Of a stretch of DNA of 64,000 bases, positions 1-64,000 are shown piece by piece. The stretch is from Herbiconiux solani NBRC 106740 (GTDB taxonomy: Bacteria > Actinomycetota > Actinomycetes > Actinomycetales > Microbacteriaceae). The notes below the pieces were generated by a model. The model was not told the origin of the DNA, did not search any database, and worked only from the letters and a program-made list of their open reading frames with translations. Made by a program: the position numbers and the translations under genes. Location: positions 310,001 through 374,000 of the forward strand of contig NZ_BCST01000005.1 in assembly GCF_001571005.1 (NCBI RefSeq), in the 5' to 3' direction. Each line of letters begins with the position of its first letter. Position 1 is the stretch's first letter.

Positions 1-578
1 GCGGTGAGCGCCGTGGCGGTGTTGCTGTCCTGCTCAGCCTTCGCGTAGATCTGGGAGGTCTTCTCGGCGAGCTTGGACATCGCACTGAGCTGGTAGAGCA
101 GGTCGGTCGAGACCCGTTCGCCGCCCACCAGGAGGTTGAGGGTCAGGTCATTGCCGCCGCTGCGGGAGAGCTGGGCGGCGAGCTGGCCGGCCTGCCGGTT
201 CGATGCATCCGCCTTCGTGCTCGCCTCGGCGGCCTGGGCGTCGAGCTGACCGGCGACGAAGTTGGCCGTGTCGTACTGCTCCTGGGCCGCGTGGTACTCC
301 TCGCCGCGCTGGAACGCGAGGTCTTGAGCCGCGACGACCTCGGCGTTCATCGACGAGATCAGGCCCTGGATGCGGGTGACCTCGTCGTTCTTCGCCGTCT
401 CGTTCGCCTGGGCGTTCTTCACGTCGTCCCACGTGGGGTAGTCGTCGGCGTACGCGGGCGCCGGACCCGCGACGAAGGCCGTGGCGGCGACGAGGGCCAC
501 CGTGGCCACGACCGTCGCGATCCGGTCTCTGATGCGCCGGGATCGCGTTCGAATCCGGACGTGTCTCGTGCTGCTCAT
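1..578 (-). CDS. Secreted coiled-coil protein, N-terminal half (NlpC/P60-type), truncated by window edge
   Basis: The reading frame starts at an ATG at 578 and runs off the left edge, giving about 192 residues. It opens with an Arg-rich n-region and a hydrophobic stretch (VATVALVAATAFVAGPAPAYA) that looks like a signal peptide cleaved after AYA. The rest is rich in Ala, Gln and Glu with heptad-like spacing (ETAKNDEVTRIQGLISSMNA), which suggests a long coiled coil. This layout is typical of actinobacterial RipA/NlpC-P60 peptidoglycan endopeptidases, whose C40 peptidase domain is C-terminal and would lie outside the window. The catalytic domain is therefore not seen and the peptidase assignment is inference. 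The gene is divergent from the tRNA cluster. Confidence 0.6.
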   Translation of the reverse strand, partial: MSSTRHVRIRTRSRRIRDRIATVVATVALVAATAFVAGPAPAYADDYPTWDDVKNAQANETAKNDEVTRIQGLISSMNAEVVAAQDLAFQRGEEYHAAQEQYDTANFVAGQLDAQAAEASTKADASNRQAGQLAAQLSRSGGNDLTLNLLVGGERVSTDLLYQLSAMSKLAEKTSQIYAKAEQDSNTATALT

Positions 579-699
579 GTCTCTGCGAATCTAATCGCTG
601 GGCGCTTTGATCGGGTGGACATTCCCGCGCATGTGGACGAACGGCGTCGAATTGGAGACTGTGCAGGAGTTGTGGCATACTCGATGAGTTGTCGCCGCT

Positions 700-772
700 G
701 GCCCCATCGTTTAGCGGCCTAGGACGCCGCCCTTTCACGGCGGTAGCACGGGTTCGAATCCCGTTGGGGTCA
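700..772 (+). tRNA. tRNA-Glu (TTC)
   Basis: A full cloverleaf can be folded. The acceptor stem GGCCCCA (700-706) pairs with TGGGGTC (765-771) with one G-U pair. The anticodon stem CCGCC/GGCGG encloses the loop CTTTCAC with anticodon TTC at 734-736, and the T loop is a normal TTCGAAT. The discriminator is A772 and CCA is not encoded. It is the first of three tRNAs on this strand. Confidence 0.95.
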
Positions 773-827
773 CGATCCCGACGTCACGAGCATCGGGTCG
801 GCAACACTACAATAGGAATACCAGTAA

Positions 828-901
828 GGCCCTGTAGCGCAGTTGGTTAGCGTGCCGCCCTGTCACGGCGGAGGTCGCGGGTTCAAGTCCCGTCAGGGTC
901 G
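828..901 (+). tRNA. tRNA-Asp (GTC)
   Basis: Acceptor GGCCCTG (828-834) pairs with CAGGGTC (894-900), discriminator G901. The anticodon stem CCGCC/GGCGG encloses CTGTCAC with anticodon GTC at 862-864. T loop is TTCAAGT. CCA is not encoded. It lies 55 nt after tRNA-Glu and is followed directly by a strong hairpin terminator. Confidence 0.95.
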
Positions 902-910
902 CAAGGCGTG

Positions 911-934
911 AAGCCCTTCCATTCGGAAGGGCTT
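911..934 (+). terminator. Rho-independent terminator after tRNA-Asp
   Basis: A perfect 10-bp stem AAGCCCTTCC / GGAAGGGCTT with loop ATTC is followed by a short T-rich tail (TTCGCT). It would end transcription of the Glu-Asp tRNA unit before tRNA-Phe, which therefore probably has its own promoter. Confidence 0.8.
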
Positions 935-960
935 TTCGCTAGAGCGGCACACGCTTGCTC

Positions 961-1033
961 GGCTCTGTAGCTCAGTTGGTAGAGCGCACGACTGAAAATC
1001 GTGAGGTCACGGGATCGACGCCCGTCGGAGCCA
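961..1033 (+). tRNA. tRNA-Phe (GAA)
   Basis: Acceptor GGCTCTG (961-967) pairs with CGGAGCC (1026-1032), discriminator A1033. The anticodon loop CTGAAAA carries GAA at 994-996. The T arm reads ACGGG-ATCGACG-CCCGT, so the normally near-invariant T54 is A here, while T55, C56 and A58 are kept. The anticodon-arm segment 985-1007 is repeated at 2092-2114 on the other side of the Abi_2 gene, suggesting this tRNA has served as an integration site. Confidence 0.95.
985..1007 (+). repeat. attL-like copy: anticodon arm of tRNA-Phe
   Basis: This 23-bp segment of the tRNA-Phe gene matches 2092-2114 at 22 of 23 positions (17 consecutive: actgaaaatcgtgaggt). Anticodon arms are a known crossover site for tyrosine recombinases that integrate in tRNA genes. 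Calling it attL is inference. Confidence 0.6.
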
Positions 1034-1035
1034 CT

Positions 1036-1071
1036 GAAACCCTCGCCTAGCTTCTACATGGCGGGGGTTTC
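1036..1071 (+). terminator. Terminator hairpin after tRNA-Phe
   Basis: GAAACCCTCGCC (1036-1047) pairs with GGCGGGGGTTTC (1060-1071) over 12 bp with one T-G pair and a 12-nt loop. It sits directly after the tRNA and also faces the end of the Abi_2 gene on the other strand, so it may work in both directions. Confidence 0.7.
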
Positions 1072-1106
1072 TTACGTTCCCGCCCCGTGGCGCGCGTCTC
1101 GATGAC

Positions 1107-2015
1107 TCACACCCTCGCCCAGAGCTCGATGCCCTCCCAATCGTCAGGCGCACCGAGCGCTCCGAGATTCATCGCGTTCTGCCGAGGGAAGCTTCTCATC
1201 GCTGCGCACAGCATTCGGCCGTTCACGCCGGGAGTGTGCGCGATCAGATACTGGATCGCGGTCAGCATGGCGAAGGTCGAATTGGTCACCGGCCTGATCT
1301 CGTCCAGCGAGTGGTCAACACCGGGCGCGGGCAGCTTCACCGTCAGCGAGTAGTACCGATTGAAGAACCGCGAATGGTGGGCGCAGACGTTCCGGACGAC
1401 GTTCAGTGCACGCAACCACGACTTCAGCTGAGGTGCGGTGAGGCCGAACCTATCGGCGATCGCCTCGCGTACCGCGAGCGGCGTGAAGTTGTACAGGTAC
1501 GACAAGCCTCCCCAATCCAAGACGTCGACAGCTACCCAGATGGGAATCACACCACCCCGCGCACGGCGGTGGTGGACGATGAACTCTTCGCGGGAATCCC
1601 GAACGTTCTGCTCAAGCTTCTCCAGCCACCGTCGGTAGTCCGAACCATCGTCGATCGACAGATCCTCGGGCCGGAGGTGAACCAGAGGATCCACTTCCCC
1701 CAACCGATACCCCAGTTGCGCCCTCAAAGACATTTCGATCGGCTGAAGGGCCGCGAAGGTGGTCGCCCTCAGTCGATTGTCGAACTCCCAGAGCAGGCCC
1801 ACATCGCCGAACGTCGCGCCCTCGCGGAACCGGTCGGTTCTGCTCCCGTCCGGACGCTTGAGGCGCAGCGAGTGCCAGTAACCGCTGAGGGTGTAGTAGC
1901 CGGCCCGGGCCAGAAGGCTCAGAGCGGCAGCGTCGTCCTCAACCGCCATGCCGCGCTCTTTGACGAGAGCGAGTTGCATCTCGTACGTCTTGAACGGCTT
2001 CGGATCCACGCGCAC
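1107..2015 (-). CDS. Abi_2 family abortive-infection protein (AbiD/AbiF-like, HEPN RX4H motif)
   Basis: The protein of about 302 residues carries the Abi_2 (PF07751) pattern: an N-terminal KPFKTYEMQLALVKERGM segment, AGYYTLSGYW, a central WEFDNRLRATTFAALQPIEMS, and a C-terminal RNVCAHHSRFFNR. The RX4H motif (R208/H213) fits a HEPN-type RNase centre; such proteins are linked to phage abortive infection. I chose the GTG at 2015 (an alternative GTG is at 2009) because family similarity begins there; the frame is open further upstream but looks non-coding. No good Shine-Dalgarno is visible. The GC content looks lower than in neighbouring genes. The gene lies alone between tRNA-Phe and a duplicated tRNA-Phe fragment, consistent with horizontal transfer. 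Substrate and trigger cannot be read from the sequence. Confidence 0.82.
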   Translation of the reverse strand: MRVDPKPFKTYEMQLALVKERGMAVEDDAAALSLLARAGYYTLSGYWHSLRLKRPDGSRTDRFREGATFGDVGLLWEFDNRLRATTFAALQPIEMSLRAQLGYRLGEVDPLVHLRPEDLSIDDGSDYRRWLEKLEQNVRDSREEFIVHHRRARGGVIPIWVAVDVLDWGGLSYLYNFTPLAVREAIADRFGLTAPQLKSWLRALNVVRNVCAHHSRFFNRYYSLTVKLPAPGVDHSLDEIRPVTNSTFAMLTAIQYLIAHTPGVNGRMLCAAMRSFPRQNAMNLGALGAPDDWEGIELWARV

Positions 2016-2091
2016 AGCATGCCAGAAAAGTAAAGACCGGCCCTGGACCCTTTCGGGCGGAACCGGTCGTGTTGAAGAAAGAATATCACGC

Positions 2092-2114
2092 CGCACAACT
2101 GAAAATCGTGAGGT
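2092..2114 (+). repeat. attR-like copy of tRNA-Phe anticodon arm
   Basis: This matches 985-1007 in 22 of 23 bases. It lies just upstream of the Abi_2 start and before the nuclease gene. The sequence after it does not resemble a tRNA 3' half, so the junction is either decayed or not a classical complete attR. No integrase gene is visible between the copies. Confidence 0.55.
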
Positions 2115-2161
2115 GCTGTGCGCTTCGGGCGGATGTCGGGGGTGGGTGGTCGACTGGGGGC

Positions 2162-3010
2162 ATGGGCTCTTCTGACGGATTCGATTCTTCCTTTCTTGGG
2201 CTTGAGTGTGGGGTGCCGGGGGTGGCGGCCGGGCGGGCTGTGCGGGTGCTGGGGTATACGCATTTCTCGGTGCATTTGGATCCGGAGCGACGGCTGGCCG
2301 CGGTGACCGCGGTGAACATCGACGGGGCGACGGCGGTGGATGCTCCTCGCGGCGACGACTGGCACCTCGACGAGCGCATCCCCGCGAGCGAGCAGACCGG
2401 GCCCGAGGTGTACGCGCGCAACGACCTCGACCGCGGGCATCTCGTGCGCCGGCGCGACCCGGTGTGGGGGCCGGACGCGACTAAAGCGAACTACGACACC
2501 TTCTCGTATACCAACGCAGCCCCGCAGGTCGCGGAGTTCAACCAGTCGAAGGAGCTCTGGAACGGGCTCGAAGACCACGTGCTCTCCTACGCCGAGACGA
2601 ACGGACTGCGGGTGAGCGTGTTCACCGGGCCCGTGTTCGGAGACGAGGATCCGGAGTACCGCGGGGTGCGCATCCCGTTGGGGTTCTGGAAGGTGGCGGC
2701 GTGGAACGCGGCCGGCGTGCTGCGGGCGGCGGGATTCGTGCTCGACCAGTCGCCGCAGCTCGACGGGATCGACCTGGAGACAGCCCGCGCGACCGCCATC
2801 GCGACGGATGCGCCGCCGCCGCTCGGGCCGTTCCGTACCTTCCAGGTTGCGGTCGCCGACCTGGCCGCGCTCACCGGGCTCGACTTCGGGGTCATGGAGG
2901 CGGCCGACGTCTTCGAGCGACCGGCCGAGGAGACGGGCATCCGTCCACTCGGGCTGCCGCGGGCGATGCGGTGGCGCGAGCTCGAGAGCGCCGAGGCCAT
3001 CCGCCTCTGA
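2162..3010 (+). CDS. DNA/RNA non-specific endonuclease (NUC1, beta-beta-alpha metal)
   Basis: The 282-residue protein contains the family motif as NDLDRGHLVRR (DRGH, catalytic His), followed by YDTFSYTNAAPQVAEFNQS, in which the downstream Asn and Glu/Gln fit the Mg2+-binding helix, and then an LWNGLEDHVL segment. This is the PF01223 nuclease fold, which cleaves DNA and RNA without strong sequence preference. No signal peptide is visible at the start (MGSSDGFDSSFLG), so it may be cytoplasmic or exported by another route. The ATG at 2162 is preceded by a GGGGG-type ribosome site; the frame is open upstream as far as 2069. It lies just outside the Abi_2 island boundary. Confidence 0.85.
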   Translation: MGSSDGFDSSFLGLECGVPGVAAGRAVRVLGYTHFSVHLDPERRLAAVTAVNIDGATAVDAPRGDDWHLDERIPASEQTGPEVYARNDLDRGHLVRRRDPVWGPDATKANYDTFSYTNAAPQVAEFNQSKELWNGLEDHVLSYAETNGLRVSVFTGPVFGDEDPEYRGVRIPLGFWKVAAWNAAGVLRAAGFVLDQSPQLDGIDLETARATAIATDAPPPLGPFRTFQVAVADLAALTGLDFGVMEAADVFERPAEETGIRPLGLPRAMRWRELESAEAIRL

Positions 3011-3048
3011 TCCGATCGGCACTCGGCGCGTCAGGTCGTCGCGCCTGA

Positions 3049-4188
3049 TCAGGCGGCGGACGCGGCGGTGGCGGACACGGCCGCATGCCGGCGGAGCAGG
3101 CGACGACCGTGGATGCGGCGCTGCAGGGTCACACCGATCAGCACCACGAACGCGATCCCCGCCCCCAGCCCCGTGTCCTCTACCCGCACGCCCACCACGT
3201 CGATCAGCGGGATCCCCGCGCCGTCGGCCGCGATCACCAGCGCCATCGGCGTGATCGCCACGAGCGACAGCCCCAGGTTCCGCGGCACGAGCACCTCGAA
3301 GAGGTACATCAGCACGCCGATCAGCAGCACGAGCGGCAGGCCCTTCGGATCCCAGAGCGCGATCAGATAGAACAGCAGCAGCGCGGCGGCCGTGCCGAGC
3401 ACCCGGTGGAGCCCGCGCAGCACGCTCAACCGCACCTCGCTGTGGTTCTGCAGGATGGCGATGATCGCCAGCAGCACCCAGTGCACCCGGTGGAGGCCGA
3501 GCACACTGCTCACCGCGACTCCCAGCACGGTGGCGATGGTGAGGCGCACGAAGATCCGCTGCACGTTCGGCGGGAACGCGAACCGCCACGGGGCCCGCGC
3601 GGCGTACCGCACCGCATCCCGTCGCCGCCCGCCGGGCGTGAGGAGCGGCGCCAGCACCACGACGTAGGCGGTGAGCATGCCGACGCCGAGCAGGATGAGC
3701 GCGAGCAGCGGATCGAACCCCGACCCCTCCGCCGACACGGGCGCCACCAGGGCACCCACCGCTCCCGTGATGAGCACGTAGAACATCGACCCCGGCGACC
3801 CGACGGCGAGCCCGAGCCCGAGGAACGAGCTCACCACCGCGACGATCAGCATCGCCACGAGGTTGCCCACGAGTGAGGCACTGGTGAGGATGCCGGCGAC
3901 CGCCGCCACCACGAAGCCGACCATGATCACGGGCAGTTCGAGCGCGCGCTCGCGGCGGCTGCGGTCGGGCAGGTGGAGCACGAGGAACGAACCGAGCGAG
4001 GCGATGAGTCCGAGCGTCGGCTGCCCGGCGAGCGTGAAGACGAACGGCGGGAGCATGATCGCCACCGCCGCCTGCACGCCGAGCCGCCACTGCGGCGGCG
4101 CGGCCCGCAGCGTGAAGAGGTCGAGGACCGCAGCGCGGAACGACGTCTTGCTCCTCACGTCGGACACCGGGTGCGGCACGTCAGACAC
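3049..4188 (-). CDS. FUSC-family aromatic-acid exporter-like membrane protein
   Basis: About 379 residues with two blocks of roughly five to six hydrophobic helices separated by a basic loop (LTPGGRRRDAVRYAARAPWRF). This is the FUSC/DUF2955-like half-repeat layout of fusaric-acid and aromatic-carboxylic-acid efflux proteins. The second block carries HRVHWVLLAIIAILQNHSEVRL, resembling the FUSC signature region. The GTG at 4188 overlaps the TGA of the upstream DUF1275 gene, so the two are probably translationally coupled; in-frame GTGs at 4179 and 4158 are alternatives. The start region holds a direct repeat (GACACCGGGTGCG twice). The transported compound is unknown. Confidence 0.72.
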   Translation of the reverse strand: MSDVPHPVSDVRSKTSFRAAVLDLFTLRAAPPQWRLGVQAAVAIMLPPFVFTLAGQPTLGLIASLGSFLVLHLPDRSRRERALELPVIMVGFVVAAVAGILTSASLVGNLVAMLIVAVVSSFLGLGLAVGSPGSMFYVLITGAVGALVAPVSAEGSGFDPLLALILLGVGMLTAYVVVLAPLLTPGGRRRDAVRYAARAPWRFAFPPNVQRIFVRLTIATVLGVAVSSVLGLHRVHWVLLAIIAILQNHSEVRLSVLRGLHRVLGTAAALLLFYLIALWDPKGLPLVLLIGVLMYLFEVLVPRNLGLSLVAITPMALVIAADGAGIPLIDVVGVRVEDTGLGAGIAFVVLIGVTLQRRIHGRRLLRRHAAVSATAASAA

Positions 4189-4900
4189 CGGGTGCGCCCC
4201 GGGGCGAGGGCGCCTCGGCCTGCGGGGCCCCGGAAGACGGGCTCGCGGCCGGCCGCGCACTGAACGCGACGAGCGTCGCCACCGCCGTCACGACGAACGG
4301 CAGCATCGGCCCGCACCACCCCGCCAGCTGATAGAGCGCGGTGGCCGCCACCGCCCCCGCCGGCAGCGCCAGGATCGACAGCACGCGCATGCCCTGCCCG
4401 CTGTCCTTCCGCTCGGCGAGCGCCTGCATGGTCGTCGTGAGCGTTCCCGTGACATAGGTGGTGGTGATCCCGTCGACGTCGCTCAGCTTCTTCGCCGCCA
4501 CCGTCTGGAGCGCCAGGGCCGCCGCCGAGAACGCGATCACCACGCAGACCACGGCGAGCGGCGCATCCTTCCAGATGAAGAGCCAGACCACGATCACGAC
4601 CAGCTGCGCGACGAGCGAGGGGATGAGGAGCACGGTCATCACGTACCGCGGCGAGTCCGGACCGTGGCCGGACCCCTTGGTCAGTCGGAAGCCCGAGTAG
4701 AGCACGACGGCGAACACCGCGATGGCGACGACCGCGCAGATGAAGGTCTTCTCGAAGCCCGGCTTGGTGAACATCGCCGCCAGCACGAGGTTGCCGGTCA
4801 TGTTCGCGGTGAAGGTGCCGTTCAGCGCGAGGAAGGCGAACGCATCCGCCGCACCGGCGCCGAACGACAGCAGGACAAGCGCGGGGTGGAGTCGTCTCAT
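4181..4900 (-). CDS. DUF1275 (YoaK) family membrane protein
   Basis: The 239-residue protein has about six hydrophobic helices and the DUF1275 hallmarks LLSFGAGAADAFAFLALNGTFTANMTGN at the N-terminus and GITTTYVTGTLTT in the middle. The function of the family is unknown; members are inner-membrane proteins resembling small transporters. The start is the ATG at 4900 with GAGGA upstream. It ends in an 8-bp overlap with the FUSC gene, and the pair likely forms one transcription unit. Confidence 0.82.
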   Translation of the reverse strand: MRRLHPALVLLSFGAGAADAFAFLALNGTFTANMTGNLVLAAMFTKPGFEKTFICAVVAIAVFAVVLYSGFRLTKGSGHGPDSPRYVMTVLLIPSLVAQLVVIVVWLFIWKDAPLAVVCVVIAFSAAALALQTVAAKKLSDVDGITTTYVTGTLTTTMQALAERKDSGQGMRVLSILALPAGAVAATALYQLAGWCGPMLPFVVTAVATLVAFSARPAASPSSGAPQAEAPSPRGAPGV

Positions 4901-5095
4901 GGTCGTCCTCTTCGGTCGGGGCCAGGTGGCCCTCAGGCTACGCAAGCATCGGGGCGGCGTGACCCGACCGGAGTCGAGCCCGGCTAGGACGTTTGTCGAG
5001 ACATCCCGATCTCGACATTCGTCAGTAGCGCTGAGGGGTCGCACTGCCGTTCCATCGGGATCACGACACTCTCTACGTCAGACAAGGAGTCACTC

Positions 5096-6307
5096 ATGGA
5101 CGCGAGCAACGACGGCGCACCCAACCACGAGGTGCCCACGATCGGCAATCCCGATCTTCCGGCCGAAGGCGAGGTCAACACCCAAGGAGACCCCTCGAGC
5201 CTGACGATGACCGGGCCGCAGAACCCGACCCTGGAGAAGCTGTTCCCCAACCAGATGGATGCGCCGGCGACCGACATCTCGACCCAGCCGTTCTTCTGGT
5301 CGTCGTTCAACATCTCGCCCCGCCGGGTGCAGCGCGGTGGCTGGGCCCGCGAGCTCACGCAGAAGGACTTCGCCATCTCCGAGGAGATCTCCGGCGTCAA
5401 CATGTACCTCGAGGCCGGCGGCATCCGCGAGCTGCACTGGCACCAGACCGCCGAGTGGGCCGTGATGACCCGCGGCAGCTGCCGGATCACGACCCTGAGC
5501 CGCGAGGGCCGGCCGAGCGTGGACGACGTGCACGAGGGCGACCTCTGGTACTTCCCGCCCGGGCTCCCCCACTCGCTGCAGGGCCTCGGTCCGGATGGCG
5601 CCGAGTTCGTGCTCGCCTTCGACGACGGCGCGCAGTCCGAGAGCAACACGCTGCTGCTCACCGACTGGTTCGCGCACACCCCGCCCGAGGTGCTGGCGAA
5701 GAACTTCGGGGTGGCGCAGGAGGTCTTCAAGGACATCCCGCTGCACAACCTCTGGATCTTCCCCGGCGACGTCCCCGGCGAGCTCGAGACCGACCGCAAG
5801 TCCGCCGGTGTCCAGCCCGACACGGGCGCCGTGATCTTCCGCCTCTCGCAGTCCGAGCCGGTTCACCAGAACAGCGGCGGCAAGATCCAGATCGCCGACA
5901 GTTCGAACTTCCCGATGTCGCAGACGGTCTCCGCCGCGCTCGTGGCGCTCGAGCCGGGTGCGATGCGCGAGCTGCACTGGCACCCGAACGCCGACGAGTG
6001 GCAGTACTGGCTCAAGGGCTCAGGGCGGATGACTGTGTTCAACACCGGGCCGCACGCCAACACGACCGACTTCAATGCCGGCGACGTCGGCGTCGTGGGC
6101 CGCAACTTCGGTCATTACATCGAGAACACCGGCAACGACCTCGCGATCTTCATCGAGACCTTCAAGAGCTCGCGCTACGAGGAGGTGTCGTTGGCGAACT
6201 GGCTGAGCCACGTGCCGCCGGCGCTCGTGTCGGCGCACCTCAACATCCCCGAGTCGGTGCTCGCGACGTTCCCGCGCGAGACGCAGGGGATCACGCCGCT
6301 GCGCTGA
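5096..6307 (+). CDS. Bicupin oxalate decarboxylase-like protein
   Basis: The 403-residue protein has two cupin domains. The first carries Mn ligands H114, H116, E120 and H159 (RELHWHQTAEW, PPGLPHS), the second H294, H296, E301 and H340 (RELHWHPNADEW, NFGHYIEN). The active-site lid is S181-E182-S183-N184-T185, where Bacillus OxdC has SENST; E182 is the proton donor needed for decarboxylation of oxalate to formate and CO2. The following LTDWFAHTPPEVLAKNFGV also matches OxdC. The ATG at 5096 has AAGGAG upstream. No signal peptide is evident. It appears monocistronic, and in other bacteria such enzymes help with acid tolerance or oxalate removal. Confidence 0.88.
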   Translation: MDASNDGAPNHEVPTIGNPDLPAEGEVNTQGDPSSLTMTGPQNPTLEKLFPNQMDAPATDISTQPFFWSSFNISPRRVQRGGWARELTQKDFAISEEISGVNMYLEAGGIRELHWHQTAEWAVMTRGSCRITTLSREGRPSVDDVHEGDLWYFPPGLPHSLQGLGPDGAEFVLAFDDGAQSESNTLLLTDWFAHTPPEVLAKNFGVAQEVFKDIPLHNLWIFPGDVPGELETDRKSAGVQPDTGAVIFRLSQSEPVHQNSGGKIQIADSSNFPMSQTVSAALVALEPGAMRELHWHPNADEWQYWLKGSGRMTVFNTGPHANTTDFNAGDVGVVGRNFGHYIENTGNDLAIFIETFKSSRYEEVSLANWLSHVPPALVSAHLNIPESVLATFPRETQGITPLR

Positions 6308-6328
6308 CGGGGGGCATGAGCAGCGGCG

Positions 6329-6607
6329 TCAGCCGAGCTCCGGGTGGCGGCCGTTCTGCGGCTGCCCGCCCGGGGCCTCGATCGGGGCCGCGGTCGCTTC
6401 GGGTGCGACTGCGGCCTCGGCGAGTGCCTGCGCGAGCACGTCGCCCACCACGGTGCTCTGGGTGGCGCGGTTCAGGAACTGCCGGGCCCCGCCGTCGAGG
6501 AAACCCCGCCGCTTCGCCTCGACCATGATCTCGCGCACGGCCTCCTGCTTGCCCGGCGTGAGGCCGGCGACGATCCGGTCGGCCTCGATCAGTCGTTCCT
6601 TCTCCAT
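6329..6607 (-). CDS. Small conserved-looking hypothetical protein
   Basis: The 92-residue protein starts at the ATG at 6607 behind GGCGGAGGG. The charged, helical N-terminal half (MEKERLIEADRIVAGLTPGK, then REIMVEAKRRGFLDGGARQFL) is followed by a low-complexity Ala/Pro tail. No signal peptide, membrane segment or known motif is seen. It is convergent with the oxalate decarboxylase gene and divergent from the glycosylase operon. Function unknown. Confidence 0.55.
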   Translation of the reverse strand: MEKERLIEADRIVAGLTPGKQEAVREIMVEAKRRGFLDGGARQFLNRATQSTVVGDVLAQALAEAAVAPEATAAPIEAPGGQPQNGRHPELG

Positions 6608-6720
6608 CTCGGCCCTCCGCCCCTCGGCCCCTCGGCCGGTCTGCCCGGCAACGGATGCGCCGGCTGAGCACAACGATAGCGACCGGCGCGGGCGTCGGTG
6701 GCGAGCGGCATACTGGGCGC

Positions 6721-7923
6721 ATGACCAGACGACTCGCCCCCGGGGAGCACACGCTGCTCCGGCAGCGGCTCGAGTCGCAGTGGGTGCTGCCGGTGGGCGG
6801 CGAAGAGCGTGAACGGCCCGGCGGCGACGGCGCATCCCGGGTGGCCGCCGTGGCCGGGAAGCTGCTCGCCCTGCAGGCGCAAGACTTCGGGCAGTCGCTC
6901 TGGGCCCTCGGCGTCCGCGCCCCCGGCACCACGCGCGACGACGTGTCCCGGGCGTACGACGAGGGCCTGATCGTGCGGTCGTGGCCCATGCGGGGCACGC
7001 TGCACATCACCACGGCCGACGACCTGAGGTGGATGCTCGGGGTCACGGCCACCCGCACGGTCGCCTCGATCGCCGCCCGGTATCGCGCGCTCGGCCTCGG
7101 CGACGACGACTTCCGGCGGGCGAGGGCGGCCGCGGCTCACGAGCTGGCCGGAGGCGGGCGGGCCTCACGCGAAGAGTTCACCGCCCTGCTCGAGCGGGCG
7201 GGCGTCGACACCGCTGGTCAGCGCGGGGTGCACCTGATCGGGCGGCTCGCCCACGAGGGGCTGATCTGCTGGGGGCCGACGCACGGGACACAGCAGGCGC
7301 TCGTGCTGCTGGACGAGTGGGCGCCGGCCGGGCGAACCCTCAGCCGCGAAGAGGCGCTCGGGGAGTTCGTGCTGCGGTATCTCCGCGGTCACGGCCCCGC
7401 GACGCTGAAGGACTTCTGCTGGTGGTCGAAGGTCACGGTGGCGGAGGCCCGACAGGGCCTCGCGCGGGTGCGCGACCAGCTCGGGGCGGTGACGATCGAC
7501 GGAGTGGAGTACCTGCGAGCGCTCGATGCCGGGACGCCAGCGGCGCCATCCGCTTCGGGCAGGCGCGGGCTCGGCGCCCAGGTGCTCCCGGGGTTCGACG
7601 AGTACCTGCTGGGCTATCCGTCTCGGCAGCCCGCGCTGCCCGAGCCGTACGCCGACCGGATCGTTCCGGGCAACAACGGCGTCTTCCTGCCCATGCTCGT
7701 CGTCGACGGCGTGGTGCGGGGCACCTGGCGGCGACGGGTGACCACGTCGTCCGTGACGGTGACGCTCGACCCCTTCGAACCGCTGACCGCGACCGCCCGC
7801 CGCGCACTCGAGCGCGACTTCGCGCGCTACGGCCGGTTCCTCGGCCTCCCGGTGCGGATCGACGAGGCGGTACGGATCGACGAGACGGCGAGCGCCGACG
7901 AGGCGACCGGAGCCGGATCATGA
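6721..7923 (+). CDS. Winged-helix HTH_42 protein, AlkZ/YcaQ-type DNA glycosylase candidate
   Basis: The 400-residue protein belongs to the HTH_42 (PF06224) family. It shows RSWPMRGTLHITTADDL (typically RT/SW.MRGTLH) and LPGFDEYLLGYPSR near the C-terminus. A Q52-A-Q54-D55 motif aligns with the catalytic QxQ of Streptomyces AlkZ and the related QxD of E. coli YcaQ, glycosylases that unhook interstrand crosslinks or remove bulky alkyl bases. That assignment comes from family knowledge plus the motif; many HTH_42 proteins are uncharacterised. ATG at 6721, probably leaderless (CATACT just upstream). Its TGA overlaps the next ATG, beginning a three-gene operon that ends with an SRAP protein. Confidence 0.78.
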   Translation: MTRRLAPGEHTLLRQRLESQWVLPVGGEERERPGGDGASRVAAVAGKLLALQAQDFGQSLWALGVRAPGTTRDDVSRAYDEGLIVRSWPMRGTLHITTADDLRWMLGVTATRTVASIAARYRALGLGDDDFRRARAAAAHELAGGGRASREEFTALLERAGVDTAGQRGVHLIGRLAHEGLICWGPTHGTQQALVLLDEWAPAGRTLSREEALGEFVLRYLRGHGPATLKDFCWWSKVTVAEARQGLARVRDQLGAVTIDGVEYLRALDAGTPAAPSASGRRGLGAQVLPGFDEYLLGYPSRQPALPEPYADRIVPGNNGVFLPMLVVDGVVRGTWRRRVTTSSVTVTLDPFEPLTATARRALERDFARYGRFLGLPVRIDEAVRIDETASADEATGAGS

Positions 7924-8720
7924 GCTGGTCGGCGACGCTCCCACCCGCTGGCCGGCGGGTCGAGATCACGGCCGACCCGCTCATCCATGGCGGCTTCGAG
8001 CTGGCGATCGACGGATCGCCCCAGTCGCACGTGCGCCTCGACGACCCCGGCTCGCTCTTCTACGACTACGTGCGGCGAATGGGGTCGGTGTTCGACCGCA
8101 TCCGGGTGCCGGGCGCGCCCGTCACCGCCGTGCACCTCGGTGCGGGGGCGCTCACGCTGGCTCGGTACCTCCAGGTCACCCGCCCCGGTTCCGACCAGCA
8201 CGTCGTCGAGCTCGAGCCCGGCCTCATCGACTTCGTGACCGAGCGGCTCCCCCTCCCCGAGGGCACCGAGCTCACCGTTCACCTCGGCGACGCCGCGCGG
8301 GTGGTCCACCTGCTCGGCGCGGCCGTCCTTGGGGCCGACCTCGTGGTCGCCGACCTCTACCAGGGCACGACCACCCCGCCCTACCTCCGCAACCCGGCGT
8401 TCTTCTCCGATGTCGCGAAGCTGCTCGCCGCCGACGGGGTGCTGCTGGTCAACGTCGCCGACGACGACGGGGCACCCGCCCGCCGTGCGCAGGTCGCCGC
8501 GCTCGAGCAGGTCTTCCCGCACCTGCTGCTCCTCGGCCCCACCTCCGTGCTGCAGGATGACCGGGCCGGCAACGCGGTCATCGCCGCGTCCGCGAGCGAC
8601 CGGATGAGGGAGTGGGTGGCCGACCTCCGGCTCGCCGGCCCGCATCCGGGTCTCGTGATCGAGCATCCCTCCCCCACCCGACGAAAGGACGACACCCCAT
8701 GTGCGGACGCTTCGCGATGA
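7920..8720 (+). CDS. Spermidine synthase-like protein (Rossmann methyltransferase fold)
   Basis: The 266-residue protein begins at an ATGA overlap with the glycosylase gene and ends 22 bp inside the SRAP gene. It shows a nucleotide-binding loop VTAVHLGAGALTLARYL, an acidic strand end HVVELEPGLIDF, and GADLVVADLYQGTTTP in place of the polyamine synthase catalytic loop. Similar proteins in Actinobacteria are annotated as spermidine synthase-like or fused MFS/spermidine synthase, usually without proof of aminopropyl transfer. The true substrate is unknown. The tight coupling suggests co-expression with the DNA-repair-like neighbours. Confidence 0.72.
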   Translation: MSWSATLPPAGRRVEITADPLIHGGFELAIDGSPQSHVRLDDPGSLFYDYVRRMGSVFDRIRVPGAPVTAVHLGAGALTLARYLQVTRPGSDQHVVELEPGLIDFVTERLPLPEGTELTVHLGDAARVVHLLGAAVLGADLVVADLYQGTTTPPYLRNPAFFSDVAKLLAADGVLLVNVADDDGAPARRAQVAALEQVFPHLLLLGPTSVLQDDRAGNAVIAASASDRMREWVADLRLAGPHPGLVIEHPSPTRRKDDTPCADASR

Positions 8721-9418
8721 GCACCGAAACCGACGAGCTGATCTCCGAGTTCGTGGCCCGTGGCGGCCGGCTCGAAGACTGGCGCCCCTCGTACAACGTC
8801 GCCCCCACCGAGGAGGCGCCGATCGTGCGCGACCGCCTGATCGACGGCGAGATCGTGCGCGAACTGGATGCGGCGAGCTGGGGCCTCAAACCGTCGTGGG
8901 CGAAACCGGGCGGCCCCTCGCCAATCAACGCGCGGCTGGAGAGCGTGGCGAGCAACGGCCTGTTCCGCAACGCCTTCGCCCAGCGCCGCTGCATCGTGCC
9001 GATGAACGGCTACTACGAGTGGGAGGCGACCGAGCACGGCAAGCAGCCCCACTTCATCCACGCCCCCGAGACGCTGCTCGCCGCGGCCGGCCTCTACGAG
9101 GTGCGGAAGGAGAAGGACGAGTGGCAGCTGACTTTCACGATCATCACGCGCGAGGCGGCGGATGCCTCGGGCGAGGTGCACGACCGGATGCCGGTGTTCC
9201 TCACCCCCGACACCTGGGACGCCTGGACCGAGCCGCTCAAGCTCGACTCGACCGGGCAGAAGGACGAGTACGTGGCCATGCTCGACCGCTCCTCGCTGGC
9301 CGTCGCGAGCACGATCACGACCTACCCCGTCTCGAAGCGCGTCAACAATGTGCGCGACACCACCGTCGCGAAGGACGACCCCACCCTCATCGCGCCCCTC
9401 GAAACCCCGGAGGCCTGA
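8699..9418 (+). CDS. SRAP / HMCES-YedK family AP-site crosslinking protein
   Basis: The 239-residue protein begins MCGRFAMS, so Cys2 becomes the N-terminal catalytic cysteine that forms a thiazolidine crosslink with abasic sites in single-stranded DNA. It keeps YNVAPT, WGLKPSW, INARLESVASNGLFRNAF, CIVPMNGYYEWE and HDRMPVFL, including the conserved Asn, Glu and His of the active site. The start must be the ATG at 8699 because Cys2 is essential. It is the last gene of an overlapping operon with the AlkZ-like glycosylase candidate, which makes a role in handling abasic sites plausible. Confidence 0.93.
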   Translation: MCGRFAMSTETDELISEFVARGGRLEDWRPSYNVAPTEEAPIVRDRLIDGEIVRELDAASWGLKPSWAKPGGPSPINARLESVASNGLFRNAFAQRRCIVPMNGYYEWEATEHGKQPHFIHAPETLLAAAGLYEVRKEKDEWQLTFTIITREAADASGEVHDRMPVFLTPDTWDAWTEPLKLDSTGQKDEYVAMLDRSSLAVASTITTYPVSKRVNNVRDTTVAKDDPTLIAPLETPEA

Positions 9419-9463
9419 CGGACACGACAGGGAACCGGATCGCGCGAGCGGACACTAGGGGAT

Positions 9464-10291
9464 ATGAGTGACATCACGCCCCCGGTGCAGCCGCGTCCCC
9501 GTCGTCGAGCGGTGATCGTGGGGATCATCGCTCTCGCCGTGGCGGTGGTCGTGGCGATCGTCGTCGTGGTCACGGTCGTCCAGCCGGGGAGCACTCCCAC
9601 GGCCGGCTCGGCGACGCCGGGCGCGAGCGCCTCGCAGACCCCGCGCCCGACCCCGAGCCGGACGTCGACACCGGCCTCGACCGCCTCGCCGTCGCCCACG
9701 CCCACCCCTGCACCGACCGCACCGGCCCCCACCGATCCGGCTGCGCCCCAGGCGCCCGCGGGCCCGGCGATGGACCCGTCCGACCCGAGCACCTGGATCA
9801 TCCGCTTCGACGGCGTCGGCCCCGTCTCGCTCGGTGTGCCGATGAACGACCAGCGGCAGGTGGTCCCCGACTTCACCGACATCACCGATCCGAGCTGCAC
9901 CGAGTACTACCTCGATCTGGAGGCGCCCTCGGGCTTCTCGGTCCTGATGCTCGGAGGCCCGCAGCAACCGAGGAGCACCGTCGGCGTCACCTTCGGCAAC
10001 GGGGGCGGGACCGGGCCCGAGACCCGGGAGACGACTCCCCGGACGGCCGAGGGCATCGGGATCGACTCCACGCTCGACGAGCTGCTCGCCACCTACCCGG
10101 GGATCGAGAAGACCGGGATGTACCAGTCCGAGGAGTACCCGTACTACGGCCTCACGGACGGCCAGGGTGCCTGGATCGTCTTCGGGATCATCCAGGGCAA
10201 GGTCGCCGACATCCAGATCGCGACGGAGGCCGTGCTCCCGCCGGAGAACGTCTCCGTCAAGACGATCCCCAGCGAGCGCTGCCCCGCCTGA
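9464..10291 (+). CDS. Membrane-anchored protein with Pro/Thr/Ser-rich stalk
   Basis: The 275-residue protein has a short basic cytoplasmic start, one strongly hydrophobic helix (about residues 17-41), a Pro/Thr/Ser/Ala-rich linker to about residue 103, and a globular extracellular domain of about 170 residues. No lipobox is present, so anchoring is by the helix. The domain has GIGIDSTLDELLATYPGIEKTG, which recalls small secreted actinobacterial proteins of unknown function. ATG at 9464 follows an ACACTAGGGGAT sequence and may be leaderless. Function unknown. Confidence 0.7.
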   Translation: MSDITPPVQPRPRRRAVIVGIIALAVAVVVAIVVVVTVVQPGSTPTAGSATPGASASQTPRPTPSRTSTPASTASPSPTPTPAPTAPAPTDPAAPQAPAGPAMDPSDPSTWIIRFDGVGPVSLGVPMNDQRQVVPDFTDITDPSCTEYYLDLEAPSGFSVLMLGGPQQPRSTVGVTFGNGGGTGPETRETTPRTAEGIGIDSTLDELLATYPGIEKTGMYQSEEYPYYGLTDGQGAWIVFGIIQGKVADIQIATEAVLPPENVSVKTIPSERCPA

Positions 10292-10307
10292 CGGAGCAGC
10301 GGCGCGC

Positions 10308-11057
10308 TCAGCCGGCCGCCGGCGCCGTCGCGCGCACGGCCTCGAGGATGAGGTCGGCGACCGCCCCGGGCTGCGAGACCGTGACCGCGTGGGACGCGTC
10401 GATCTCGACCGCGTGCGAGGAGGCCCGCGAGGCCATGAAGCGCTGCGACTCGACAGGCACGGCCAGATCCTGCCGCGTGATCAGGGTCCACGACGGGATC
10501 TCGCGCCAGCCGGCCGCCGTGGCCGCGTCCTCGAGCGCCGCCGCGGCGATCGGGCGCTGGGTCGCGGCCATCCGTGCCGCCTCGCCCTCCGGCACGTCGG
10601 CGGCGAAGACCGGGCCGAACCTGTCCTGTTGGATGTAGAGGTCGTCACCGGAGGCGGACCCGAAGGCGTACGGCACCGGCTGCAGAGCGGTGCCGAGCTC
10701 GCCGCCCGGGAACTTCGCGGCCAGCTGACCCGTGCTCTCGCCGGGCTCCAGCAGGAAGCTCGCGACGAACACCAGCGCCCGCACCGACCCCGCGCCCTCC
10801 GTGGCCTCGCTCGCCACCGACCCTCCGTAGGAGTGGCCCGCGACGATCGCCGGGCCGTCGATGCGGTCGAGCACGCTGCGGAGGTACTGCGCGTCGGCCG
10901 CGAGTCCGCGCAACGGGTTCGCCACGGCGAGCACCGGCAGGCCCTCGGCGAGCAGGCGGTCGACGACCCCGTTCCAGCTCGACGACTCGGCGAAGGCGCC
11001 GTGCACCAGCACGATCGTGGGCTTGTCCGCCGCGGGGGCGAATGGGTAGGCGGTCAT
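10308..11057 (-). CDS. Alpha/beta hydrolase
   Basis: The 249-residue protein has an oxyanion strand TIVLVHGAFAESSSWNGV, nucleophile elbow GHSYGGS, and a late catalytic His in DASHAVTVSQPGAV. It resembles the small alpha/beta hydrolase subfamily found next to stress regulators in actinobacteria. The ATG at 11057 has GAAGGAGAG upstream. A perfect 26-bp palindrome lies at 11091-11116, 33 bp before the start, so expression is probably controlled by a dimeric repressor that is not encoded beside it. Natural substrate unknown. Confidence 0.85.
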   Translation of the reverse strand: MTAYPFAPAADKPTIVLVHGAFAESSSWNGVVDRLLAEGLPVLAVANPLRGLAADAQYLRSVLDRIDGPAIVAGHSYGGSVASEATEGAGSVRALVFVASFLLEPGESTGQLAAKFPGGELGTALQPVPYAFGSASGDDLYIQQDRFGPVFAADVPEGEAARMAATQRPIAAAALEDAATAAGWREIPSWTLITRQDLAVPVESQRFMASRASSHAVEIDASHAVTVSQPGAVADLILEAVRATAPAAG

Positions 11058-11090
11058 GCTGCTCTCCTTCGAGTGGGGTGGGGGAATTCT

Positions 11091-11116
11091 GTGATACGCA
11101 ATATATTGCGTATCAC
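11091..11116. promoter_or_regulatory. Perfect 26-bp palindrome, operator candidate
   Basis: The half-site GTGATACGCAATA is followed directly by its exact reverse complement. It lies between the hydrolase start (11057) and the DUF3533 gene end (11167), in the promoter position of the hydrolase. It has no T tract, so it does not look like a terminator. Size and symmetry fit a TetR-, PadR- or GntR-type operator; the regulator is not identified in the window. Confidence 0.75.
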
Positions 11117-11166
11117 GAACAGAGCACAAGAGGTGGTCGAGGTGCGCGGGAGGTGCGCGCTCCCCG

Positions 11167-12333
11167 TCAGGGAGCGGCCGAAGGCCCGTCCGAACCGATC
11201 CGCCGCTCGGCCGACGCCGGCACCTCGACGACGTCGATCGCGCCGGGCTTCTCGCCCGGCACACTGATCTCGACGGTCTCGACGCGGCCCGGGCCGTACT
11301 TGATCCGCCGCGCGATCACGAACGCCGCCGTGGAGCCGACCAGCCAGGCGCCGAGCACCAGGTAGGGCTCGGCGTGCCAGGCATCCGGGAAGTAGGTCAG
11401 GTCGCGAAGCGCCCGGACGGTCGCGCCCGTGGGCAGCCATCGGCCCATGAACTCATAGAACGGCGGCAGCAGCTGCGGCGCGACCGCCCCACCGGACGAG
11501 GGGTTGCTGATCAGGATGAACAGGATCCAGGTCGGCAACAGGGCCCACTTCCCGCCGATCACGACGCGGAAGAAGCTGTACACCGCGCCCGCGATGAACA
11601 CGCTCGTCGACAGCACGCCCCAGACGGGGAGGAACGGGAAGCTCTCGAACCGCAGCACCGGACCGGCCGTCAGCGTGACGACCAAGCCGACCAGCACCGC
11701 CCGCCCGGCATCCCACGCCAGCTCGCCGCCGAGCGTCAGGCCACCCGCGTTGACCCGGGTCTGGATCGCCCCGACGAAGCCGATGATGGTCGAGGCCAGC
11801 GCGAGGTAGAACAGCACCAGGCCGCCCGGGTCGCTCGGGCTCAGCGGGTTGAGGTCGGTGACCGTGAAGGTCACGTCGAGCGACGTGCCCAGCTGCGTGG
11901 CATCGCTCTCGATCAGCCGGGCGACGGATGCACCCGAGGCGCTCGAGATGAGCAGCTGCGCGGTGGTGCCGGCCTCGTCGACGACGGCGGCGTAGATGTC
12001 CTGCTGCTCGATCGCATCCCTCGCCGACTGCTCGTCGGGGAAGGAGCGCACGTCGAAGGACGTACCAGTCACCGACTGCAGGCTCTGGTCGAGACTCGTC
12101 GGCGTGACCGACTGCGAGACGACGCCGATCGGCACGTCGTGCGGCTGCGGGTTGCCCATCGCCAGGCTGTACGAGGTGACGAAGAGGGCGGCGAACAGCG
12201 ACACCAGCAAGGAGACCACCAGGGCCGGCTTGTTCGGGCCGCTCACCACCCGCCGGGCGGCGACGATCGAGCGATGCATCGCGGACCCCGGAGCGGCGAC
12301 GGCAGGGGCGTGATCGGAGTCGGGATCGGCCAT
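11167..12333 (-). CDS. DUF3533 / YhgE-like ABC-2-type membrane protein
   Basis: The 388-residue protein has one helix near residues 37-57, a large extracellular domain (about 60-165), then about five helices in the C-terminal half, ending in a cytoplasmic tail. This is the layout of DUF3533/YhgE (Pip-like) and ABC-2 permease relatives. The extracellular domain contains PIGVVSQSVTPTSLDQSLQ and DARDAIEQQDIYAAVV-type segments common to this family. ATG at 12333 follows TAGCGT-gatcgc, a leaderless promoter pattern. Transport role is inferred; no ATPase partner is adjacent. Confidence 0.72.
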   Translation of the reverse strand: MADPDSDHAPAVAAPGSAMHRSIVAARRVVSGPNKPALVVSLLVSLFAALFVTSYSLAMGNPQPHDVPIGVVSQSVTPTSLDQSLQSVTGTSFDVRSFPDEQSARDAIEQQDIYAAVVDEAGTTAQLLISSASGASVARLIESDATQLGTSLDVTFTVTDLNPLSPSDPGGLVLFYLALASTIIGFVGAIQTRVNAGGLTLGGELAWDAGRAVLVGLVVTLTAGPVLRFESFPFLPVWGVLSTSVFIAGAVYSFFRVVIGGKWALLPTWILFILISNPSSGGAVAPQLLPPFYEFMGRWLPTGATVRALRDLTYFPDAWHAEPYLVLGAWLVGSTAAFVIARRIKYGPGRVETVEISVPGEKPGAIDVVEVPASAERRIGSDGPSAAP

Positions 12334-12365
12334 GCGATCACGCTAGCGGAGAGCCCGGAAACGAC

Positions 12366-12421
12366 GAAGACCTCCGGGAGGATCCCGGGTGCGATACCCG
12401 AAATCCTGCCCGGAGGCCTTC
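12366..12421 (-). terminator. Terminator of the large GH3 gene
   Basis: GAAGACCTCCGGG (12366-12378) and CCCGGAGGCCTTC (12409-12421) form a 13-bp stem with one mismatch, enclosing a smaller CCCGGGT/ACCCG hairpin. It is positioned just after the stop of the GH3 gene on the minus strand. Confidence 0.6.
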
Positions 12422-12432
12422 GCCGACTTACG

Positions 12433-15400
12433 CTAGCCCGCCGCGCACGGGGTCAGGCTCGCCACCTCGGGCGAGAGCGTCAGCTCGCCGCCGAGGAGGG
12501 TGACCTTGTTCGCGCCGAGCGCCTCGATCTGCGCCAGCGTCTCGGCCGGCACGCAGGTGCCGGGAACCGTGAACAGCGGAGCATCGATGCGCGGGGCGAA
12601 CGCCGACCCGGAGAGGGCATCCGGGAACTTCTCCCCGGTCGCGATCACCACGTCGTCCGCCGACTTGAAGAAGTAGGCGTTGATCGCCCGCGAGGACGCG
12701 TACCGGTCCTCGCCCGCGAGCCGGTTCACCGAGCCGAACGTGGCGGCCTGGGTGGCGATGCCGGGAGAGACCGAGGCCTCACCACCGGCGATCAGCACCG
12801 TGTCGACACCGAGCTTCTCCAGCAGGGCGACCGTGTCGTCGTCGATGGTCGGAGCCGAGCCGTCCACGAGGATGACCGGCGCCTTGCCGTCGACCGCGGC
12901 ACCCGCGGAGAGCGCGTCCGGGAAGCTGGTCCCCGTGGCGAGCACGGCGACCTTCGATCCGCTCGCGAACGAGGTCGCCGCGATCTCCCGCGACGTCGCG
13001 TACCGGTCGCTGCCGCTCACGCGGCTGACCGTCCCGATCGAGGCCAGGTCGGTCGCCACCGCGGCGCTGACCGAGCTCTCGCCACCGACGATCACGATCG
13101 ACTTCGGGGCGAGACGCTTGATCTCGTCCTTGACCGAGGCCGGCAGCGCCGCACCCTGGGTGAGGAGGATCGGCGCGCCGCCGAGGGTCGCCGCGGGGGC
13201 GGCCGACAGGGCGTCCGGGAACACCTCGCCCGAGGTCACGTACACGGTGTCCGCGCCGCCGGGGAAGCCCGCCTTCGACGTGTTCACCGAGACCTCGTAG
13301 CGGTCGACGCCGTCGATGCGCTCCGTGGTGCCGTCGGAGACGGAGCCACGGGTGACCGAGACGAGCGACTGCAGGTCGGTGTAGCCCTCGGAGTACGGCC
13401 CCACGTCGATCCCGGAGACGCCCTTGTTCGTGGCGAGCTCTTCGAAACCGGCCGTGTGGATGGCGACGTCGAGGATCGTGGAGACACTGCGCTGCAGGTC
13501 ACCCAGGCGGAGGTTGTACCCCGTGGTGGAGTAGTTGCCCCGCACCGTGACGGTGTACGACACCACCGGGCTCGCCGCATCCGCCGGGTTCTGGCGGACC
13601 ACGTCGGTCACGGTGATGGCGGGCCGCTGCGTCGCGTTGAGCGCCGAGCTGTTCGCCCCGGTGAGGTAGGACTGCACCTCGTCGTAGGCGGCCTGGACGC
13701 TCGCCGGCTGGGCCGTCGCGGCGAACACCTCGTTGTTGATCGCGTCACGCGTGATCGTTCCCGAGGCCCGCGCGGCACCGAAGTCGGTGTTCGCGTCGAT
13801 CGTCTTGCTGACCGTGTCGGCACCGGTGACCGAGGGGGTCAGACCGTTGAACTGCCACGACCACGACGTGCGGGTGGGTGTGACCGTCTTGGTGTAGACG
13901 GGCAGCCCGGTCGAGTCGATGCTCGGGGCGGTCTTCTTCGAGGCGTTGACGATCTCGCCGGGGTTTCCTCCGGGCTCGATCAGGTCGTTGCCGGCGTACA
14001 TCACGGCGGTGGCACCGGTGCGCGGTCCCGCGCCCCAGTCGCTCATCACCAGGCCGCCGAAGCCCCACTCACCGCGCAGGATGTCGGTGTCGAGGTCGTA
14101 CGAACCCGAGGTGTACGTGCCGTTGATCTTGTTGTACGAGGTCATCACGGCCATCGGCTGAGCGCCCTTGACCGCGATCTCGAACCCGCGCAGGTAGATC
14201 TCGCGCAGGGCCCGTTCGCCGATCACCGAGTTCGACGTGGTGCGCGCCGTCTCCTGGCTGTTGGCGGCGTAGTGCTTGATCGTCACACCGATTCCGGGAA
14301 CGCTCTGCACACCCAGCGTCGTCGACACGGCCGTGAGGCCGGAGACCAGCGGGTCTTCGGAGTAGTACTCGAAGTTGCGGCCGTTGAGCGGGTCGCGGTG
14401 GATGTTCATGCCCGGCGCGAGCCAGAGCGTGACACCGTACTCGGCCATCTCGGCGCCGATCGCGGCGGAGACCTGCTGGATCAGATCGCGGTCCCACGTC
14501 TGGGCGAGCGCGGTTCCGATCGGCCAGGCGGTCGCGAACTGGTAGCTCGGCGTCGAACCCTGGATCTCCTTGGTGATGCGGAGTCCGGCGGGGCCGTCGG
14601 CGAGCGTCATGCCCGGGATGCCCTGCCCCTCGTACTTCGAGGTGGTGTAGCCGGCGGCGCCGACGGCGCTGGCGATGCTTCCGCGGCCCGAGGAGCCCTC
14701 GGCGATCGTGGCGAGCTGCACGAGCGAGAGGCCCGTGACGAACTGGTCCATGCTCACCGTGCCCTTGGCCACGTCGAACAGCGTCGCTCCGGCGACCGGG
14801 GTCGTCGGGGTGACGGTCTCACCGGTCTTTGCCTGGTACGGCGCTCCGGTGCCCTCCCAGTCGGTGACCGTCGGGTCGACGTGCGCCGCGACGCTCGAGA
14901 TCGTGGAGCCGTCGATCGCCGCGTACGGCGAGGCCGGGTCGACCGCGACATCCTGCTGGAACTCCGAGGAGTTGTCCGGCGTGACGAAACCGGTGGTGTC
15001 GAGCGTGATCACGGGAGCCGCGGCGATCTCGGCCGCCTCGCCCTCGTAGGAGTAGAACTCCTCGGGCGTGCTGGTCAGCTCGCTGTCGGGAGCCTGGTCG
15101 TTCACCTCGTTGGCGAGTTGCTCGGTGACGAGCTCGTCGCCCAGCCGGACGACGCCGGCCACCTGGGTGCTGCGCGAGGAGTCGCCGACACGGACGACGT
15201 AGTCGCCCGCGGCCATCACCTCGGCCGCGCGGGTGGTGTCGTAGGACGACATCTGCGTGGTGGTGTACGAGATGGTCAGGGTCTGCGACTCACCGGGGGC
15301 GAGCACGTCGGTCTTGCCGTACGCTGCGAGCTCCTGGTACGGCTCGTCGAGCCCGCCCTGGGGTGCCGAGTAGTAGACCTGCACCGTGTCGCGACCCGAG

Positions 15401-16500
15401 TAGGTGTCGCCGGTGTTCGTGACGCGGGCGCGCACGGTGACCTGACCGGAGTCGGCCGTGACCGAGACCGGCTCGACCTGGAAGTCGGTGTACGACATCC
15501 CGAAGCCGAAGGGGTAGCTCACCACGCCGGCCGGGTCGGCCGGGTCGATGGTGGCGTACTTCGAGTCGAAGTAGCGGTAGCCGACGTAGATGCCCTCGCT
15601 GTATTGCTCGGTCGCCGAGTTGGCGTCGTTGTTCGCGAAGGTGCCCGAGGCCGGGTAGTAGGAGTACTTCGAGGCCCAGGTGTCGGTGAGCTTGCCGGCG
15701 GGGGTGACCTTGCCGGCGAGCACGTCGGCGACGGCGTTGCCGGTCTCCTGGCCGCCCTGGCTCATCAGGAGCACCGAGTCGAGGGCTTCTCCGCCTGCAG
15801 GATCCTTCGTGTCGGCGTTGATCGCCGGCACGAACGAGGTGTCGACCACTCCGCCGACGTTGAGCAGGATGACCACGTTCTTGTAGGTCTGCCCGATCAG
15901 CGCGATGTCGTTGCGCTCGACATCGGTGAGCAGGTAGTCGCCGGCGCCGGACTTTCGGTCGGCGCCCTCGCCCGAGCTGCGGGCGAGCACGAACACCGCG
16001 GTGTCGGTGGCTGCGGTGGGAGCCACGGTGTCGGCAGTGAGCACCTGCTCCACCGAGGAGTAGTCGACGGTCGGGCTGCCGAAGCCGCCGGAGGCGTTGG
16101 CGTACTTCGCGTCGTACGCGGCCTTCATGGCGTCGTAGTAGCCGGGGCTCGTCGTGACGGTGTAGCCGGCGTTCTCCAGCCCCTGCCGCACCGAGATCGT
16201 GTAGCGGTTGTTGACGTCACCGGATCCGGTGCCGCCCTTGACGGTCTTGTAGCTGCCCACACCGAACACGGCCACCGGGCCGCTCTCGGCGAGCGGGAGG
16301 CTGCCGCCGTCGTTCTTCAGCAGCACCATCCCGTCGGCCGCAGCCTGACGGGCGAGTTGCGCGTGCGCCAACTCGAGCTGCCCCGGGTTCGGGTCGGTGG
16401 TCGCGGCACTGGCCGCACCCACCCCGAACGCCCCTAGGGATGCGCAGACGGTGGCGGCGGCGACCACACCGCTCGCCAGCCTGTTTCTCAGGATTTGCAT
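12433..16500 (-). CDS. Secreted GH3 glycosidase, inverted domain order, with three CWB2 cell-wall-binding repeats
   Basis: The 1355-residue protein has a signal peptide (1 to about 33). The GH3 C-terminal-type alpha/beta domain comes first (about 45-335, with LARSSGEGADR and E178 as a candidate acid/base). A fibronectin-III-like domain (about 345-450) follows, then the GH3 (beta/alpha)8 barrel (about 590-900). The barrel carries MTLADGPAG, IKHYAANSQE, MTSYNKING and VMSDW with nucleophile D821. Three cell-wall-binding type 2 repeats (RIDGVDRYEVS, RVSGSDRYATS, RLAGEDRYASS, each with FPDALS) fill about 1060-1350. The barrel placed after the second domain matches the inverted beta-glucosidase subgroup. 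The repeats should hold the enzyme on the cell envelope. A divergent ROK regulator suggests sugar control. Confidence 0.9.
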   Translation of the reverse strand: MQILRNRLASGVVAAATVCASLGAFGVGAASAATTDPNPGQLELAHAQLARQAAADGMVLLKNDGGSLPLAESGPVAVFGVGSYKTVKGGTGSGDVNNRYTISVRQGLENAGYTVTTSPGYYDAMKAAYDAKYANASGGFGSPTVDYSSVEQVLTADTVAPTAATDTAVFVLARSSGEGADRKSGAGDYLLTDVERNDIALIGQTYKNVVILLNVGGVVDTSFVPAINADTKDPAGGEALDSVLLMSQGGQETGNAVADVLAGKVTPAGKLTDTWASKYSYYPASGTFANNDANSATEQYSEGIYVGYRYFDSKYATIDPADPAGVVSYPFGFGMSYTDFQVEPVSVTADSGQVTVRARVTNTGDTYSGRDTVQVYYSAPQGGLDEPYQELAAYGKTDVLAPGESQTLTISYTTTQMSSYDTTRAAEVMAAGDYVVRVGDSSRSTQVAGVVRLGDELVTEQLANEVNDQAPDSELTSTPEEFYSYEGEAAEIAAAPVITLDTTGFVTPDNSSEFQQDVAVDPASPYAAIDGSTISSVAAHVDPTVTDWEGTGAPYQAKTGETVTPTTPVAGATLFDVAKGTVSMDQFVTGLSLVQLATIAEGSSGRGSIASAVGAAGYTTSKYEGQGIPGMTLADGPAGLRITKEIQGSTPSYQFATAWPIGTALAQTWDRDLIQQVSAAIGAEMAEYGVTLWLAPGMNIHRDPLNGRNFEYYSEDPLVSGLTAVSTTLGVQSVPGIGVTIKHYAANSQETARTTSNSVIGERALREIYLRGFEIAVKGAQPMAVMTSYNKINGTYTSGSYDLDTDILRGEWGFGGLVMSDWGAGPRTGATAVMYAGNDLIEPGGNPGEIVNASKKTAPSIDSTGLPVYTKTVTPTRTSWSWQFNGLTPSVTGADTVSKTIDANTDFGAARASGTITRDAINNEVFAATAQPASVQAAYDEVQSYLTGANSSALNATQRPAITVTDVVRQNPADAASPVVSYTVTVRGNYSTTGYNLRLGDLQRSVSTILDVAIHTAGFEELATNKGVSGIDVGPYSEGYTDLQSLVSVTRGSVSDGTTERIDGVDRYEVSVNTSKAGFPGGADTVYVTSGEVFPDALSAAPAATLGGAPILLTQGAALPASVKDEIKRLAPKSIVIVGGESSVSAAVATDLASIGTVSRVSGSDRYATSREIAATSFASGSKVAVLATGTSFPDALSAGAAVDGKAPVILVDGSAPTIDDDTVALLEKLGVDTVLIAGGEASVSPGIATQAATFGSVNRLAGEDRYASSRAINAYFFKSADDVVIATGEKFPDALSGSAFAPRIDAPLFTVPGTCVPAETLAQIEALGANKVTLLGGELTLSPEVASLTPCAAG

Positions 16501-16601
16501 TCGCTGTCCTCTCTGACAACGTCGGTGGGCCGATTTGCCCGTAGGGACAGATACTCGCCCCCGAGCACGACTTTATGAGCCCCGTTCGGGGTGGTCAATC
16601 C

Positions 16602-16642
16602 GTTTTAAAACTCGATTCCGGGTTTTTTTGCTGAAACGCGTT
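16602..16642. promoter_or_regulatory. Operator candidates between GH3 gene and ROK gene
   Basis: The 188-bp divergent region holds a perfect 10-bp palindrome GTTTTAAAAC at 16602-16611 and an 8-bp AACGCGTT palindrome at 16635-16642, both A/T-rich against the local composition. ROK and LacI proteins bind sites of these kinds. Binding is inference. Confidence 0.4.
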
Positions 16643-16688
16643 CTAATTCCTGAGCGCCCTCCTGGGGCCATCCGCTAGCCTGCGATCC

Positions 16689-17831
16689 ATGACCCACCCC
16701 GACGACCTCGCGAGCTCCCGCACGGACGAGGCGGTGCTGAAGCTCGTCCGGGCCGCCGGCGACAGCAGTCGCGCCGAGCTCGCGGCGGCGACCGGAATCG
16801 CGCAGAGCACGATCAACCAGGCCGTCTCGCGACTGCTCGGCCGGGGGCTGCTCCGGCAGATCACGACCAGCCCGAAGGGGGCCGGCTCCGGCAGCGGCCG
16901 CCCGGCGACGCGTCTGGCCCTGGCGCGGAGTTCCGGGGTCACGGCCGCGATCGACTTCGGCCACAACCACGTGCGGGTCGCGGTGGCGGATGCTCGGGAC
17001 GGCTTCTCGGCCGAGCGCGAGCTGCTGATCGACGTCGACCTGCGCGGCACCGAGGCGATGGAGACCGCAGCGGCCCTGCTCCGCGAGCTGCTCGACGAGG
17101 CCGGCAAGGAGATGCCCCCGGCACTCGTGGTCGGCATCCCCGGCCCGGTCGATTCGCGCACCGGGCTGGTGCGGTCGCCCACGATCCTCTCGAGCTGGAT
17201 CGGGATGGCGCCCGCGGCGACGCTCGGCGAACTGCTCGGCACCTCGATCCGGATCGAGAACGACGCCTTCCTCGGCGCCTACGGCGAGCTGCGGCACGGC
17301 GTCGGGCGCTGGGCCGGCACCTTCCTCTACGTCAAGGTCTCGAACGGGGTCGGCGCGAGCCTGGTGATCGACGGCAAGCCGTTCCGCGGTGTAAGCGGGT
17401 TGTCCGGCGAGATCGGGCACATCGCGCTCCCCAACCGCACCGAGGTCTGCCGCTGCGGCAACCGTGGATGCCTGGAGGCCGTGGTCTCGGTCGGCGCGGT
17501 GACCGCGCAGATCGCGCTCACCCGGCAGGATCCGTCGATCGACCCCTTCACCGAGACCCGGCCGGGTTCGCCGAGCTACCGGGTCTTCGAGGAGTCGGGC
17601 CGCATCCTCGGCCGGGTGCTCGCGGCCTGTTGCGACCTGCTGAACCCGAACGCCGTCGTGCTCGGCGGCGAGCTCGGGGCGAACAGCCCGGCCTTCGTCG
17701 AAGGGGTGCGCGCCTCGATCGAGCGGCACGCCCAGCCCGCGGTGGCCGGTGCGCTGCGGGTGCTGGCGGCCGAGACCGGAGGGCGGGCCGAGATCGTGGG
17801 GGCAATGGCGCTGGCGGAGGTCACGGCCTGA
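16689..17831 (+). CDS. ROK-family transcriptional regulator
   Basis: The 380-residue protein has a winged helix-turn-helix (RAELAAATGIAQSTINQAVSRLLGRGLL, residues about 30-57) and a ROK sugar-kinase-like domain. It keeps AAIDFGHNHVRVAV, GIPGPV, IENDAFLGAYGE, the ROK GEIGHI segment and the zinc motif CRCGNRGCLE. It probably represses carbohydrate genes and releases DNA on binding a sugar; the divergent GH3 gene is the likely target. ATG at 16689 follows TAGCCT-gcgatcc, a leaderless pattern. Confidence 0.9.
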   Translation: MTHPDDLASSRTDEAVLKLVRAAGDSSRAELAAATGIAQSTINQAVSRLLGRGLLRQITTSPKGAGSGSGRPATRLALARSSGVTAAIDFGHNHVRVAVADARDGFSAERELLIDVDLRGTEAMETAAALLRELLDEAGKEMPPALVVGIPGPVDSRTGLVRSPTILSSWIGMAPAATLGELLGTSIRIENDAFLGAYGELRHGVGRWAGTFLYVKVSNGVGASLVIDGKPFRGVSGLSGEIGHIALPNRTEVCRCGNRGCLEAVVSVGAVTAQIALTRQDPSIDPFTETRPGSPSYRVFEESGRILGRVLAACCDLLNPNAVVLGGELGANSPAFVEGVRASIERHAQPAVAGALRVLAAETGGRAEIVGAMALAEVTA

Positions 17832-17960
17832 GGCTTGGTCTGAGGAGCCGTCCCTGGCAGCGCGGGGCACGGGCGATTAAGGCGCGAAGTAACTAAGCTG
17901 GTTAGCGAAACAGGCAGCCCGATGTTCGGAACAGGCCGGACGACCAGCTCGGAGGCGATC

Positions 17961-18809
17961 ATGACCGCGACCCATCCCATCCACTCGTCGACCACCGACG
18001 CCGGGGCCCCGACCTCCGCCGATCGCGTGCGCCAGGTCGTCGTGGCCGCGAGCGCCGTCTTCGCGGTGATCGGCTCGTTCGTCGGGTCGGGCGCCGCGGG
18101 CGGTACGCCCATCCAGGAGGCCGCGGGTGGGGCGCTCAGCGCCGACTCCACGCTGATCGCCCCGGCCGGCCCGGCCTTCTCGATCTGGTCGGTGATCTAC
18201 CTCGGGCTGATCGCGTACGCGGTCTGGCAGTTCCTGCCCCGCCAGGCGGCCGCACCCCGGCAGCGGCGGCTCGGCTACCCGGTGGCGGTCACGCTCATCC
18301 TCAACGCGGCGTGGATCCTCAGCGTGCAGGCGGGACTGCTCGCGCTGAGCGTCGTGGTGATCGTGCTGCTGCTGGCCGCTCTGCTCGTGACCTTCGTGCT
18401 CGTCGTGCGCACGCGCCGCCGCGGCCAGGGCGTGATCGAGTCGATCGTGCTCGACGGCACGATCGGGCTCTACCTCGGCTGGGTCTGCGTCGCGACCGCC
18501 GCGAACGTCACGGCGGCGCTGCAGGCGGGCGGCTTCGACGGCTTCGGCGCGCCCGCCGAGGGCTGGGGCATCGCGATCGTGATCGTCGCCGCCCTCGCCG
18601 GGATCGCGCTGGCCGCCTACGGGCGGGGCCGGCTCGCGCCCGCCGCCTCGCTCGCCTGGGGCCTGGCGTGGCTCGCCGTGTCGCGCACCACCGGCGAACT
18701 GCTGAGCGCTCCGGTCGCGACGACGGCCTGGATCGCGGCGGCCGCCGTGGTCGTGGCGACCGTGGTCATCCGGATCACGGCCGTGGCGGGAGACCGCCGG
18801 AGGGCCTGA
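17961..18809 (+). CDS. TspO/MBR-like (tryptophan-rich sensory) membrane protein
   Basis: The 282-residue protein has a hydrophilic start of about 30 residues and about seven hydrophobic helices. FSIWSVIYLGLIAYAVWQF and LNAAWILSVQAG resemble the conserved TspO segments, but the protein is longer than classical TspO (about 160). The ATG at 17961 follows GGAGGCGATC; an upstream in-frame ATG at 17922 lacks this. The 5' region holds two direct repeats (CGAAACAGGC at 17906 and CGGAACAGGC at 17927, 21 bp apart). Its end overlaps the histidine kinase gene by 35 bp in convergent orientation. Ligand unknown. Confidence 0.65.
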   Translation: MTATHPIHSSTTDAGAPTSADRVRQVVVAASAVFAVIGSFVGSGAAGGTPIQEAAGGALSADSTLIAPAGPAFSIWSVIYLGLIAYAVWQFLPRQAAAPRQRRLGYPVAVTLILNAAWILSVQAGLLALSVVVIVLLLAALLVTFVLVVRTRRRGQGVIESIVLDGTIGLYLGWVCVATAANVTAALQAGGFDGFGAPAEGWGIAIVIVAALAGIALAAYGRGRLAPAASLAWGLAWLAVSRTTGELLSAPVATTAWIAAAAVVVATVVIRITAVAGDRRRA

Positions 18810-20385
18810 CCTCGCCGCGGGCGCCGTCGCCGTCGCGGTCTCGATCGCTGCGGTCTCGATCGCCGTCGAGTTCCCCGTCACTGGTGGCCGCGGCACCCGG
18901 GCTCCCGAGCCGCGCCAGCCGCACCGTGAACGTCGTCCCCTCCGGGCTGGAGTCGACCGCGATGCTGCCCTCGTGCGCCTCGACGATCGAGGCCACGATC
19001 GCGAGCCCCAGCCCCGAGCTGCCCGCCCGCCGCGACCGCGACGAGTCACCCCGGGCGAAGCGCTCGAAGAGCTCCGGCACCAGCTCGGGCGCGATCCCGG
19101 GGCCGTCGTCCGCGACCGCGAGCTCGACGACGCCGTCCTCCGGAACGCGGACGCGCACGGCGACCGCGGTTCCCTCGGGGGTGTGCGTGGCGGCGTTCGA
19201 CAGCAGGTTGAGCACGAGCTGGTGCAGCCGCTCGCGATCGGCGGTGACGACGACCGGTTCGTCGGGGATCGCGATCGACCACCGGTGGCCCGCCCAGGTC
19301 GCCCCGGCGTCGCTGATCGCGTTCTCGGCGACCTCGCCGAGGTCGACCCGGTCCAGGTGCAGGTCCTGACCCTCGTCGAGCCGGGCGAGCAGCAGCAGGT
19401 CGCTGACCAAGGAGTTCATCCGCCGCGCCTCGGACTCGATCCGCGCCAGGGAGTACTCGGTGATGTCGGGCAGCTCGGCGTTGTCCTGCCGGGTCAGCTC
19501 GGCATAGCCCTGGATCGCCGCGAGCGGGGTGCGCAGCTCGTGACTGGCGTCGGTGACGAAGCGGCGCATCCGCCTGTCCGTCGCGGCACGCACCGCGAGG
19601 GCGTCGTCGACGTGCGCGAGCAGCCGGTTGAGCGCCTCGCCGACCTTGCCCACCTCGGTGCGCGGGTCGGTGTCGGATGCCTGCACCCGCGTCGTGATCC
19701 CCACGTCGCCACGGTCGAGCGGCAGGGTCGTCACCTCGACCGCCGTTCCGACCACCCGCGAGAGCGGGCGGAGACCAAGCCGCACCACCACGATCGTGCC
19801 GAAGACGATGATCGTGAGGGCCAGCAGGGCGAGGACGACGAGGATGAGGGTCTCCTGGCGCACCGCGGCGTCCGCCGTCGCCATCGACATGCCGGCGACC
19901 AGGGTGCCGCCCTGGCTGTCGGTCGAGGTCGCGACGCGGTAGCCGCCGAGCCCGGGCAGCGGGATGCTCTGACGCTGGCCGTCGCTGAGCGTGAGCGATT
20001 CGAGGGCGGCGATCACGGCGGGATCGAGCGTGCGGGCGTCAGAGTCGGAGAACTGCGCCGAGTCGACGACCCGGCCGTCTTCGATCAGGGCGATGATCGC
20101 GCCGGGGCCGTGGCCGACGAAGTCGACGAAGGGCTTGGGGGTGCGGGTGGGGGCGCTGCTGCCGGAGGCCGATCCGCTGCCGGCCGGCGAGCCGTAATGG
20201 AACTTCTCGACCGAGTGCCGGAGCGCCGACAACGACCCGGTGAGCTGCGTGTCGACCACGGCGGTGACCGACGAGGTCACCGTGACCACGCTCACCACAC
20301 CCACCGTGAGCAGCACGGCCGCGACCACGGCGGCCACCCCGACGACGAGCCGGTTCGCCAGCGACCAGGGGCGCCGGCCGCTCAT
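18775..20385 (-). CDS. Sensor histidine kinase
   Basis: The 536-residue protein has a first membrane helix (about 15-40), a periplasmic sensor domain of about 130 residues, a second helix ([21 protein letters not shown]), HAMP, HisKA with [19 protein letters not shown] (phospho-acceptor His), and HATPase with [22 protein letters not shown] and GLGLAIV. The tail is Asp/Arg-rich. ATG at 20385 overlaps the TGA of the response regulator (ATGA), so the two are coupled. Organisation resembles the TcrY/PhoR-type kinases of actinobacteria. The signal is unknown; the divergent phosphatase suggests phosphate or cell-envelope sensing (inference). Confidence 0.92.
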
Positions 20386-21161
20386 TCGACGGGCCTCAGC
20401 ACGTAGCCGACGCCCCGCACGGTATGGATCATCGAGGGGCGGTCGGCGTCGATCTTCTTGCGCAGGTACGAGACGTAGAGGTCGACGATGCTCGCCTTGC
20501 CCGCGAAGTCGTAGTTCCAGACCCGGTCGAGGATCTGGGCGCGCGAGAGCACCCGGCGGGGGTTGCGCATGAAGTACCGCAGCAGCTCGAACTCGGTCGT
20601 GGTCAGGGTGATCTGCGCGCCTCCCCGGTTGACCTCGTAGCTCGACTCGTCCAGCAGCAGGTCGCCGACGATGATCCGGGAGTCCTCGTCGGAGGTCACC
20701 ATCATCGAGCGGCGGAGCAGGCCCCGCAGGCGCGCGACGAGCTCCTCGAGGCTGAACGGCTTGGTCATGTAGTCGTCGCCGCCGGCGGTCAGCCCGATGA
20801 TCCGGTCGTCGATCGAGTCGCGCGCGGTGAGGAAGAGGGTGGGCGAGGTCGCCTCGACCTCGCGCAGGCGGCGCAGCAGTGTGATCCCGTCGATGTCGGG
20901 GAGCATGATGTCGAGCACGACGACATCCGGCCGCTCTGCGCGATAACGCTCGAGGGCGGTCTCGCCGTCGTGGGCGACGTCGACGGTCCACCCCTCGTAG
21001 CCGAGGGCGAGCGAGACGAGGCTGGTCAGCACCTGCTCGTCGTCGACGAGCAGCACCCGGATCGGCGACCCGTCCGGCCGGTACATCCGCGGCAGCTTCG
21101 CCAGCACGGCGCGACGGCGCCCGGTCGAGTGCAGCTCGTCGGGCGTCGGGGTGTTCGTCAC
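20382..21161 (-). CDS. OmpR/PhoP-type response regulator
   Basis: The receiver domain has RVLLVDDE, the phosphorylation Asp in [18 protein letters not shown] and [11 protein letters not shown]. It is followed by an OmpR-type winged helix ([53 protein letters not shown]). Overall it resembles mycobacterial PhoP/TcrX types. The start is uncertain: GTG at 21161 gives about 259 residues, while an ATG at 21086 sits directly before the receiver domain. CACAAT just before 21161 would fit a leaderless start. It precedes and is coupled to its kinase. Confidence 0.9.
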
Positions 21162-21269
21162 CCTCCATTGTGGCTCGCCGTGCCTCCAGCACTCCAGCGG
21201 CCCCGGCGCTTTCATAGCTGCCGCAAATGTCCCGGCCCCCATCCGGGGTACAGACTCCGGATGCTCTGC

Positions 21270-21302
21270 GTTCACCCGGGCGTCGCCTCCGGTTCAGTCT
21301 CC
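21270..21302 (+). promoter_or_regulatory. PHO-box-like triple 11-bp repeat
   Basis: Three consecutive 11-mers GTTCACCCGGG, CGTCGCCTCCG and GTTCAGTCTCC have the spacing and GTTCA core of actinobacterial PhoP boxes (Streptomyces consensus GTTCACC-type direct repeats). The site lies 75 bp before the alkaline phosphatase ATG and in the region shared with the divergent response regulator. Confidence 0.6.
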
Positions 21303-21377
21303 TTTCCCCCGCGGGGACTCTGCTGGTGGATGCACCCGGACGGGTGCCCTTCACACTTCTCGAGCACGGAGCACACG

Positions 21378-23315
21378 ATGGCGTCACATCCCCCCTTCCG
21401 CCGCGGCAGGCGCGCACTGATCGCCGCCGCCCTCCTCACGGCCGCGAGCATCAGCCTCCCCGTCGCGGCCTTCGCCGATCCGGGCGACGACCTCTCGGTC
21501 AACGGCGGCGCGACCCGCAACTCCGGCGACAAGACCGCGGCCCTCCGCGCATCCATCGTCGACGGGCCGGCCAAGAACGTCATCCTGCTGATCGGCGACG
21601 GCATGGGCGACTCCGAGATCACCGTCGCCCGCAACTACGCCTACGGCGCCGCGGGCGAGCTGCCCGGCATCGACGCCCTGCCCCTGACCGGTCAGTACAC
21701 GACCTACTCGCTCTACCGCGACGGCGACGCGAAGGGCAAGCCCGACTACGTGCCGGACTCCGCCGCGACCGGCTCGGCGTGGTCGACCGGCACCAAGACC
21801 TTCGACAACGCCATCTCGGTCGACATCGACGGCAAGCCGCAGCAGACCCTGATCGAGATCGCCAAGGCGAACGGTCTGAAGACCGGCGACGTCTCGACCG
21901 CCGAGATCCAGGATGCGACTCCCGCCGTCCAGGTCGCGCACGTCGACGCCCGCAGCTGCTACGGCCCCGACAGCACCACCTGCGGTGACGACGCCCTCGT
22001 GGCCGGTGGCCTCGGCTCGATCAGCGAGCAGCTGCTCGACACCCGCCCCGACCTGACCCTCGGCGGCGGCTCGGCCACCTTCAACCAGACCGCGAAGGCC
22101 GGCCAGTGGAACGGCCAGACGCTGTTCGCCCAGGCTCAGGACCGCGGCTACCAGCTCGTCTCCGACGCCGCCGGGCTCTCCGCCGTCAAGGCGGCCGACC
22201 AGACCGCCCCGGTTCTCGGCCTCTTCACCCCGGGCAACTTCCCGACCCGCTACGCGCCCTCCGAGGCGACCGTGGGCGGCGCGAGCCTGGCTCCCGTCAC
22301 CTGCCAGCCGAACCCGGCCCGTCTGGAGTCCGGCCTGTCGCTGTCGTCGCTGACGAACAAGGCGATCGACCTCCTGAACACCGGTTCGGGCGCCGACGAC
22401 AAGGGCTTCTTCCTGCAGGTCGAGGGCGCCTCGATCGACAAGCAGGACCACGCGGCCAACGCCTGCGGCCAGATCGGTGAGACCCTCGACCTCGACGAGG
22501 CCGTTCAGGCGGCCCTCGCCTTCGCCGAGAAGGACGGCAACACGCTCGTCATCGTCACCGCCGACCACGCGCACACCTCGCAGATCGTCGACAGCACTCC
22601 CCCGGCGACGCTCAGCACCGCGCTGACCACCGCCGACGGAAGCGTCATGAAGGTGGCCTACGGCACCGCCGCGGCCGGCGGCTCGCAGCAGCACACCGGC
22701 ACCCAGCTGCGGATCGCGGCCTACGGCCCCGGCGGAGCACAGGTCGTCGGGCTCACCGACCAGACCGACAACTTCTTCACGATGGCCAACGCGCTCGAGC
22801 TCAACCGCAACACCGCCTCGCTGAGCGCGAACGCCTCGGCGACGCTGTCGAAGACCACGGTCGCTCCCGGCGAGGAGCTCTCGGTCGCGGCCGAGGGCTT
22901 CCAGGGCGACCGCCAGCTCGGGGCCGTCGTAGCCTCGACGCCGGTCGACCTCGGCTCGGACGACGTGATCGACGGCGACGCCTCGTACACCTTCACCGCA
23001 CCGACCGACCTCGGCGCGCACTCGGTGACGCTGACCGGCCGCCAGAGCGGCAAGGTCGTCACGGCCGAGTTCACCGTGGTCGCTGCGGGCACCGGCACCT
23101 CGAACCCGCCGGCCGGCGGAGCGGGTGCGGGAGCCGGCGCCGGCACGGGCGGCTCGGGATCGGGCTCCGGCTCGTCGGCCACCGCCGGCTCGGGCGCCTC
23201 GGCGCTCGGCTCGACGGGCGCCGTCGTGGCACCGTTCGCCGTGCTCGGTGCGCTGCTTCTCGCCGCCGGTGCCGTCATGGTGATGCAGCGTCGTCGTCAG
23301 GCGCAGCAGCACTAG
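21378..23315 (+). CDS. Secreted, cell-envelope-anchored alkaline phosphatase
   Basis: The 645-residue protein has a signal peptide (1 to about 33, ending VAAFA-DP). The alkaline phosphatase domain carries [12 protein letters not shown] (metal Asp), D127-S128-A-A-T-G with nucleophile S128, [19 protein letters not shown] and [11 protein letters not shown] small Ig-like domain (about 475-575) and a Gly/Ser/Ala linker lead to LGSTGA, a hydrophobic helix and a final RRRQAQQH, a sortase-type or simple membrane anchor. It hydrolyses phosphomonoesters outside the cell to supply phosphate. The upstream PHO-box-like repeats fit induction at low phosphate. Start ATG at 21378. Confidence 0.92.
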
Positions 23316-23336
23316 CATCGCGCGACCAGACAACGC

Positions 23337-23370
23337 GAGGCGGGCTCATCCTTCGGGGTGGGCCCGCTTC
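23337..23370 (+). terminator. Terminator after alkaline phosphatase
   Basis: GAGGCGGGCTCA (23337-23348) pairs with TGGGCCCGCTTC (23359-23370) with two G-T pairs and a 10-nt loop. It follows the stop codon by 21 bp. Confidence 0.65.
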
Positions 23371-23428
23371 GGTGTCGGGGGAATGCGTCAGGGGGCGAGG
23401 TGTCGGTGGGCGGCGGTACGGTGTGGCC

Positions 23429-23977
23429 ATGAGATACGCAGCGCTGCTCCGGGGCGTCAACGTGAACGGCGTGACGGTGAAGAGCGCCGAGCTCGCCGAA
23501 CTGTTCCGCTCGCTGGGGTTCGCGGGGGTGAAGACGGTGCTCGCCTCGGGCAACGTCGTCTTCGAGACCGCCGACGGCGATCGGCCGGCGCTCAAGGCCC
23601 GGATCGAAAAGGGGCTCGCCGAGCGCTTCGGCTACGACGCCTGGATCGTGCTCGTCGCCCACGACGACCTGGCTGCGATCGTCGACGGATACCCCTTCCC
23701 CGAGACCGACGAGACGCATCCGTACGTGGTGTTCAGCTCGGATGCGGGCGTGCTCGACGAGGTGGCCGAGACCGCGGCCGGCCTCGACCCTGCGGCGCCC
23801 GGCGAGCTCGGCGAGCGGGCCGCACGGGGGCCGGACGGCCTGGCGACCAGGGTCGTCTACTGGGAGTGCCCCAAGGGTTCGAGCACTGACACGGTGTTCG
23901 CGAAGTACCTCGCGAAGGCGCGGTTCAAGTCGACCACGACCACCCGCAACCTGCGCACGCTGCGGAAGCTGCTCTAG
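23429..23977 (+). CDS. DUF1697 family protein
   Basis: The 182-residue protein has the DUF1697 hallmark start MRYAALLRGVNVNGVTVKSAELAELFRSLGF, then VLASGNVVFE and a C-terminal SSTDTVFAKYL..TTRNLRTLRKLL. The family has an unknown cytoplasmic function. TACGGT-gtggcc directly before the ATG at 23429 points to a leaderless transcript, and it appears to be a single-gene unit. Confidence 0.88.
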   Translation: MRYAALLRGVNVNGVTVKSAELAELFRSLGFAGVKTVLASGNVVFETADGDRPALKARIEKGLAERFGYDAWIVLVAHDDLAAIVDGYPFPETDETHPYVVFSSDAGVLDEVAETAAGLDPAAPGELGERAARGPDGLATRVVYWECPKGSSTDTVFAKYLAKARFKSTTTTRNLRTLRKLL

Positions 23978-24020
23978 GGGGCCGGCGGTTCCGGCGGTTC
24001 CGGCGAGCGCTCACCGGCCG

Positions 24021-24578
24021 TCACGCGCCCGACGACTGGCGCGCGCGGTACGCGAGCACGTTCATCCGGTTGCCGCAGTTGCCCGCGTCGCAGAAGCGCT
24101 TGGAGCGGTTGCGCGAGAGGTCGACGAGCACGCCGTCGCAGTCGTCGGCGGCGCAGCGCTTGAGTCGATCGAGCTCGTCACCGCGGATGACGTCGATGAA
24201 CGCCATCGCGACCTCGACGGCCATGCGGGTCGCGAGCGGGGCATCCGACTCGGTGGCGTGCAGGTGCCAGTCCCAGTCGCCGTGCCGCACGAGCTGGGGC
24301 AGGGCGTTCGCGTCGCGGAGGATGCCGTTGACCAGCGCGACCGAGTCGTCGCGGTCGAGCTCCCAGAAGCGCCGGAAGAGGGGCCGGAGCGCGCGGACGG
24401 CCTCGAGCTCGGCGGCGTCGCCGTCACGGCGGCCCGAGTAGTCGTTCTCGTCGAGGAGCGCCCGGAGCGCGTCCGTGTCGGCCAGGGTGTCGACGGTCGA
24501 GTTGGAGACCCGCTCCCCGGTGTTGACGAGCGCGGAGGTGAAGGCGAGCGTCGCCTCGGTGTCATAGGCAAAGACCAT
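24021..24578 (-). CDS. CGNR zinc-finger (ABATE domain) regulator
   Basis: The 185-residue protein has an N-terminal ABATE-like helical domain and a C-terminal CGNR zinc finger: KRCAADDCDGVLVDLSRNRSKRFCDAGNCGNRMNVLAYRAR, with the four Cys and the CGNR motif. Such proteins are putative DNA-binding stress regulators. It is divergent from an EamA exporter, a common arrangement for a regulator and its target. The ATG at 24578 has CAGGAG upstream. Confidence 0.88.
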   Translation of the reverse strand: MVFAYDTEATLAFTSALVNTGERVSNSTVDTLADTDALRALLDENDYSGRRDGDAAELEAVRALRPLFRRFWELDRDDSVALVNGILRDANALPQLVRHGDWDWHLHATESDAPLATRMAVEVAMAFIDVIRGDELDRLKRCAADDCDGVLVDLSRNRSKRFCDAGNCGNRMNVLAYRARQSSGA

Positions 24579-24582
24579 GTTG

Positions 24583-24640
24583 ACTCCTGACAGACCGGGC
24601 GGATAGTGTCATCAGCGTAACGGCATTTCACTCCTGACAG
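24583..24640. promoter_or_regulatory. Divergent promoter region with duplicated 11-mer
   Basis: ACTCCTGACAG occurs at 24583-24593 and again at 24630-24640. The first copy provides the ribosome site (AGGAGT) of the CGNR gene. The second has no such duty, so the pair may be operators for the CGNR protein, shared with the EamA gene. A minus-strand CACTAT lies between them and could be a -10 box. Confidence 0.4.
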
Positions 24641-24654
24641 GCAGAAGGCACCCG

Positions 24655-25704
24655 ATGAGCGCTCCGGCACGGTCCACCGTCGGCGGCACGCCCGGCACCG
24701 GCGGTACGAACGGCACGGGCGTCACAGGCGCGGATGCGGCCGGACGGCTCCCGTCAGCCATGGCCTCGCACAAGGCGTCCGGCCTGGCGCTGGCCCTGCT
24801 CGCCGCCGCCGCCTTCGGCACGAGCGGCCCCTTCATCAAACCCCTGCTCGACGCGGGTTGGTCGCCCGCCGCCGCGGTCGCCGTGCGGGCGGGAGCCGGC
24901 GGCCTGCTCCTGCTGCCGTTCGCTCTCATCGCACTGCGGGGCCGGTTCCGGAAGCTCGCCGCGGCCTGGAAGCTCGTCCTCGCCTACGGTCTCATCGCCG
25001 TGATCGGCGCCCAGGTCTTCTACTTCGCCGCGATCGAGCGGCTCCCCGTCGGTATCGCGTTGCTGATCGAGTACAGCGCCCCCATCCTGCTGGTGCTGCT
25101 GGCCTGGGCGCGCACGCGCATCCCCCCGGCCCTGCTCACGATCATCGGAGCGGTGCTCAGCATCGCCGGGCTCGCTCTCGTGATCAACCCGTCCGGCACC
25201 GCGGGGCTCGACGTGCTCGGGGTCGTCTTCGCCCTGGCCGCCGCGGTCTGCCTGGCCGGCTACTACCTGATCTCGGCGCTGCCGACCGGCGGCCTGCCGC
25301 CCGTCACGCTCGTGAGCGTCGGTCTGGTCGTCGGCGCGGTGGCGCTCACGCTGGTCGGGCTGACCGGGCTGGTGCCGCTCTCGGTCTCGTTCGATCCGGT
25401 GGCGCTGCCGTGGCTCGGAGAGGTGCCGTGGTTCGTGCCGATGGGCGTGGTCGTCGTGGTGGCCACCGCGGTCGCGTACCTGGCCGGGCTGCTCGGGGCG
25501 CTCCGCCTCGGATCGCGGGTGGCCTCGTTCGTGGGGCTGGTCGAGGTGCTCTTCGCGGTGCTGTTCGCCTGGCTGCTGCTCGGCGAGGTGCCGACGCTCG
25601 TGCAGGCGCTCGGCGGCGCACTGATCGTGGCGGGCGTGGTGTTCGTGCGGCTGCAGCGCGAGCCTCCGCTGCCCGAGCCGATCACCCCCGACCCGATCGC
25701 CTGA
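24655..25704 (+). CDS. EamA/DMT-family transporter (RhtA-like exporter)
   Basis: The 349-residue protein carries a Gly/Thr-rich start of about 35 residues and ten hydrophobic helices in two EamA repeats (ALLAAAAFGTSGPFIKPLLDAGWSP and the LGEVPTLVQALGGALIVAGV end of the second). RhtA-type members export amino acids such as threonine or homoserine. It is divergent from the CGNR regulator. ATG at 24655 with GAAGG upstream. Substrate unknown. Confidence 0.88.
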   Translation: MSAPARSTVGGTPGTGGTNGTGVTGADAAGRLPSAMASHKASGLALALLAAAAFGTSGPFIKPLLDAGWSPAAAVAVRAGAGGLLLLPFALIALRGRFRKLAAAWKLVLAYGLIAVIGAQVFYFAAIERLPVGIALLIEYSAPILLVLLAWARTRIPPALLTIIGAVLSIAGLALVINPSGTAGLDVLGVVFALAAAVCLAGYYLISALPTGGLPPVTLVSVGLVVGAVALTLVGLTGLVPLSVSFDPVALPWLGEVPWFVPMGVVVVVATAVAYLAGLLGALRLGSRVASFVGLVEVLFAVLFAWLLLGEVPTLVQALGGALIVAGVVFVRLQREPPLPEPITPDPIA

Positions 25705-25782
25705 GCCGAACACCTCCCCTGCAAGCAGTGTCAGACGCCCCGGGATGCGGTAGGCATGAGTAAAGATCGCGAAGGGATCCTC

Positions 25783-26295
25783 ATGAGCCAGCCGCACGAC
25801 AACGGTCAGCCGCCGCAGGGCCAGTGGCAGCAGCCGCAGCAGGGGTACGGGCAGCCGCAGCAGCCGCCGTACGGGCAACCGCAGCAGGGCTACGGTCAGC
25901 AGGGGCAGTCGCCGTCGCATCCCGGAGCGCAGCCGCAGTACGGTGCCCAGCCTCAGTACGGGCAGCCGGCGCCGGCGGCCGGCAGCAACCCGATGGGCCT
26001 GGCCTCGCTCATCGCTGGGGCCGTGCCCTCGGTGCTCGGCATCGTCTTCCTGATCGCCCAGGCCGCCGTCCTCCGCAGCGGCGAGACCGAGGCGCTCGGC
26101 GCGATCAACGGCCTGAGCTCGGTGCTCTCCGCCATCCTGGCTCTCGCGGCCATCGTGCTCGGCATCGTCGCCGTCACCCGCCGCGGGCTGTCGAAGACGC
26201 TCGCCGCCGCGGGGATCGCCCTCGGAGCCGCGACCCTCGTCAGCGTGCTCAGCGGCCTGATCTACTCGGCGGCACTCTCCGCGTTCTACGGCTGA
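25783..26295 (+). CDS. Membrane protein with Gln/Pro/Gly/Tyr-rich start (DUF4190-like)
   Basis: The 170-residue protein has about 65 low-complexity residues built from QPQQGYGQ-type repeats, then three hydrophobic helices (MGLASLIAGAVPSVLGIVFLIAQ, LSSVLSAILALAAIVLGIVAVTRRG, TLAAAGIALGAATLVSVLSGLIY). This is the layout of DUF4190-type proteins common in actinobacteria. I prefer the ATG at 25783 (GAAGGG upstream) over that at 25756. Function unknown. Confidence 0.75.
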   Translation: MSQPHDNGQPPQGQWQQPQQGYGQPQQPPYGQPQQGYGQQGQSPSHPGAQPQYGAQPQYGQPAPAAGSNPMGLASLIAGAVPSVLGIVFLIAQAAVLRSGETEALGAINGLSSVLSAILALAAIVLGIVAVTRRGLSKTLAAAGIALGAATLVSVLSGLIYSAALSAFYG

Positions 26296-26325
26296 ATCGG
26301 CCGGGCCGGCCTCAGGCGAACGACA

Positions 26326-26367
26326 GGATGCGCCGCGCCGCTCCCTGAGAGCCGGCGCGGCGCATCC
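26326..26367. terminator. Strong bidirectional terminator, 15-bp perfect stem
   Basis: GGATGCGCCGCGCCG (26326-26340) pairs perfectly with CGGCGCGGCGCATCC (26353-26367) around a 12-nt loop. It lies between two convergent genes (ends 26295 and 26373) and so probably stops transcription from both sides. Confidence 0.75.
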
Positions 26368-26372
26368 CGAAC

Positions 26373-26717
26373 TCAGTCGTCGATCTGCTCGAGCAGCTTC
26401 TTGCTCGCCTTGGCGATGTCGTCGTGCCCGAACTGCGCGGCGCGGCTCTCGAGCGAGATGATGCCACCGCGCCTGACCTTCGAGAAGTCGCCGTAGGGGA
26501 AGCTGTAGCGCCCCTTGGTCTCCTCGGACTTCTCCGAATCGACGCCGAGGTGCCACTTGGCGTACTCGCCCCAGCCGCGCTTCTCGATGAAGGCGTTCTC
26601 CTCCTCGGAGGTCGGGGCCGCCTCGCTCCAGTCGTCGCGTTCGTCACGCACGACCTTCCCGGCCTCGATCAGCTCGCGGGCCTGGCCTACGGCGGTGGTG
26701 TTCAGCTTCACGGACAT
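26373..26717 (-). CDS. Conserved hypothetical protein downstream of alcohol dehydrogenase
   Basis: The 114-residue soluble, charged protein begins MSVKLNTTAVGQARELIEAGK and contains GWGEYAKWHLGVD and KGRYSFPYGDFSKVRR, giving it the look of a conserved small bacterial family whose function I cannot name. The ATG at 26717 is preceded by GAAGGGAGC. It follows the alcohol dehydrogenase with a 28-bp gap and is probably co-transcribed with it. Confidence 0.75.
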   Translation of the reverse strand: MSVKLNTTAVGQARELIEAGKVVRDERDDWSEAAPTSEEENAFIEKRGWGEYAKWHLGVDSEKSEETKGRYSFPYGDFSKVRRGGIISLESRAAQFGHDDIAKASKKLLEQIDD

Positions 26718-26745
26718 GCGGTGCTCCCTTCGCGATCGGCCGCGC

Positions 26746-27921
26746 TCACGGCTTGAGGACGACCTTGATGCAGCCATCCTCCTTCTTCTTGAACACGTCG
26801 TACATGCGGGCCGCGTCCTCGAGCGGCACCTGGTGGGTCACGAGGTCGTCGATGCCCAGCGGGTCGGCCGGGTCCTCGGCCAGCGGCAGCAGCTCGTCGA
26901 GCCAGCGGTGCACGTTGCACTGGCCCATCTTGAGCGTGATGCCCTTGTCGAAGATGGTCATGAACGGCACCGGGTCGGCCGCGCCGGCGTAGACGCCGCT
27001 GAGCGAGACCGTGCCGCCGCGCTTGACCACGTCGAAGGCGAGCATCATCGCGGCGAGCCGGTCGACGCCGACGGTCTCGGCGGCCTTCTTGGCCAGGGCG
27101 TCGGGCAGCAGGCCGGTCGCGAACTGGCCGAAGGCGGCGACGGGGTTGCCGTGCGCCTCCATGCCCACCGCATCCACCACCGCGTCGGGCCCGCGACCCT
27201 CGGTGGCCTCGCGCAGGCGGTCGGCGATGTCGTCGGTGAGGTCGAAGGTCTCGATGCCGTGGCGCTCGGCCATGGCCCGGCGCTCGGGCACCGGGTCGAC
27301 GGCGATCACGCGGTGGCCGAGGTACTTGCCGATGCGTGACGCGAACTGCCCGACCGGGCCGAGGCCGAGCACCGCGAGCACGCCGCCTTCCGGCAGCTCG
27401 CAGTACTGCACGCCCTGCCAGGCGGTGGGGAGGATGTCGGAGAGGAAGAGGTAGCGCTCGTCGGGCAGCTCGGTGCCGACCTTCAGCGCGTTGAAGTCGG
27501 CGAACGGAACCCGGAGGAGTTCGGCCTGCCCGCCGGGGACGGATCCATAGAGCTCGGTGTAGCCGTAGAGCGACGCGCCCGTGCCCGACTTGCGGTTCTG
27601 GGTGGTCTCGCACTGGGTGGTGAGGCCCTTCTGACACATGTAGCAGAAGCCGCACGCGATCACGAAGGGGATGACGACGCGGTCGCCGACCGACAGCGAG
27701 GTGACGCCCGAGCCGACCTCCTCGACGATGCCCATCGGCTCGTGTCCCAGGACGTCGCCCTTGTCGAGGAACGGCCCGAGCACGTCGTAGAGGTGCAGGT
27801 CGGAACCGCAGATCGCGGTGGAGGTGACGCGGATGATCGCATCCGTCGCATCCTGCAGCACCGGGTCGGGGACCTCGTCGACGCGGACCTTCATCGTGCC
27901 TTGCCAGGTGAGTGCTCTCAT
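26746..27921 (-). CDS. Zinc-dependent alcohol dehydrogenase (formaldehyde dehydrogenase-like MDR)
   Basis: The 391-residue medium-chain dehydrogenase has catalytic-zinc residues in STAICGSDLHLYD and GHEPMGIVEEVG, and a structural zinc loop CGFCYMCQKGLTTQC. The NAD site is VLGLGPVGQFASRIGKYLGHRVIAVD. The long insertion around TQNRKSGTGASLYGYTELYGSVPGGQAE and the ending CIKVVLKP match the glutathione-independent formaldehyde/alcohol dehydrogenase subgroup. It oxidises an alcohol or hydrated aldehyde with NAD; the exact substrate is not fixed by sequence. ATG at 27921. Confidence 0.88.
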   Translation of the reverse strand: MRALTWQGTMKVRVDEVPDPVLQDATDAIIRVTSTAICGSDLHLYDVLGPFLDKGDVLGHEPMGIVEEVGSGVTSLSVGDRVVIPFVIACGFCYMCQKGLTTQCETTQNRKSGTGASLYGYTELYGSVPGGQAELLRVPFADFNALKVGTELPDERYLFLSDILPTAWQGVQYCELPEGGVLAVLGLGPVGQFASRIGKYLGHRVIAVDPVPERRAMAERHGIETFDLTDDIADRLREATEGRGPDAVVDAVGMEAHGNPVAAFGQFATGLLPDALAKKAAETVGVDRLAAMMLAFDVVKRGGTVSLSGVYAGAADPVPFMTIFDKGITLKMGQCNVHRWLDELLPLAEDPADPLGIDDLVTHQVPLEDAARMYDVFKKKEDGCIKVVLKP

Positions 27922-28050
27922 ACTCCCGGCTTACCCCGCTCCCGGGATCCCGCAACCCCTGCCCGGGAATTCGCGGGGCACCCGGTGCGGGCTCGCGAGG
28001 TCGGTCGCATGCTGGAGGGAGCATCCGCAGTTCCGACGAAGGAGACGATC

Positions 28051-28341
28051 ATGGCTCTCGAAGCCGACGACCTGGTGCTGCCGCACCGTGGCCTGGAGTA
28101 CACCCTCAGCGGAGGAGCCCCCGAGTGGGCGATCGGGCGTGACGGCGTGCTGTTCGGGTACCTCGTGATCCGCTCGGTCGCGGGCGAGGAGGGCGAGCCC
28201 GTCTACACGACCCGGCTGCCCGACGGCACGATCGGCAACGTCGAGGGCAGCGACTGGGAGCAGATCGTGAAGGCGATGCTGAACGAGGTCGACCCGGCGA
28301 TCCCGGATGCGAGCTCGGGGTCGTCGATGGCGACGCCGTAG
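28051..28341 (+). CDS. Small hypothetical protein
   Basis: The 96-residue acidic protein begins MALEADDLVLPHRGLEYTLS behind a clear GAAGGAGA site. No membrane segment or known motif is seen. It ends 4 bp from the convergent glycosyltransferase gene. Function unknown; codon use matches neighbours, supporting a real gene. Confidence 0.6.
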   Translation: MALEADDLVLPHRGLEYTLSGGAPEWAIGRDGVLFGYLVIRSVAGEEGEPVYTTRLPDGTIGNVEGSDWEQIVKAMLNEVDPAIPDASSGSSMATP

Positions 28342-28345
28342 CGCT

Positions 28346-29086
28346 TCAGGCGGACGTCGCTTCTTCGACCAGGTTGCGCAGGTAGCCGGCGAAGCCGCCG
28401 GGGGTGCGGCCGGTGAGGCGTGACGAGGTGATCACGACGGAGTCGCCTAGGTCGGCGATCACGGGTGCCGATGCATCCGTACTCGGTGTCGGCGCGATCT
28501 GGGCCGCCATCGTCTCGATCGCGCGCACCAGCGCCACGTCCTCGCCGTCGCGGAGAGGCGGGAAGCCGCCGGCCGCGAGGTAGGCGTCGGCGCGCACCCC
28601 GAGGTTCGCGCCGTAGACATGGCGGGCGCCGCGCACGTGCGCGTGCCGCCACGACTCGAGCACCGAACGGGGGGCGCCGTCGCCCTGGGGCTCGACCGCT
28701 CCGAGGGCGACGAGCGCCCCGGTCTTCGCGGCCTCGTACTGGTCGAGCAGCCACGACTGGGGCACGAGGCTGTCGCCGTCTGTGCTGCAGATCCAGTGCT
28801 CGCCGGGGTTCTCGACCTCTTCGAGCACGCGCGCGAACCCGGCGGCGCGGGCACGGCCGACGTTCTGCACGTCGACCTCGATCACGTCGATCCGGTCTTC
28901 GGCGGCGAACTGTAGGGCGATCTCGCGTGAGGCGTCGGTGCAGTCATCGAGCACCACGACGACCCGGCTGCAGACCGGGGCGTGCCGCTGCAGCGCACGC
29001 CGGCTCGCGAGCACGGCCTCGAGGGTCGACTCGAGGCGCTGCTCCTCATTGCGCACCGGGATGACGACGTCGACGGCGGCGATCAT
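28346..29086 (-). CDS. Family 2 glycosyltransferase
   Basis: The 246-residue protein has a GT-A start VDVVIPVRNEEQRLESTLEAVL, the second-strand VVVVLDDCTDASREIA, and a DxD-like STDGDSLVP. No membrane helix is present. ATG at 29086 overlaps the TGA of the upstream deacetylase/methyltransferase gene (ATGA), making it the third gene of a coupled operon. It probably transfers a sugar to a product made by the two upstream enzymes; donor and acceptor are unknown. Confidence 0.88.
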   Translation of the reverse strand: MIAAVDVVIPVRNEEQRLESTLEAVLASRRALQRHAPVCSRVVVVLDDCTDASREIALQFAAEDRIDVIEVDVQNVGRARAAGFARVLEEVENPGEHWICSTDGDSLVPQSWLLDQYEAAKTGALVALGAVEPQGDGAPRSVLESWRHAHVRGARHVYGANLGVRADAYLAAGGFPPLRDGEDVALVRAIETMAAQIAPTPSTDASAPVIADLGDSVVITSSRLTGRTPGGFAGYLRNLVEEATSA

Positions 29087-30627
29087 ACGATCCCCTCCCG
29101 ACGGGCGACCGAGACGGCGGGGCGGGGCACGAGCACGTCGAGCACGAAGTCCTCCTCCTCGTGCCGCACAAGGCGGTCGAACTCGGGGCGGTCGGCGAAC
29201 CGGGCGTGCACGCCGTCGCCGGAGAAGGGCCGGCCCTCGACCGGATGCCGCCAGTGGCAGAGCACGAACGCCCCGCCGGGTGGCAGGATGCGCGCGACCC
29301 GCTCGGCCAGCAGGTCGAGTTCGGCGGGTTCGAGGTAGTAGCCGAGTTCGGAGAGCACCACGAGATCGAAGCCGCCGTCGGGCCAGTCGGCGGGGATGTG
29401 CATCCGTTCGAAGCGGGCCTTCGGGAGGTCGGCGTTGCGGGCGCGGGCCCGGTCGAGGGCGCGCTCGGAGACGTCGACGCCGAGGAAACGGTCGCGCGTG
29501 CGGCCGGCGAGCTCGCGCGAGAGCACCCCGGTGGAGCAGCCGAGCTCGAGCACCGAGCCGTAGTCGCGGTCGGGCAGGGAGGCCAGCAGCACGGCCCGTT
29601 TGCGCTCTTCGTACCAGCGGGTCTCGAAGCCCCAGGGGTCGTCGGCGCGGGTGTGGAGCTGCTCGAACCAGGCGTCGAGGGCGGCGGGGTCGTGGGTGGC
29701 GGGGCCTGGGGTGTCCTGGGTGTCCTGGGTTGCTCGGGTGGCTCGGGTGGCTCGGGTGGCTTGCGACTCGGCGGGCCGGATGCCGGGCTGGGCGTCGAAG
29801 AAGACCTCGAGCGGGCGGCGGAAGTGCGCGAGCATCCCCTCGTGCAGCAGAACCTCGTCGCCGGGCAGGCCGCTGAGCGGTTCGACCTGGGTGGCGTGGA
29901 GTGTCAGGGCGCGCTCCTTGGCGCCGAGCGCGCTCTCGGCGAGCGGAACGACGACCGCGTCCTGCCAGGGCAGGTCGCTCGGCGCGCCCCAGTGCCAGGC
30001 CCAGACGGGGTAGCCCCAGACGAGCACGGCGGCGGGGGTGCGGTCGTCACCCGTCCCTGTGGTGGCTGCCGCCTGGGCCGGCTGGGCTGCCCGGGCCGGC
30101 TGGGCTGCCGCCTGGGCGGCCTGTGCCGCGGCGGCGTGGTCGGGGTGGCGGTCGCCCGACCACGGGGTGACCACCAAGGTCGTGTCGGGGTCGGCTCCGG
30201 AGGGGGTGCCGACCGCGGTGGCGATCGCATCCTGGAGGGTCGCGAGGTGCTCCGGCTCGCTGACCTGGCCATCAGGGAAGCGCAGGAAGTGCACCTGCGC
30301 GCCCGGGTCGAGGGCCTCCACGGCGGCGAGGGTCTCGGCCTCGCGCAGGTGGGCGAGCTGGTCGGGGCGGTGGGTCGACGAGTCGGGGTGCGAGGCCTCT
30401 CCCGACGTGGCCACGATCACGGTGGTGCGCACTCCGGCGGCGTAGGCGGTCGCGAGGAGTCCGCCGGCGCCGAGCGTCTCGTCGTCCGGATGCGCCGACA
30501 CGACCACGAGGTGCGCGACCTCGGCGAAGAACCCCGCGCCGATCTGCCGGAGCTCCCCGCGCATCCGCTCGATCGCGGCGGCCCAGTCGGCCTCGGCGGT
30601 CCCCTCGTCCTGGTGCAGGAAGGTCAT
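29083..30627 (-). CDS. Bifunctional PIG-L deacetylase / SAM-dependent methyltransferase
   Basis: The 514-residue protein fuses a PIG-L (LmbE) deacetylase domain, with H46-P-D-D-E and H161-P-D-H zinc motifs, to a class I methyltransferase domain (VLELGCSTGVLSREL at about 359, FLGVDVSERALDRAR). A linker of low complexity (ATRATRATRATQDTQDT, about residues 290-306) is encoded by 9-bp tandem units at 29711-29764, and a second Ala/Gln/Pro-rich loop follows HPDH. ATG at 30627 overlaps the stop of the upstream gene. The enzyme should remove an N-acyl group from a sugar-like substrate and methylate it or a related product. The pathway is unknown. Confidence 0.9.
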   Translation of the reverse strand: MTFLHQDEGTAEADWAAAIERMRGELRQIGAGFFAEVAHLVVVSAHPDDETLGAGGLLATAYAAGVRTTVIVATSGEASHPDSSTHRPDQLAHLREAETLAAVEALDPGAQVHFLRFPDGQVSEPEHLATLQDAIATAVGTPSGADPDTTLVVTPWSGDRHPDHAAAAQAAQAAAQPARAAQPAQAAATTGTGDDRTPAAVLVWGYPVWAWHWGAPSDLPWQDAVVVPLAESALGAKERALTLHATQVEPLSGLPGDEVLLHEGMLAHFRRPLEVFFDAQPGIRPAESQATRATRATRATQDTQDTPGPATHDPAALDAWFEQLHTRADDPWGFETRWYEERKRAVLLASLPDRDYGSVLELGCSTGVLSRELAGRTRDRFLGVDVSERALDRARARNADLPKARFERMHIPADWPDGGFDLVVLSELGYYLEPAELDLLAERVARILPPGGAFVLCHWRHPVEGRPFSGDGVHARFADRPEFDRLVRHEEEDFVLDVLVPRPAVSVARREGIV

Positions 30628-31880
30628 CGCGCTCCCCCGTCTTCTGCGGAACCCCGGGCGGCATTGTTCTCGGCCTCGACGAGGAGGCGGCCGAGGCGGG
30701 CCTCGTCGCGGGCACCGTGATCCTGGAGGAGGTAGAGCTCGAGGTCGGCGACCCGAGCGGCGTACCCGGCGTCGGTCGCCAGCGGGGCGGGGCCGAGGGC
30801 GCGGGCGGCTTCGCGCAGCACCGTCTCGGCGGCCTGCCGCACCACCGTACGGGTGACCTGGGCGAGCACGGCGGCCTCCCCGCGGTCCAGGCCTGGGGGC
30901 GCCTCCGCGCGGTCGAGGGCAGCGGGCGCCCCGGCTGCGACGGGCACGTCCCCGGGGTTGAGGGCGATCGCGGCGGGCGCGGCGGCGGCGGCCGCGAATG
31001 CCCCATCCGTGCGCCCGGCGGTGGGCACGCCGGCGAGGTCGACGGCGCGGGCGGCCGCGGCCAGGACAGCACGGGCCGCCGTCAGGGCAGCGGTCGCGCG
31101 GCCGGCGTGGAGGGCCGAGAGGTCGTCGGCCTTGCGCACGGCCGCGTCGAGGATGCGGCGCTGCACGCCGAGAGCTCCGCCGAACCAGCAGGCGGCGACG
31201 CCGATGCCGCCCCACTCGAAGCCGGCGCGTTCGAGATACCACCCCGTCGCCCCGACCGGAACCGCGGGCACCCGATCGAAGTCGGCCGGCCCACTCGGAA
31301 CCTCGGGGAACCCGCGGGCCACCCACGCCTCGTCGTGCACCGTCACTCCGGGCACGCCGAGCGCGACCGCGAAGAGTCGCCGACCCCCGTCGACGTGCGC
31401 GGTGACCAGCGCGTGGCTCAGTCGCCCGGCCAGGGAGCACCAGGGCTTGGTGCCCTCGAGGAGCCAGCCCCGCGCATCCGGAACCGCCGTCAACCGCACC
31501 CCCGGCCCCTCGGCCGCGAACACGCCCCAGGTGCTGTCGGGGCCGGCGCCGATCGTCGCCAGATCGACCGGATCGGGGCACTCGTCGAGGATCGCGAGTG
31601 CGTCGAGGTGCGGCTCGACGATGCGGGCGACGGTGACGTCGGCCGATCCGAGGGTGGCGAGGGCCTCGAGGTAGCCGGCCATGCCGGTCGTGGGCCGCGG
31701 AGTCGTGGCGCCGAGTCGGCTCGCCAGGGCGAGCGCGGGATCGACGATGTCGTCGTCACTCGCCGATCCACCCGGCGCGTCAGCGCGCACCCCGATCGCG
31801 ACCGCCTCGTCGTACAGGGCGGTCAGGCGGGAGTCGTCGCGCCCGTCGAGTGTCACAGCCGCGCGTTCCATCGTCACCAT
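30624..31880 (-). CDS. Acyl-CoA dehydrogenase-like flavoprotein
   Basis: The 418-residue protein shows the central acyl-CoA dehydrogenase beta domain (TWGVFAAEG, GWLLEGTKPWCSLAGRLSHALVTA, FAVALGVPGVTVHDEAWVARG) and a helical C-terminal bundle with VRQAAETVLREAARALGPAPLATDAGYAARVADLELYLLQDHG. The N-terminal region is divergent. First gene of a three-gene operon (ATGA overlaps on both junctions) with the PIG-L/methyltransferase fusion and a glycosyltransferase, so its substrate is probably not a fatty acyl-CoA from beta-oxidation. ATG at 31880; a second in-frame ATG is at 31871. Confidence 0.82.
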   Translation of the reverse strand: MVTMERAAVTLDGRDDSRLTALYDEAVAIGVRADAPGGSASDDDIVDPALALASRLGATTPRPTTGMAGYLEALATLGSADVTVARIVEPHLDALAILDECPDPVDLATIGAGPDSTWGVFAAEGPGVRLTAVPDARGWLLEGTKPWCSLAGRLSHALVTAHVDGGRRLFAVALGVPGVTVHDEAWVARGFPEVPSGPADFDRVPAVPVGATGWYLERAGFEWGGIGVAACWFGGALGVQRRILDAAVRKADDLSALHAGRATAALTAARAVLAAAARAVDLAGVPTAGRTDGAFAAAAAAPAAIALNPGDVPVAAGAPAALDRAEAPPGLDRGEAAVLAQVTRTVVRQAAETVLREAARALGPAPLATDAGYAARVADLELYLLQDHGARDEARLGRLLVEAENNAARGSAEDGGAR

Positions 31881-31925
31881 CCGCTCTCGTTCCGTCCGAC
31901 CCGCGCGAACGGCCCGGGTCTGTGA

Positions 31926-31992
31926 CGAACGGGCTGCTGAGAGTGGTCATGCGTGCACTGTGCACACGAAGCGGCCCTCAGCAGCCCGTTCG
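31926..31992. repeat. 67-bp dyad: 16-bp perfect inverted repeat with palindromic centre
   Basis: CGAACGGGCTGCTGAG (31926-31941) is exactly inverted at 31977-31992. The centre, 31953-31965, is GTGCAC-T-GTGCAC, itself symmetric. It lies in the 254-bp region between the divergent acyl-CoA-dehydrogenase-like operon and the cyclotransferase gene. No T tract follows, so an operator or recombination site is more likely than a terminator. Confidence 0.6.
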
Positions 31993-32134
31993 AACGGACC
32001 CCTCGGCCCGGAACAGTTGCTGTCAACCCAACTCCCCTCGATCCGCCCTCCCAACCCCTTGACAGGGGATGCCCATCCGCCGAGCTCAACCCCTTGACAC
32101 TGTGCCTCGGCGCGGTCCTCCCTAGGCTGAAGCC

Positions 32135-32503
32135 ATGACCGACGCGGCCGACGTCCTCCTCTTCTCGTACGGAACCCTCCGCCAGCCCGAGGTGCAGCTC
32201 GCCACCTTCGGCCGCCTGCTCGAGGGGCGGGATACGGCGGTGGTGGGGTTCCGGCTGGAGTGGCTCACGATCACCGACCCCGCGGTCATCGCCACGAGCG
32301 GCAGCGATCGCCACCCCCTCCTCGTGCCGCTCGCCGACGGCGCCGCCCCGGATGCGGCGACAGGGTCGGTGGCCGGCACCGTCTTCCGCGTCACGCCCGC
32401 CGAGCTGGATGCCGCCGACGAGTACGAGGTCGACGACTACGTGCGGGTCCGAGTCCCGCTCGACACGGGCGAGGAGGCCTGGGTGTACGTCTTCGCGGGC
32501 TGA
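32135..32503 (+). CDS. Gamma-glutamylcyclotransferase (AIG2-like)
   Basis: The 122-residue protein has the family start VLLFSYGTLRQPEVQ (YGTL substrate loop) and the catalytic Glu in AELDAADEYEVDDYVRVRV. Length is normal. Such enzymes act on gamma-glutamyl amines or amino acids to release 5-oxoproline. TAGGCT-gaagcc directly before the ATG at 32135 suggests a leaderless transcript. Confidence 0.88.
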   Translation: MTDAADVLLFSYGTLRQPEVQLATFGRLLEGRDTAVVGFRLEWLTITDPAVIATSGSDRHPLLVPLADGAAPDAATGSVAGTVFRVTPAELDAADEYEVDDYVRVRVPLDTGEEAWVYVFAG

Positions 32504-32528
32504 CGGGGCGCGTCCCGCCCGAGTCACC

Positions 32529-33242
32529 TCAGGCCGGGCGGATGGTCGTCGTGACGTCGACGATGCTGGGCTCGGAGGGGGCCGAGCCGAAGCCGAACCG
32601 CACCGGCGGGTCGAGTGGGGCGAACGCCCCGAGGTCGACACCGTCGAGCGTCGCCGAGGCCCACGCGATGCGGCGCACGACCGTCACCCCGTAGAACTCG
32701 CGTCGTCCGCCGCCGGCCGTGCCCGCGGTGCGCACACCGGCCATCACCCTTCGCGCGATCGGGTCGATCGCCGACAACCACACCGGCGAGGTCGCGACCA
32801 CCTGCGGAACCGCCCGCAGCAACCGCCCGAGCCCCGACACCTCCCCCACCCGGAGGCGCACCGCCAGCATCCCGTCGCCGGAAGCGCCCGAGTCGGCGTC
32901 GACGGCCAGGCCGCCCGCGACGCGCCGCAGGCGCACGGGCACCACCCGCACCTCGTCGAAGCGGTAGGTCGAGGCGATGAAGTCCGCGGTCTCGGGAGTC
33001 GGCGCGAACAGGGTGCGGTGACCCGTCGCATCCTCGACCATCAGATCGGCGAACGACCCGAACGGCGACCGCTGCCACATGCCCACCACGATCCGGGTGC
33101 CCGACGCGGTGCCGAACCCGGCGATCCGCCCCGAGAACCGCACCGACCGCCCCAACAGACCCGCACCCGAACCCGAACCACCATCCACGCCAGAAGCACT
33201 ACCCACGCCAGAACCACCACTCACGCCAGAACCTCCGCTCAT
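32529..33242 (-). CDS. Hypothetical protein coupled to the XRE-cupin regulator
   Basis: The 237-residue protein begins with a Gly/Ser-rich segment (SGVSGGSGVGSASG-like) encoded by short imperfect repeats. It continues as a soluble beta-rich domain (RIVVGMWQRSPFGSFADLMVEDATG, RVVPVRLRRVAGGLAVDAD). This resembles actinobacterial proteins of unknown role. The ATG at 33242 overlaps the stop of the regulator gene (ATGA), so the two are co-translated. Confidence 0.7.
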   Translation of the reverse strand: MSGGSGVSGGSGVGSASGVDGGSGSGAGLLGRSVRFSGRIAGFGTASGTRIVVGMWQRSPFGSFADLMVEDATGHRTLFAPTPETADFIASTYRFDEVRVVPVRLRRVAGGLAVDADSGASGDGMLAVRLRVGEVSGLGRLLRAVPQVVATSPVWLSAIDPIARRVMAGVRTAGTAGGGRREFYGVTVVRRIAWASATLDGVDLGAFAPLDPPVRFGFGSAPSEPSIVDVTTTIRPA

Positions 33243-33820
33243 CGCCCGACCCTCCGGCCCGGCTCGGTCTGCGCCCGCACGTGGATCCGCTCTCCGTCGC
33301 GGCTGAAGATCGCCATCAGCTCCACCGGATCGTCGTCGGCGTTGCCCACCCAGTGCGGGATGCGCGTGGCGAACTCCGCCGCCTCCCCCGGCTTCAGCAC
33401 CAGGTCGTGGTCGCCGAGCAGCAGCCGCAGTCGCCCGCTCATCACGTACAGCCACTCGAAGCCGTCGTGGGTGCGCTGCACCGGCTCCTCGCCGACGGGC
33501 GTGATGACCATCCGCACGGTCTGCATCGGCGAGTTCTCCTTCGACAGCAGCTGCATCTCGCGCCCCGCCCGGTGACTCGACCGCGACCGGATGCGCGGGT
33601 CGGGCACCACGTCGGCCACCAGCTCGTCGAGCGTGATCTCCAGCGCCGCCGTCAGCGGGATCAGCAGCTCGAGGTTCGGCTGCCGCTTCCCCGCCTCCAG
33701 GCGCGAGATCGTGCTCGCCGAAATGCCCGTCTCGGCGGCGAGCGCGGCGAGCGTCACGTCGCGCGAGGTGCGGGCGGCGCGGAGTCGCGCCCCGATCCGG
33801 ACGCCCTGCGAATCATCCAT
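33239..33820 (-). CDS. XRE-family regulator with C-terminal cupin domain
   Basis: The 193-residue protein has an HTH (RDVTLAALAAETGISASTISRLEAGKRQPNLELLIPLT, about 20-58) and a cupin domain (about 105-180: THDGFEWLYVMSGRLRLLLGDHDLVLKPGEAAEF, IPHWVGNADDDPVEL). Such proteins sense a small ligand and repress neighbouring genes. It is divergent from a thioredoxin-reductase-like gene across 57 bp, the likely target. ATG at 33820. Confidence 0.9.
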   Translation of the reverse strand: MDDSQGVRIGARLRAARTSRDVTLAALAAETGISASTISRLEAGKRQPNLELLIPLTAALEITLDELVADVVPDPRIRSRSSHRAGREMQLLSKENSPMQTVRMVITPVGEEPVQRTHDGFEWLYVMSGRLRLLLGDHDLVLKPGEAAEFATRIPHWVGNADDDPVELMAIFSRDGERIHVRAQTEPGRRVGR

Positions 33821-33877
33821 CTTGCCATTCCAGCACACTTGTTTGCAGTTCGGTACCCCCGCCGCGAGGCTTGACCC

Positions 33878-34912
33878 ATGGACCAGAACATGGACGAGAA
33901 CATGCAGGACACCACCCCCGAGAACACCGACGCACCCCTCGACGGATCGCACTGGGACGTGGTCGTCGTCGGCGGCGGTGCGGGCGGCCTGAACGCGGCC
34001 CTCGTGCTCGCCCGAGCGCGCCGGAGCGTGCTCGTGATCGACGCCGGCCTCCCGCGCAACCGCTTCGCCGCGCACATGCACGGCTTCCTCACCCGCGACG
34101 GATTCCCGCCCGGCGAACTGCTCGAACTGGGCCGCGCCGAAGTGCTCGGCTACGGGGCGACGATCGTCGAGGCGCGCGCGACGACGGTCACGGGCGAGGC
34201 CGGCGACTTCGAGGTCGTGCTCGACGACGGCCGCGCCGTGCACGCGCGGCGGCTCGTCGTCGCGACCGGCCTCCGCGACGTGCTGCCCGAGCTCGACGGA
34301 CTCGCCGAGCAGTGGGGCCGCGGCGCGGTGGCCTGCCCGTACTGCGACGGCTGGGAGGTGCGCGACCGCCGCATCGGCGTGCTCGCCTCGGGCCCCATGA
34401 GCGTGCACCAGGCGATGCTCGTGCGGCAGTGGTCGGCCGACGTCACGGTCGTCAGCAGCGCGGTAGCCGAGTTCGACCCCGAGGTGCGGGCCGGCCTCGC
34501 CGCACGCGGCACGAAGGTGATCGAGACGGATGCGGCCGCGGTGCTCGAAGACGCCGACGGCGTGCTGACCGGCCTGCGCCTGGTCGACGGCTCGGTCGTC
34601 GAGCTCGACGCGCTCTTCGTGGGCTCGCGACCCACGGCCAACGACGACCTGCTCGAGCAGCTCGGAGCCGCGCGCACGGCGGGACCGATGGGCGAGTGGG
34701 TCGAGTCCGACCCCACCGGGCGCACCTCGGTTCCGGGCGTCTGGGTCGCCGGCAACTCGGCGAACCCGGGGGCGCTCGTGATCGTCGCGGCAGCCGGCGG
34801 AGTCATGGCGGCGACCATGATCAACGCCGACCTCGTGGCCGACGACACGCGTCTCGCGCTGGCGGCCGTCGCCGACGCCGGTACCGTGACCACCGCCGCC
34901 GCCGCCGCCTGA
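33878..34912 (+). CDS. Thioredoxin-reductase-like NAD(P)/FAD oxidoreductase
   Basis: The 344-residue protein has an N-terminal acidic extension, FAD motif DVVVVGGGAGGLNAALVLARA, the redox pair CPYC (ACPYCDGWEV), an NADPH-side region IGVLASGPMSVHQAML, and the FAD end GVWVAGNSANPGALVIVAAAGGVMAA. The VSSAV segment after the second Rossmann fold suggests relaxed NADPH specificity. It probably reduces disulfides or a flavin-linked substrate. The divergent XRE-cupin regulator is its likely repressor. ATG at 33878. Confidence 0.88.
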   Translation: MDQNMDENMQDTTPENTDAPLDGSHWDVVVVGGGAGGLNAALVLARARRSVLVIDAGLPRNRFAAHMHGFLTRDGFPPGELLELGRAEVLGYGATIVEARATTVTGEAGDFEVVLDDGRAVHARRLVVATGLRDVLPELDGLAEQWGRGAVACPYCDGWEVRDRRIGVLASGPMSVHQAMLVRQWSADVTVVSSAVAEFDPEVRAGLAARGTKVIETDAAAVLEDADGVLTGLRLVDGSVVELDALFVGSRPTANDDLLEQLGAARTAGPMGEWVESDPTGRTSVPGVWVAGNSANPGALVIVAAAGGVMAATMINADLVADDTRLALAAVADAGTVTTAAAAA

Positions 34913-34921
34913 ACGGAGTTT

Positions 34922-34979
34922 CCCTGCAAATCCCGGCGACCGACGCCTTATACGGGGTCGCTCTCCCGCATTTGCAGGG
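34922..34979. repeat. Hairpin element A (shared TATACGG core)
   Basis: CCCTGCAAAT (34922-34931) pairs with ATTTGCAGGG (34970-34979), and inside it GCGACC (34936-34941) pairs with GGTCGC (34956-34961). The centre reads GACGCCTTATACGG. It starts 9 bp after the oxidoreductase stop and can act as a terminator, but its centre is shared with the next hairpin. Confidence 0.7.
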
Positions 34980-35000
34980 TTACTCGGCCAACGATGACCA

Positions 35001-35066
35001 GTAACGTCCGAAATAACGAGGACCGACCCCATATACGGCGTCGGTCCTCGTTATTCCGGACGTTAT
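35001..35066. repeat. Hairpin element B, 27-bp arms
   Basis: Arms 35001-35027 and 35040-35066 match at 25 of 27 positions and enclose CCCATATACGGC. Read on the minus strand the core is very like that of hairpin A (GACCGACGCC-TATA-GGGGTCG). It lies between convergent genes ending at 34912 and 35094. Confidence 0.75.
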
Positions 35067-35093
35067 CGGCGCTCACGCCGACAACGGCCCAGG

Positions 35094-35918
35094 TCAGCCC
35101 TGCGCGAGCTCCGACACGTCCTGCCACTTCTCCCACTCCGCGATCCGCGACGCGTAGTCGGCCTTCGCGACCTGGATCGGCGTGCTCCCGAAGAACACGC
35201 GCAGCGGCGGCTCCTCGGCATCGACGACGCGCAGGATGGCGGCCGCCGACGCCTTCGGATCGCCGGGGTCGGCGACCCTCGACTTGCGCGCCTCGGCGGC
35301 GGCCGCGTGCACGGCCTCCAGTTCGGGCAGCGGGGTCGCGTGCCGTGCCGAGGCTCCGCCCCAGTCGGTGTCGAACCCACCGGGCTCCACGAGCGTCACC
35401 TTCACGCCGAACGGCGCGACCTCCTGGGCGAGCGCCTGCGAGAAGCCCTCGAGCGCCCACTTCGAGGCGTTGTAGATCCCGATGTTCTGGAAGGCCGAGA
35501 TCCCGCCGATCGACGAGACCTGGATGATGTGCCCCGATCCCTGCTCGCGCAGGTACGGCAGGGCGGCCTGCGTGATCCAGAGCGCGCCGAAGACGTTGGT
35601 CTCGAACTGCTCGCGCACCTCCTGCTCGCTGAGCTCCTCGATGAACCCGAACTGCCCGTACCCGGCGTTGTTCACGACCACGTCGAGGCGCCCGAAGTAG
35701 TTCACCGCCTCGGTGACCGCGGCGAAGTCGGCCTCGCGATCGGTGACGTCGAGCCGGATCGGCAGGATGCGGTCGCCGAACCGGTCGACCAGGTCGCCGA
35801 GCGAGGCGGTGTCGCGCGCGGTGGCCGCCACACTGTCCCCGCGTTCGAGGGCGGCGATCGCCCATTCGCGGCCGAACCCGCGCGACGTCCCCGTGATGAA
35901 CCAGATCTTCTGAGCCAT
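35094..35918 (-). CDS. Short-chain dehydrogenase/reductase
   Basis: The 274-residue protein has the nucleotide loop WFITGTSRGFGREWA, NNAGYG, catalytic Ser in IIQVSSIGG, and YNASK (Tyr-x-x-x-Lys), then VEPGGFDTDWGG. It belongs to the classical SDR group acting on ketones or alcohols with NAD(P)H. ATG at 35918 has GAAGGGA upstream; longer frames to 35984 look non-coding. Divergent from an LLM flavoprotein across 68 bp. Confidence 0.9.
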   Translation of the reverse strand: MAQKIWFITGTSRGFGREWAIAALERGDSVAATARDTASLGDLVDRFGDRILPIRLDVTDREADFAAVTEAVNYFGRLDVVVNNAGYGQFGFIEELSEQEVREQFETNVFGALWITQAALPYLREQGSGHIIQVSSIGGISAFQNIGIYNASKWALEGFSQALAQEVAPFGVKVTLVEPGGFDTDWGGASARHATPLPELEAVHAAAAEARKSRVADPGDPKASAAAILRVVDAEEPPLRVFFGSTPIQVAKADYASRIAEWEKWQDVSELAQG

Positions 35919-35986
35919 GAGCAGTCCCTTCGCTACCGCGCCCGGCCGCACGGAATATCGCAGGCCCCGCCGACGCTGAGACAAGT

Positions 35987-37033
35987 ATGCACAAGAGCAT
36001 CGGTTTCCTCAGCTTCGGCCACTGGCAGCCCGTCCCCGGGTCACGCACCCAGACGGCCGCCGACGCACTCCTCCAGTCGATCGACCTGGCGCAGGCCGCC
36101 GAAGACCTCGGCATCGACGGCGCCTACGTGCGGGTGCACCACTTCGCCCGCCAGCTGGCGAGCCCGTTCCCCCTGCTCGCAGCGATGGCCGCCCGCACCA
36201 GCCGCATCGAGATCGGCACCGCCGTGATCGACATGCGCTACGAGAACCCCCTCGCCATGGCCGAGAACGCCGCCGCCGCCGACCTCATCGCCGCCGGCCG
36301 CCTGCAGCTCGGCGTCAGCCGCGGTTCACCCGAGACGGCCTTCCGCGGGGCCGAGTCGTTCGGCTACCGCGCCGACACCGAGGCCGGTGAGACGGATGCG
36401 GATCTCGCCCGCCGGCACACCGAGCTGTTCCGCGCCGCGATCTCCGGTGCCGGCGTCGCGGTCTCCGACCCGCGGATGACCGGGCAGTCCGTCCCGCTCG
36501 CGATCCAGCCGCAGTCCCCCGGTCTCGCCGACCGCATCTGGTGGGGTTCGGGAACCCGGCAGACCGCCGTCTGGGCGGCCGAGCAGGGCATGAACCTGCA
36601 GAGCTCGACCTTGCTCAGCGAAGACACCGGAGTGCCGTTCGGCGACCTCCAGGCCGAGCAGATCGCCCTCTACCGCGAGGCCTGGAAAGCGGCGGGCCAC
36701 GAGCGCGAAGCGCGCGTGAGCGTCAGCCGCAGCATCATCCCCCTGGTCTCCGACCTCGACCGCGCCTACTTCGGCGGCCGCGCCTCGGATGCGTACGACC
36801 AGGTCGCGACCCTCGAGGGCGTGACGGCGCGCTTCGGCAAGAGCTACACCGGCGAACCGGATGCGATCGCCGAGGAGCTGCGCAACGACGCGGCCGTCCA
36901 GGCCGCCGACACCGTGCTGCTCACCGTGCCGAACCAGTTGGGCGTCGACTACAACGCGGCGCTGCTCGAGAACATCGCCCGCCACGTCGCCCCGGCCTGG
37001 GGCTGGAGCCCGCTCGCGCTCACCGCGCACTGA
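35987..37033 (+). CDS. LLM-class flavin-dependent oxidoreductase
   Basis: The 348-residue luciferase-like protein has IGFLSFGHWQPVPGSRTQTAADALLQSIDLAQAAEDLGIDGA and VRVHHFARQLASPFPLLAAMAARTSRIEIGTAVIDMRYENPLAMAENAAAADLIAAGRLQLGVSRG, the typical TIM-barrel FMN/F420 pattern. A substrate or reductase partner is not evident. ATG at 35987. Confidence 0.88.
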   Translation: MHKSIGFLSFGHWQPVPGSRTQTAADALLQSIDLAQAAEDLGIDGAYVRVHHFARQLASPFPLLAAMAARTSRIEIGTAVIDMRYENPLAMAENAAAADLIAAGRLQLGVSRGSPETAFRGAESFGYRADTEAGETDADLARRHTELFRAAISGAGVAVSDPRMTGQSVPLAIQPQSPGLADRIWWGSGTRQTAVWAAEQGMNLQSSTLLSEDTGVPFGDLQAEQIALYREAWKAAGHEREARVSVSRSIIPLVSDLDRAYFGGRASDAYDQVATLEGVTARFGKSYTGEPDAIAEELRNDAAVQAADTVLLTVPNQLGVDYNAALLENIARHVAPAWGWSPLALTAH

Positions 37034-37075
37034 CCCCCAGCGCGCACCGGCACGGGACCGGCAGCGTGCGGGCGC

Positions 37076-37951
37076 TCACCGCGCACTGAACGTGTCGAGC
37101 ACCTCTCCGCCGCGACTGATCGAGATGAAGTGCCCGTCCTCCGGGTACCGCCGGAGGCTCGCCGACGGCAGCCGCCGCGCGAAGGTCTCGGCCCAGGCGG
37201 CCGGCACCATCCGGTCGGCGCCGCCCTGGTGCACCACGACGGGCACCGGCACCTCCTCGGGTGAGAACCCCCACGGCCCGGTGAAGGCGCGGTACTGATC
37301 CACGGCTCCGCGGCTGTCCCGCAGCCCCGCGACCACGGTGCGCGAGAACCAGTCGTGCCGGCCCTCGATCACAGCGGCGTCGCGCGGATCCAGCGCCGAC
37401 CCCGAGATCCGCGCCGCCAGCCGCGGCAGCGCGCGGGTGAACACCCGGGTAGCCGCGAACCCGGCGCGGGCCACGAGCGGTGCGCGCTCGGCGAGCCGGC
37501 CGAGCCGCTGGTCGGTGTGGTTGAGCTCGGCGAAGGTGCCCGAGTCGTCCAGCGGCAGCGCTCCTGCGACAAGGGCGATCGCCGTGACCCGCTCCGGATG
37601 CACGTGACCGATCGCGAGCGCGTACTGCCCGCCCTCCGACCAGCCCATGACCCCGAACCGGTCGACCGCGAAGCCGCGTGCGCCGAGGTGGTCGAGCAGC
37701 GACGAGAGGTCCGTGCGCGCCCAGGTCAGCATCCCGTGGCCCTCGCGGCGCGAGCTGCCGCCGACCCCCGGCCGGTCGGGCGAGACGATGGCGAGGCCGC
37801 GCGCCCGGGCCGCGTCGTCGGAGAGTTCGGCATCCAGACCGCTCATCATGCCGCCGTGGCAGTTCACGACGACGAAGCCGTCGGGGTCGCCGTAGACGCG
37901 GAAGGCCAGCGTGCGTCCGTCGGGGAGCGAGAGGGTCTGCAGGGTGCCCAC
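37076..37951 (-). CDS. Alpha/beta hydrolase
   Basis: The 291-residue protein has VVVNCHGGMMSG (oxyanion), SPDRPGVGGSSRREG, nucleophile elbow GVMGWSEGGQYAL and catalytic His in YPEDGHFIS. It resembles proline-iminopeptidase or esterase-like hydrolases. ATG at 37951. Substrate unknown. Confidence 0.87.
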   Translation of the reverse strand: MGTLQTLSLPDGRTLAFRVYGDPDGFVVVNCHGGMMSGLDAELSDDAARARGLAIVSPDRPGVGGSSRREGHGMLTWARTDLSSLLDHLGARGFAVDRFGVMGWSEGGQYALAIGHVHPERVTAIALVAGALPLDDSGTFAELNHTDQRLGRLAERAPLVARAGFAATRVFTRALPRLAARISGSALDPRDAAVIEGRHDWFSRTVVAGLRDSRGAVDQYRAFTGPWGFSPEEVPVPVVVHQGGADRMVPAAWAETFARRLPSASLRRYPEDGHFISISRGGEVLDTFSAR

Positions 37952-37989
37952 GTCTGCACCCTACTCTCCGGCCCGGGGTGTTCCCGGTG

Positions 37990-38841
37990 TCAGCCGGCGA
38001 GCAGGCGGGCGCGCTGCTCCTCGACGTCGTAGTCGGCGGCCGGCCACTCGAGGTCGAGCGAGACGAGCGCCTCCTCGAGCAGCTGCTGCACGGCGAGCGC
38101 CGAGTACCACTTGTGGTCGGCGGGCACGACGTACCAGGGGGCGTGCTCGGTGTTCGTGGCCGGCAGCGCGACCTCGTAGGCATCCTGGAACAGGGGCCAG
38201 AGCGCGCGGTCGTCGACGTCGCCGACACTGAACTTCCAGTGCTTGTCCGATCGGTCGAGCCGGCGCAGCAGGCGCTTCCGCTGCTCGTCCTTGCCGAGGT
38301 GCAGGAAGACCTTGACCACGACCGTGCCCGCGTCGACCAGCCGCTTCTCGAAGGCGTTGATCTCGTCGTAGCGGCGCACGAGCTCCTCCGAGCTGATGCT
38401 CTGGTGCACCCGCGGCACGAGCACGTCCTCGTAGTGCGAGCGGTCGAAGACCCCGATCATCCCGGGGCCGGGCACCTGCTTCTCGACCCGCCAGAGAAAC
38501 GGATGCGCGAGCTCCTCCTCGGTCGGCTTCTTGAAGGCGTGGTGCGCAAGACCCTGGGGGTCCATGGCGCCGGCGACGCGCTTGACGACGCCGCCCTTGC
38601 CGGCCGTGTCCATCCCCTGGAGCACGACGAGCACCGAGCGGGTGCCGCCGGCGACGCTGCTGGCGAAGAGCTTCTCCTGCAGGGTGGAGAGCGAGCGGGC
38701 GGTGGCGTCGAACAGCCCCTCGCCCGCGGTCTTGTCGGCGGCGCCCTTGGTCGCGCCGGTGTCGCGCCGGGAGAGGTCGAGCGGGGTGCCCGGTGCGCCG
38801 AGGCGCAGTCGGTCGCTCCACGCGTGGGGGTGCTTGGTCAT
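37990..38841 (-). CDS. Polyphosphate kinase 2 (PPK2)
   Basis: The 283-residue protein has Walker A VLQGMDTAGKGGVVK, Walker B-like GVFDRSHYEDVLVPRV, the lid-type region KVFLHLGKDEQRKRLLRRLDRSDKHWKFS and WPLFQDAYEVAL. PPK2 enzymes transfer phosphate from polyphosphate to nucleoside mono- or diphosphates. The Asp in the Walker A region (GMDTAGKGG) is conserved in active members. The subclass cannot be fixed here. ATG at 38841 with GAAAGGGA upstream. Confidence 0.92.
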   Translation of the reverse strand: MTKHPHAWSDRLRLGAPGTPLDLSRRDTGATKGAADKTAGEGLFDATARSLSTLQEKLFASSVAGGTRSVLVVLQGMDTAGKGGVVKRVAGAMDPQGLAHHAFKKPTEEELAHPFLWRVEKQVPGPGMIGVFDRSHYEDVLVPRVHQSISSEELVRRYDEINAFEKRLVDAGTVVVKVFLHLGKDEQRKRLLRRLDRSDKHWKFSVGDVDDRALWPLFQDAYEVALPATNTEHAPWYVVPADHKWYSALAVQQLLEEALVSLDLEWPAADYDVEEQRARLLAG

Positions 38842-38908
38842 CGGGATCTCCCTTTCGTCGTCGCCCGCCGGATCTGCCTGGCTCGCCCCGGCGAAGGGCG
38901 AGCCAGGC

Positions 38909-39373
38909 TCAGAGCGGTCTGGCCATGTTCTGCGCGGTCACGAGGTAGCCGAGCGACTCGTACAGGCCTCGGGCGATCGTGTTGTGTCCGAAGACGTTGA
39001 GCCCGAGCTTCTCGGCCCCGTGCGCCTTCGCCTCCTGTTCGGCGAGCAGCATGGCGCCGCGGCCGAAGCCCTTGCCCCGGTGCTCCTCGCGGATCTCGAC
39101 GTCGAAGACCCACCACTCGCCCGGCCGCGAGTCCGACAGCGGACCGATCCAGAGCGTGCCGACCGGGGTGTCGTCGTCGAGCACCTCGAAGATCAGCTGC
39201 CCCTCGGCGGGCCGTCCACCGGGGAAGTACTGGGCGTTGGCCTCGGCCACGCGCTCGTCGGCGTAGGCCTCGGTGTCGCCGGAGTCGATCCGCTCCTGCC
39301 GGTAGCCCGCGTTGCTCGCCGCGATGAATCCGGCGAGCGCGTCTTCGTCCATCGCCTGCAGCCTGAGCGTCAT
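38909..39373 (-). CDS. GNAT-family N-acetyltransferase
   Basis: The 154-residue protein has a central strand FDVEIREEHRGKGFGRGAMLLAEQEA, with the acetyl-CoA loop R-G-K-G-F-G-R-G, and an end KLGLNVFGHNTIARGLYESLGY. Both match GNAT motif A and B. ATG at 39373 follows TACTGT-gtgcacc, a leaderless arrangement. Acceptor unknown. Confidence 0.9.
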   Translation of the reverse strand: MTLRLQAMDEDALAGFIAASNAGYRQERIDSGDTEAYADERVAEANAQYFPGGRPAEGQLIFEVLDDDTPVGTLWIGPLSDSRPGEWWVFDVEIREEHRGKGFGRGAMLLAEQEAKAHGAEKLGLNVFGHNTIARGLYESLGYLVTAQNMARPL

Positions 39374-39421
39374 GGTGCACACAGTAGCGGGCGGCCACGT
39401 CCGCCGCTCGGCGGGCGCGCC

Positions 39422-40363
39422 TCAGCTCGGGTGGTCGGTCGTCCGCCGCCGCGCGCCCGGCGGCACCGGCCGCGGAGCCTGGCGCTTCTGCACCGACAGC
39501 TCGCCGCCGACCCGCCCGCCGTAGGGCCGCCCGTGGTCGGCGAACTCCTCCCGGAAGTACGCGAGTTTCCAGTCGCCCAGATCGATCCGCGCACCGGTGC
39601 GGAGGACGCGCCCGGGTGCTCGTCCCGACGCGCGCCCCATTGCACCCGCGCCAGCCGGACCCGCCGTCCGGCCGTCCGCGACCCCGAGCACCCCGGTGTC
39701 GACCCCGCCCCCGGTCGGCTCGATGTCGTAGAGCACGTACTCGTCGTCCTCGGTGTGCCGGATCTCGGCATGCACGTCGCCGAGCCCCGGCAGCCGAAGG
39801 TCGGCATCCGGCCCCGAGCCGATCGTGGTGCGGCCCGGCAGCAGGTCGAACTCGCGCGGCGGCCGGCCGTCCCACGGCCCCGAGCCGATGACGAAGATCA
39901 GCCGCGGGCGACCGGAGCCCGGCGTGTAGTGCGTCGTGGTCACCCGGCGTCGCACCACGCGGGCGACCGTCGGGGCGAGCGGGAAGGGCGTCGCCGGGGG
40001 CGCCGGGATGCGCAGCTCGTCCGAGCGCGCGCGGCTCCGCCGGATCATCGGCCAGACCGCCGAGGGCGATCCGAGGCGGATGTGGGGCGACCCGGTGAGC
40101 AGGCGCCCGAGCCCGGTCGCCTTGACCGCCCCGAAGCGGACCACGCAACCGGCCGGCCCGTCGAGCGAGACGATCACCCCGCGGCGGGCGAGCGCCGCCG
40201 CGAACACGCGCAGGTCGGCGAGCGAACGGCGGCCGCCCGGCAGGCGGGAGGGATCGGAGACCTCGATGTGGATCTCGGGCCCGGCCGCGGTCATCGTGCC
40301 GGTGAAGTCCGGGCTCCCCTCGACCTCGGCCGAGAAGGACAGGTCGATGTCGAAGCGCACCAT
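39422..40363 (-). CDS. FHA-domain protein
   Basis: The 313-residue protein has an N-terminal domain of unknown type (about 1-130, with basic patch RRSRARSDELR) and a C-terminal forkhead-associated domain (about 180-280). The FHA hallmarks are PGRTTIGSGPDADLRLPGLGDVHAEI and the following LYDIEPTGGGVDTGV, so phosphothreonine binding is expected. The C-terminus is basic and disordered. It probably takes part in Ser/Thr-kinase signalling, but no kinase is near. The ATG at 40363 is 13 bp after the upstream small gene, so they form one unit. Confidence 0.82.
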   Translation of the reverse strand: MVRFDIDLSFSAEVEGSPDFTGTMTAAGPEIHIEVSDPSRLPGGRRSLADLRVFAAALARRGVIVSLDGPAGCVVRFGAVKATGLGRLLTGSPHIRLGSPSAVWPMIRRSRARSDELRIPAPPATPFPLAPTVARVVRRRVTTTHYTPGSGRPRLIFVIGSGPWDGRPPREFDLLPGRTTIGSGPDADLRLPGLGDVHAEIRHTEDDEYVLYDIEPTGGGVDTGVLGVADGRTAGPAGAGAMGRASGRAPGRVLRTGARIDLGDWKLAYFREEFADHGRPYGGRVGGELSVQKRQAPRPVPPGARRRTTDHPS

Positions 40364-40376
40364 GGCGGGATCCGCC

Positions 40377-40649
40377 TCAGCTGCGGCGGAGCGGATCGGA
40401 GCCGGGGGCCTGGTCGTCGCTGGTCGTGACGCGCAGGGTGCCGTCGATCTTCCAGACCGCGCGCGGCGCATCCGGACCGATGTCACGAGGCACCTCGACG
40501 GTCATGTCGACGAAGGTGTAGTTCACGGCCGCGCCACGGCCGGTGAGGTACGACCACATCTCGCGGCCGAGGTCTGTCCAGTCGGCGATCGAGCGGCCCT
40601 CGGGCCCGGTGGCCGATGCGAACGGATCGGTGGTGGTGGTCTCGGACAT
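40377..40649 (-). CDS. Small hypothetical protein upstream of the FHA gene
   Basis: The 90-residue protein begins MSETTTTDPFASATG and has a small soluble domain with RSIADWTDLGREMWSYLTGRGAAVNYTFVDMTVEVP. ATG at 40649 follows GGGAGGAACTGAG. It is tightly linked to the FHA-domain gene, so a shared role is plausible. No family recognised. Confidence 0.68.
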   Translation of the reverse strand: MSETTTTDPFASATGPEGRSIADWTDLGREMWSYLTGRGAAVNYTFVDMTVEVPRDIGPDAPRAVWKIDGTLRVTTSDDQAPGSDPLRRS

Positions 40650-40798
40650 CTCAGTTCCTCCCGCTGCGGGCGGGGCCCTGCCGGAACTGCCGCCGGCGGT
40701 GCACCGTGTCGCGTCCACGAGCGCGCTGTTGCGCTCTGTGCTCACGGTAGCGCCGCGGATGCGCCGTGCACCAGAGCCCGGGAGCACGTACCGGCGTT

Positions 40799-40877
40799 CT
40801 ACCAGGCGAGCCGCTCGGAACTGCGCGAGGCAACCGGTTCGGAGCTACCAGGCGAGCCGCTCGGAACTGCGCGAGGC
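40799..40877. repeat. 33-bp direct repeat covering the end of the amidohydrolase gene
   Basis: A 33-bp sequence starting CTACCAGGCGAGCCGCTCGG is present at 40799-40831 and, unchanged, at 40845-40877 (46-bp period). The second copy is the last codons and stop of the amidohydrolase; the first lies just beyond the stop. This is a partial tandem duplication of the gene's 3' end. Confidence 0.8.
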
Positions 40878-42275
40878 GACCCGTGAGGCGACCTCCCGCA
40901 CCCGCGAGTGCAGCTCGATCGAGGCCCGCGCGGCGAGCGGATGCGTGCTGACGCCCTTCTCGCTCATCAGGTCGCCTCCCGAGTACACGCGGGTGAGATT
41001 GCGGAGGCCGCAGGCGAAGGCGTAGTGGGCGTAGACGTCCCAGACCGGCCCGGTGTCGGGGCTCGCGGGATCGACGACGATGAAGTCGGCGTGCTTGCCG
41101 ACCTCGAGCGAGCCGATCCGGGCCGCCACGTCGGGGCCGAGCGCCTCGGCGGAACCGAGGGTGTGCATCCGGATCATGTCGTAGGGCATCACGACCGAGG
41201 CGTCCTGGTTCACGGCACGCTGCGTGTAGGCGCCGATCCGGAGGTTCTGGAAAGGGTCGGAGATGTCGGTGCACGACTGGTCGTCGAGCCCCACACCGAT
41301 CGGCATGCCGAGCGCGCGATAGCCCGGGATGTCGGCGACGCCCGACCCGAGCCGGCCGTTCGAGGTCGGCTGCCAGACCATCCCCGCACCCTTCTCCGCG
41401 ACCACCCGGCTCATGTAGCTGTCCGGATGCACGAAATGGCCGAACAGGAACCCGGGCCGCAGCGCCCCCGCCTGCTCGTACCAGCGGAACTTCTCGCGCT
41501 GCTGGTCGAGCGCCTCGCAGGTCTCGAGGAAGTGTGCCTGGTTGCCGATGCCGTGCGCATCCATCGCCCGCACCTCGTCGCGCGCGGCCTGCGGCGTGGC
41601 CGACCACTGCACCGCCCCGAAGACGGATGCGCCGAGGTCGAGCTCGGCGGGGACCGTCGTCTTCAGGTGGTCGATCGCGCGGCCGAACACCTCGAAGGCC
41701 TCCTCGACGGGCTGGAACTCGCTGTCGAGTCGGATGGCGTTCATCGTGCGGAGCCCGGCATCCCGGGCCGCGTCGATCTGCCGGTGGAGGTAGCCCTCGG
41801 GGCGGATCGCGTAGATCTCCCGGCTGTCGGTCTCGGCGTCGTAGCTGCCGACGACCCGCGAGTCGGTGAAGTTGTAGGCCGAGGTCACGCCGTTGCCGAG
41901 GAAGTCGAGGCAGCCGTGCAGCGTGAACCAGTAGACGTCCTCCTCGTCGGCGCCGGAGATGAACGCGCTCTGCTCGCCGACCCAGGGATAGAGGGTGTCG
42001 CCGGGGGTCATCCCGCGCATCCCGGAGGTGAAGATGTGACTGTGCGCCGAGATGAAGCCGGGGGCGACGAAGGCGCCGCCCACGTCGAGCACCTCGCCGG
42101 AGCCGATCGCCGCGGAACCGGCCGCACGCGCCCCGATGCCGCCGGCATCCGTGGGCGGTTCGCCCTCCCCCATCGCCTCGATCAGGCCGTCGTCGCCGAC
42201 GGCGAGCCAGCCGCGGAACCAGTCGGCTCCGTCGGACATCGGGAGGATCACGGCGTTCACCACGAGCAGCTTCAT
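40845..42275 (-). CDS. Amidohydrolase (TrzA/AtzA, guanine/8-oxoguanine deaminase-like)
   Basis: The 476-residue protein has the metal motif FVAPGFISAHSHIFTSG (HxH), NQAHFLETCEAL and FGHFVHPDSY (His ligands), and GLDDQSCTDISDPFQNLR (metal Asp). It ends ARIGSLEVGKHADFIVVD. It belongs to the subgroup that hydrolyses amino groups from purines, triazines or related rings. ATG at 42275 is preferred (AGGAG 13 nt upstream); an ATG at 42299 is possible. A 33-bp piece of its 3' end is duplicated after the stop. Confidence 0.85.
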   Translation of the reverse strand: MKLLVVNAVILPMSDGADWFRGWLAVGDDGLIEAMGEGEPPTDAGGIGARAAGSAAIGSGEVLDVGGAFVAPGFISAHSHIFTSGMRGMTPGDTLYPWVGEQSAFISGADEEDVYWFTLHGCLDFLGNGVTSAYNFTDSRVVGSYDAETDSREIYAIRPEGYLHRQIDAARDAGLRTMNAIRLDSEFQPVEEAFEVFGRAIDHLKTTVPAELDLGASVFGAVQWSATPQAARDEVRAMDAHGIGNQAHFLETCEALDQQREKFRWYEQAGALRPGFLFGHFVHPDSYMSRVVAEKGAGMVWQPTSNGRLGSGVADIPGYRALGMPIGVGLDDQSCTDISDPFQNLRIGAYTQRAVNQDASVVMPYDMIRMHTLGSAEALGPDVAARIGSLEVGKHADFIVVDPASPDTGPVWDVYAHYAFACGLRNLTRVYSGGDLMSEKGVSTHPLAARASIELHSRVREVASRVASRSSERLAW

Positions 42276-42331
42276 GTCGCCATCATCACTCCTGCACATT
42301 GCGGCGAGGTTTCGGCAGTTTGCACAGCGCG

Positions 42332-42359
42332 TTTAACCCGCTCGCGCGGCCGATATTCT
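42332..42359 (+). promoter_or_regulatory. Leaderless promoter of the histidine-phosphatase gene
   Basis: TTTAAC (42332-42337) and TATTCT (42354-42359) are separated by 16 bp, and TATTCT ends 7 nt before the ATG at 42367. This is the pattern of a sigma-70-type promoter giving a transcript that begins at the start codon. Confidence 0.6.
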
Positions 42360-42366
42360 GGATGCC

Positions 42367-42978
42367 ATGACCCGCCCCCCGCAGATCGTGCTCGTCCGCC
42401 ACGGAGAGACGGAGTGGAGCCTCAGCGGCCAGCACACCGGCCGAACCGACATCCCGCTCACCGCCCGTGGTGAGGAGCAGGCCGCCCAGGTCGGTCGCGT
42501 GCTCGACGGCCGCTCCTTCGGGCTCGTGCTCTCCAGCCCGCGCGTGCGCGCGCACCACACCGCCGAGATCGCCGGCTACGGCGACCAGGTCGTGGTCGAT
42601 CCGGATCTCGCGGAGTGGGACTACGGAGCCTACGAGGGCCTGACCAGCCCGCAGATCGCCGAGGTCTACGGCGACGACTGGAACCTGTGGCGTGACGGCA
42701 TCGAGCCCGACGCCGAGGGCCGGGGCGAGCAGGCGGCCGACATGCTGGCGCGCAACACCGCGATCATCCACCGTGCCCGGCCGACGCTCAACGAGGGGAA
42801 GGACGTGCTGCTGTTCTCGCACGGCCACTTCCTCCGCACCCTGTCGGCGACGTGGCTCGGCCTGCCGATCGCCGCGGGCGAGCTGCTCGTGCTCGACACC
42901 GCCTCGATCAGCGTGCTCGGCTTCGAGCACGGCAACCAGGTGCTGCGGTCGTGGAACCGCACGCCCTGGGCCGAATGA
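42367..42978 (+). CDS. Histidine phosphatase family protein (phosphoglycerate mutase-like)
   Basis: The 203-residue protein has the catalytic IVLVRHGETEWS motif (RHG), LSSPRVRAHHTAE and the second catalytic LLFSHGHFLRTL. Length fits acid phosphatase-type members of this superfamily rather than glycolytic mutases. Single gene with its own leaderless promoter. Substrate unknown. Confidence 0.92.
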   Translation: MTRPPQIVLVRHGETEWSLSGQHTGRTDIPLTARGEEQAAQVGRVLDGRSFGLVLSSPRVRAHHTAEIAGYGDQVVVDPDLAEWDYGAYEGLTSPQIAEVYGDDWNLWRDGIEPDAEGRGEQAADMLARNTAIIHRARPTLNEGKDVLLFSHGHFLRTLSATWLGLPIAAGELLVLDTASISVLGFEHGNQVLRSWNRTPWAE

Positions 42979-43041
42979 CCCGCGAGACCGCCCGAACCAG
43001 CACGAACCACCTCTGACCCGCCCCTGGAGAGGAGCAGCAGC

Positions 43042-44241
43042 GTGACCCGACCCGCTGTGATCACCGAGCCTGCCGCCGCGCTCGACGCCCTCGCCGGGCT
43101 GGCCGACGACTTCGCCCGGGTGGCCGTCGCCCGCGACAAGGAGGGCACGGCGCCGTTCGCCGAGGTGGCCGCGCTGCGGGCCACCGGCATCCTGCCCGCC
43201 CTGGTCGACCGCGAGTTCGGCGGCGGCGGCCTCGACTGGCACACCGTGTTCGAGGGGCTGCGGCCCGTCATCCGTGCCGACGCGGGCCTCGGCCACGTCT
43301 TCGCGTACCACTTCGTCAACTCCTGGCGGCTGCAGCTGAACGAGTACCAGCCGCGGATCGACGACCTCCAGCGCGAGCTGGCGGCCCGGCACCTGTTCTG
43401 GGGCGGCGCGGGCAATCCGCGGGACGCGGGGCTCGAGCTCACCCCGGTCGCCGGCGGTGGGTTCACGGTCACCGGCCGCAAGTTCTTCGCCACCGGAGCC
43501 CAGGTGGCCGACCGGGTCACCGCGTCGGGAACCCGGGTCGACACGGGCGAGAAGCTGGCGATCGTGATCGACGCCACCGGGCCCGGGGTCGTGCACCACG
43601 ACGACTGGGAGAACATCGGGCAGCGGCTGTCGGCGTCGGGTTCGGTGTCGTTCCATGCCGCCGCGGTGCCCGAGGAGCACGTGCTGGGCTACGGCGAGCA
43701 GTCGGGGCCGAAGTACAAGCCGTACTCGTCGCTGTCGATCCTGCTGTTCCAGCTCGCGCTCGACCACCTGCACGTGGGGCTCGCCGAGGGAGCGCTCGAG
43801 GCCGCCTCGCAGTACGTCGTGAGCACGACCAAGCCGTGGTCGACCAGCGGGCTCGCGCGCGCGGTCGACGACCCGTACATCCGCGAACTGATCGGCGAGC
43901 TCACCGCGGCGACCCGGGCGGCGGATGCGCTGACCTGGCGCGCCACCGACGCGCTGGTCGCGGCCGCCGACAAGCGCTGGGCGCTGACGGATGCCGAGCG
44001 CGGCGAGGTCGCGGTCGAGATCGCCGCCGCGAAGGTCGTGAGCACCCGCACGGTGCTCGACGTCACCTCGCGGTTGTTCGAGCTGACCGGCGCCCGCGCC
44101 ACGGGCGAGGCCTACGGCTACGACCGGTTCTGGCGCAACGCCCGCACGATCACGCTGCACGATCCTGTGGCATACAAGGCGCAGGAGGTGGGCGACAACG
44201 CCCTCACCGGCGCGTACCCGGAGCCCTCGGGCTACAGCTGA
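43042..44241 (+). CDS. DszC/SfnB-like flavin-dependent acyl-CoA-dehydrogenase-fold oxidoreductase
   Basis: The 399-residue protein has the acyl-CoA dehydrogenase fold, with HFVNSWRLQLNE, FTVTGRKFFATGAQVADRVTA and DDWENIGQRLSASGSVSFHAAAVPEEHVL. The ending GARATGEAYGYDRFWRNARTITLHDPVAYK is typical of DszC/SfnB-type flavin monooxygenases that act on organosulfur compounds. This suggests a sulfur-scavenging role, in keeping with the methionine-salvage genes about 2 kb downstream, but that link is inference. GTG start at 43042 with GAGAGGAG upstream. Confidence 0.8.
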   Translation: MTRPAVITEPAAALDALAGLADDFARVAVARDKEGTAPFAEVAALRATGILPALVDREFGGGGLDWHTVFEGLRPVIRADAGLGHVFAYHFVNSWRLQLNEYQPRIDDLQRELAARHLFWGGAGNPRDAGLELTPVAGGGFTVTGRKFFATGAQVADRVTASGTRVDTGEKLAIVIDATGPGVVHHDDWENIGQRLSASGSVSFHAAAVPEEHVLGYGEQSGPKYKPYSSLSILLFQLALDHLHVGLAEGALEAASQYVVSTTKPWSTSGLARAVDDPYIRELIGELTAATRAADALTWRATDALVAAADKRWALTDAERGEVAVEIAAAKVVSTRTVLDVTSRLFELTGARATGEAYGYDRFWRNARTITLHDPVAYKAQEVGDNALTGAYPEPSGYS

Positions 44242-44359
44242 GCCGGGCCGGCCGAGCTGGCCGGGCTCGGCGGGCGTAGGCGCCACCGGAGCCCGCGGCG
44301 AGCGCGGCGTGACACGCCCACGAGGCGGGTCGCGCTCGGCGGGATGGGAGAATGGGGTC

Positions 44360-45490
44360 ATGGAACCCACTCGCAGCGAGCTGCGCCGCTGGCGGAAGTA
44401 TCTGGCCGACGAGCGGGCCGAGGCGAAGGTCTACCGCGAGCTGGCGGCCCGGCGTACCGGCTCCGAGCGCGAGATCCTCTCGGCCCTCGCCGACGCCGAA
44501 GGCCGCCACGAGACCCACTGGCTCGAGCTCCTCGGCGACGACGTCGGCAAGCCCCGTCGGGCCGACCTCCGCACCCGCATGCTCGGCGTGCTCGCCCGCC
44601 GCTTCGGCTCGGTGTTCGTGCTCGCCCTGATGCAGCGGGCCGAGGCGCGCTCGCCCTACGAGACCGATGTGGATGCGACGCCCGCGATGGCGGCCGACGA
44701 GCGCATCCACGGTGAGGTCGTGCGGGGCCTGGCGGCACGGGGCCGCAGTCGCCTCTCCGGCACCTTCCGCGCCGCGGTCTTCGGCGCCAACGACGGACTG
44801 GTCTCCAACCTCGCCCTGGTGCTCGGGATGAGCGCGACCGGCGTCTCTCACACGGTCGTGCTGGCCTCGGGCGTCGCCGGGCTGCTCGCCGGCGCGCTCT
44901 CGATGGGGGCGGGGGAATTCGTCTCGGTGCGGTCGCAGCGCGAGCTGCTCGCCGCATCCACCCCCGACCCGGACGCCCACACCGCCGTGCCGCTCCTCGA
45001 CGTCGACGCGAACGAGCTGGCACTGGTCTACCGGGCGCGCGGGATGACCGAGGAGCAGGCCGACGCCCGCGCCAAGGACGTGTTCGGCGGGGTGTCGACG
45101 ACCACCTCGGCGATCAGGATCGTGCGGGTCGGCGACGCCGGCGTGACCGCGCCGGAGATCGTCGGGGGCGGTGCGGGCGGGGACTCTCCGGACGGCGACG
45201 AGCACGAGGAGATCGGCACCGCCTGGCAGGCCGCGATCTCGTCGTTCTTCTTCTTCGCCTCGGGCGCGATCATCCCCGTGCTGCCCTACGCGTTCGGGCT
45301 CTCGGGCGGCGTCGCGATCGCGATCGCCGCGGGCCTGGTCGGGCTCGCGCTGCTCGGCACGGGTGCCGTCGTCGGGCTGCTCTCCGGCGGCCCGCCGCTC
45401 AGGCGTGCGCTGCGGCAGCTCGCGATCGGCTTCGGCGCGGCGGCCGTGACGTACGTGCTCGGGCTGCTCTTCGGCACGGCGATCGGCTAG
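44360..45490 (+). CDS. VIT1/CCC1-type transporter with ferritin-like N-terminal domain
   Basis: The 376-residue protein has an N-terminal rubrerythrin/ferritin-like helical domain (about 1-120: EAKVYRELAARRTGSEREILSALADAEGRHETHW with metal-binding Glu/His). A VIT1/CCC1 membrane domain follows, with FGANDGLVSNLALVLGMSA, SMGAGEFVSVRSQ and five helices. Related proteins such as MbfA export iron or manganese. The GAGAAT-ggggtc before the ATG at 44360 indicates a leaderless start. Confidence 0.9.
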   Translation: MEPTRSELRRWRKYLADERAEAKVYRELAARRTGSEREILSALADAEGRHETHWLELLGDDVGKPRRADLRTRMLGVLARRFGSVFVLALMQRAEARSPYETDVDATPAMAADERIHGEVVRGLAARGRSRLSGTFRAAVFGANDGLVSNLALVLGMSATGVSHTVVLASGVAGLLAGALSMGAGEFVSVRSQRELLAASTPDPDAHTAVPLLDVDANELALVYRARGMTEEQADARAKDVFGGVSTTTSAIRIVRVGDAGVTAPEIVGGGAGGDSPDGDEHEEIGTAWQAAISSFFFFASGAIIPVLPYAFGLSGGVAIAIAAGLVGLALLGTGAVVGLLSGGPPLRRALRQLAIGFGAAAVTYVLGLLFGTAIG

Positions 45491-45541
45491 CGAGCGCCCA
45501 GGCCCGGCCGGGCCAGGCCAGGCCCAGCCCAGCCCCGGCGG

Positions 45542-46117
45542 CTACGCCGAGACCGACGCCAGCTCGTCGTAGGTGGCGAACTTCGTCGCGACGTCGCTGC
45601 CGGTGAAGTTGCCCACCCAGCCGTCGTCGTCGTGGAAGAAGCGCACCGACACGTAGTCGGGGCGGGTGCCCATGTCGAACCAGTGCGTGGTGTCCTTCGG
45701 CACGGAGAGCAGGTCGCCGGCCTCGCAGAACACGGCGTGCACCTTGCCGTCGACGTGCAGGTAGAAGACGCCGGAGCCGCGGGCGAAGAAGCGGTCCTCG
45801 TCGTCGTCGTGCTGGTGCTCGCTGAGGAACTTCTGACGTGCGGTCGCCGAGGCCTCGCGGTACTCGTCGGTGTCCTCCGGCGTGATCGAGACCACGTCGA
45901 CCAGGGTGTAGCCGTGCTCGGCGTTCACCGCGTCGATCTCGGAGCGGTAGGCGGCGAGCACCTCGTCCTGGGTCGGGTTCTCGGAGAGCTCCTGGAGCTC
46001 CCAGCGGCTGAAGCGCGCACCGAGGCCCGCGAGCACCTCGCGGATCGTGTCGGCATCCCGCGTCTGCAGTTCGGGCGTCGAGGGGTCGTTGTCGTTCCAC
46101 ACGGTCAGGAGGGTCAT
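45542..46117 (-). CDS. mtnD: Acireductone dioxygenase
   Basis: The 191-residue cupin has the metal motif EHQHDDDEDRFFARGSGVFYLHV (HxH...E) and the late His in VPKDTTHWFDMG. It oxidises acireductone to formate and the 2-keto acid of methionine (Fe form) in the methionine salvage pathway. ATG at 46117 is 7 nt after TACCAT (minus strand), a leaderless start; ATGs at 46126 and 46147 are less likely. Divergent from the MTR importer genes. Confidence 0.93.
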   Translation of the reverse strand: MTLLTVWNDNDPSTPELQTRDADTIREVLAGLGARFSRWELQELSENPTQDEVLAAYRSEIDAVNAEHGYTLVDVVSITPEDTDEYREASATARQKFLSEHQHDDDEDRFFARGSGVFYLHVDGKVHAVFCEAGDLLSVPKDTTHWFDMGTRPDYVSVRFFHDDDGWVGNFTGSDVATKFATYDELASVSA

Positions 46118-46274
46118 GACCAACATGGTAGACCTCGACTCCTGCACAATCGGCGGCGGGCTCCGAACGAGTAACAGAGCGACACATGATTCGGCCGCCC
46201 GCCCGCGCGCGGGGTTGAATCAGAACGCGATCACACGCATCCGCACGTCTTCTCCTCATCCCGAAGGATCCCTC

Positions 46275-47372
46275 ATGGCCCTCATCCGCAGAGCCGCGGT
46301 CGTCACCGCTCTCGCCGCCGCCTCCGTGCTCGCGCTCAGCGCCTGCGCCCAGTCCGACGGCGGTTCCTCGTCGGCCGGCTCGTCCGCGGCCGCACCCACC
46401 GCATCCGCCGCCCTGCCCGCCCCCTTCGACGGCGAACCCGTCAAGGTCGCGCTGGTGCGCCAGAGCGGCGCGGGCGACTACTTCGAGGCCTGGGGCGCCG
46501 GCGCCCAGGCGCAGGCGAAGTTCGCGAACATCGACCTGCAGGTGACGGATGCGCGCAACGACAACGCCAAGCAGGCCAGCGACCTCGAGCAGGCCATCGC
46601 GTCCAAGCCCGCGGCGATCATCGTCGACCACGGCCAGACCGACACCCTGCAGCCGCTGATCACCGAGGCGGTCGGAGCCGGCATCTCCGTCGTCGTCTAC
46701 GACCTCGCGCTCACCGACCCCACCGGGGTGATCACCACGAGCCAGTCCGACGAGTCGATGGCCAGCGGCGTGCTCGACCAGCTGATCGACGACGTGGGCG
46801 ACGGCGCGAAGGTCGGCTACGTCTCGGCCGAGGGCTTCGCCGCCCTCGATCGCCGCGCAGTGGTCTGGAACCAGTACGTCACCGACCACAAGCTCGACGT
46901 GCTGTTCTCGACCGGCAAGGTCAGCGAGTCCACCGCGACCGACAACATCCCGCTGGTGGATGCGGCGGTGAAGCAGAACCCCGATGTGCAGGCGATCTTC
47001 GCCCCGTACGACGAGATCACCAAGGGTACTGTTCAGGCTGTGATCAACAACAACCTGCAGAGCAAGGTCAAGGTCTACGGCATCGACATCTCGAACGCCG
47101 ACCTCGAGGTCATCACGGCCGACGGCAGCCCCTGGGTCGCCACCTCGGCGACCGACCCGGCCGCCGTGGGCGCGGGCGTCGTACGATCCCTGGCCCTCAG
47201 CCTCGCCGGTCAGCTCGACGAGACCGACGTGCAGTTCCCGGCGATCACGATCACGCAGGACTTCCTGGCCGAGAACTCGGTCACCAACGTCTCCGAACTG
47301 CGCACCGCCCAGCCGAGCCTGAAGCTCGACGACGTCGTGGTCGCGGATTGGCTGCCCGCGGTCTCCGAATGA
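46275..47372 (+). CDS. Periplasmic-binding lipoprotein of sugar-type ABC importer (probable methylthioribose)
   Basis: The 365-residue protein has a lipobox (VLALSAC), a Ser/Ala linker and a Peripla_BP_4 fold with KVALVRQSGAGDYFEAWGAGAQAQAKFANIDLQV, QAIASKPAAIIVDHG and VYGIDISNADLEV. It is the first gene of an operon with ATPase, permease and an MTR kinase, so its ligand is predicted to be methylthioribose or a related pentose. ATG at 46275. Confidence 0.88.
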   Translation: MALIRRAAVVTALAAASVLALSACAQSDGGSSSAGSSAAAPTASAALPAPFDGEPVKVALVRQSGAGDYFEAWGAGAQAQAKFANIDLQVTDARNDNAKQASDLEQAIASKPAAIIVDHGQTDTLQPLITEAVGAGISVVVYDLALTDPTGVITTSQSDESMASGVLDQLIDDVGDGAKVGYVSAEGFAALDRRAVVWNQYVTDHKLDVLFSTGKVSESTATDNIPLVDAAVKQNPDVQAIFAPYDEITKGTVQAVINNNLQSKVKVYGIDISNADLEVITADGSPWVATSATDPAAVGAGVVRSLALSLAGQLDETDVQFPAITITQDFLAENSVTNVSELRTAQPSLKLDDVVVADWLPAVSE

Positions 47373-48991
47373 CCTCTGTTCCCGCTCGTCCGGTCGAGGG
47401 GCGCGACGCCAGCGTCGTGTCCCTCGTCGGCGTCTCCGTGGCCTACGGGTCGAACGTGGTGCTGACCGATGTCGACCTCGAGTTCCGGGCCGGCGAGATC
47501 CTCGCGCTGCTCGGCGCCAACGGGGCCGGCAAGTCCACGCTGATCAAGGCGCTGTCGGGCGCGAACTCCCGCTATACGGGCGAGATCCGGATCGGCGGGG
47601 CGCCTGTGCACCTCGGTTCCCCGGTCGCAGCCCGGCAGCAGGGCATCTCCGCGGTGCACCAGAAGGTCGCCGACGGCATCGTGCCCGGCCTCACGGTGGC
47701 CGAGAACCTCACGCTCGACGACCTCGCTCAGGCCTCGCGGCATCCGCTCCGCAATCGCCGGCAGGCGACCGTCGACGCGCGGTCGGCGCTCGCGACCCTG
47801 GGTCTCGACTGGCCCGACTCGGTGCTGGGGCAGGATGCGGCCGACCTCGCGATCTCCGACGCCCAGCTGCTCGTGCTGGCCCGGGCGCTCCGCAGCACGC
47901 CGCAGCTCCTGATCCTCGACGAGCCCACCTCGGCCCTCACCGCGGCCGAGGCCGAGCGGCTGTTCGAGGTGCTCCGCGGGCTCCGGGCCCGGGGGCTCTC
48001 GATCGTCTACGTCTCGCACCGGTTCGGTGAGATCGAGGCGCTGGCCGACCGGGTCGTGGTGCTGCGCGACGGGATCGTGCAGAGCGAGTCGGTGCGTCCG
48101 TTCGAATGGCACGGCATCCTGCACGACATGCTCGGCCGCGCGACCGACGTCGAGCACGACCGGGGCGGCACCCAGCGCGGCACCGAGGTCGTCGCCGAGC
48201 TGCGCGGGGTGCGGCTGTTCCCCGAGGCGGCTCCGGTCGACCTCGAGGTGCGGCGCGGTGAGGTGCTCGGGGTGCTCGGACTGATCGGGGCCGGCAAGAC
48301 CGAGATCGCCGAGCTGCTCGGCGGGCTCGCGAAGCCGCTCGCCGGGTCGCTCCGCCTTCGGGGCGAGGACTACGCGCCGCGCCGGCCGGGCGATGCGATC
48401 GCCGCCGGGGTCGTGCTGGTGCCGGAGGACCGGCAGCGCCAGGGGATCCTGCCCGGGTGGTCGGTGCTCCGCAACATCACGCTCCCCTTCCTCCGCGAGT
48501 CGAGCGTCGCGGGGCTCGTCCGCCGCCGCTTCGAGCGCTCGCGCGCCGACACCGTGATCGACACGCTGCAGGTCGTGGCCCGGGGCCCCGAGGCCTCGAT
48601 CGACGACCTCTCCGGCGGTAACCAGCAGAAGGTGGTGGTCGGCCGCTGGCTCTCCGCCGGGCCGACGCTGGCCATCCTCGACGAGCCGTTCCGCGGGGTC
48701 GACATCGCCGCCCGGCGCGAGATCGGCGCCCGGCTGGCGGGGCTCGCGGCCGACGGCGCCGCCGCGGTCGTGCTCTCCAGCGACGTCGACGAGATCCTCG
48801 AGGTCGCCGATCGCATCGTCGTGCTCGTCGGGGGTGCGGTCGAGCTCGACCGGTACGCCGACGAGGTCGACCGGGCAGCGGTGATCGGGGCGTTCCTCGG
48901 GCAGACGGTCTCGTCGTCGCCCTCCCCTTCTTCTTCCCTTTCCCCTGCACCCGAGCCCTCTCCCGAAAGGCCCTCGAATGTCCAGCCCTAG
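47369..48991 (+). CDS. Sugar-type ABC transporter ATP-binding protein (double ATPase)
   Basis: The 540-residue protein contains two ABC domains. The first has GANGAGKST and LILDEPTSALT with VYVSHRFGEIE. The second has [23 protein letters not shown] and ILDEPFRGVDIAAR. Both domains keep the key residues, unlike the paralogue at 60391-62121. It starts at an ATGA overlap with the binding-protein gene and ends 14 bp inside the permease gene. The C-terminal tail is Ser/Pro-rich. Confidence 0.93.
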   Translation: MTSVPARPVEGRDASVVSLVGVSVAYGSNVVLTDVDLEFRAGEILALLGANGAGKSTLIKALSGANSRYTGEIRIGGAPVHLGSPVAARQQGISAVHQKVADGIVPGLTVAENLTLDDLAQASRHPLRNRRQATVDARSALATLGLDWPDSVLGQDAADLAISDAQLLVLARALRSTPQLLILDEPTSALTAAEAERLFEVLRGLRARGLSIVYVSHRFGEIEALADRVVVLRDGIVQSESVRPFEWHGILHDMLGRATDVEHDRGGTQRGTEVVAELRGVRLFPEAAPVDLEVRRGEVLGVLGLIGAGKTEIAELLGGLAKPLAGSLRLRGEDYAPRRPGDAIAAGVVLVPEDRQRQGILPGWSVLRNITLPFLRESSVAGLVRRRFERSRADTVIDTLQVVARGPEASIDDLSGGNQQKVVVGRWLSAGPTLAILDEPFRGVDIAARREIGARLAGLAADGAAAVVLSSDVDEILEVADRIVVLVGGAVELDRYADEVDRAAVIGAFLGQTVSSSPSPSSSLSPAPEPSPERPSNVQP

Positions 48992-50030
48992 TGTGGTCGC
49001 GGTCAGATCGACTCCCGGCGAGCGCATCTCCGCCTTCGTGGTCAAGTGGGGCTTCGTCGGCGTGACGGTGGCCCTCATCCTCTTCTTCGTCATCACCGAA
49101 CCCAACTTCCGCACCGTCGACAACATCTTCGGCATGCTCAAGTTCATCGCGCCGACGGCGATCGCCGGGCTCGGCGTGATGCTCGCGATGACGGTCGGCG
49201 GCATCGACCTCTCGGTCGGCGCCTCGGCGGGCTTCGCGGTCTCGATCGCGGCCTGGACGATGGTGATCGGCAACCAGGTCGGCGGTGTCGCGGTGTCGGT
49301 GGTGCTGGTCTGCGGGCTGCTGATCGGGGCGCTGAACGCGTTCTTGATCGTGATCGCGCGCATCCCGGATCTGCTGGCGACGCTGACCACGATGTTCGTG
49401 ATCGTCGGGCTCAAGCTGATCATCGTCGACGGCAAGTCGATCTCGTCGCAGATGACGCTGTCGAACGGCACGACCGCGCCAGGCAAGTTCACGGCCGACT
49501 TCCTCTGGCTCGACCGCGGGAGCATCGGGCCGGTGCCGGTGCCGGTCATCATCTTCCTGGTGATCACGGTGCTGCTGTGGTTCCTGCTCGAGCGCACGCG
49601 CTGGGGCCGGGCGCTGTTCGCGGTCGGCACGAACTCCGAGGCCGCGCGGCTGTCGGGCATCCGGGTGCAGTGGTACCGCACCGCCGCCTACATGGGCTGC
49701 GGGCTCCTCGCCTCGGTGGCCGGGCTGCTGCTCGCGGCCCGGATCGGGCAGGGCGACGTGAGCGCGGGCAACTCGCTGCTGCTGGATGCGGTGGCGGTCG
49801 CGCTCGTCGGTGTCTCGGTGCTCGGAATCGGCCGGCCGAACGCGTGGGGCACGGCGCTCGGCGCGGTGCTGATCGCGGTGATGGTGACGGGCTTCACGAT
49901 GCTCGGGCTGCCGTACTACGCGCAGGACTTCGGCAAGGGCATCGTGCTTTTGATCGCCCTGCTGTTCAGCTTCACGTTCTCGCGGCGGCGCACGGTCGTG
50001 ACCGCGGGATCGACCACCTCGAGCTCGTAG
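48978..50030 (+). CDS. Sugar-type ABC transporter permease
   Basis: The 350-residue protein of the RbsC/AraH permease family has about nine or ten helices and the family motifs GGIDLSVGASAGF and GTNSEAARLSGI. A single permease with a double ATPase is the normal make-up for this class. It overlaps the ATPase gene and precedes the MTR kinase by 9 bp. ATG at 48978 with GAAAGG. Confidence 0.92.
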   Translation: MSSPSVVAVRSTPGERISAFVVKWGFVGVTVALILFFVITEPNFRTVDNIFGMLKFIAPTAIAGLGVMLAMTVGGIDLSVGASAGFAVSIAAWTMVIGNQVGGVAVSVVLVCGLLIGALNAFLIVIARIPDLLATLTTMFVIVGLKLIIVDGKSISSQMTLSNGTTAPGKFTADFLWLDRGSIGPVPVPVIIFLVITVLLWFLLERTRWGRALFAVGTNSEAARLSGIRVQWYRTAAYMGCGLLASVAGLLLAARIGQGDVSAGNSLLLDAVAVALVGVSVLGIGRPNAWGTALGAVLIAVMVTGFTMLGLPYYAQDFGKGIVLLIALLFSFTFSRRRTVVTAGSTTSSS

Positions 50031-50039
50031 GGGGCTGCG

Positions 50040-51338
50040 ATGACCGAATCCCGTTCGTCGAGACTTGGGGGGCCTGACTTCACCCAGCTCCGGGCAGACA
50101 CCGTCGCCGCCTATCTGGCCAGCCGGCCGGCGCTCGCGACCCGCATCGACGCGGCCCGCATCGCCTCGGTGCGCGAGGTCGGCGACGGCAACCTCAATCT
50201 GGTGTTCATCATCCACGACGCGGTGCGCGCATCCGTCGTTCTCAAGCAGTCGCTGCCACACGTGCGCACCGACCCCTCGTGGCCGATGACCCGCGAGCGC
50301 TCGGCCCGCGAGGCGACGGTACTCGGGCAGCACGTGCTCGCCGACCCCGGTCATGTGCCCGCCTTCTACGACTACGACCCCGTGCACTACGTGCTGGCGA
50401 TCGAGAACCTGTCGGATCACCGGGTCTGGCGCAACGAGCTCAACGAGGGGCGCGCGCACGACTACGCCGCCGACGAGCTCGGCGTCTACGTGGCGCGCAC
50501 GGCCTTCGCGACCTCGCCGCTCGGCATGGATCCGCTCGAGCACAAGCGGCTGATCGCCCGCGCGGTGAACCCCGAGCTCGCCCAGATCACCGAGGACCTC
50601 GTGTTCACCGAGCCGTACATCGCGCACGAGCACAACGCCGTGCTGCCCGCGAACGAGGTGGATGTCGCCGAGCTGCAGGCCGACACGGCCCTCGTGCGCG
50701 AGATGGGGCTGGCGAAGTGGCGGTTCATGACCACGGCGCAGTCGCTCATCCACGGCGACCTGCACACCGGGTCGGTCTTCGTGCGGGCGGCCGTTCCGGC
50801 GTCCGGGTCCGCGTCTGCGTCTGCGTCTGCGTCTGCTCAGGATGCGCGGGGCGGCACCCCCGCGTCGGTGCGGGCCTTCGACAGCGAGTTCGGCTTCGTC
50901 GGGCCGACCGGCTTCGACCTCGGCGCCCTCTGGGCCAACTTCATCATCGCGGCCGCGCGGGCCGAGGCGCTGGGCGAGCCCGACCGGGCCGAGCTCATCC
51001 TCACCCTCCCGGGCCGGCTCTGGGCCGCGTTCGAGCGGGAGTACCGCGCGCTCTGGCCGACGCGGATCGACCCGCGCGTCTGGGGCGACGAGGTGCTCGA
51101 GGGGCTGCTCGCCGGCATCCGCGACGACGCGGCGATCTTCGCGGCGGCCAAGGCCATCCGTCGCATCGTGGGCTTCGCGAAGGCGAGCGACATCGAGACG
51201 CTCGACCCGGTGCTCCGCGAGCGTGCGGCCCGGAGCGTCCTCCGCGCCGGGCGCTCCCTGGCGCTCACCCGGCACGGCATCGGCGACGTCGAGGCCCTCG
51301 CCGCCGAATCCCTCGCCATCCTCCGCACCACGCGCTGA
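50040..51338 (+). CDS. mtnK: S-methyl-5-thioribose kinase (first copy, with importer)
   Basis: The 432-residue protein of the APH/choline-kinase fold shows MtnK motifs: VGDGNLNLVFIIHD, SLPHVR, LIHGDLHTGSVFV (catalytic Asp) and AFDSEFGFVGPTGFDLGALWANFI. It phosphorylates MTR at O1 after import. A low-complexity ASGSASASASASAQ loop (four GCGTCT units at 50811-50834) interrupts the region after the catalytic loop. It is in one operon with an ABC importer. A second mtnK lies at 56990-58270. Confidence 0.92.
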   Translation: MTESRSSRLGGPDFTQLRADTVAAYLASRPALATRIDAARIASVREVGDGNLNLVFIIHDAVRASVVLKQSLPHVRTDPSWPMTRERSAREATVLGQHVLADPGHVPAFYDYDPVHYVLAIENLSDHRVWRNELNEGRAHDYAADELGVYVARTAFATSPLGMDPLEHKRLIARAVNPELAQITEDLVFTEPYIAHEHNAVLPANEVDVAELQADTALVREMGLAKWRFMTTAQSLIHGDLHTGSVFVRAAVPASGSASASASASAQDARGGTPASVRAFDSEFGFVGPTGFDLGALWANFIIAAARAEALGEPDRAELILTLPGRLWAAFEREYRALWPTRIDPRVWGDEVLEGLLAGIRDDAAIFAAAKAIRRIVGFAKASDIETLDPVLRERAARSVLRAGRSLALTRHGIGDVEALAAESLAILRTTR

Positions 51339-51384
51339 CCCGCTTCCCGCTTCCCCGGTCAGCGCCGGACTCTGGCCACCCGCC

Positions 51385-53697
51385 TCACCCCAAGGCGTCG
51401 GGCTCGGCCCGCACCCCGAAGTTGTCGCGGAACAGTCCGTCGGGGTCGACGCGGTTCTTCACCGCCCGCAACCGCGCGAGCGTCGCCGGAGGGAACGCCT
51501 GCTCGATCATGCGCTCCCCGGTTCGGCTCTCGAAGCTGAGGTAGAGCCCGTCGAAGTGCTCGGCGAGCGCCGACCACAGCGCCTCGAACCGCGCGGAGCG
51601 ACCCACGGAGGTGATCGAGAAGTTGGCGGAGCGGTGGGCGTACGCCATCGCATCCGGGGCCACGTCGTTGACGGCGCCGCCCACCGAGCGGATCTGGAAC
51701 CAGGGTGCAGCCCCCGAGGTGGCGAGAGCGGCCGCGGCGCGCGCCGTCGCCGGGTCGAGGTGCTCGACCAGACCCGACCGGAACTGCGGTTCGCCCTGCC
51801 CGTCGTGGGCGACGTGGGAGGCGTTCGCCATCACCGACGCGTAGGGCAGCAGCTGCACCTGCTGGCCGATGAGCGGGGCGAGCTCGGCGAACGGCTGCAG
51901 CCGCGCGATGATCGTGTCGGGATCGTCGGAGTCGACGACCCCGTAGAGCTGGGCGGTGGCTGGTTCGGCGGGCCGCCCGGCGCTCATCAGCAGGAACAGG
52001 GTCGTGTCGCGCGGCGACGCCTCCATCACGCGCCCGAACTCCTCGAGGAAGACGGCGGCGTCGTCGACCTGGAAGGCGAGCTGCGCCCAGCCCACGTCGC
52101 CCACCCGGTCGGCCTCGAACTCGAACGAGACCACGACGCCCACGTTCGCGCCGGCGCCGCGCACCGCCCAGAGGAGGTCGGCCGAGCCGGAAGCGGCATC
52201 GGCAGAGACGTCGGCATCGGCAGAAGCAGAGGCAGAGGCAGAGGCATCGGCTGAGGCTGAGTCGTCGCCGTCGGCACTCGCCCGCACGAGGCTCCCGTCC
52301 GCGAGCACCACGTCGGCCGCGACGAGGTGGTCGATCGTCAACCCGTGCTCCCGCCCGAGAAACCCCACTCCCCCGGCCGTCGCCAGGCCGCCGACACCCA
52401 CGCCGCCGTAGTCGCCGCTGGAGATCGCGAGCCCGTGCGGCTCCAGAGCGCGGGCCACGTCCATCCATCGGGCCCCCGGTCCGATCCGCACGCGACCGGT
52501 CGCCTCGTCCAGCACCTCGATGGAGTCGAGCGCTCCGAGGTCGATCACGATGCCGCCGTCGTTGGTGCTGCGCCCGCTGATGCCGTGACCGCCGCTCCGG
52601 ATGCCGAGCGGCACGCCGGGGTGGCGCCGGGCGAACGCCACGGCCTCCTGCACCTCGGGCACCGTGCGGGGCCGCAGCACCAGCCCCGGCGCCCCGCCCC
52701 TCATGTAGGTGGAGCGCACCTTCGGGTAGGCGAAGTCGCCCGGCTCCACCGCCCGCTCCCGCAGGCTCTCGGGGAGCTCGTCGTAGGCGATCCCCTCCCG
52801 GCGGGCCGCGAGTGCACGCGCCGAGCGGGCACCCCCGGGCCGCGAGGTGCCCCGCCGCGCCCGTTCGGCCGCCACGGCCTCGCGGACCGCGGGCATGGTG
52901 CCGTCGGCGAAGCGTTCTAGGGCGGTCGGGTCGTCGCCGACCACGATGAAGGTCCCGATGCCGTCCCCGAGCGCCAGCTCGATCAGCTGGGCCGCGCTCT
53001 CGGTGCCCGAGATGTTGAGGAGGCGACGGATCTCGCCCGGGTCGCGCCCCGCATCCCGGGCCGCGTCGTCGATGCGCGCGTTGCCCGCGGCCAGATCCCC
53101 CGGCTGAAGGTATCCGAGGCTCGGCAGCCAGCCGTCGGCCTTCCGCCCGGTGAGCCGCAGCATCCGGGGCTTGTAGGCGCCCAGCCAGATCGGGATGTCG
53201 TGGGCGGGCGCCGGGCCGCGCTTCGCCCCGTTCAGCGGGTAGTGCTCGCCGCCCCGGAGGACACCGCGCTCCCCCACGGCCCAGATGCCGCGGATGACGT
53301 CGATGGCCTCGCTGAGCGCATCGACGGCCTGACCGGGGGTGAGCCGGCGCCCGCCCATCGCCTCGATCGCGTCCCAGAATGCGCCGGAGCCGAGGCCGAG
53401 GTCGAACCGCCCTCCACTCAGCAGGTCGAGCGATGCCGCGGCGCGGGCCGTGACGGGAGCAGGGCGAAGAGGCAGGTTCAGCACGTTCGGCGCCAGATGG
53501 ATGCGCTCGGTCGACGCCGCCGCGAACGACAGCAACGTCCAGGTGTCGAGGAACGACGACTGGTACGGGTGGTCCTGGAAGGTGACGAGGTCGTAGCCCA
53601 GGCTCTCCGAGAGCTTCGCGAGCTGCACCGGAGCCGCGGGGCTCGCGGCGGTCGGGGTGATGAAGGTGCCGAAGGTGAGGGGGTGACCGTAGTCCAT
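51385..53697 (-). CDS. Fusion: LLM flavin oxidoreductase + BBE-type FAD-linked oxidase
   Basis: The 770-residue protein joins a luciferase-like domain (1 to about 310: LTFGTFITPTAASP, TFQDHPYQSSFLDTWTLLSFAAASTERIHLAPNVLNLPLRPA) to a FAD-linked oxidase domain (about 310-770). The second domain has the FAD-binding GIRSGGHGISGRSTNDGGI, where the His fits covalent flavin, the usual cysteine site replaced (GDYGGVGVGGLATAGGVGFLGR), and the BBE end NRVDPDGLFRDNFG. An Ala/Ser/Asp repeat (about residue 500, DNA near 52190-52262) is inserted in it. Separate genes for these domains are common; the fusion is unusual. ATG at 53697. Divergent from a MarR regulator. Confidence 0.85.
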   Translation of the reverse strand: MDYGHPLTFGTFITPTAASPAAPVQLAKLSESLGYDLVTFQDHPYQSSFLDTWTLLSFAAASTERIHLAPNVLNLPLRPAPVTARAAASLDLLSGGRFDLGLGSGAFWDAIEAMGGRRLTPGQAVDALSEAIDVIRGIWAVGERGVLRGGEHYPLNGAKRGPAPAHDIPIWLGAYKPRMLRLTGRKADGWLPSLGYLQPGDLAAGNARIDDAARDAGRDPGEIRRLLNISGTESAAQLIELALGDGIGTFIVVGDDPTALERFADGTMPAVREAVAAERARRGTSRPGGARSARALAARREGIAYDELPESLRERAVEPGDFAYPKVRSTYMRGGAPGLVLRPRTVPEVQEAVAFARRHPGVPLGIRSGGHGISGRSTNDGGIVIDLGALDSIEVLDEATGRVRIGPGARWMDVARALEPHGLAISSGDYGGVGVGGLATAGGVGFLGREHGLTIDHLVAADVVLADGSLVRASADGDDSASADASASASASADADVSADAASGSADLLWAVRGAGANVGVVVSFEFEADRVGDVGWAQLAFQVDDAAVFLEEFGRVMEASPRDTTLFLLMSAGRPAEPATAQLYGVVDSDDPDTIIARLQPFAELAPLIGQQVQLLPYASVMANASHVAHDGQGEPQFRSGLVEHLDPATARAAAALATSGAAPWFQIRSVGGAVNDVAPDAMAYAHRSANFSITSVGRSARFEALWSALAEHFDGLYLSFESRTGERMIEQAFPPATLARLRAVKNRVDPDGLFRDNFGVRAEPDALG

Positions 53698-53744
53698 CGT
53701 GCTCTTCCGTGATCGAGTCGAAGCGTTCTGCGGTATCGCAGATC

Positions 53745-53755
53745 GTCTGTCAGAC
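53745..53755. promoter_or_regulatory. Operator candidate between fusion gene and MarR gene
   Basis: GTCTG-T-CAGAC is a perfect 11-bp dyad, placed 48 bp from the fusion gene start and 41 bp from the MarR gene start. MarR proteins often bind such short palindromes in the shared region. Confidence 0.45.
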
Positions 53756-53795
53756 AACATATATTACCCGCAACCTATTCCGGTAGACTTCGGGC

Positions 53796-54293
53796 ATGGC
53801 AGACGACCTCGATTTCGGCTGGGCGCTCGGCGTGCTCTTCCGCTCCTGGCAGACGGCTGTCACCGAGGCCGTCGGCGCACTGCCGCACGGGCCGCGCGGC
53901 TTCCAGATCCTGAACACGCTGGCCTCCACCGAGCATCCGCCGACCCAGGCCGAGCTGTCGATGCACCTCGCCATCGACCGCACCGTGCTCACCTACGTGA
54001 TCGACGACCTCGCCACGGCGGGGCTCGTCGAACGGCGGCCGGATGCACGTGACCGGCGGGTGCGCCGGCTCGCACTCACGGCCGCCGGCTCCCGGCGCCT
54101 GGCCGACCTGCGCGGGCGGGTCGCCGAAGCCGAGTCCGGCCTCTTCCCGGGCCTCGGAGGCGCCGATGCGGCTGCGCTCCGCACCCTGCTCGAGCGGGCC
54201 GCCGCGGGGCTGCACCTGGGCGATGGCGAGCACGACGCCTGCACTGTCGTCTCCGCCATCCTCGACGACGCGCAGCGCCCCGCCGCGGGATAG
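53796..54293 (+). CDS. MarR-family transcriptional regulator
   Basis: The 165-residue protein has a winged HTH (PTQAELSMHLAIDRTVLTYVIDDLATAGLVERRPDARDRRVRRLALTAAG) with the DxRxRR wing. It is divergent from the LLM/FAD fusion and probably represses it. TAGACT-tcgggc directly before the ATG at 53796 marks a leaderless promoter. Confidence 0.92.
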   Translation: MADDLDFGWALGVLFRSWQTAVTEAVGALPHGPRGFQILNTLASTEHPPTQAELSMHLAIDRTVLTYVIDDLATAGLVERRPDARDRRVRRLALTAAGSRRLADLRGRVAEAESGLFPGLGGADAAALRTLLERAAAGLHLGDGEHDACTVVSAILDDAQRPAAG

Positions 54294-54391
54294 GGCGCGA
54301 GGCGCTCGGCGCCGGAACCCGCCCCGCCCGACCAGCGGGCCAGCGGGCGGGCGGCACGGCAGTCGGGGCAGACCTGGGTACTGTGAAAGGC

Positions 54392-55267
54392 GTGACTGAC
54401 ACTGCTCCTGACGACGGGTCGTTCGGCGACCTGGTCGTGTTCCTCGACGAGGGCGTCCCGGTTCCCCTCGCCTCCGCCGCCGTGAACGTGGCCGACCTCG
54501 CGGTGACCCGCGGCGACGGCATCTTCGAATCGATCGGGGTGATCGACGGGCGCTTCATCGAGTTCGAGCGGCACCTGGCGCGCCTGGCACATTCGGCCGC
54601 GATGCTCGACCTGCCCGAGCCCGACCTCGAGGCGTTCGAGGCGGCGGCCCGGCGCGGCGTCGCGGCGCACCGCCCCGAGCCCGAGCTGCTCGTCAAGCTG
54701 CTGTACAGCCGGGGTATCGAGGGCGACGACGTGCCGAGCGGGTGGATCCAGGTGCTCACCGGGCCCGACCACTCGGCCGCCCGGCGCGAGGGGGTGCGGG
54801 TGGTCACGCTCGACCGCGGCTACCGGCACGACATCGCGCAGACCTCGCCGTGGCTGCTGCAGGGCGCCAAGACGCTCTCCTACGCGCTGAACAAGGCCGC
54901 CCTCCGCGAGGCGGCGCGGCGCGGGGCCGAGGACGTGATCTTCGTCAGCTCGGACGACGTCGTGCTCGAGGGCCCGACCGCCAACGTGCTGGTGCGGCAC
55001 GGCGACCGCTTCCGCACGCCGCGCACCGACCTCGGCATCCTGGCCGGCACCACCCAGGCCGCGGTCTTCGACACGCTCGACGCGATGGGCTTCGCGGCCG
55101 AGGAGGCCCTCCTCTCCCCCGCCGACCTCGCCTCCGCCGACGGCCTCTGGCTGCTCTCGAGCGGCCGCCTGATCGCGCCCGTCCGCGAGCTCGACGGCCG
55201 CCCCCTCCCCGTCGACGCCCCCTTCACCACCACCCTCCTCGAGAAGTCCTTCGGCCTCCCCACCTGA
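54392..55267 (+). CDS. Class IV aminotransferase (IlvE/aminodeoxychorismate-lyase type; MtnE candidate)
   Basis: The 291-residue protein has VTRGDGIFESIGVIDGRFIEFERHLARL and the PLP lysine in QGAKTLSYALNKAALREA, then GLILAGTTQAAVFD-like LGILAGTTQAAVF. Fold class IV members serve as branched-chain aminotransferases or aminodeoxychorismate lyases. A Bacillus branched-chain aminotransferase can perform the last methionine-salvage step (keto acid to methionine), so next to mtn genes this is an MtnE candidate. Start GTG 54392 follows TACTGT-gaaaggc. Confidence 0.8.
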   Translation: MTDTAPDDGSFGDLVVFLDEGVPVPLASAAVNVADLAVTRGDGIFESIGVIDGRFIEFERHLARLAHSAAMLDLPEPDLEAFEAAARRGVAAHRPEPELLVKLLYSRGIEGDDVPSGWIQVLTGPDHSAARREGVRVVTLDRGYRHDIAQTSPWLLQGAKTLSYALNKAALREAARRGAEDVIFVSSDDVVLEGPTANVLVRHGDRFRTPRTDLGILAGTTQAAVFDTLDAMGFAAEEALLSPADLASADGLWLLSSGRLIAPVRELDGRPLPVDAPFTTTLLEKSFGLPT

Positions 55268-55397
55268 CCCACCCCCACGGCGCCCGGCACGGAAGTGCAC
55301 GCGGCGGGCCGTACTCGACGCCCCAGGGTGAGGCCTTGGCCGCGCTAGCGACCGAGGCCGAACATGTCGCGCTGCGCCGGGCAGGGACCGGCGCAGC

Positions 55398-55430
55398 CCG
55401 GGATACGCGCGCGAAGCACGCGCATCCCGG
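55398..55430. terminator. Bidirectional terminator between aminotransferase and mtnB
   Basis: CCGGGAT (55398-55404) pairs with ATCCCGG (55424-55430), extended inside by GCGCG/CGCGC after a 2-nt bulge. An outer 9-bp inverted repeat CGCGCTAGC (55341-55349 and 55443-55451) encloses it and contains the mtnB stop codon. Confidence 0.6.
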
Positions 55431-55445
55431 CAGCTAACACAGCAG

Positions 55446-56186
55446 CTAGCGCGTAGCCAGTGCGATCTGCAGCAACGCCTCCACCAGCTCCAGGTGCCAC
55501 CGCGCCTGCCGCAGGTCGGAGCCCCAGGCGTAGATGCCGTGGCTCGCCACGATCAGGGCCGGCACCTCGCCGACGTCGGCGGCGCACCCCTGGTAGACGC
55601 GCTCGAAGTCGTCGCCGAGCACCCGCATGTCCTGGTGGTTCTGCACGACGGGGATGACGACCCGCTCGCCGTGGGCGCTGTGGCCGATGCCCTTGAGCAT
55701 CTCGAGGTCGCGCAGCTCGACCCCCTCGGGCCAGGCGTGCCCGGCCCTCACCGCGGTGAGCGCGTGCACGTGGATGCACGCCCCGGCACCCGTGACCCGC
55801 GCGATCCGCGCGTGCAGCCCCGCCTCGGCCGACGGCTTCCGCGCGAGGCCGAGCGCATCCGTGAGATCGAGTCCGGGATCGGCGCCGGGAACGGCGTCAG
55901 ACCCGCCATCGACCCGCGAACCGATCCACTCCCCCTCGCCGTCGACGAGCACCACGTCCGACGCGGTCAGCTCGCCCTTGTCGAGGCCCGAGGCCGTGAC
56001 GGCCAGCCGCAGCGGGTCGCGACCGAGCGTGACCGACAGGTTGCCCGCGGTGCCCGGCATCCACCCGCGCGCCGCGAAGCGCGCCGACTCGGCGGCCAGC
56101 TGCGCCCCTGCCTCGGTCACCGCCGCGGCCGTGACACCCGAGGGCGAGAACACGTTCGGCGCCCAGTCACCCGTGCCGGTGCTCAC
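55446..56186 (-). CDS. mtnB: Methylthioribulose-1-phosphate dehydratase
   Basis: The 246-residue class II aldolase-fold protein has GTAGNLSVTLG, KPSAEAGLHARIARVTGAGACIHVHALTAV (zinc His pair) and ALIVASHGIYAWGSDL. It removes water from methylthioribulose-1-phosphate to give the diketo-phosphopentane. GTG start at 56186 overlaps the stop of mtnC (GTGA). Last gene of the mtnA-mtnK-mtnC-mtnB operon. Confidence 0.93.
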   Translation of the reverse strand: MSTGTGDWAPNVFSPSGVTAAAVTEAGAQLAAESARFAARGWMPGTAGNLSVTLGRDPLRLAVTASGLDKGELTASDVVLVDGEGEWIGSRVDGGSDAVPGADPGLDLTDALGLARKPSAEAGLHARIARVTGAGACIHVHALTAVRAGHAWPEGVELRDLEMLKGIGHSAHGERVVIPVVQNHQDMRVLGDDFERVYQGCAADVGEVPALIVASHGIYAWGSDLRQARWHLELVEALLQIALATR

Positions 56187-56935
56187 GGAGCGACGACCTC
56201 GACCTCGTCGAACGATGAGACGACGGATGCTCCGCCGAAGTCGGCCTCGAAGAACGGCTCGCCCTCGCGCGAGAACGCGACGACCTGCCAACCGGCCTCG
56301 AGCGCCGCGGCGACCTCGCCGGGGTTGTCGGTGAAGAAGACGATCTCGGCCGCGGGCACGTCGAGCGCCGTGGCGATCGCCTCGTACGACGACGCGAACT
56401 TCTTGGGGCCGGCCTTCACGGTGTCGAAGTAGTCGGTGATGAGCGGCGTCAGGTCGCCGTCCGGCGAGTGCCGGAACCACGGCACCTGCGAGGCGACGGA
56501 TCCGGACGAGAACACCGCGATCCCGACCCCGTGCTCGTGCCACTGGCGTAGCCGCGGGATCACGTCGTCGAAGAAGTGCGACGAGATCTCGTCGCGCGCG
56601 AAGCCCTCGGCCCAGATCTGACCCTGGATGGTCTTGAGCGGGGTGGCCTTGACGTCGCGCTCCATCCACTCGTGCAGCACGGCGACGATCTGGTCGGTCG
56701 ACGCGTCGGTGGCGAGGGATGCGTCGTGTACGACCTGCTCGCGCGCTTCGGCGATCGCGGGGTCGGCCGCGTGCTCGTCGAGCCAGCCGGCCAGTCGGGG
56801 GCGCGCGTAGTCGTAGAGGTCGCCGAGGATGAACCCGGCCGCACTCGTCGTGCCCTCGAGGTCGACCACCAGGTAGCGCGCGGTGACGGCGAGCGGATCG
56901 GGCGTGGGGGCGGGGGCGGGTGTCTCGGTGCTCAC
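56183..56935 (-). CDS. mtnC: Acireductone synthase (enolase-phosphatase)
   Basis: The 250-residue HAD-family protein has VVDLEGTTSAAGFILGDLYDYAR (DxE motif replacing DxD, typical of MtnC), IAVFSSGS and IVFFTDNPGEV. It enolises and dephosphorylates 2,3-diketo-5-methylthiopentyl-1-phosphate to acireductone. GTG start at 56935 with GGAGGA upstream. A 54-bp gap separates it from mtnK. Confidence 0.94.
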   Translation of the reverse strand: MSTETPAPAPTPDPLAVTARYLVVDLEGTTSAAGFILGDLYDYARPRLAGWLDEHAADPAIAEAREQVVHDASLATDASTDQIVAVLHEWMERDVKATPLKTIQGQIWAEGFARDEISSHFFDDVIPRLRQWHEHGVGIAVFSSGSVASQVPWFRHSPDGDLTPLITDYFDTVKAGPKKFASSYEAIATALDVPAAEIVFFTDNPGEVAAALEAGWQVVAFSREGEPFFEADFGGASVVSSFDEVEVVAP

Positions 56936-56989
56936 GGTGTCCTCCGGTCGTCGGTGGTGGGGGCGGTGGTGCGGGCGCGTCGCTGCGCG

Positions 56990-58270
56990 CTATTCGGGGC
57001 GGTGCTGGTCGGGGCGGTGCTGGTCCGTTGGATGCGCGGGGTCGGCCAGGGAGCCGACGGGTGCGGCCGGCGCGGACGGGGTCGGCTCCCCCGTCAGCAG
57101 GTGGTACCGGGCCGCGTCGAAAAGGCGGGCGGAGGCCTCAGCCCGCGCCGGCTCGGGCAGCGTCTCGATGTCGGCCGCGTGCGAGAAGCCGACCGCGCGG
57201 CGCAGCTGCTCGACACCGGCGAAGCGCCAGGCGTCGGCCTCGATCGCGGCGAGCGACGCGTCGTCGCCCCACGACCGCGCGAAGGCGTCCCAGCACGCGC
57301 GAACGGCCGAGTACCGCTCCCGGGCCACGTCGTGCCGGCCCAAAGCGGAGGCCGCGATCGCCGCGAGCTCGAGGTTGGCCCAGAACAGCCCGAGGTCGAG
57401 CCCGATCGGCCCCACGAAACTGAACTCCGGGTCGAAGACCTTCACCGTCTGCGCCCCGTCGCGCCGGCCGAGCATGACCGATCCGCTGTGCAGGTCGCCG
57501 TGCACCAGTGCCTCGTGCCGGGTCTCGAACACCTCACGCACGCCGGCGACCGCCGCCGCGACATCCTCGTCGCCGTACAACGCGCGCACACGCTCCTCGA
57601 GCGCGGGATGCCAGTGGTTGTGCTCATGCGCGCGGTACGGCTCGTCGAGCACCACGTCGAGGGTCATGCGGCAGAGCTCCGGGTTCGCCGCGAGCTCGAT
57701 CAGGGCGTCGTGCCCCTCGTCACCGAGTGCACGACGCGATGTGGATGCGGCGAGCTCGCCCACGAACCGGCCCACGACCGCGCCCAGATCCGCGAAGTCG
57801 ATGCCGGCCGTCGCGGCAAACGCGCCCGAGTCCGTAGCCACACCCTCCGCATCCGCGGCCGACCCCGGCGCGAGCTCGGCGACGAGCACGTCGCGCAGCA
57901 CGTCGAGATCCGACAGATCCTCCATCACCAGCACGTACCGCGACTCGTCGAAGGCGAGGATCGCCGGGATCGAATCCGGCACCCGCTCGGCGAGCCGCTC
58001 GTAGGTGCGCGCCTCGGACCTGATCCGCGACGGGTCGACCGGCCACTCCGGCCCCACGACCTGCACCCACGGCGGCGCCTGCTTGACGGCCAGGCTGCCG
58101 AGCGGCCCGCGGGCGATGAACACGCGGTTCATGTTGCCCGCGGTCACCTCGGTCACCCCCACCTCGCCGGGGGTCGCGGCCACGCGGTCGAGGAGCCCGG
58201 CAGACGAGAGGTACGCGACCACGTCGTCGCCGGTCACCAGAAGCTCATAGGTGGTCTCGTCCTCACTCAC
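56990..58270 (-). CDS. mtnK: S-methyl-5-thioribose kinase (second copy, with mtnA)
   Basis: The 426-residue protein has VTAGNMNRVFIARG, SLAVKQAPPWVQVVG, ALVHGDLHSGSVMLG (catalytic Asp) and VFDPEFSFVGPIGLDLGLFWANLE, all MtnK hallmarks. It differs clearly from the importer-linked copy (50040-51338), so it is an old duplication or separate acquisition. GTG at 58270 overlaps the mtnA stop (GTGA). A Pro/Asp/His-rich tail ends the protein. Confidence 0.93.
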   Translation of the reverse strand: MSEDETTYELLVTGDDVVAYLSSAGLLDRVAATPGEVGVTEVTAGNMNRVFIARGPLGSLAVKQAPPWVQVVGPEWPVDPSRIRSEARTYERLAERVPDSIPAILAFDESRYVLVMEDLSDLDVLRDVLVAELAPGSAADAEGVATDSGAFAATAGIDFADLGAVVGRFVGELAASTSRRALGDEGHDALIELAANPELCRMTLDVVLDEPYRAHEHNHWHPALEERVRALYGDEDVAAAVAGVREVFETRHEALVHGDLHSGSVMLGRRDGAQTVKVFDPEFSFVGPIGLDLGLFWANLELAAIAASALGRHDVARERYSAVRACWDAFARSWGDDASLAAIEADAWRFAGVEQLRRAVGFSHAADIETLPEPARAEASARLFDAARYHLLTGEPTPSAPAAPVGSLADPAHPTDQHRPDQHRPE

Positions 58271-59385
58271 CGCGCACCGCCCTCGGGCCCGAGCGCAGCC
58301 GAGGCGGCGGCGACCGCGGCGTCGATGCCGTAGTACTCGGCGACCCGGCCGGGCTCGAAGGCGCCGCGATCGGTGACGATCCGGGTCACGAAGCGGGCGG
58401 GGGTCACGTCGAAGGCGGGGTACCAGGCATCCGTCACCCGCTCCGAGGCGGTCCGGCGCCCGAGCGTGTGCAGCACCTCGAGCGGATCCCGCTCCTCCAC
58501 CACGATGTCGGCCGCCGTCGGCGCCTCGTCGTCCGGCGCCTGCACGAGAGCGTAGAACGGCACGCCGAAGGCCGAGGCCGCGACCGCGAGCCCGAGCGTG
58601 CCGACCTTGTTGACGACGCTGCCGTCGAGCGAGACCCGGTCGGCCGCCGTGACGAGCGCGTCGATCGGGCCGATGGTCGACCCCGGGGCGAGTGCGGCGG
58701 CTCCCATCGAGTCGGTGATCAGCGTGACGCGCTCCCCCATCTCGGCGAGCGTGTGCGCGGTCAGGCGGGCGCCCTGCAGATAGGGGCGCGTCTCGGTCGC
58801 GACCCAGTCGAACCGCTTGCCCGCCACCCGGGCGGCCCGCACGAGCTCGATCAGGTAGGTGTCCATCCAGCAGTGGGTCAGGATGCGCCCGCCGTCGGGA
58901 AGCAGCGAGACGGTTTCAGCGGCCAGCCGGTGGCTGCGGGACCGGTAGAGCTCGGCGCCCGTGCGCGCAGCCTCGAGCGCCGCCTCGATCATCCGGGCCG
59001 TCGTCGCGGAGTCCGGCCTCTCTGCCGCATCCGCCACCGCGTCGACCGCCGCGAGCACGCGCCCGACGGCCTCGCGGGGGTGGTTGTTCGTGGGCCGCGC
59101 GGCCTCGATCACCGCGCCGGCCGCGCGCATCCGCTGCCGCGCCTCCTCGGGCGGGAGCCCCGCCGACTGCACGGCGGTGATCTCGAGCCCGGCGTAGGCG
59201 GCGAACAGGGGCCCCGAGCTCTGTGTGACCATGTCGCGGATGGCCGTGGCCACCTCGTCCGCATCCCGCGCGGTGACCCACTCGACGCGTTCGGGGAACA
59301 CCCGGCGGTCGAGGATCCTCACCACGCCGCCCTCGACCCTCACGGAGTCGTCGAGCACGGGCGCGTTCTCGGCTGTAGTGGTCAT
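58267..59385 (-). CDS. mtnA: S-methyl-5-thioribose-1-phosphate isomerase
   Basis: The 372-residue protein of the eIF2B-like isomerase family has RVEWVTARDADEVATAIRDMVTQSSG, ARPTNNHPREAVGRVL, ILTHCWMDTY (catalytic Cys), ETRPYLQGARLTAHTL, LITDSMGAA (catalytic Asp) and GSVVNKVGTLGLAVAA. It turns MTR-1-phosphate into methylthioribulose-1-phosphate. It is the first gene of the four-gene operon. ATG at 59385 (or 59409); a TATCCT -10 box is at 59412-59417 on this strand. Confidence 0.94.
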   Translation of the reverse strand: MTTTAENAPVLDDSVRVEGGVVRILDRRVFPERVEWVTARDADEVATAIRDMVTQSSGPLFAAYAGLEITAVQSAGLPPEEARQRMRAAGAVIEAARPTNNHPREAVGRVLAAVDAVADAAERPDSATTARMIEAALEAARTGAELYRSRSHRLAAETVSLLPDGGRILTHCWMDTYLIELVRAARVAGKRFDWVATETRPYLQGARLTAHTLAEMGERVTLITDSMGAAALAPGSTIGPIDALVTAADRVSLDGSVVNKVGTLGLAVAASAFGVPFYALVQAPDDEAPTAADIVVEERDPLEVLHTLGRRTASERVTDAWYPAFDVTPARFVTRIVTDRGAFEPGRVAEYYGIDAAVAAASAALGPEGGAR

Positions 59386-59461
59386 GCGCTTCCCGTCGAT
59401 TTCCCCCATCGAGGATACCGCGCGACCGTATGCTTGCCCTATCAAACGAGAAGGGGGCTCC

Positions 59462-60199
59462 GTGAGCCATTCGAACGGGAACCAGTCCACGCCAGCCGGT
59501 TGGCACGCCGATCCGTCGGGTGCTCCGCAGCAGCGGTGGTGGGACGGCACTCGCTGGACCGAGCACACGCAGGCCACCCCGCAGGCGCAGCAGCCGGCGG
59601 CACACACGCAGCAGCAGGCGCAGCCCCAGTACGGCCAGCAGCAGGCCCAGCCGCAGTACGGCCAGCAGCCTCAGCAGTACGGCCAGCAGCAGCACCCCGC
59701 ATACTCCCCGGCCTACGCCACCCAGGCCCCTCCGCCCGTCGCACCCGGCACCCCGGTCTACAACGTCTTCATCTGGGTCCTCACCGTGCTCCCGGTGGTG
59801 TCGCTGCTGATCCTCCCCCTCTACTCCAGCGCCATCGAGCAGTCGGTGACCACGACCTACCGCTACGGCGGCAGCATGTCCTTCCTCGGCCTGCAGGCGG
59901 TCGGCTCCCTGATCAGCCTGGTGCTCTACGCCGCCATCGTCGTGCTGGCGTACTTCGACCACAAGTGGCTCGTCCGCCAGGGCTACGTGCAGCCGTTCCA
60001 CTGGGCCTGGGCGTTCCTCTCGATCGTCTACCCGATCGGCCGTTCGGTCGTGGTGCGCCGCCGCTCCGGCCGCGGGATCGCCCCGATGTGGGTGTCGATC
60101 GGCCTCTGCGCCCTCAGCATCATCGTGAGCATCATCTGGAGCATCTCGCTGTTCGCGACGATCTTCGGCACCTCGATGACCTACGGCAGCTACACCTGA
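59462..60199 (+). CDS. DUF2510 domain membrane protein
   Basis: The 245-residue protein starts with the DUF2510 motif PAGWHADPSGAPQQRWWDGTRWTEHTQ. A Gln/Pro/Tyr-rich stretch and four to five helices follow (VFIWVLTVLPVVSLLILPLY and others). Such proteins are common in actinobacteria with unknown function. GTG start at 59462 with AAGGGGG upstream. Divergent from mtnA. Confidence 0.82.
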   Translation: MSHSNGNQSTPAGWHADPSGAPQQRWWDGTRWTEHTQATPQAQQPAAHTQQQAQPQYGQQQAQPQYGQQPQQYGQQQHPAYSPAYATQAPPPVAPGTPVYNVFIWVLTVLPVVSLLILPLYSSAIEQSVTTTYRYGGSMSFLGLQAVGSLISLVLYAAIVVLAYFDHKWLVRQGYVQPFHWAWAFLSIVYPIGRSVVVRRRSGRGIAPMWVSIGLCALSIIVSIIWSISLFATIFGTSMTYGSYT

Positions 60200-60207
60200 G
60201 GCCGGGG

Positions 60208-60375
60208 ATGAGCTATTCACCTCCGCCCGGCCCCTCCGAACCGAAGGATCCGAACGACCCGAACCGCCGCAACCGCCCGTCCAACGGCCGCATCGCGGTC
60301 TGGATCGGCGTGAGCGCCGTGGCCCTCTACTTCCTGGGCAGCGGCATCTACGGGATCATCACCGGCGGCAGCTGA
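60208..60375 (+). CDS. Short single-helix membrane protein
   Basis: The 55-residue protein starts at ATG 60208, 8 bp after the DUF2510 gene, with Pro/Asn/Asp-rich residues (SPPPGPSEPKDPNDPN), a basic patch and one helix (IAVWIGVSAVALYFLGSGIYGII). It is too short to assign. The close spacing and ribosome site (GGCCGGGG) suggest co-translation with the DUF2510 gene. Confidence 0.6.
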   Translation: MSYSPPPGPSEPKDPNDPNRRNRPSNGRIAVWIGVSAVALYFLGSGIYGIITGGS

Positions 60376-60389
60376 GACCCGAAAGGGTC
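60376..60389. terminator. Small GAAA-loop hairpin between convergent genes
   Basis: GACCC-GAAA-GGGTC lies immediately after the small gene's stop and 1 bp from the convergent ABC ATPase stop. Short stem and no T tract, so its strength is uncertain. Confidence 0.4.
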
Positions 60390-60390
60390 G

Positions 60391-62121
60391 TCAGCGACGA
60401 TCCGCGAGCACCATCGGGGCCATCAGCTCCGCGGCCGTCGTAGTCGCAGGGCGGGATACCGGCAGCTCGGCCGTGATCCGCCCGTCCCGCATCGCGTAGG
60501 CGCGGTCCGCCACCCCGAGGATCTCGCCGAGGTCGTCCGAGGCGATCAGGATGCCGGCGCCCGCGTCGGCGAGCCGCCGGATCAGGCCGTGGATCTCCTG
60601 CGCGAGCGCATCCGCCGCCCCCGCCGTCGGGTGATCGAGCAGCACCGCCGTGGGCCGGGTGCCGTCGCCGTCCAGCCAGCCGGCCAGGGCGTTGCGGATG
60701 CTCGTGCCGGCCGGCTCCCCCGTCGCCGACGCACTCGGCGCTGCAGCAGCGCCCCCGCCACCGCGACCGCGCCCCGCGAACAGCGCCGCGATCCCGCCGA
60801 GCCCCGCGACCGGAGCGGCCTCGGGGTAGCTGCGGTCGCGGTCGATGACCCCGAGGCGGGCGAGCCGGCCCAGCATGCCGGGCGAGATCCGCGAAGGCAC
60901 ACCGCCGATCAGCCCGAGGTCGTAGGTCGTGGTGCGCTCGGTCGCGAGCACGAGCCCGGCCGCGATGGACTCGGTGGGGTTGCGGGCGGTCAGCGGCACA
61001 CCGGCCAGGCGCACGTCGCCCTGAACGCGGGATCCCGCGGTCTTCTCGAAGAGGCCGAGCAGCAACTCGCCGGCGCCGGAACCCTCGAGGCCCGCGAGGC
61101 CCACGATCTCGCCGGCGCTCACGGTCAGGCTCGCGTCGCGCACGACGGCGCGACCGGGATCGAGCGGATGCGCCGCGGTCCACCCCCGCACCTCGAGCGC
61201 GGGCTCCCGCCCGGCGGCGCCCGCCTGCACGGTGCCGAACGGGCGGCCCTCGCCGCGGTCGACGACCACGTCCGCCACCATCGCCTCGACGAGCCGGCCC
61301 GCCTCACCCGGCGCCTCACCCGAGATCTGGCGCGCATCCACCGGCGCCGCACCCGCGTCACCCAGCGCATCCACCGGCGCCGCACCCGCGTCACCCAGCG
61401 CATCCGCCGGAGCCCCTGCCACCCACGTCCCCGACGCGTCCCCGCCCGCCAGCACCGTCCCGGCATCCGCCGCCCGCAGCAGCGGTTCGACCCGCGCCGA
61501 GGCGACCACGACGATCAGGCCGGCCGCCGCGAGCCCCACGATCCCCCGCACGACGACGTCGGTCTCGGACGGCTCCAGGTCGCGGAACGGCTCGTCGATC
61601 AGCACGATCTTCCGGCCCGAGGCGAGCATCCGGGCGAACCCGACCACCTGCCGCTCGGCGCGACCGAGCGAGGATCCGCGGGCGCGCACGTCGACGGACT
61701 CCAGCCCGACCCGGGCGAGCTCCTCGGCGGCCCGCTCGAACATCCTGCCGAACCGGATCAGCCCGGCGACCGGCCGCTCGTTGCCGAGCGTGACGTTCTC
61801 GGCGACCGACAGGCCCGGGACGATCGCCGGCTCCCCCCGGAGCACGACGATCCCCAGAGCCTCCGCGTCTTCCCGGCGGGCGACGGTGAGCGCGAGGTCG
61901 GCGCCATCGAGCTCGATCCGCCCGGCCTCGGGCCGCAGGTACCCGCCGATCACGGCGAGCGCCTCCGAGGCGCCGGAGCGCGGCCCGCCGAGGATCCCGT
62001 GCACCCGCCCCGCCCCGACCCCGAACGACAGCGAGCGGATGCCGGTGCCCGCTCCCGACCTGGCCGACACGTGGTCGAGTTCCAGAGTCGCGCGTGCTCC
62101 CGGCATCCGCTCGTCAGTCAT
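60391..62121 (-). CDS. Degenerate double-ABC protein (probable pseudo-ATPase) of a sugar transporter
   Basis: The 576-residue protein has the double-domain layout of sugar ABC ATPases but lacks their catalytic residues. Walker A in domain 1 reads GGPRSGASEA (Lys replaced by A51) and in domain 2 GLEGSGAGEL. The LSGGNQQK signature is missing, the second Walker B reads LLDHPTAG (H497 for the catalytic Glu), and the H-loop reads ASAR. Only the first IVLIDEPF is normal. A 33-bp tandem repeat (61334-61399) encodes ALGDAGAAPVD twice. It follows the permease on the minus strand by 22 bp. The frame is intact, so it is probably expressed. Confidence 0.85.
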   Translation of the reverse strand: MTDERMPGARATLELDHVSARSGAGTGIRSLSFGVGAGRVHGILGGPRSGASEALAVIGGYLRPEAGRIELDGADLALTVARREDAEALGIVVLRGEPAIVPGLSVAENVTLGNERPVAGLIRFGRMFERAAEELARVGLESVDVRARGSSLGRAERQVVGFARMLASGRKIVLIDEPFRDLEPSETDVVVRGIVGLAAAGLIVVVASARVEPLLRAADAGTVLAGGDASGTWVAGAPADALGDAGAAPVDALGDAGAAPVDARQISGEAPGEAGRLVEAMVADVVVDRGEGRPFGTVQAGAAGREPALEVRGWTAAHPLDPGRAVVRDASLTVSAGEIVGLAGLEGSGAGELLLGLFEKTAGSRVQGDVRLAGVPLTARNPTESIAAGLVLATERTTTYDLGLIGGVPSRISPGMLGRLARLGVIDRDRSYPEAAPVAGLGGIAALFAGRGRGGGGAAAAPSASATGEPAGTSIRNALAGWLDGDGTRPTAVLLDHPTAGAADALAQEIHGLIRRLADAGAGILIASDDLGEILGVADRAYAMRDGRITAELPVSRPATTTAAELMAPMVLADRR

Positions 62122-62143
62122 CAGGCCGTCAGGCCGCCACGGG

Positions 62144-63377
62144 CTACCGCCCGCCCGAGCGGCGCTTGTTGTAGACGTCGAAGGCCACCGCGAGCAGGAG
62201 CACGAGGCCCTTGACCGCCTGCTGCCACTCGATGCCGATACCCATGATCGACATGCCGTTGTTCAGCACGCCGATGATCAGACCACCGACGATCGCGCCG
62301 CCGATGGTGCCGACGCCGCCCGTGACCGCCGCGCCGCCGATGAAGGCGGCCGAGATGGCCTCGAGCTCGAAGCCGTCACCGGCCTTCGGGCCCGCGAGGT
62401 TGAGTCGCGCGGTGAAGACGAGTCCGGCGAGACCGGCGAGGAAGCCCATGTTGACGAACAGCCAGAAGGTGACGTTGCGGGTCTTGATGCCCGAGAGCTC
62501 CGCCGCGTGCAGGTTGCCGCCGATCGCGTAGATATGACGGCCGAACACCGAGCGGTTCATGATCACACCGTAGATCAGGATGAGCACGGCCAGCACGATC
62601 AGGGTCACCGGGATGCCCTTGAAGGTCGCGAGGGCGTAGGCGAAGAGCAGTACCACTGCCGAGACCAGGACGAGCTTGCCGACGAACCAGGCGGCGGGCT
62701 CCACCTCCTGGCCGTAGCTCTGGCGGCCACGGCGGGTGCGCACCGACTGCACGATCAGGGCGACGATCGCGATGATCGCGACGCCCATGGTCAGCGGGTC
62801 GATGTCGAGCGCACCGAAGACGTCGGTGATGAAGCCGTTGCCGAGTGCGCGGTAGAAGTCGGGGAACGAGCCGATGTTCTGGTTGCCGAGCACCACGAGC
62901 GTGAGGCCACGGAAGATCAGCATGCCGGCCAACGTCACGATGAACGCCGGGATGCCGACGTACGCGATCCAGAACCCCTGCCAGGCGCCGACCAGGGCGC
63001 CGATCAGCAGCGAGAGCACGACGGCGAGCCAGGCGGGCATCCCCATGTTGACCGCGAACACACCCGACACCGCGCCGACGAACGCCGCGACCGAACCGAC
63101 CGACAGGTCGATGTGGCCGGCGACGATCACCATCACCATGCCGATCGCGAGGATCAGGATGTAACCGTTCTGCACGATCAGGTTCGAGACGTTCTGCGGG
63201 CGCAGGAGCACCCCGTTCGTCAGGATCTCGAACACCACGACCACGAGGATCAGGGCGATGAAGATGCCGTTCTTCCCCAGGTCGGAGATGACGTGGCTGA
63301 GAGCGCGCGTGAAGCGGTTGTCGGCGGGCTCGACCCGTCCTCCGGCGGCCGTGTCGGCGCCCGGCTTGGTCTCGAGA

Positions 63378-63385
<8 letters not shown>
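62144..63385 (-). CDS. Monosaccharide ABC transporter permease (XylH/GguB type)
   Basis: The 413-residue protein of the XylH/MmsB/GguB family has about ten helices and the motifs [18 protein letters not shown] and [19 protein letters not shown]. Length fits this family, longer than RbsC. It imports a monosaccharide such as xylose, arabinose or galactose; which one cannot be told. ATG at 63385 overlaps the end of the ATPase gene by 8 bp. Confidence 0.9.

Positions 63386-64000
<615 letters not shown>

Follow-up and report, generated by a model that had tools for sequence, protein, structure and literature searches.

A probable truncated attR of a decayed element, with an Abi_2 gene and a conserved hairpin RNA, beside the tRNA-Phe gene of Herbiconiux solani

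We analysed a window of 64,000 nt from Herbiconiux solani NBRC 106740 (NZ_BCST01000005.1, 310,001-374,000, forward strand; positions are counted from the window start) and compared it with other species of the host genus (16 genomes including the window's own) and with the host family Microbacteriaceae (398 genomes). Numbers preceded by G denote individual genomes. Following tRNA-Glu and tRNA-Asp genes, the locus comprises a tRNA-Phe gene, an Abi_2 gene and a hairpin RNA on the opposite strand, a copy of the tRNA anticodon arm and the chromosomal right neighbour, arranged as follows.

961-1034, plus strand: tRNA-Phe (GAA) with intact 5' half, core and 3' half, on the attL side (ARAGORN, Rfam RF00005)
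985-1007, plus strand: anticodon-arm core, copy 1 (repeat comparison)
1035-1083, plus strand: native-type sequence that follows the 3' end of tRNA-Phe and includes a terminator-like hairpin (flank comparison; hairpin read off the sequence)
1107-2009, minus strand: Abi_2/AbiD gene encoding 300 aa from a GTG start and bearing the HEPN-type motif RNVCAH (PF07751, PADLOC, translation)
2026-2072, minus strand: conserved hairpin RNA of 47 nt, putative RNA antitoxin (conservation, fold, covariation)
2080-2085, minus strand: putative -10 element (TATTCT) of an RNA/abi promoter, suggested by the same spacing to the RNA in four relatives
2092-2114, plus strand: anticodon-arm core, copy 2, read as a truncated attR (repeat, chance and edge tests)
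2114-2115, no strand: junction without the displaced 3' half of the tRNA and without its terminator (comparison with other intervals, 3'-half alignment)
2162-3010, plus strand: DNA/RNA non-specific endonuclease (Endonuclease_NS) gene, chromosomal right neighbour, with a match in 15 of the 16 genus genomes

An earlier, sequence-only reading had claimed that the tRNA-Phe segment 985-1007 recurs at 2092-2114, and the comparison confirmed a direct tRNA-segment repeat flanking the insert, as in tyrosine-recombinase elements, with 22 of 23 positions identical and G990 versus A2097 as the sole mismatch. This similarity is far beyond chance, which was ruled out as an explanation: no third site within six mismatches of the 23-mer occurs on either strand of the 64-kb window, and the best match in 300 Markov sequences of 1.2 kb was 18/23, reached in one sequence, the commonest being 13/23. 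The exact 17-mer core is found at two sites in the 3.85-Mb genome, both at this locus, and allowing one mismatch adds a single, unrelated genomic site. The pattern for the tRNA-Phe 3' half matches the genome once, at 961-1034. Indeed, the weak point already conceded for the repeat, namely that no tRNA 3' half follows position 2114, stands as well. The displaced 3' half expected past the right repeat of a tyrosine-recombinase element is missing: local alignment downstream of 2114 detected no trace of it or of a terminator and scored 23, a value equalled by 179 of 500 shuffles, and the same alignment run as a control on the attR of G010 scored 148.

As to the cargo, the claim that only the Abi_2 gene lies between the copies proved right for protein genes, a single ORF there being assigned to a family and the integrase gene of a tyrosine-recombinase element being absent, and wrong in overlooking the conserved RNA element. 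The Abi_2 product, a likely phage-defence toxin, matches Pfam PF07751 (E 1.6e-43; 149.6 bits against a cut-off of 25.6), is called AbiD by PADLOC (E 6.8e-58), carries the HEPN R-polar-xxxH motif as RNVCAH and, by sequence comparison, is matched over residues 3-297 of 300 by PDB entry 8vz6, an 'Abi family protein' (E 1.5e-29); NCBIfam holds no family for it. Its GTG start was picked to sit below the RNA and to agree with the starts of the relatives. The low GC content attributed to the gene was likewise borne out, at 0.628 (1107-2009) versus 0.700 for the next gene and 0.715 for the window, and values as low or lower are found in 1.3% of 1,262 windows of 903 bp.

On the Abi_2 strand, 16 nt separate the hairpin RNA from the downstream start of the gene, and a counterpart precedes four Abi_2 relatives, with protein identities of 45-63%. 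Alignment of the five RNAs revealed 37 invariant positions of the window sequence; 98.6% of cells are paired, and compensatory changes are seen in two pairs. The window RNA folds 3.4 sd better than its shuffles and the four relatives have z values of -1.6 to -2.1. A model built from these five sequences (window plus four relatives) and searched in 249 family genomes matched 25 of them at E <=0.001. Ten places scored above 40 bits, and seven of these, the window included, have Abi_2 directly downstream (tblastn, 43-63% identity; one of the seven matches is split over two frames and another spans just 92 residues), which leaves three strong matches with no adjacent Abi_2. None of the 16 weaker places has Abi_2 beside it, so that these are probably chance matches. 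In an alignment of the 12 distinct strong RNAs, 99.4% of 164 cells are paired and four pairs have changed on both sides, with a covariation score reached by none of 500 shuffles for this alignment, which was fitted to the structure. Rfam 15 offered no family for the RNA and nothing near threshold besides tRNAs, and Rfam abiF (RF03085) gave no match at E up to 10. A conserved, structured RNA is thus placed upstream of the Abi_2 gene and on its strand, as in AbiF-type systems, and by analogy with these is probably an RNA antitoxin of Abi_2.

Two further observations concern this RNA. The three strong matches that stand alone fall in two genomes: in G132 the RNA (L102, G132:C1:2488174-2488224) sits between ORFs that we read as topoisomerase-like and thymidylate-kinase-like, and in G237 both RNAs (L103 and L121, G237:C8:23469-23527 and C14:21525-21583) are followed by a terminator-like hairpin; they may be solitary antitoxin RNAs or relics. 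In the window, a 10-bp perfect inverted repeat (2010-2019 and 2114-2123) brackets the RNA, with one arm immediately ahead of the Abi_2 start and its partner right behind the core copy, and could perhaps be due to chance.

The position of the arm copy, 20-42 nt before the RNA and over the -35 position of the putative promoter, lends itself to a regulatory explanation, in which the copy would be part of the Abi_2 system as a decoy or antisense of the tRNA-Phe anticodon arm or as a promoter piece. On the Abi_2 strand the copy can fold (-3.6 kcal/mol, z -2.0), and HEPN RNases such as Cas13a are described in PMC12373285 as able to cut tRNA anticodons. However, the best arm match within 200 nt upstream of 13 other RNA loci was 10-14/23, which is the chance level, and none exceeded 14/23. 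We rejected a regulatory role on these grounds and consider it very improbable.

We now turn to the use of the site in the family. The 17-mer of the tRNA-Phe arm, which leaves the tRNA 3' half outside, is present in 145 of the 398 family genomes and occurs in two or more copies in 16. A second search pattern, which contains the 3' half and is blind to cores lacking it, matched 375 of the 398, 50 of them more than once (22 of the 50 were located individually); in 37 of these 50 the copies lie <=20 kb apart on one contig, in four they are more distant or opposite, and in nine they are on separate contigs. Defining an interval as neighbouring tRNA-Phe copies <=20 kb apart on one contig, 37 of the 398 genomes carry 41 intervals. 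PF00589, sought in all 37 genomes, matched 26 of the 41 intervals and was without a match in 15. Among the 26, the match lies <=300 bp from the left copy in 21 and on the strand opposite the tRNA in 25; weak or broken cases are G007 and G292 (fragments), G424 (a stop) and G079 (a short match). These data bear out the assumption that duplicated tRNA pieces mark integration here, and identify the tRNA-Phe anticodon loop as a real and busy integration site in the host family.

Pairwise BLAST of the integrases from tRNA-Phe intervals seemingly separates at least two groups acting on the one anticodon loop, the first with G010, G073, G275, G337, G344 and G347, and the other with G083, G133, G154, G297, G030 and G324. 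A literature search on tRNA-Phe integration in genera of the host family returned no matching paper. None of 187 matching phage records spans 80% of the query, and the best 20 of the 187 match the first 100 query bases alone, that is, the tRNA; Microbacterium phage Hendrix has an ordinary tRNA gene at the matching place.

The edges of the repeats were read in 31 left-right pairs, 10 of the 41 intervals lying outside that set; the 1,616-bp interval of G319 ends in a second intact-looking tRNA and so provides no attL-attR pair. In all 31 pairs, identity between right copy and tRNA sets in 0-7 nt ahead of the anticodon loop, and the right copy carries the tRNA 3' half (37-43 of 43 positions). The window copy shares the first property: its left edge lies 7 nt before the loop with one mismatch, inside the 0-7 nt range, and that mismatch falls left of the loop, on the element-derived side of an attR. 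It departs from the second. Cores without a 3' half are fairly compared by the 17-mer search, because the other pattern requires the 3' half, and 15 of the 16 genomes with two or more 17-mer copies show equally many 3'-half matches, the window genome alone showing fewer (two 17-mer copies against one 3'-half match). A core without the 3' half is therefore unusual.

Within the genus, the endonuclease gene is on the same contig as tRNA-Phe and <25 kb away in 10 of the 15 genomes with a match, the other five having the two on different contigs or at unseen positions. The two genes lie closest in G014 (~0.2 kb), followed by G001 and G012 (0.8 kb) and the window (1.2 kb); in G002, G003, G004, G007, G009 and G010 they are 4 to 23.5 kb apart. 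G014 represents an empty site, with intact tRNA, terminator and a short leader, and then the endonuclease. Abi_2 relatives were detected in 3 of the 16 genus genomes, and at tRNA-Phe in the window's genome only, being absent from that place in the other 15; this presence in 1/16 genomes, together with the short spacer of G014, ruled out a fixed feature of the genus. The comparison that had been proposed as a check thus yielded an empty site in G014 and differently filled sites in other genomes of the genus, all from other species. A same-species empty site was not visible among these relatives. The exact form predicted for an empty site, with 1007 joined directly to 2115, did not materialise, as the relatives keep an intact tRNA, terminator and leader before the next gene. 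As a separate observation, G001 (L033) and G012 (L025) carry single-gene insertions between tRNA-Phe and the endonuclease with no arm copy.

Elsewhere, several intervals are small or decayed. That of G007, from the same genus (L067, 1118-2377), spans 1,259 bp and contains a C-terminal integrase fragment with a stop and one ORF without a Pfam match; a 2.8-kb interval in G292 likewise holds an integrase fragment with a stop; and the 2.4-kb interval of G303 has no PF00589 match. In G354, from another genus, an interval of 979 bp (L046, 728-1723) consists of VbhA and Fic genes only (PF18495, E 3.4e-14; PF02661, E 3.8e-16), again with no PF00589 match, between complete attL and attR. The intervals of G007, G354 and G303 evidence that small, integrase-poor inserts are a recurrent outcome at the tRNA-Phe site.

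Such inserts invite a second explanation, a cargo-only mini-element moving in trans, for which the integrase of a helper element with tRNA-Phe specificity would use both cores. Integrase-free intervals do exist (the 15 of 41 without a PF00589 match, including the Fic/VbhA interval with its full attL and attR), and the anticodon arm would still make a short inverted repeat for such an integrase to bind. However, the seven integrase-domain proteins of the window genome, none of them encoded inside the window, are at most 37.5% identical to the tRNA-Phe-interval integrases (a set of 17, from the 26 integrase-bearing intervals), so that a helper in the same genome was rejected, none being close; besides the closest one, three of the seven adjoin tRNA-Arg, tRNA-Thr/Met and tRNA-Lys genes. 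Excision would moreover break the only tRNA-Phe gene found by the pattern, no second copy of the cassette was found at another tRNA-Phe, and the Abi_2 relatives of the genus are located elsewhere. Mobilisation in trans is accordingly quite improbable, and of the two fates originally proposed for the locus, trans-mobilised element or remnant, the latter is favoured. We would give little credence to a broader conjecture, according to which the loop hosts in this family ~1-kb cargo-only elements, each with a single toxin-antitoxin or Abi cassette (the window and G354), moved by integrases in trans and missed by island finders that demand an integrase and >=2 kb, the one in the window being held in place twice over, through its toxin and because the 3' half of the only tRNA-Phe gene belongs to it.

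We consider it likely that the second arm copy is a truncated attR and the locus a decayed, CIME-like element that can no longer move and has kept its cassette of toxin and RNA. The use of the site in relatives, the attR-like left edge and the decayed intervals elsewhere argue for this assignment. Against it stand the three strong RNA matches with no Abi_2 beside them, the absence of a core without 3' half from all 15 other multi-copy genomes and the native type of the flank following the intact tRNA: of the 50 nt after the window tRNA-Phe, 47 are identical to G014 and to G001 and 48 to the displaced copy of G010, versus 18 to the element-borne flank of G010, and element-borne flanks usually differ from those of the host, >=40 of 50 positions being identical in just 5 of the 31 pairs. 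This leaves two options: an element that brought along a flank resembling that of the host, or a tRNA that has stayed undisplaced. The latter is the main rival, in which illegitimate end joining would have placed the Abi_2 cassette next to the tRNA, the 23 nt being filler copied from that tRNA or a stray end of another element. It would account for the native flank and for a right copy without the 3' half, and the insertions in the same spacer of G001 and G012, each a single gene without an arm copy, fit it too. On the other hand, the copy starts where true attR copies start and has its sole mismatch on the element side, which is unexpected of random filler and leaves this rival rather unlikely. 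Two facts, the native flank and the lack of a visible integrase trace between tRNA-Phe and Abi_2, strain the truncated attR, which we therefore call no more than likely.

With the second arm copy read as a truncated attR, a tyrosine-recombinase element would have entered the tRNA-Phe anticodon loop, restoring the tRNA on the left and shifting the old 3' half to the right. The integrase and almost all other genes of the element would have been lost later. Because the leader before the endonuclease is longer in G014 and G010 than in the window, we infer a deletion of ~130 bp (an estimate against these two genomes), which would have taken the displaced 3' half, the terminator and part of the endonuclease leader. 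What remains would be a 1.1-kb remnant with the gene for a HEPN-type Abi_2 toxin and, ahead of it on that strand, the hairpin RNA, which most likely keeps the toxin in check by binding it, in the manner of the AbiF antitoxin RNAs. Such a cassette would tend to persist because its loss could free the toxin. Precise excision, in turn, would leave the 5' half of the tRNA fused to sequence that is not tRNA and break the sole tRNA-Phe gene; with the 3' half gone at the right end and only one match to the tRNA-Phe pattern, the remnant should therefore be locked in place. The label of minimal defence island, understood as a working unit, does not suit a right end devoid of the tRNA 3' half.

A tRNA-integrated element could thus decay very far and still keep its toxin cassette, and islands of <2 kb without an integrase are real at the tRNA-Phe site and fall outside the standard island search. 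The hairpin RNA linked to Abi_2, unmatched in Rfam, would add a compact, single-hairpin form to the Abi systems with RNA antitoxins, which are discussed as kin of Cas13 ancestors. Should excision prove lethal, the locus would also offer a test of retention through ownership of a tRNA.

The closest known systems include the tRNA-targeted genomic islands catalogued by Islander. Islander, as described in PMC4383910, rejects candidates that lack an integrase and those of <2 kb, and expects a displaced fragment; the window locus resembles its islands in having a tRNA and a tRNA fragment with an insert between them, and differs from them, by that description, on all three counts (integrase, >=2 kb and displaced fragment). 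A CIME, or cis-mobilizable element, in the definition given in PMC5704250, is a decayed ICE or IME that has lost its integration and transfer genes and kept attL and attR. Similarly, the window cargo is flanked by an intact tRNA and a copy of the core and has no integrase or transfer genes, attL and the core of attR being kept and the 3' part of attR lost; unlike a CIME, its right end is truncated, so that a usable attR is not assured, it measures 1.1 kb only, and no parental ICE or IME was identified. In the AbiFCd-RCd22 system of Clostridioides difficile, the abiF RNA binds the toxin and thereby neutralises it (PMC12373285). The window cassette shares with it the Abi_2 domain, the R-polar-xxxH motif and a structured RNA immediately 5' of the gene and on its strand, and differs in having one hairpin of ~47 nt, whereas the AbiFCd system is described there with two motifs and a terminator. 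The element itself is of a known kind, and the new part is the compact Abi_2-linked RNA.
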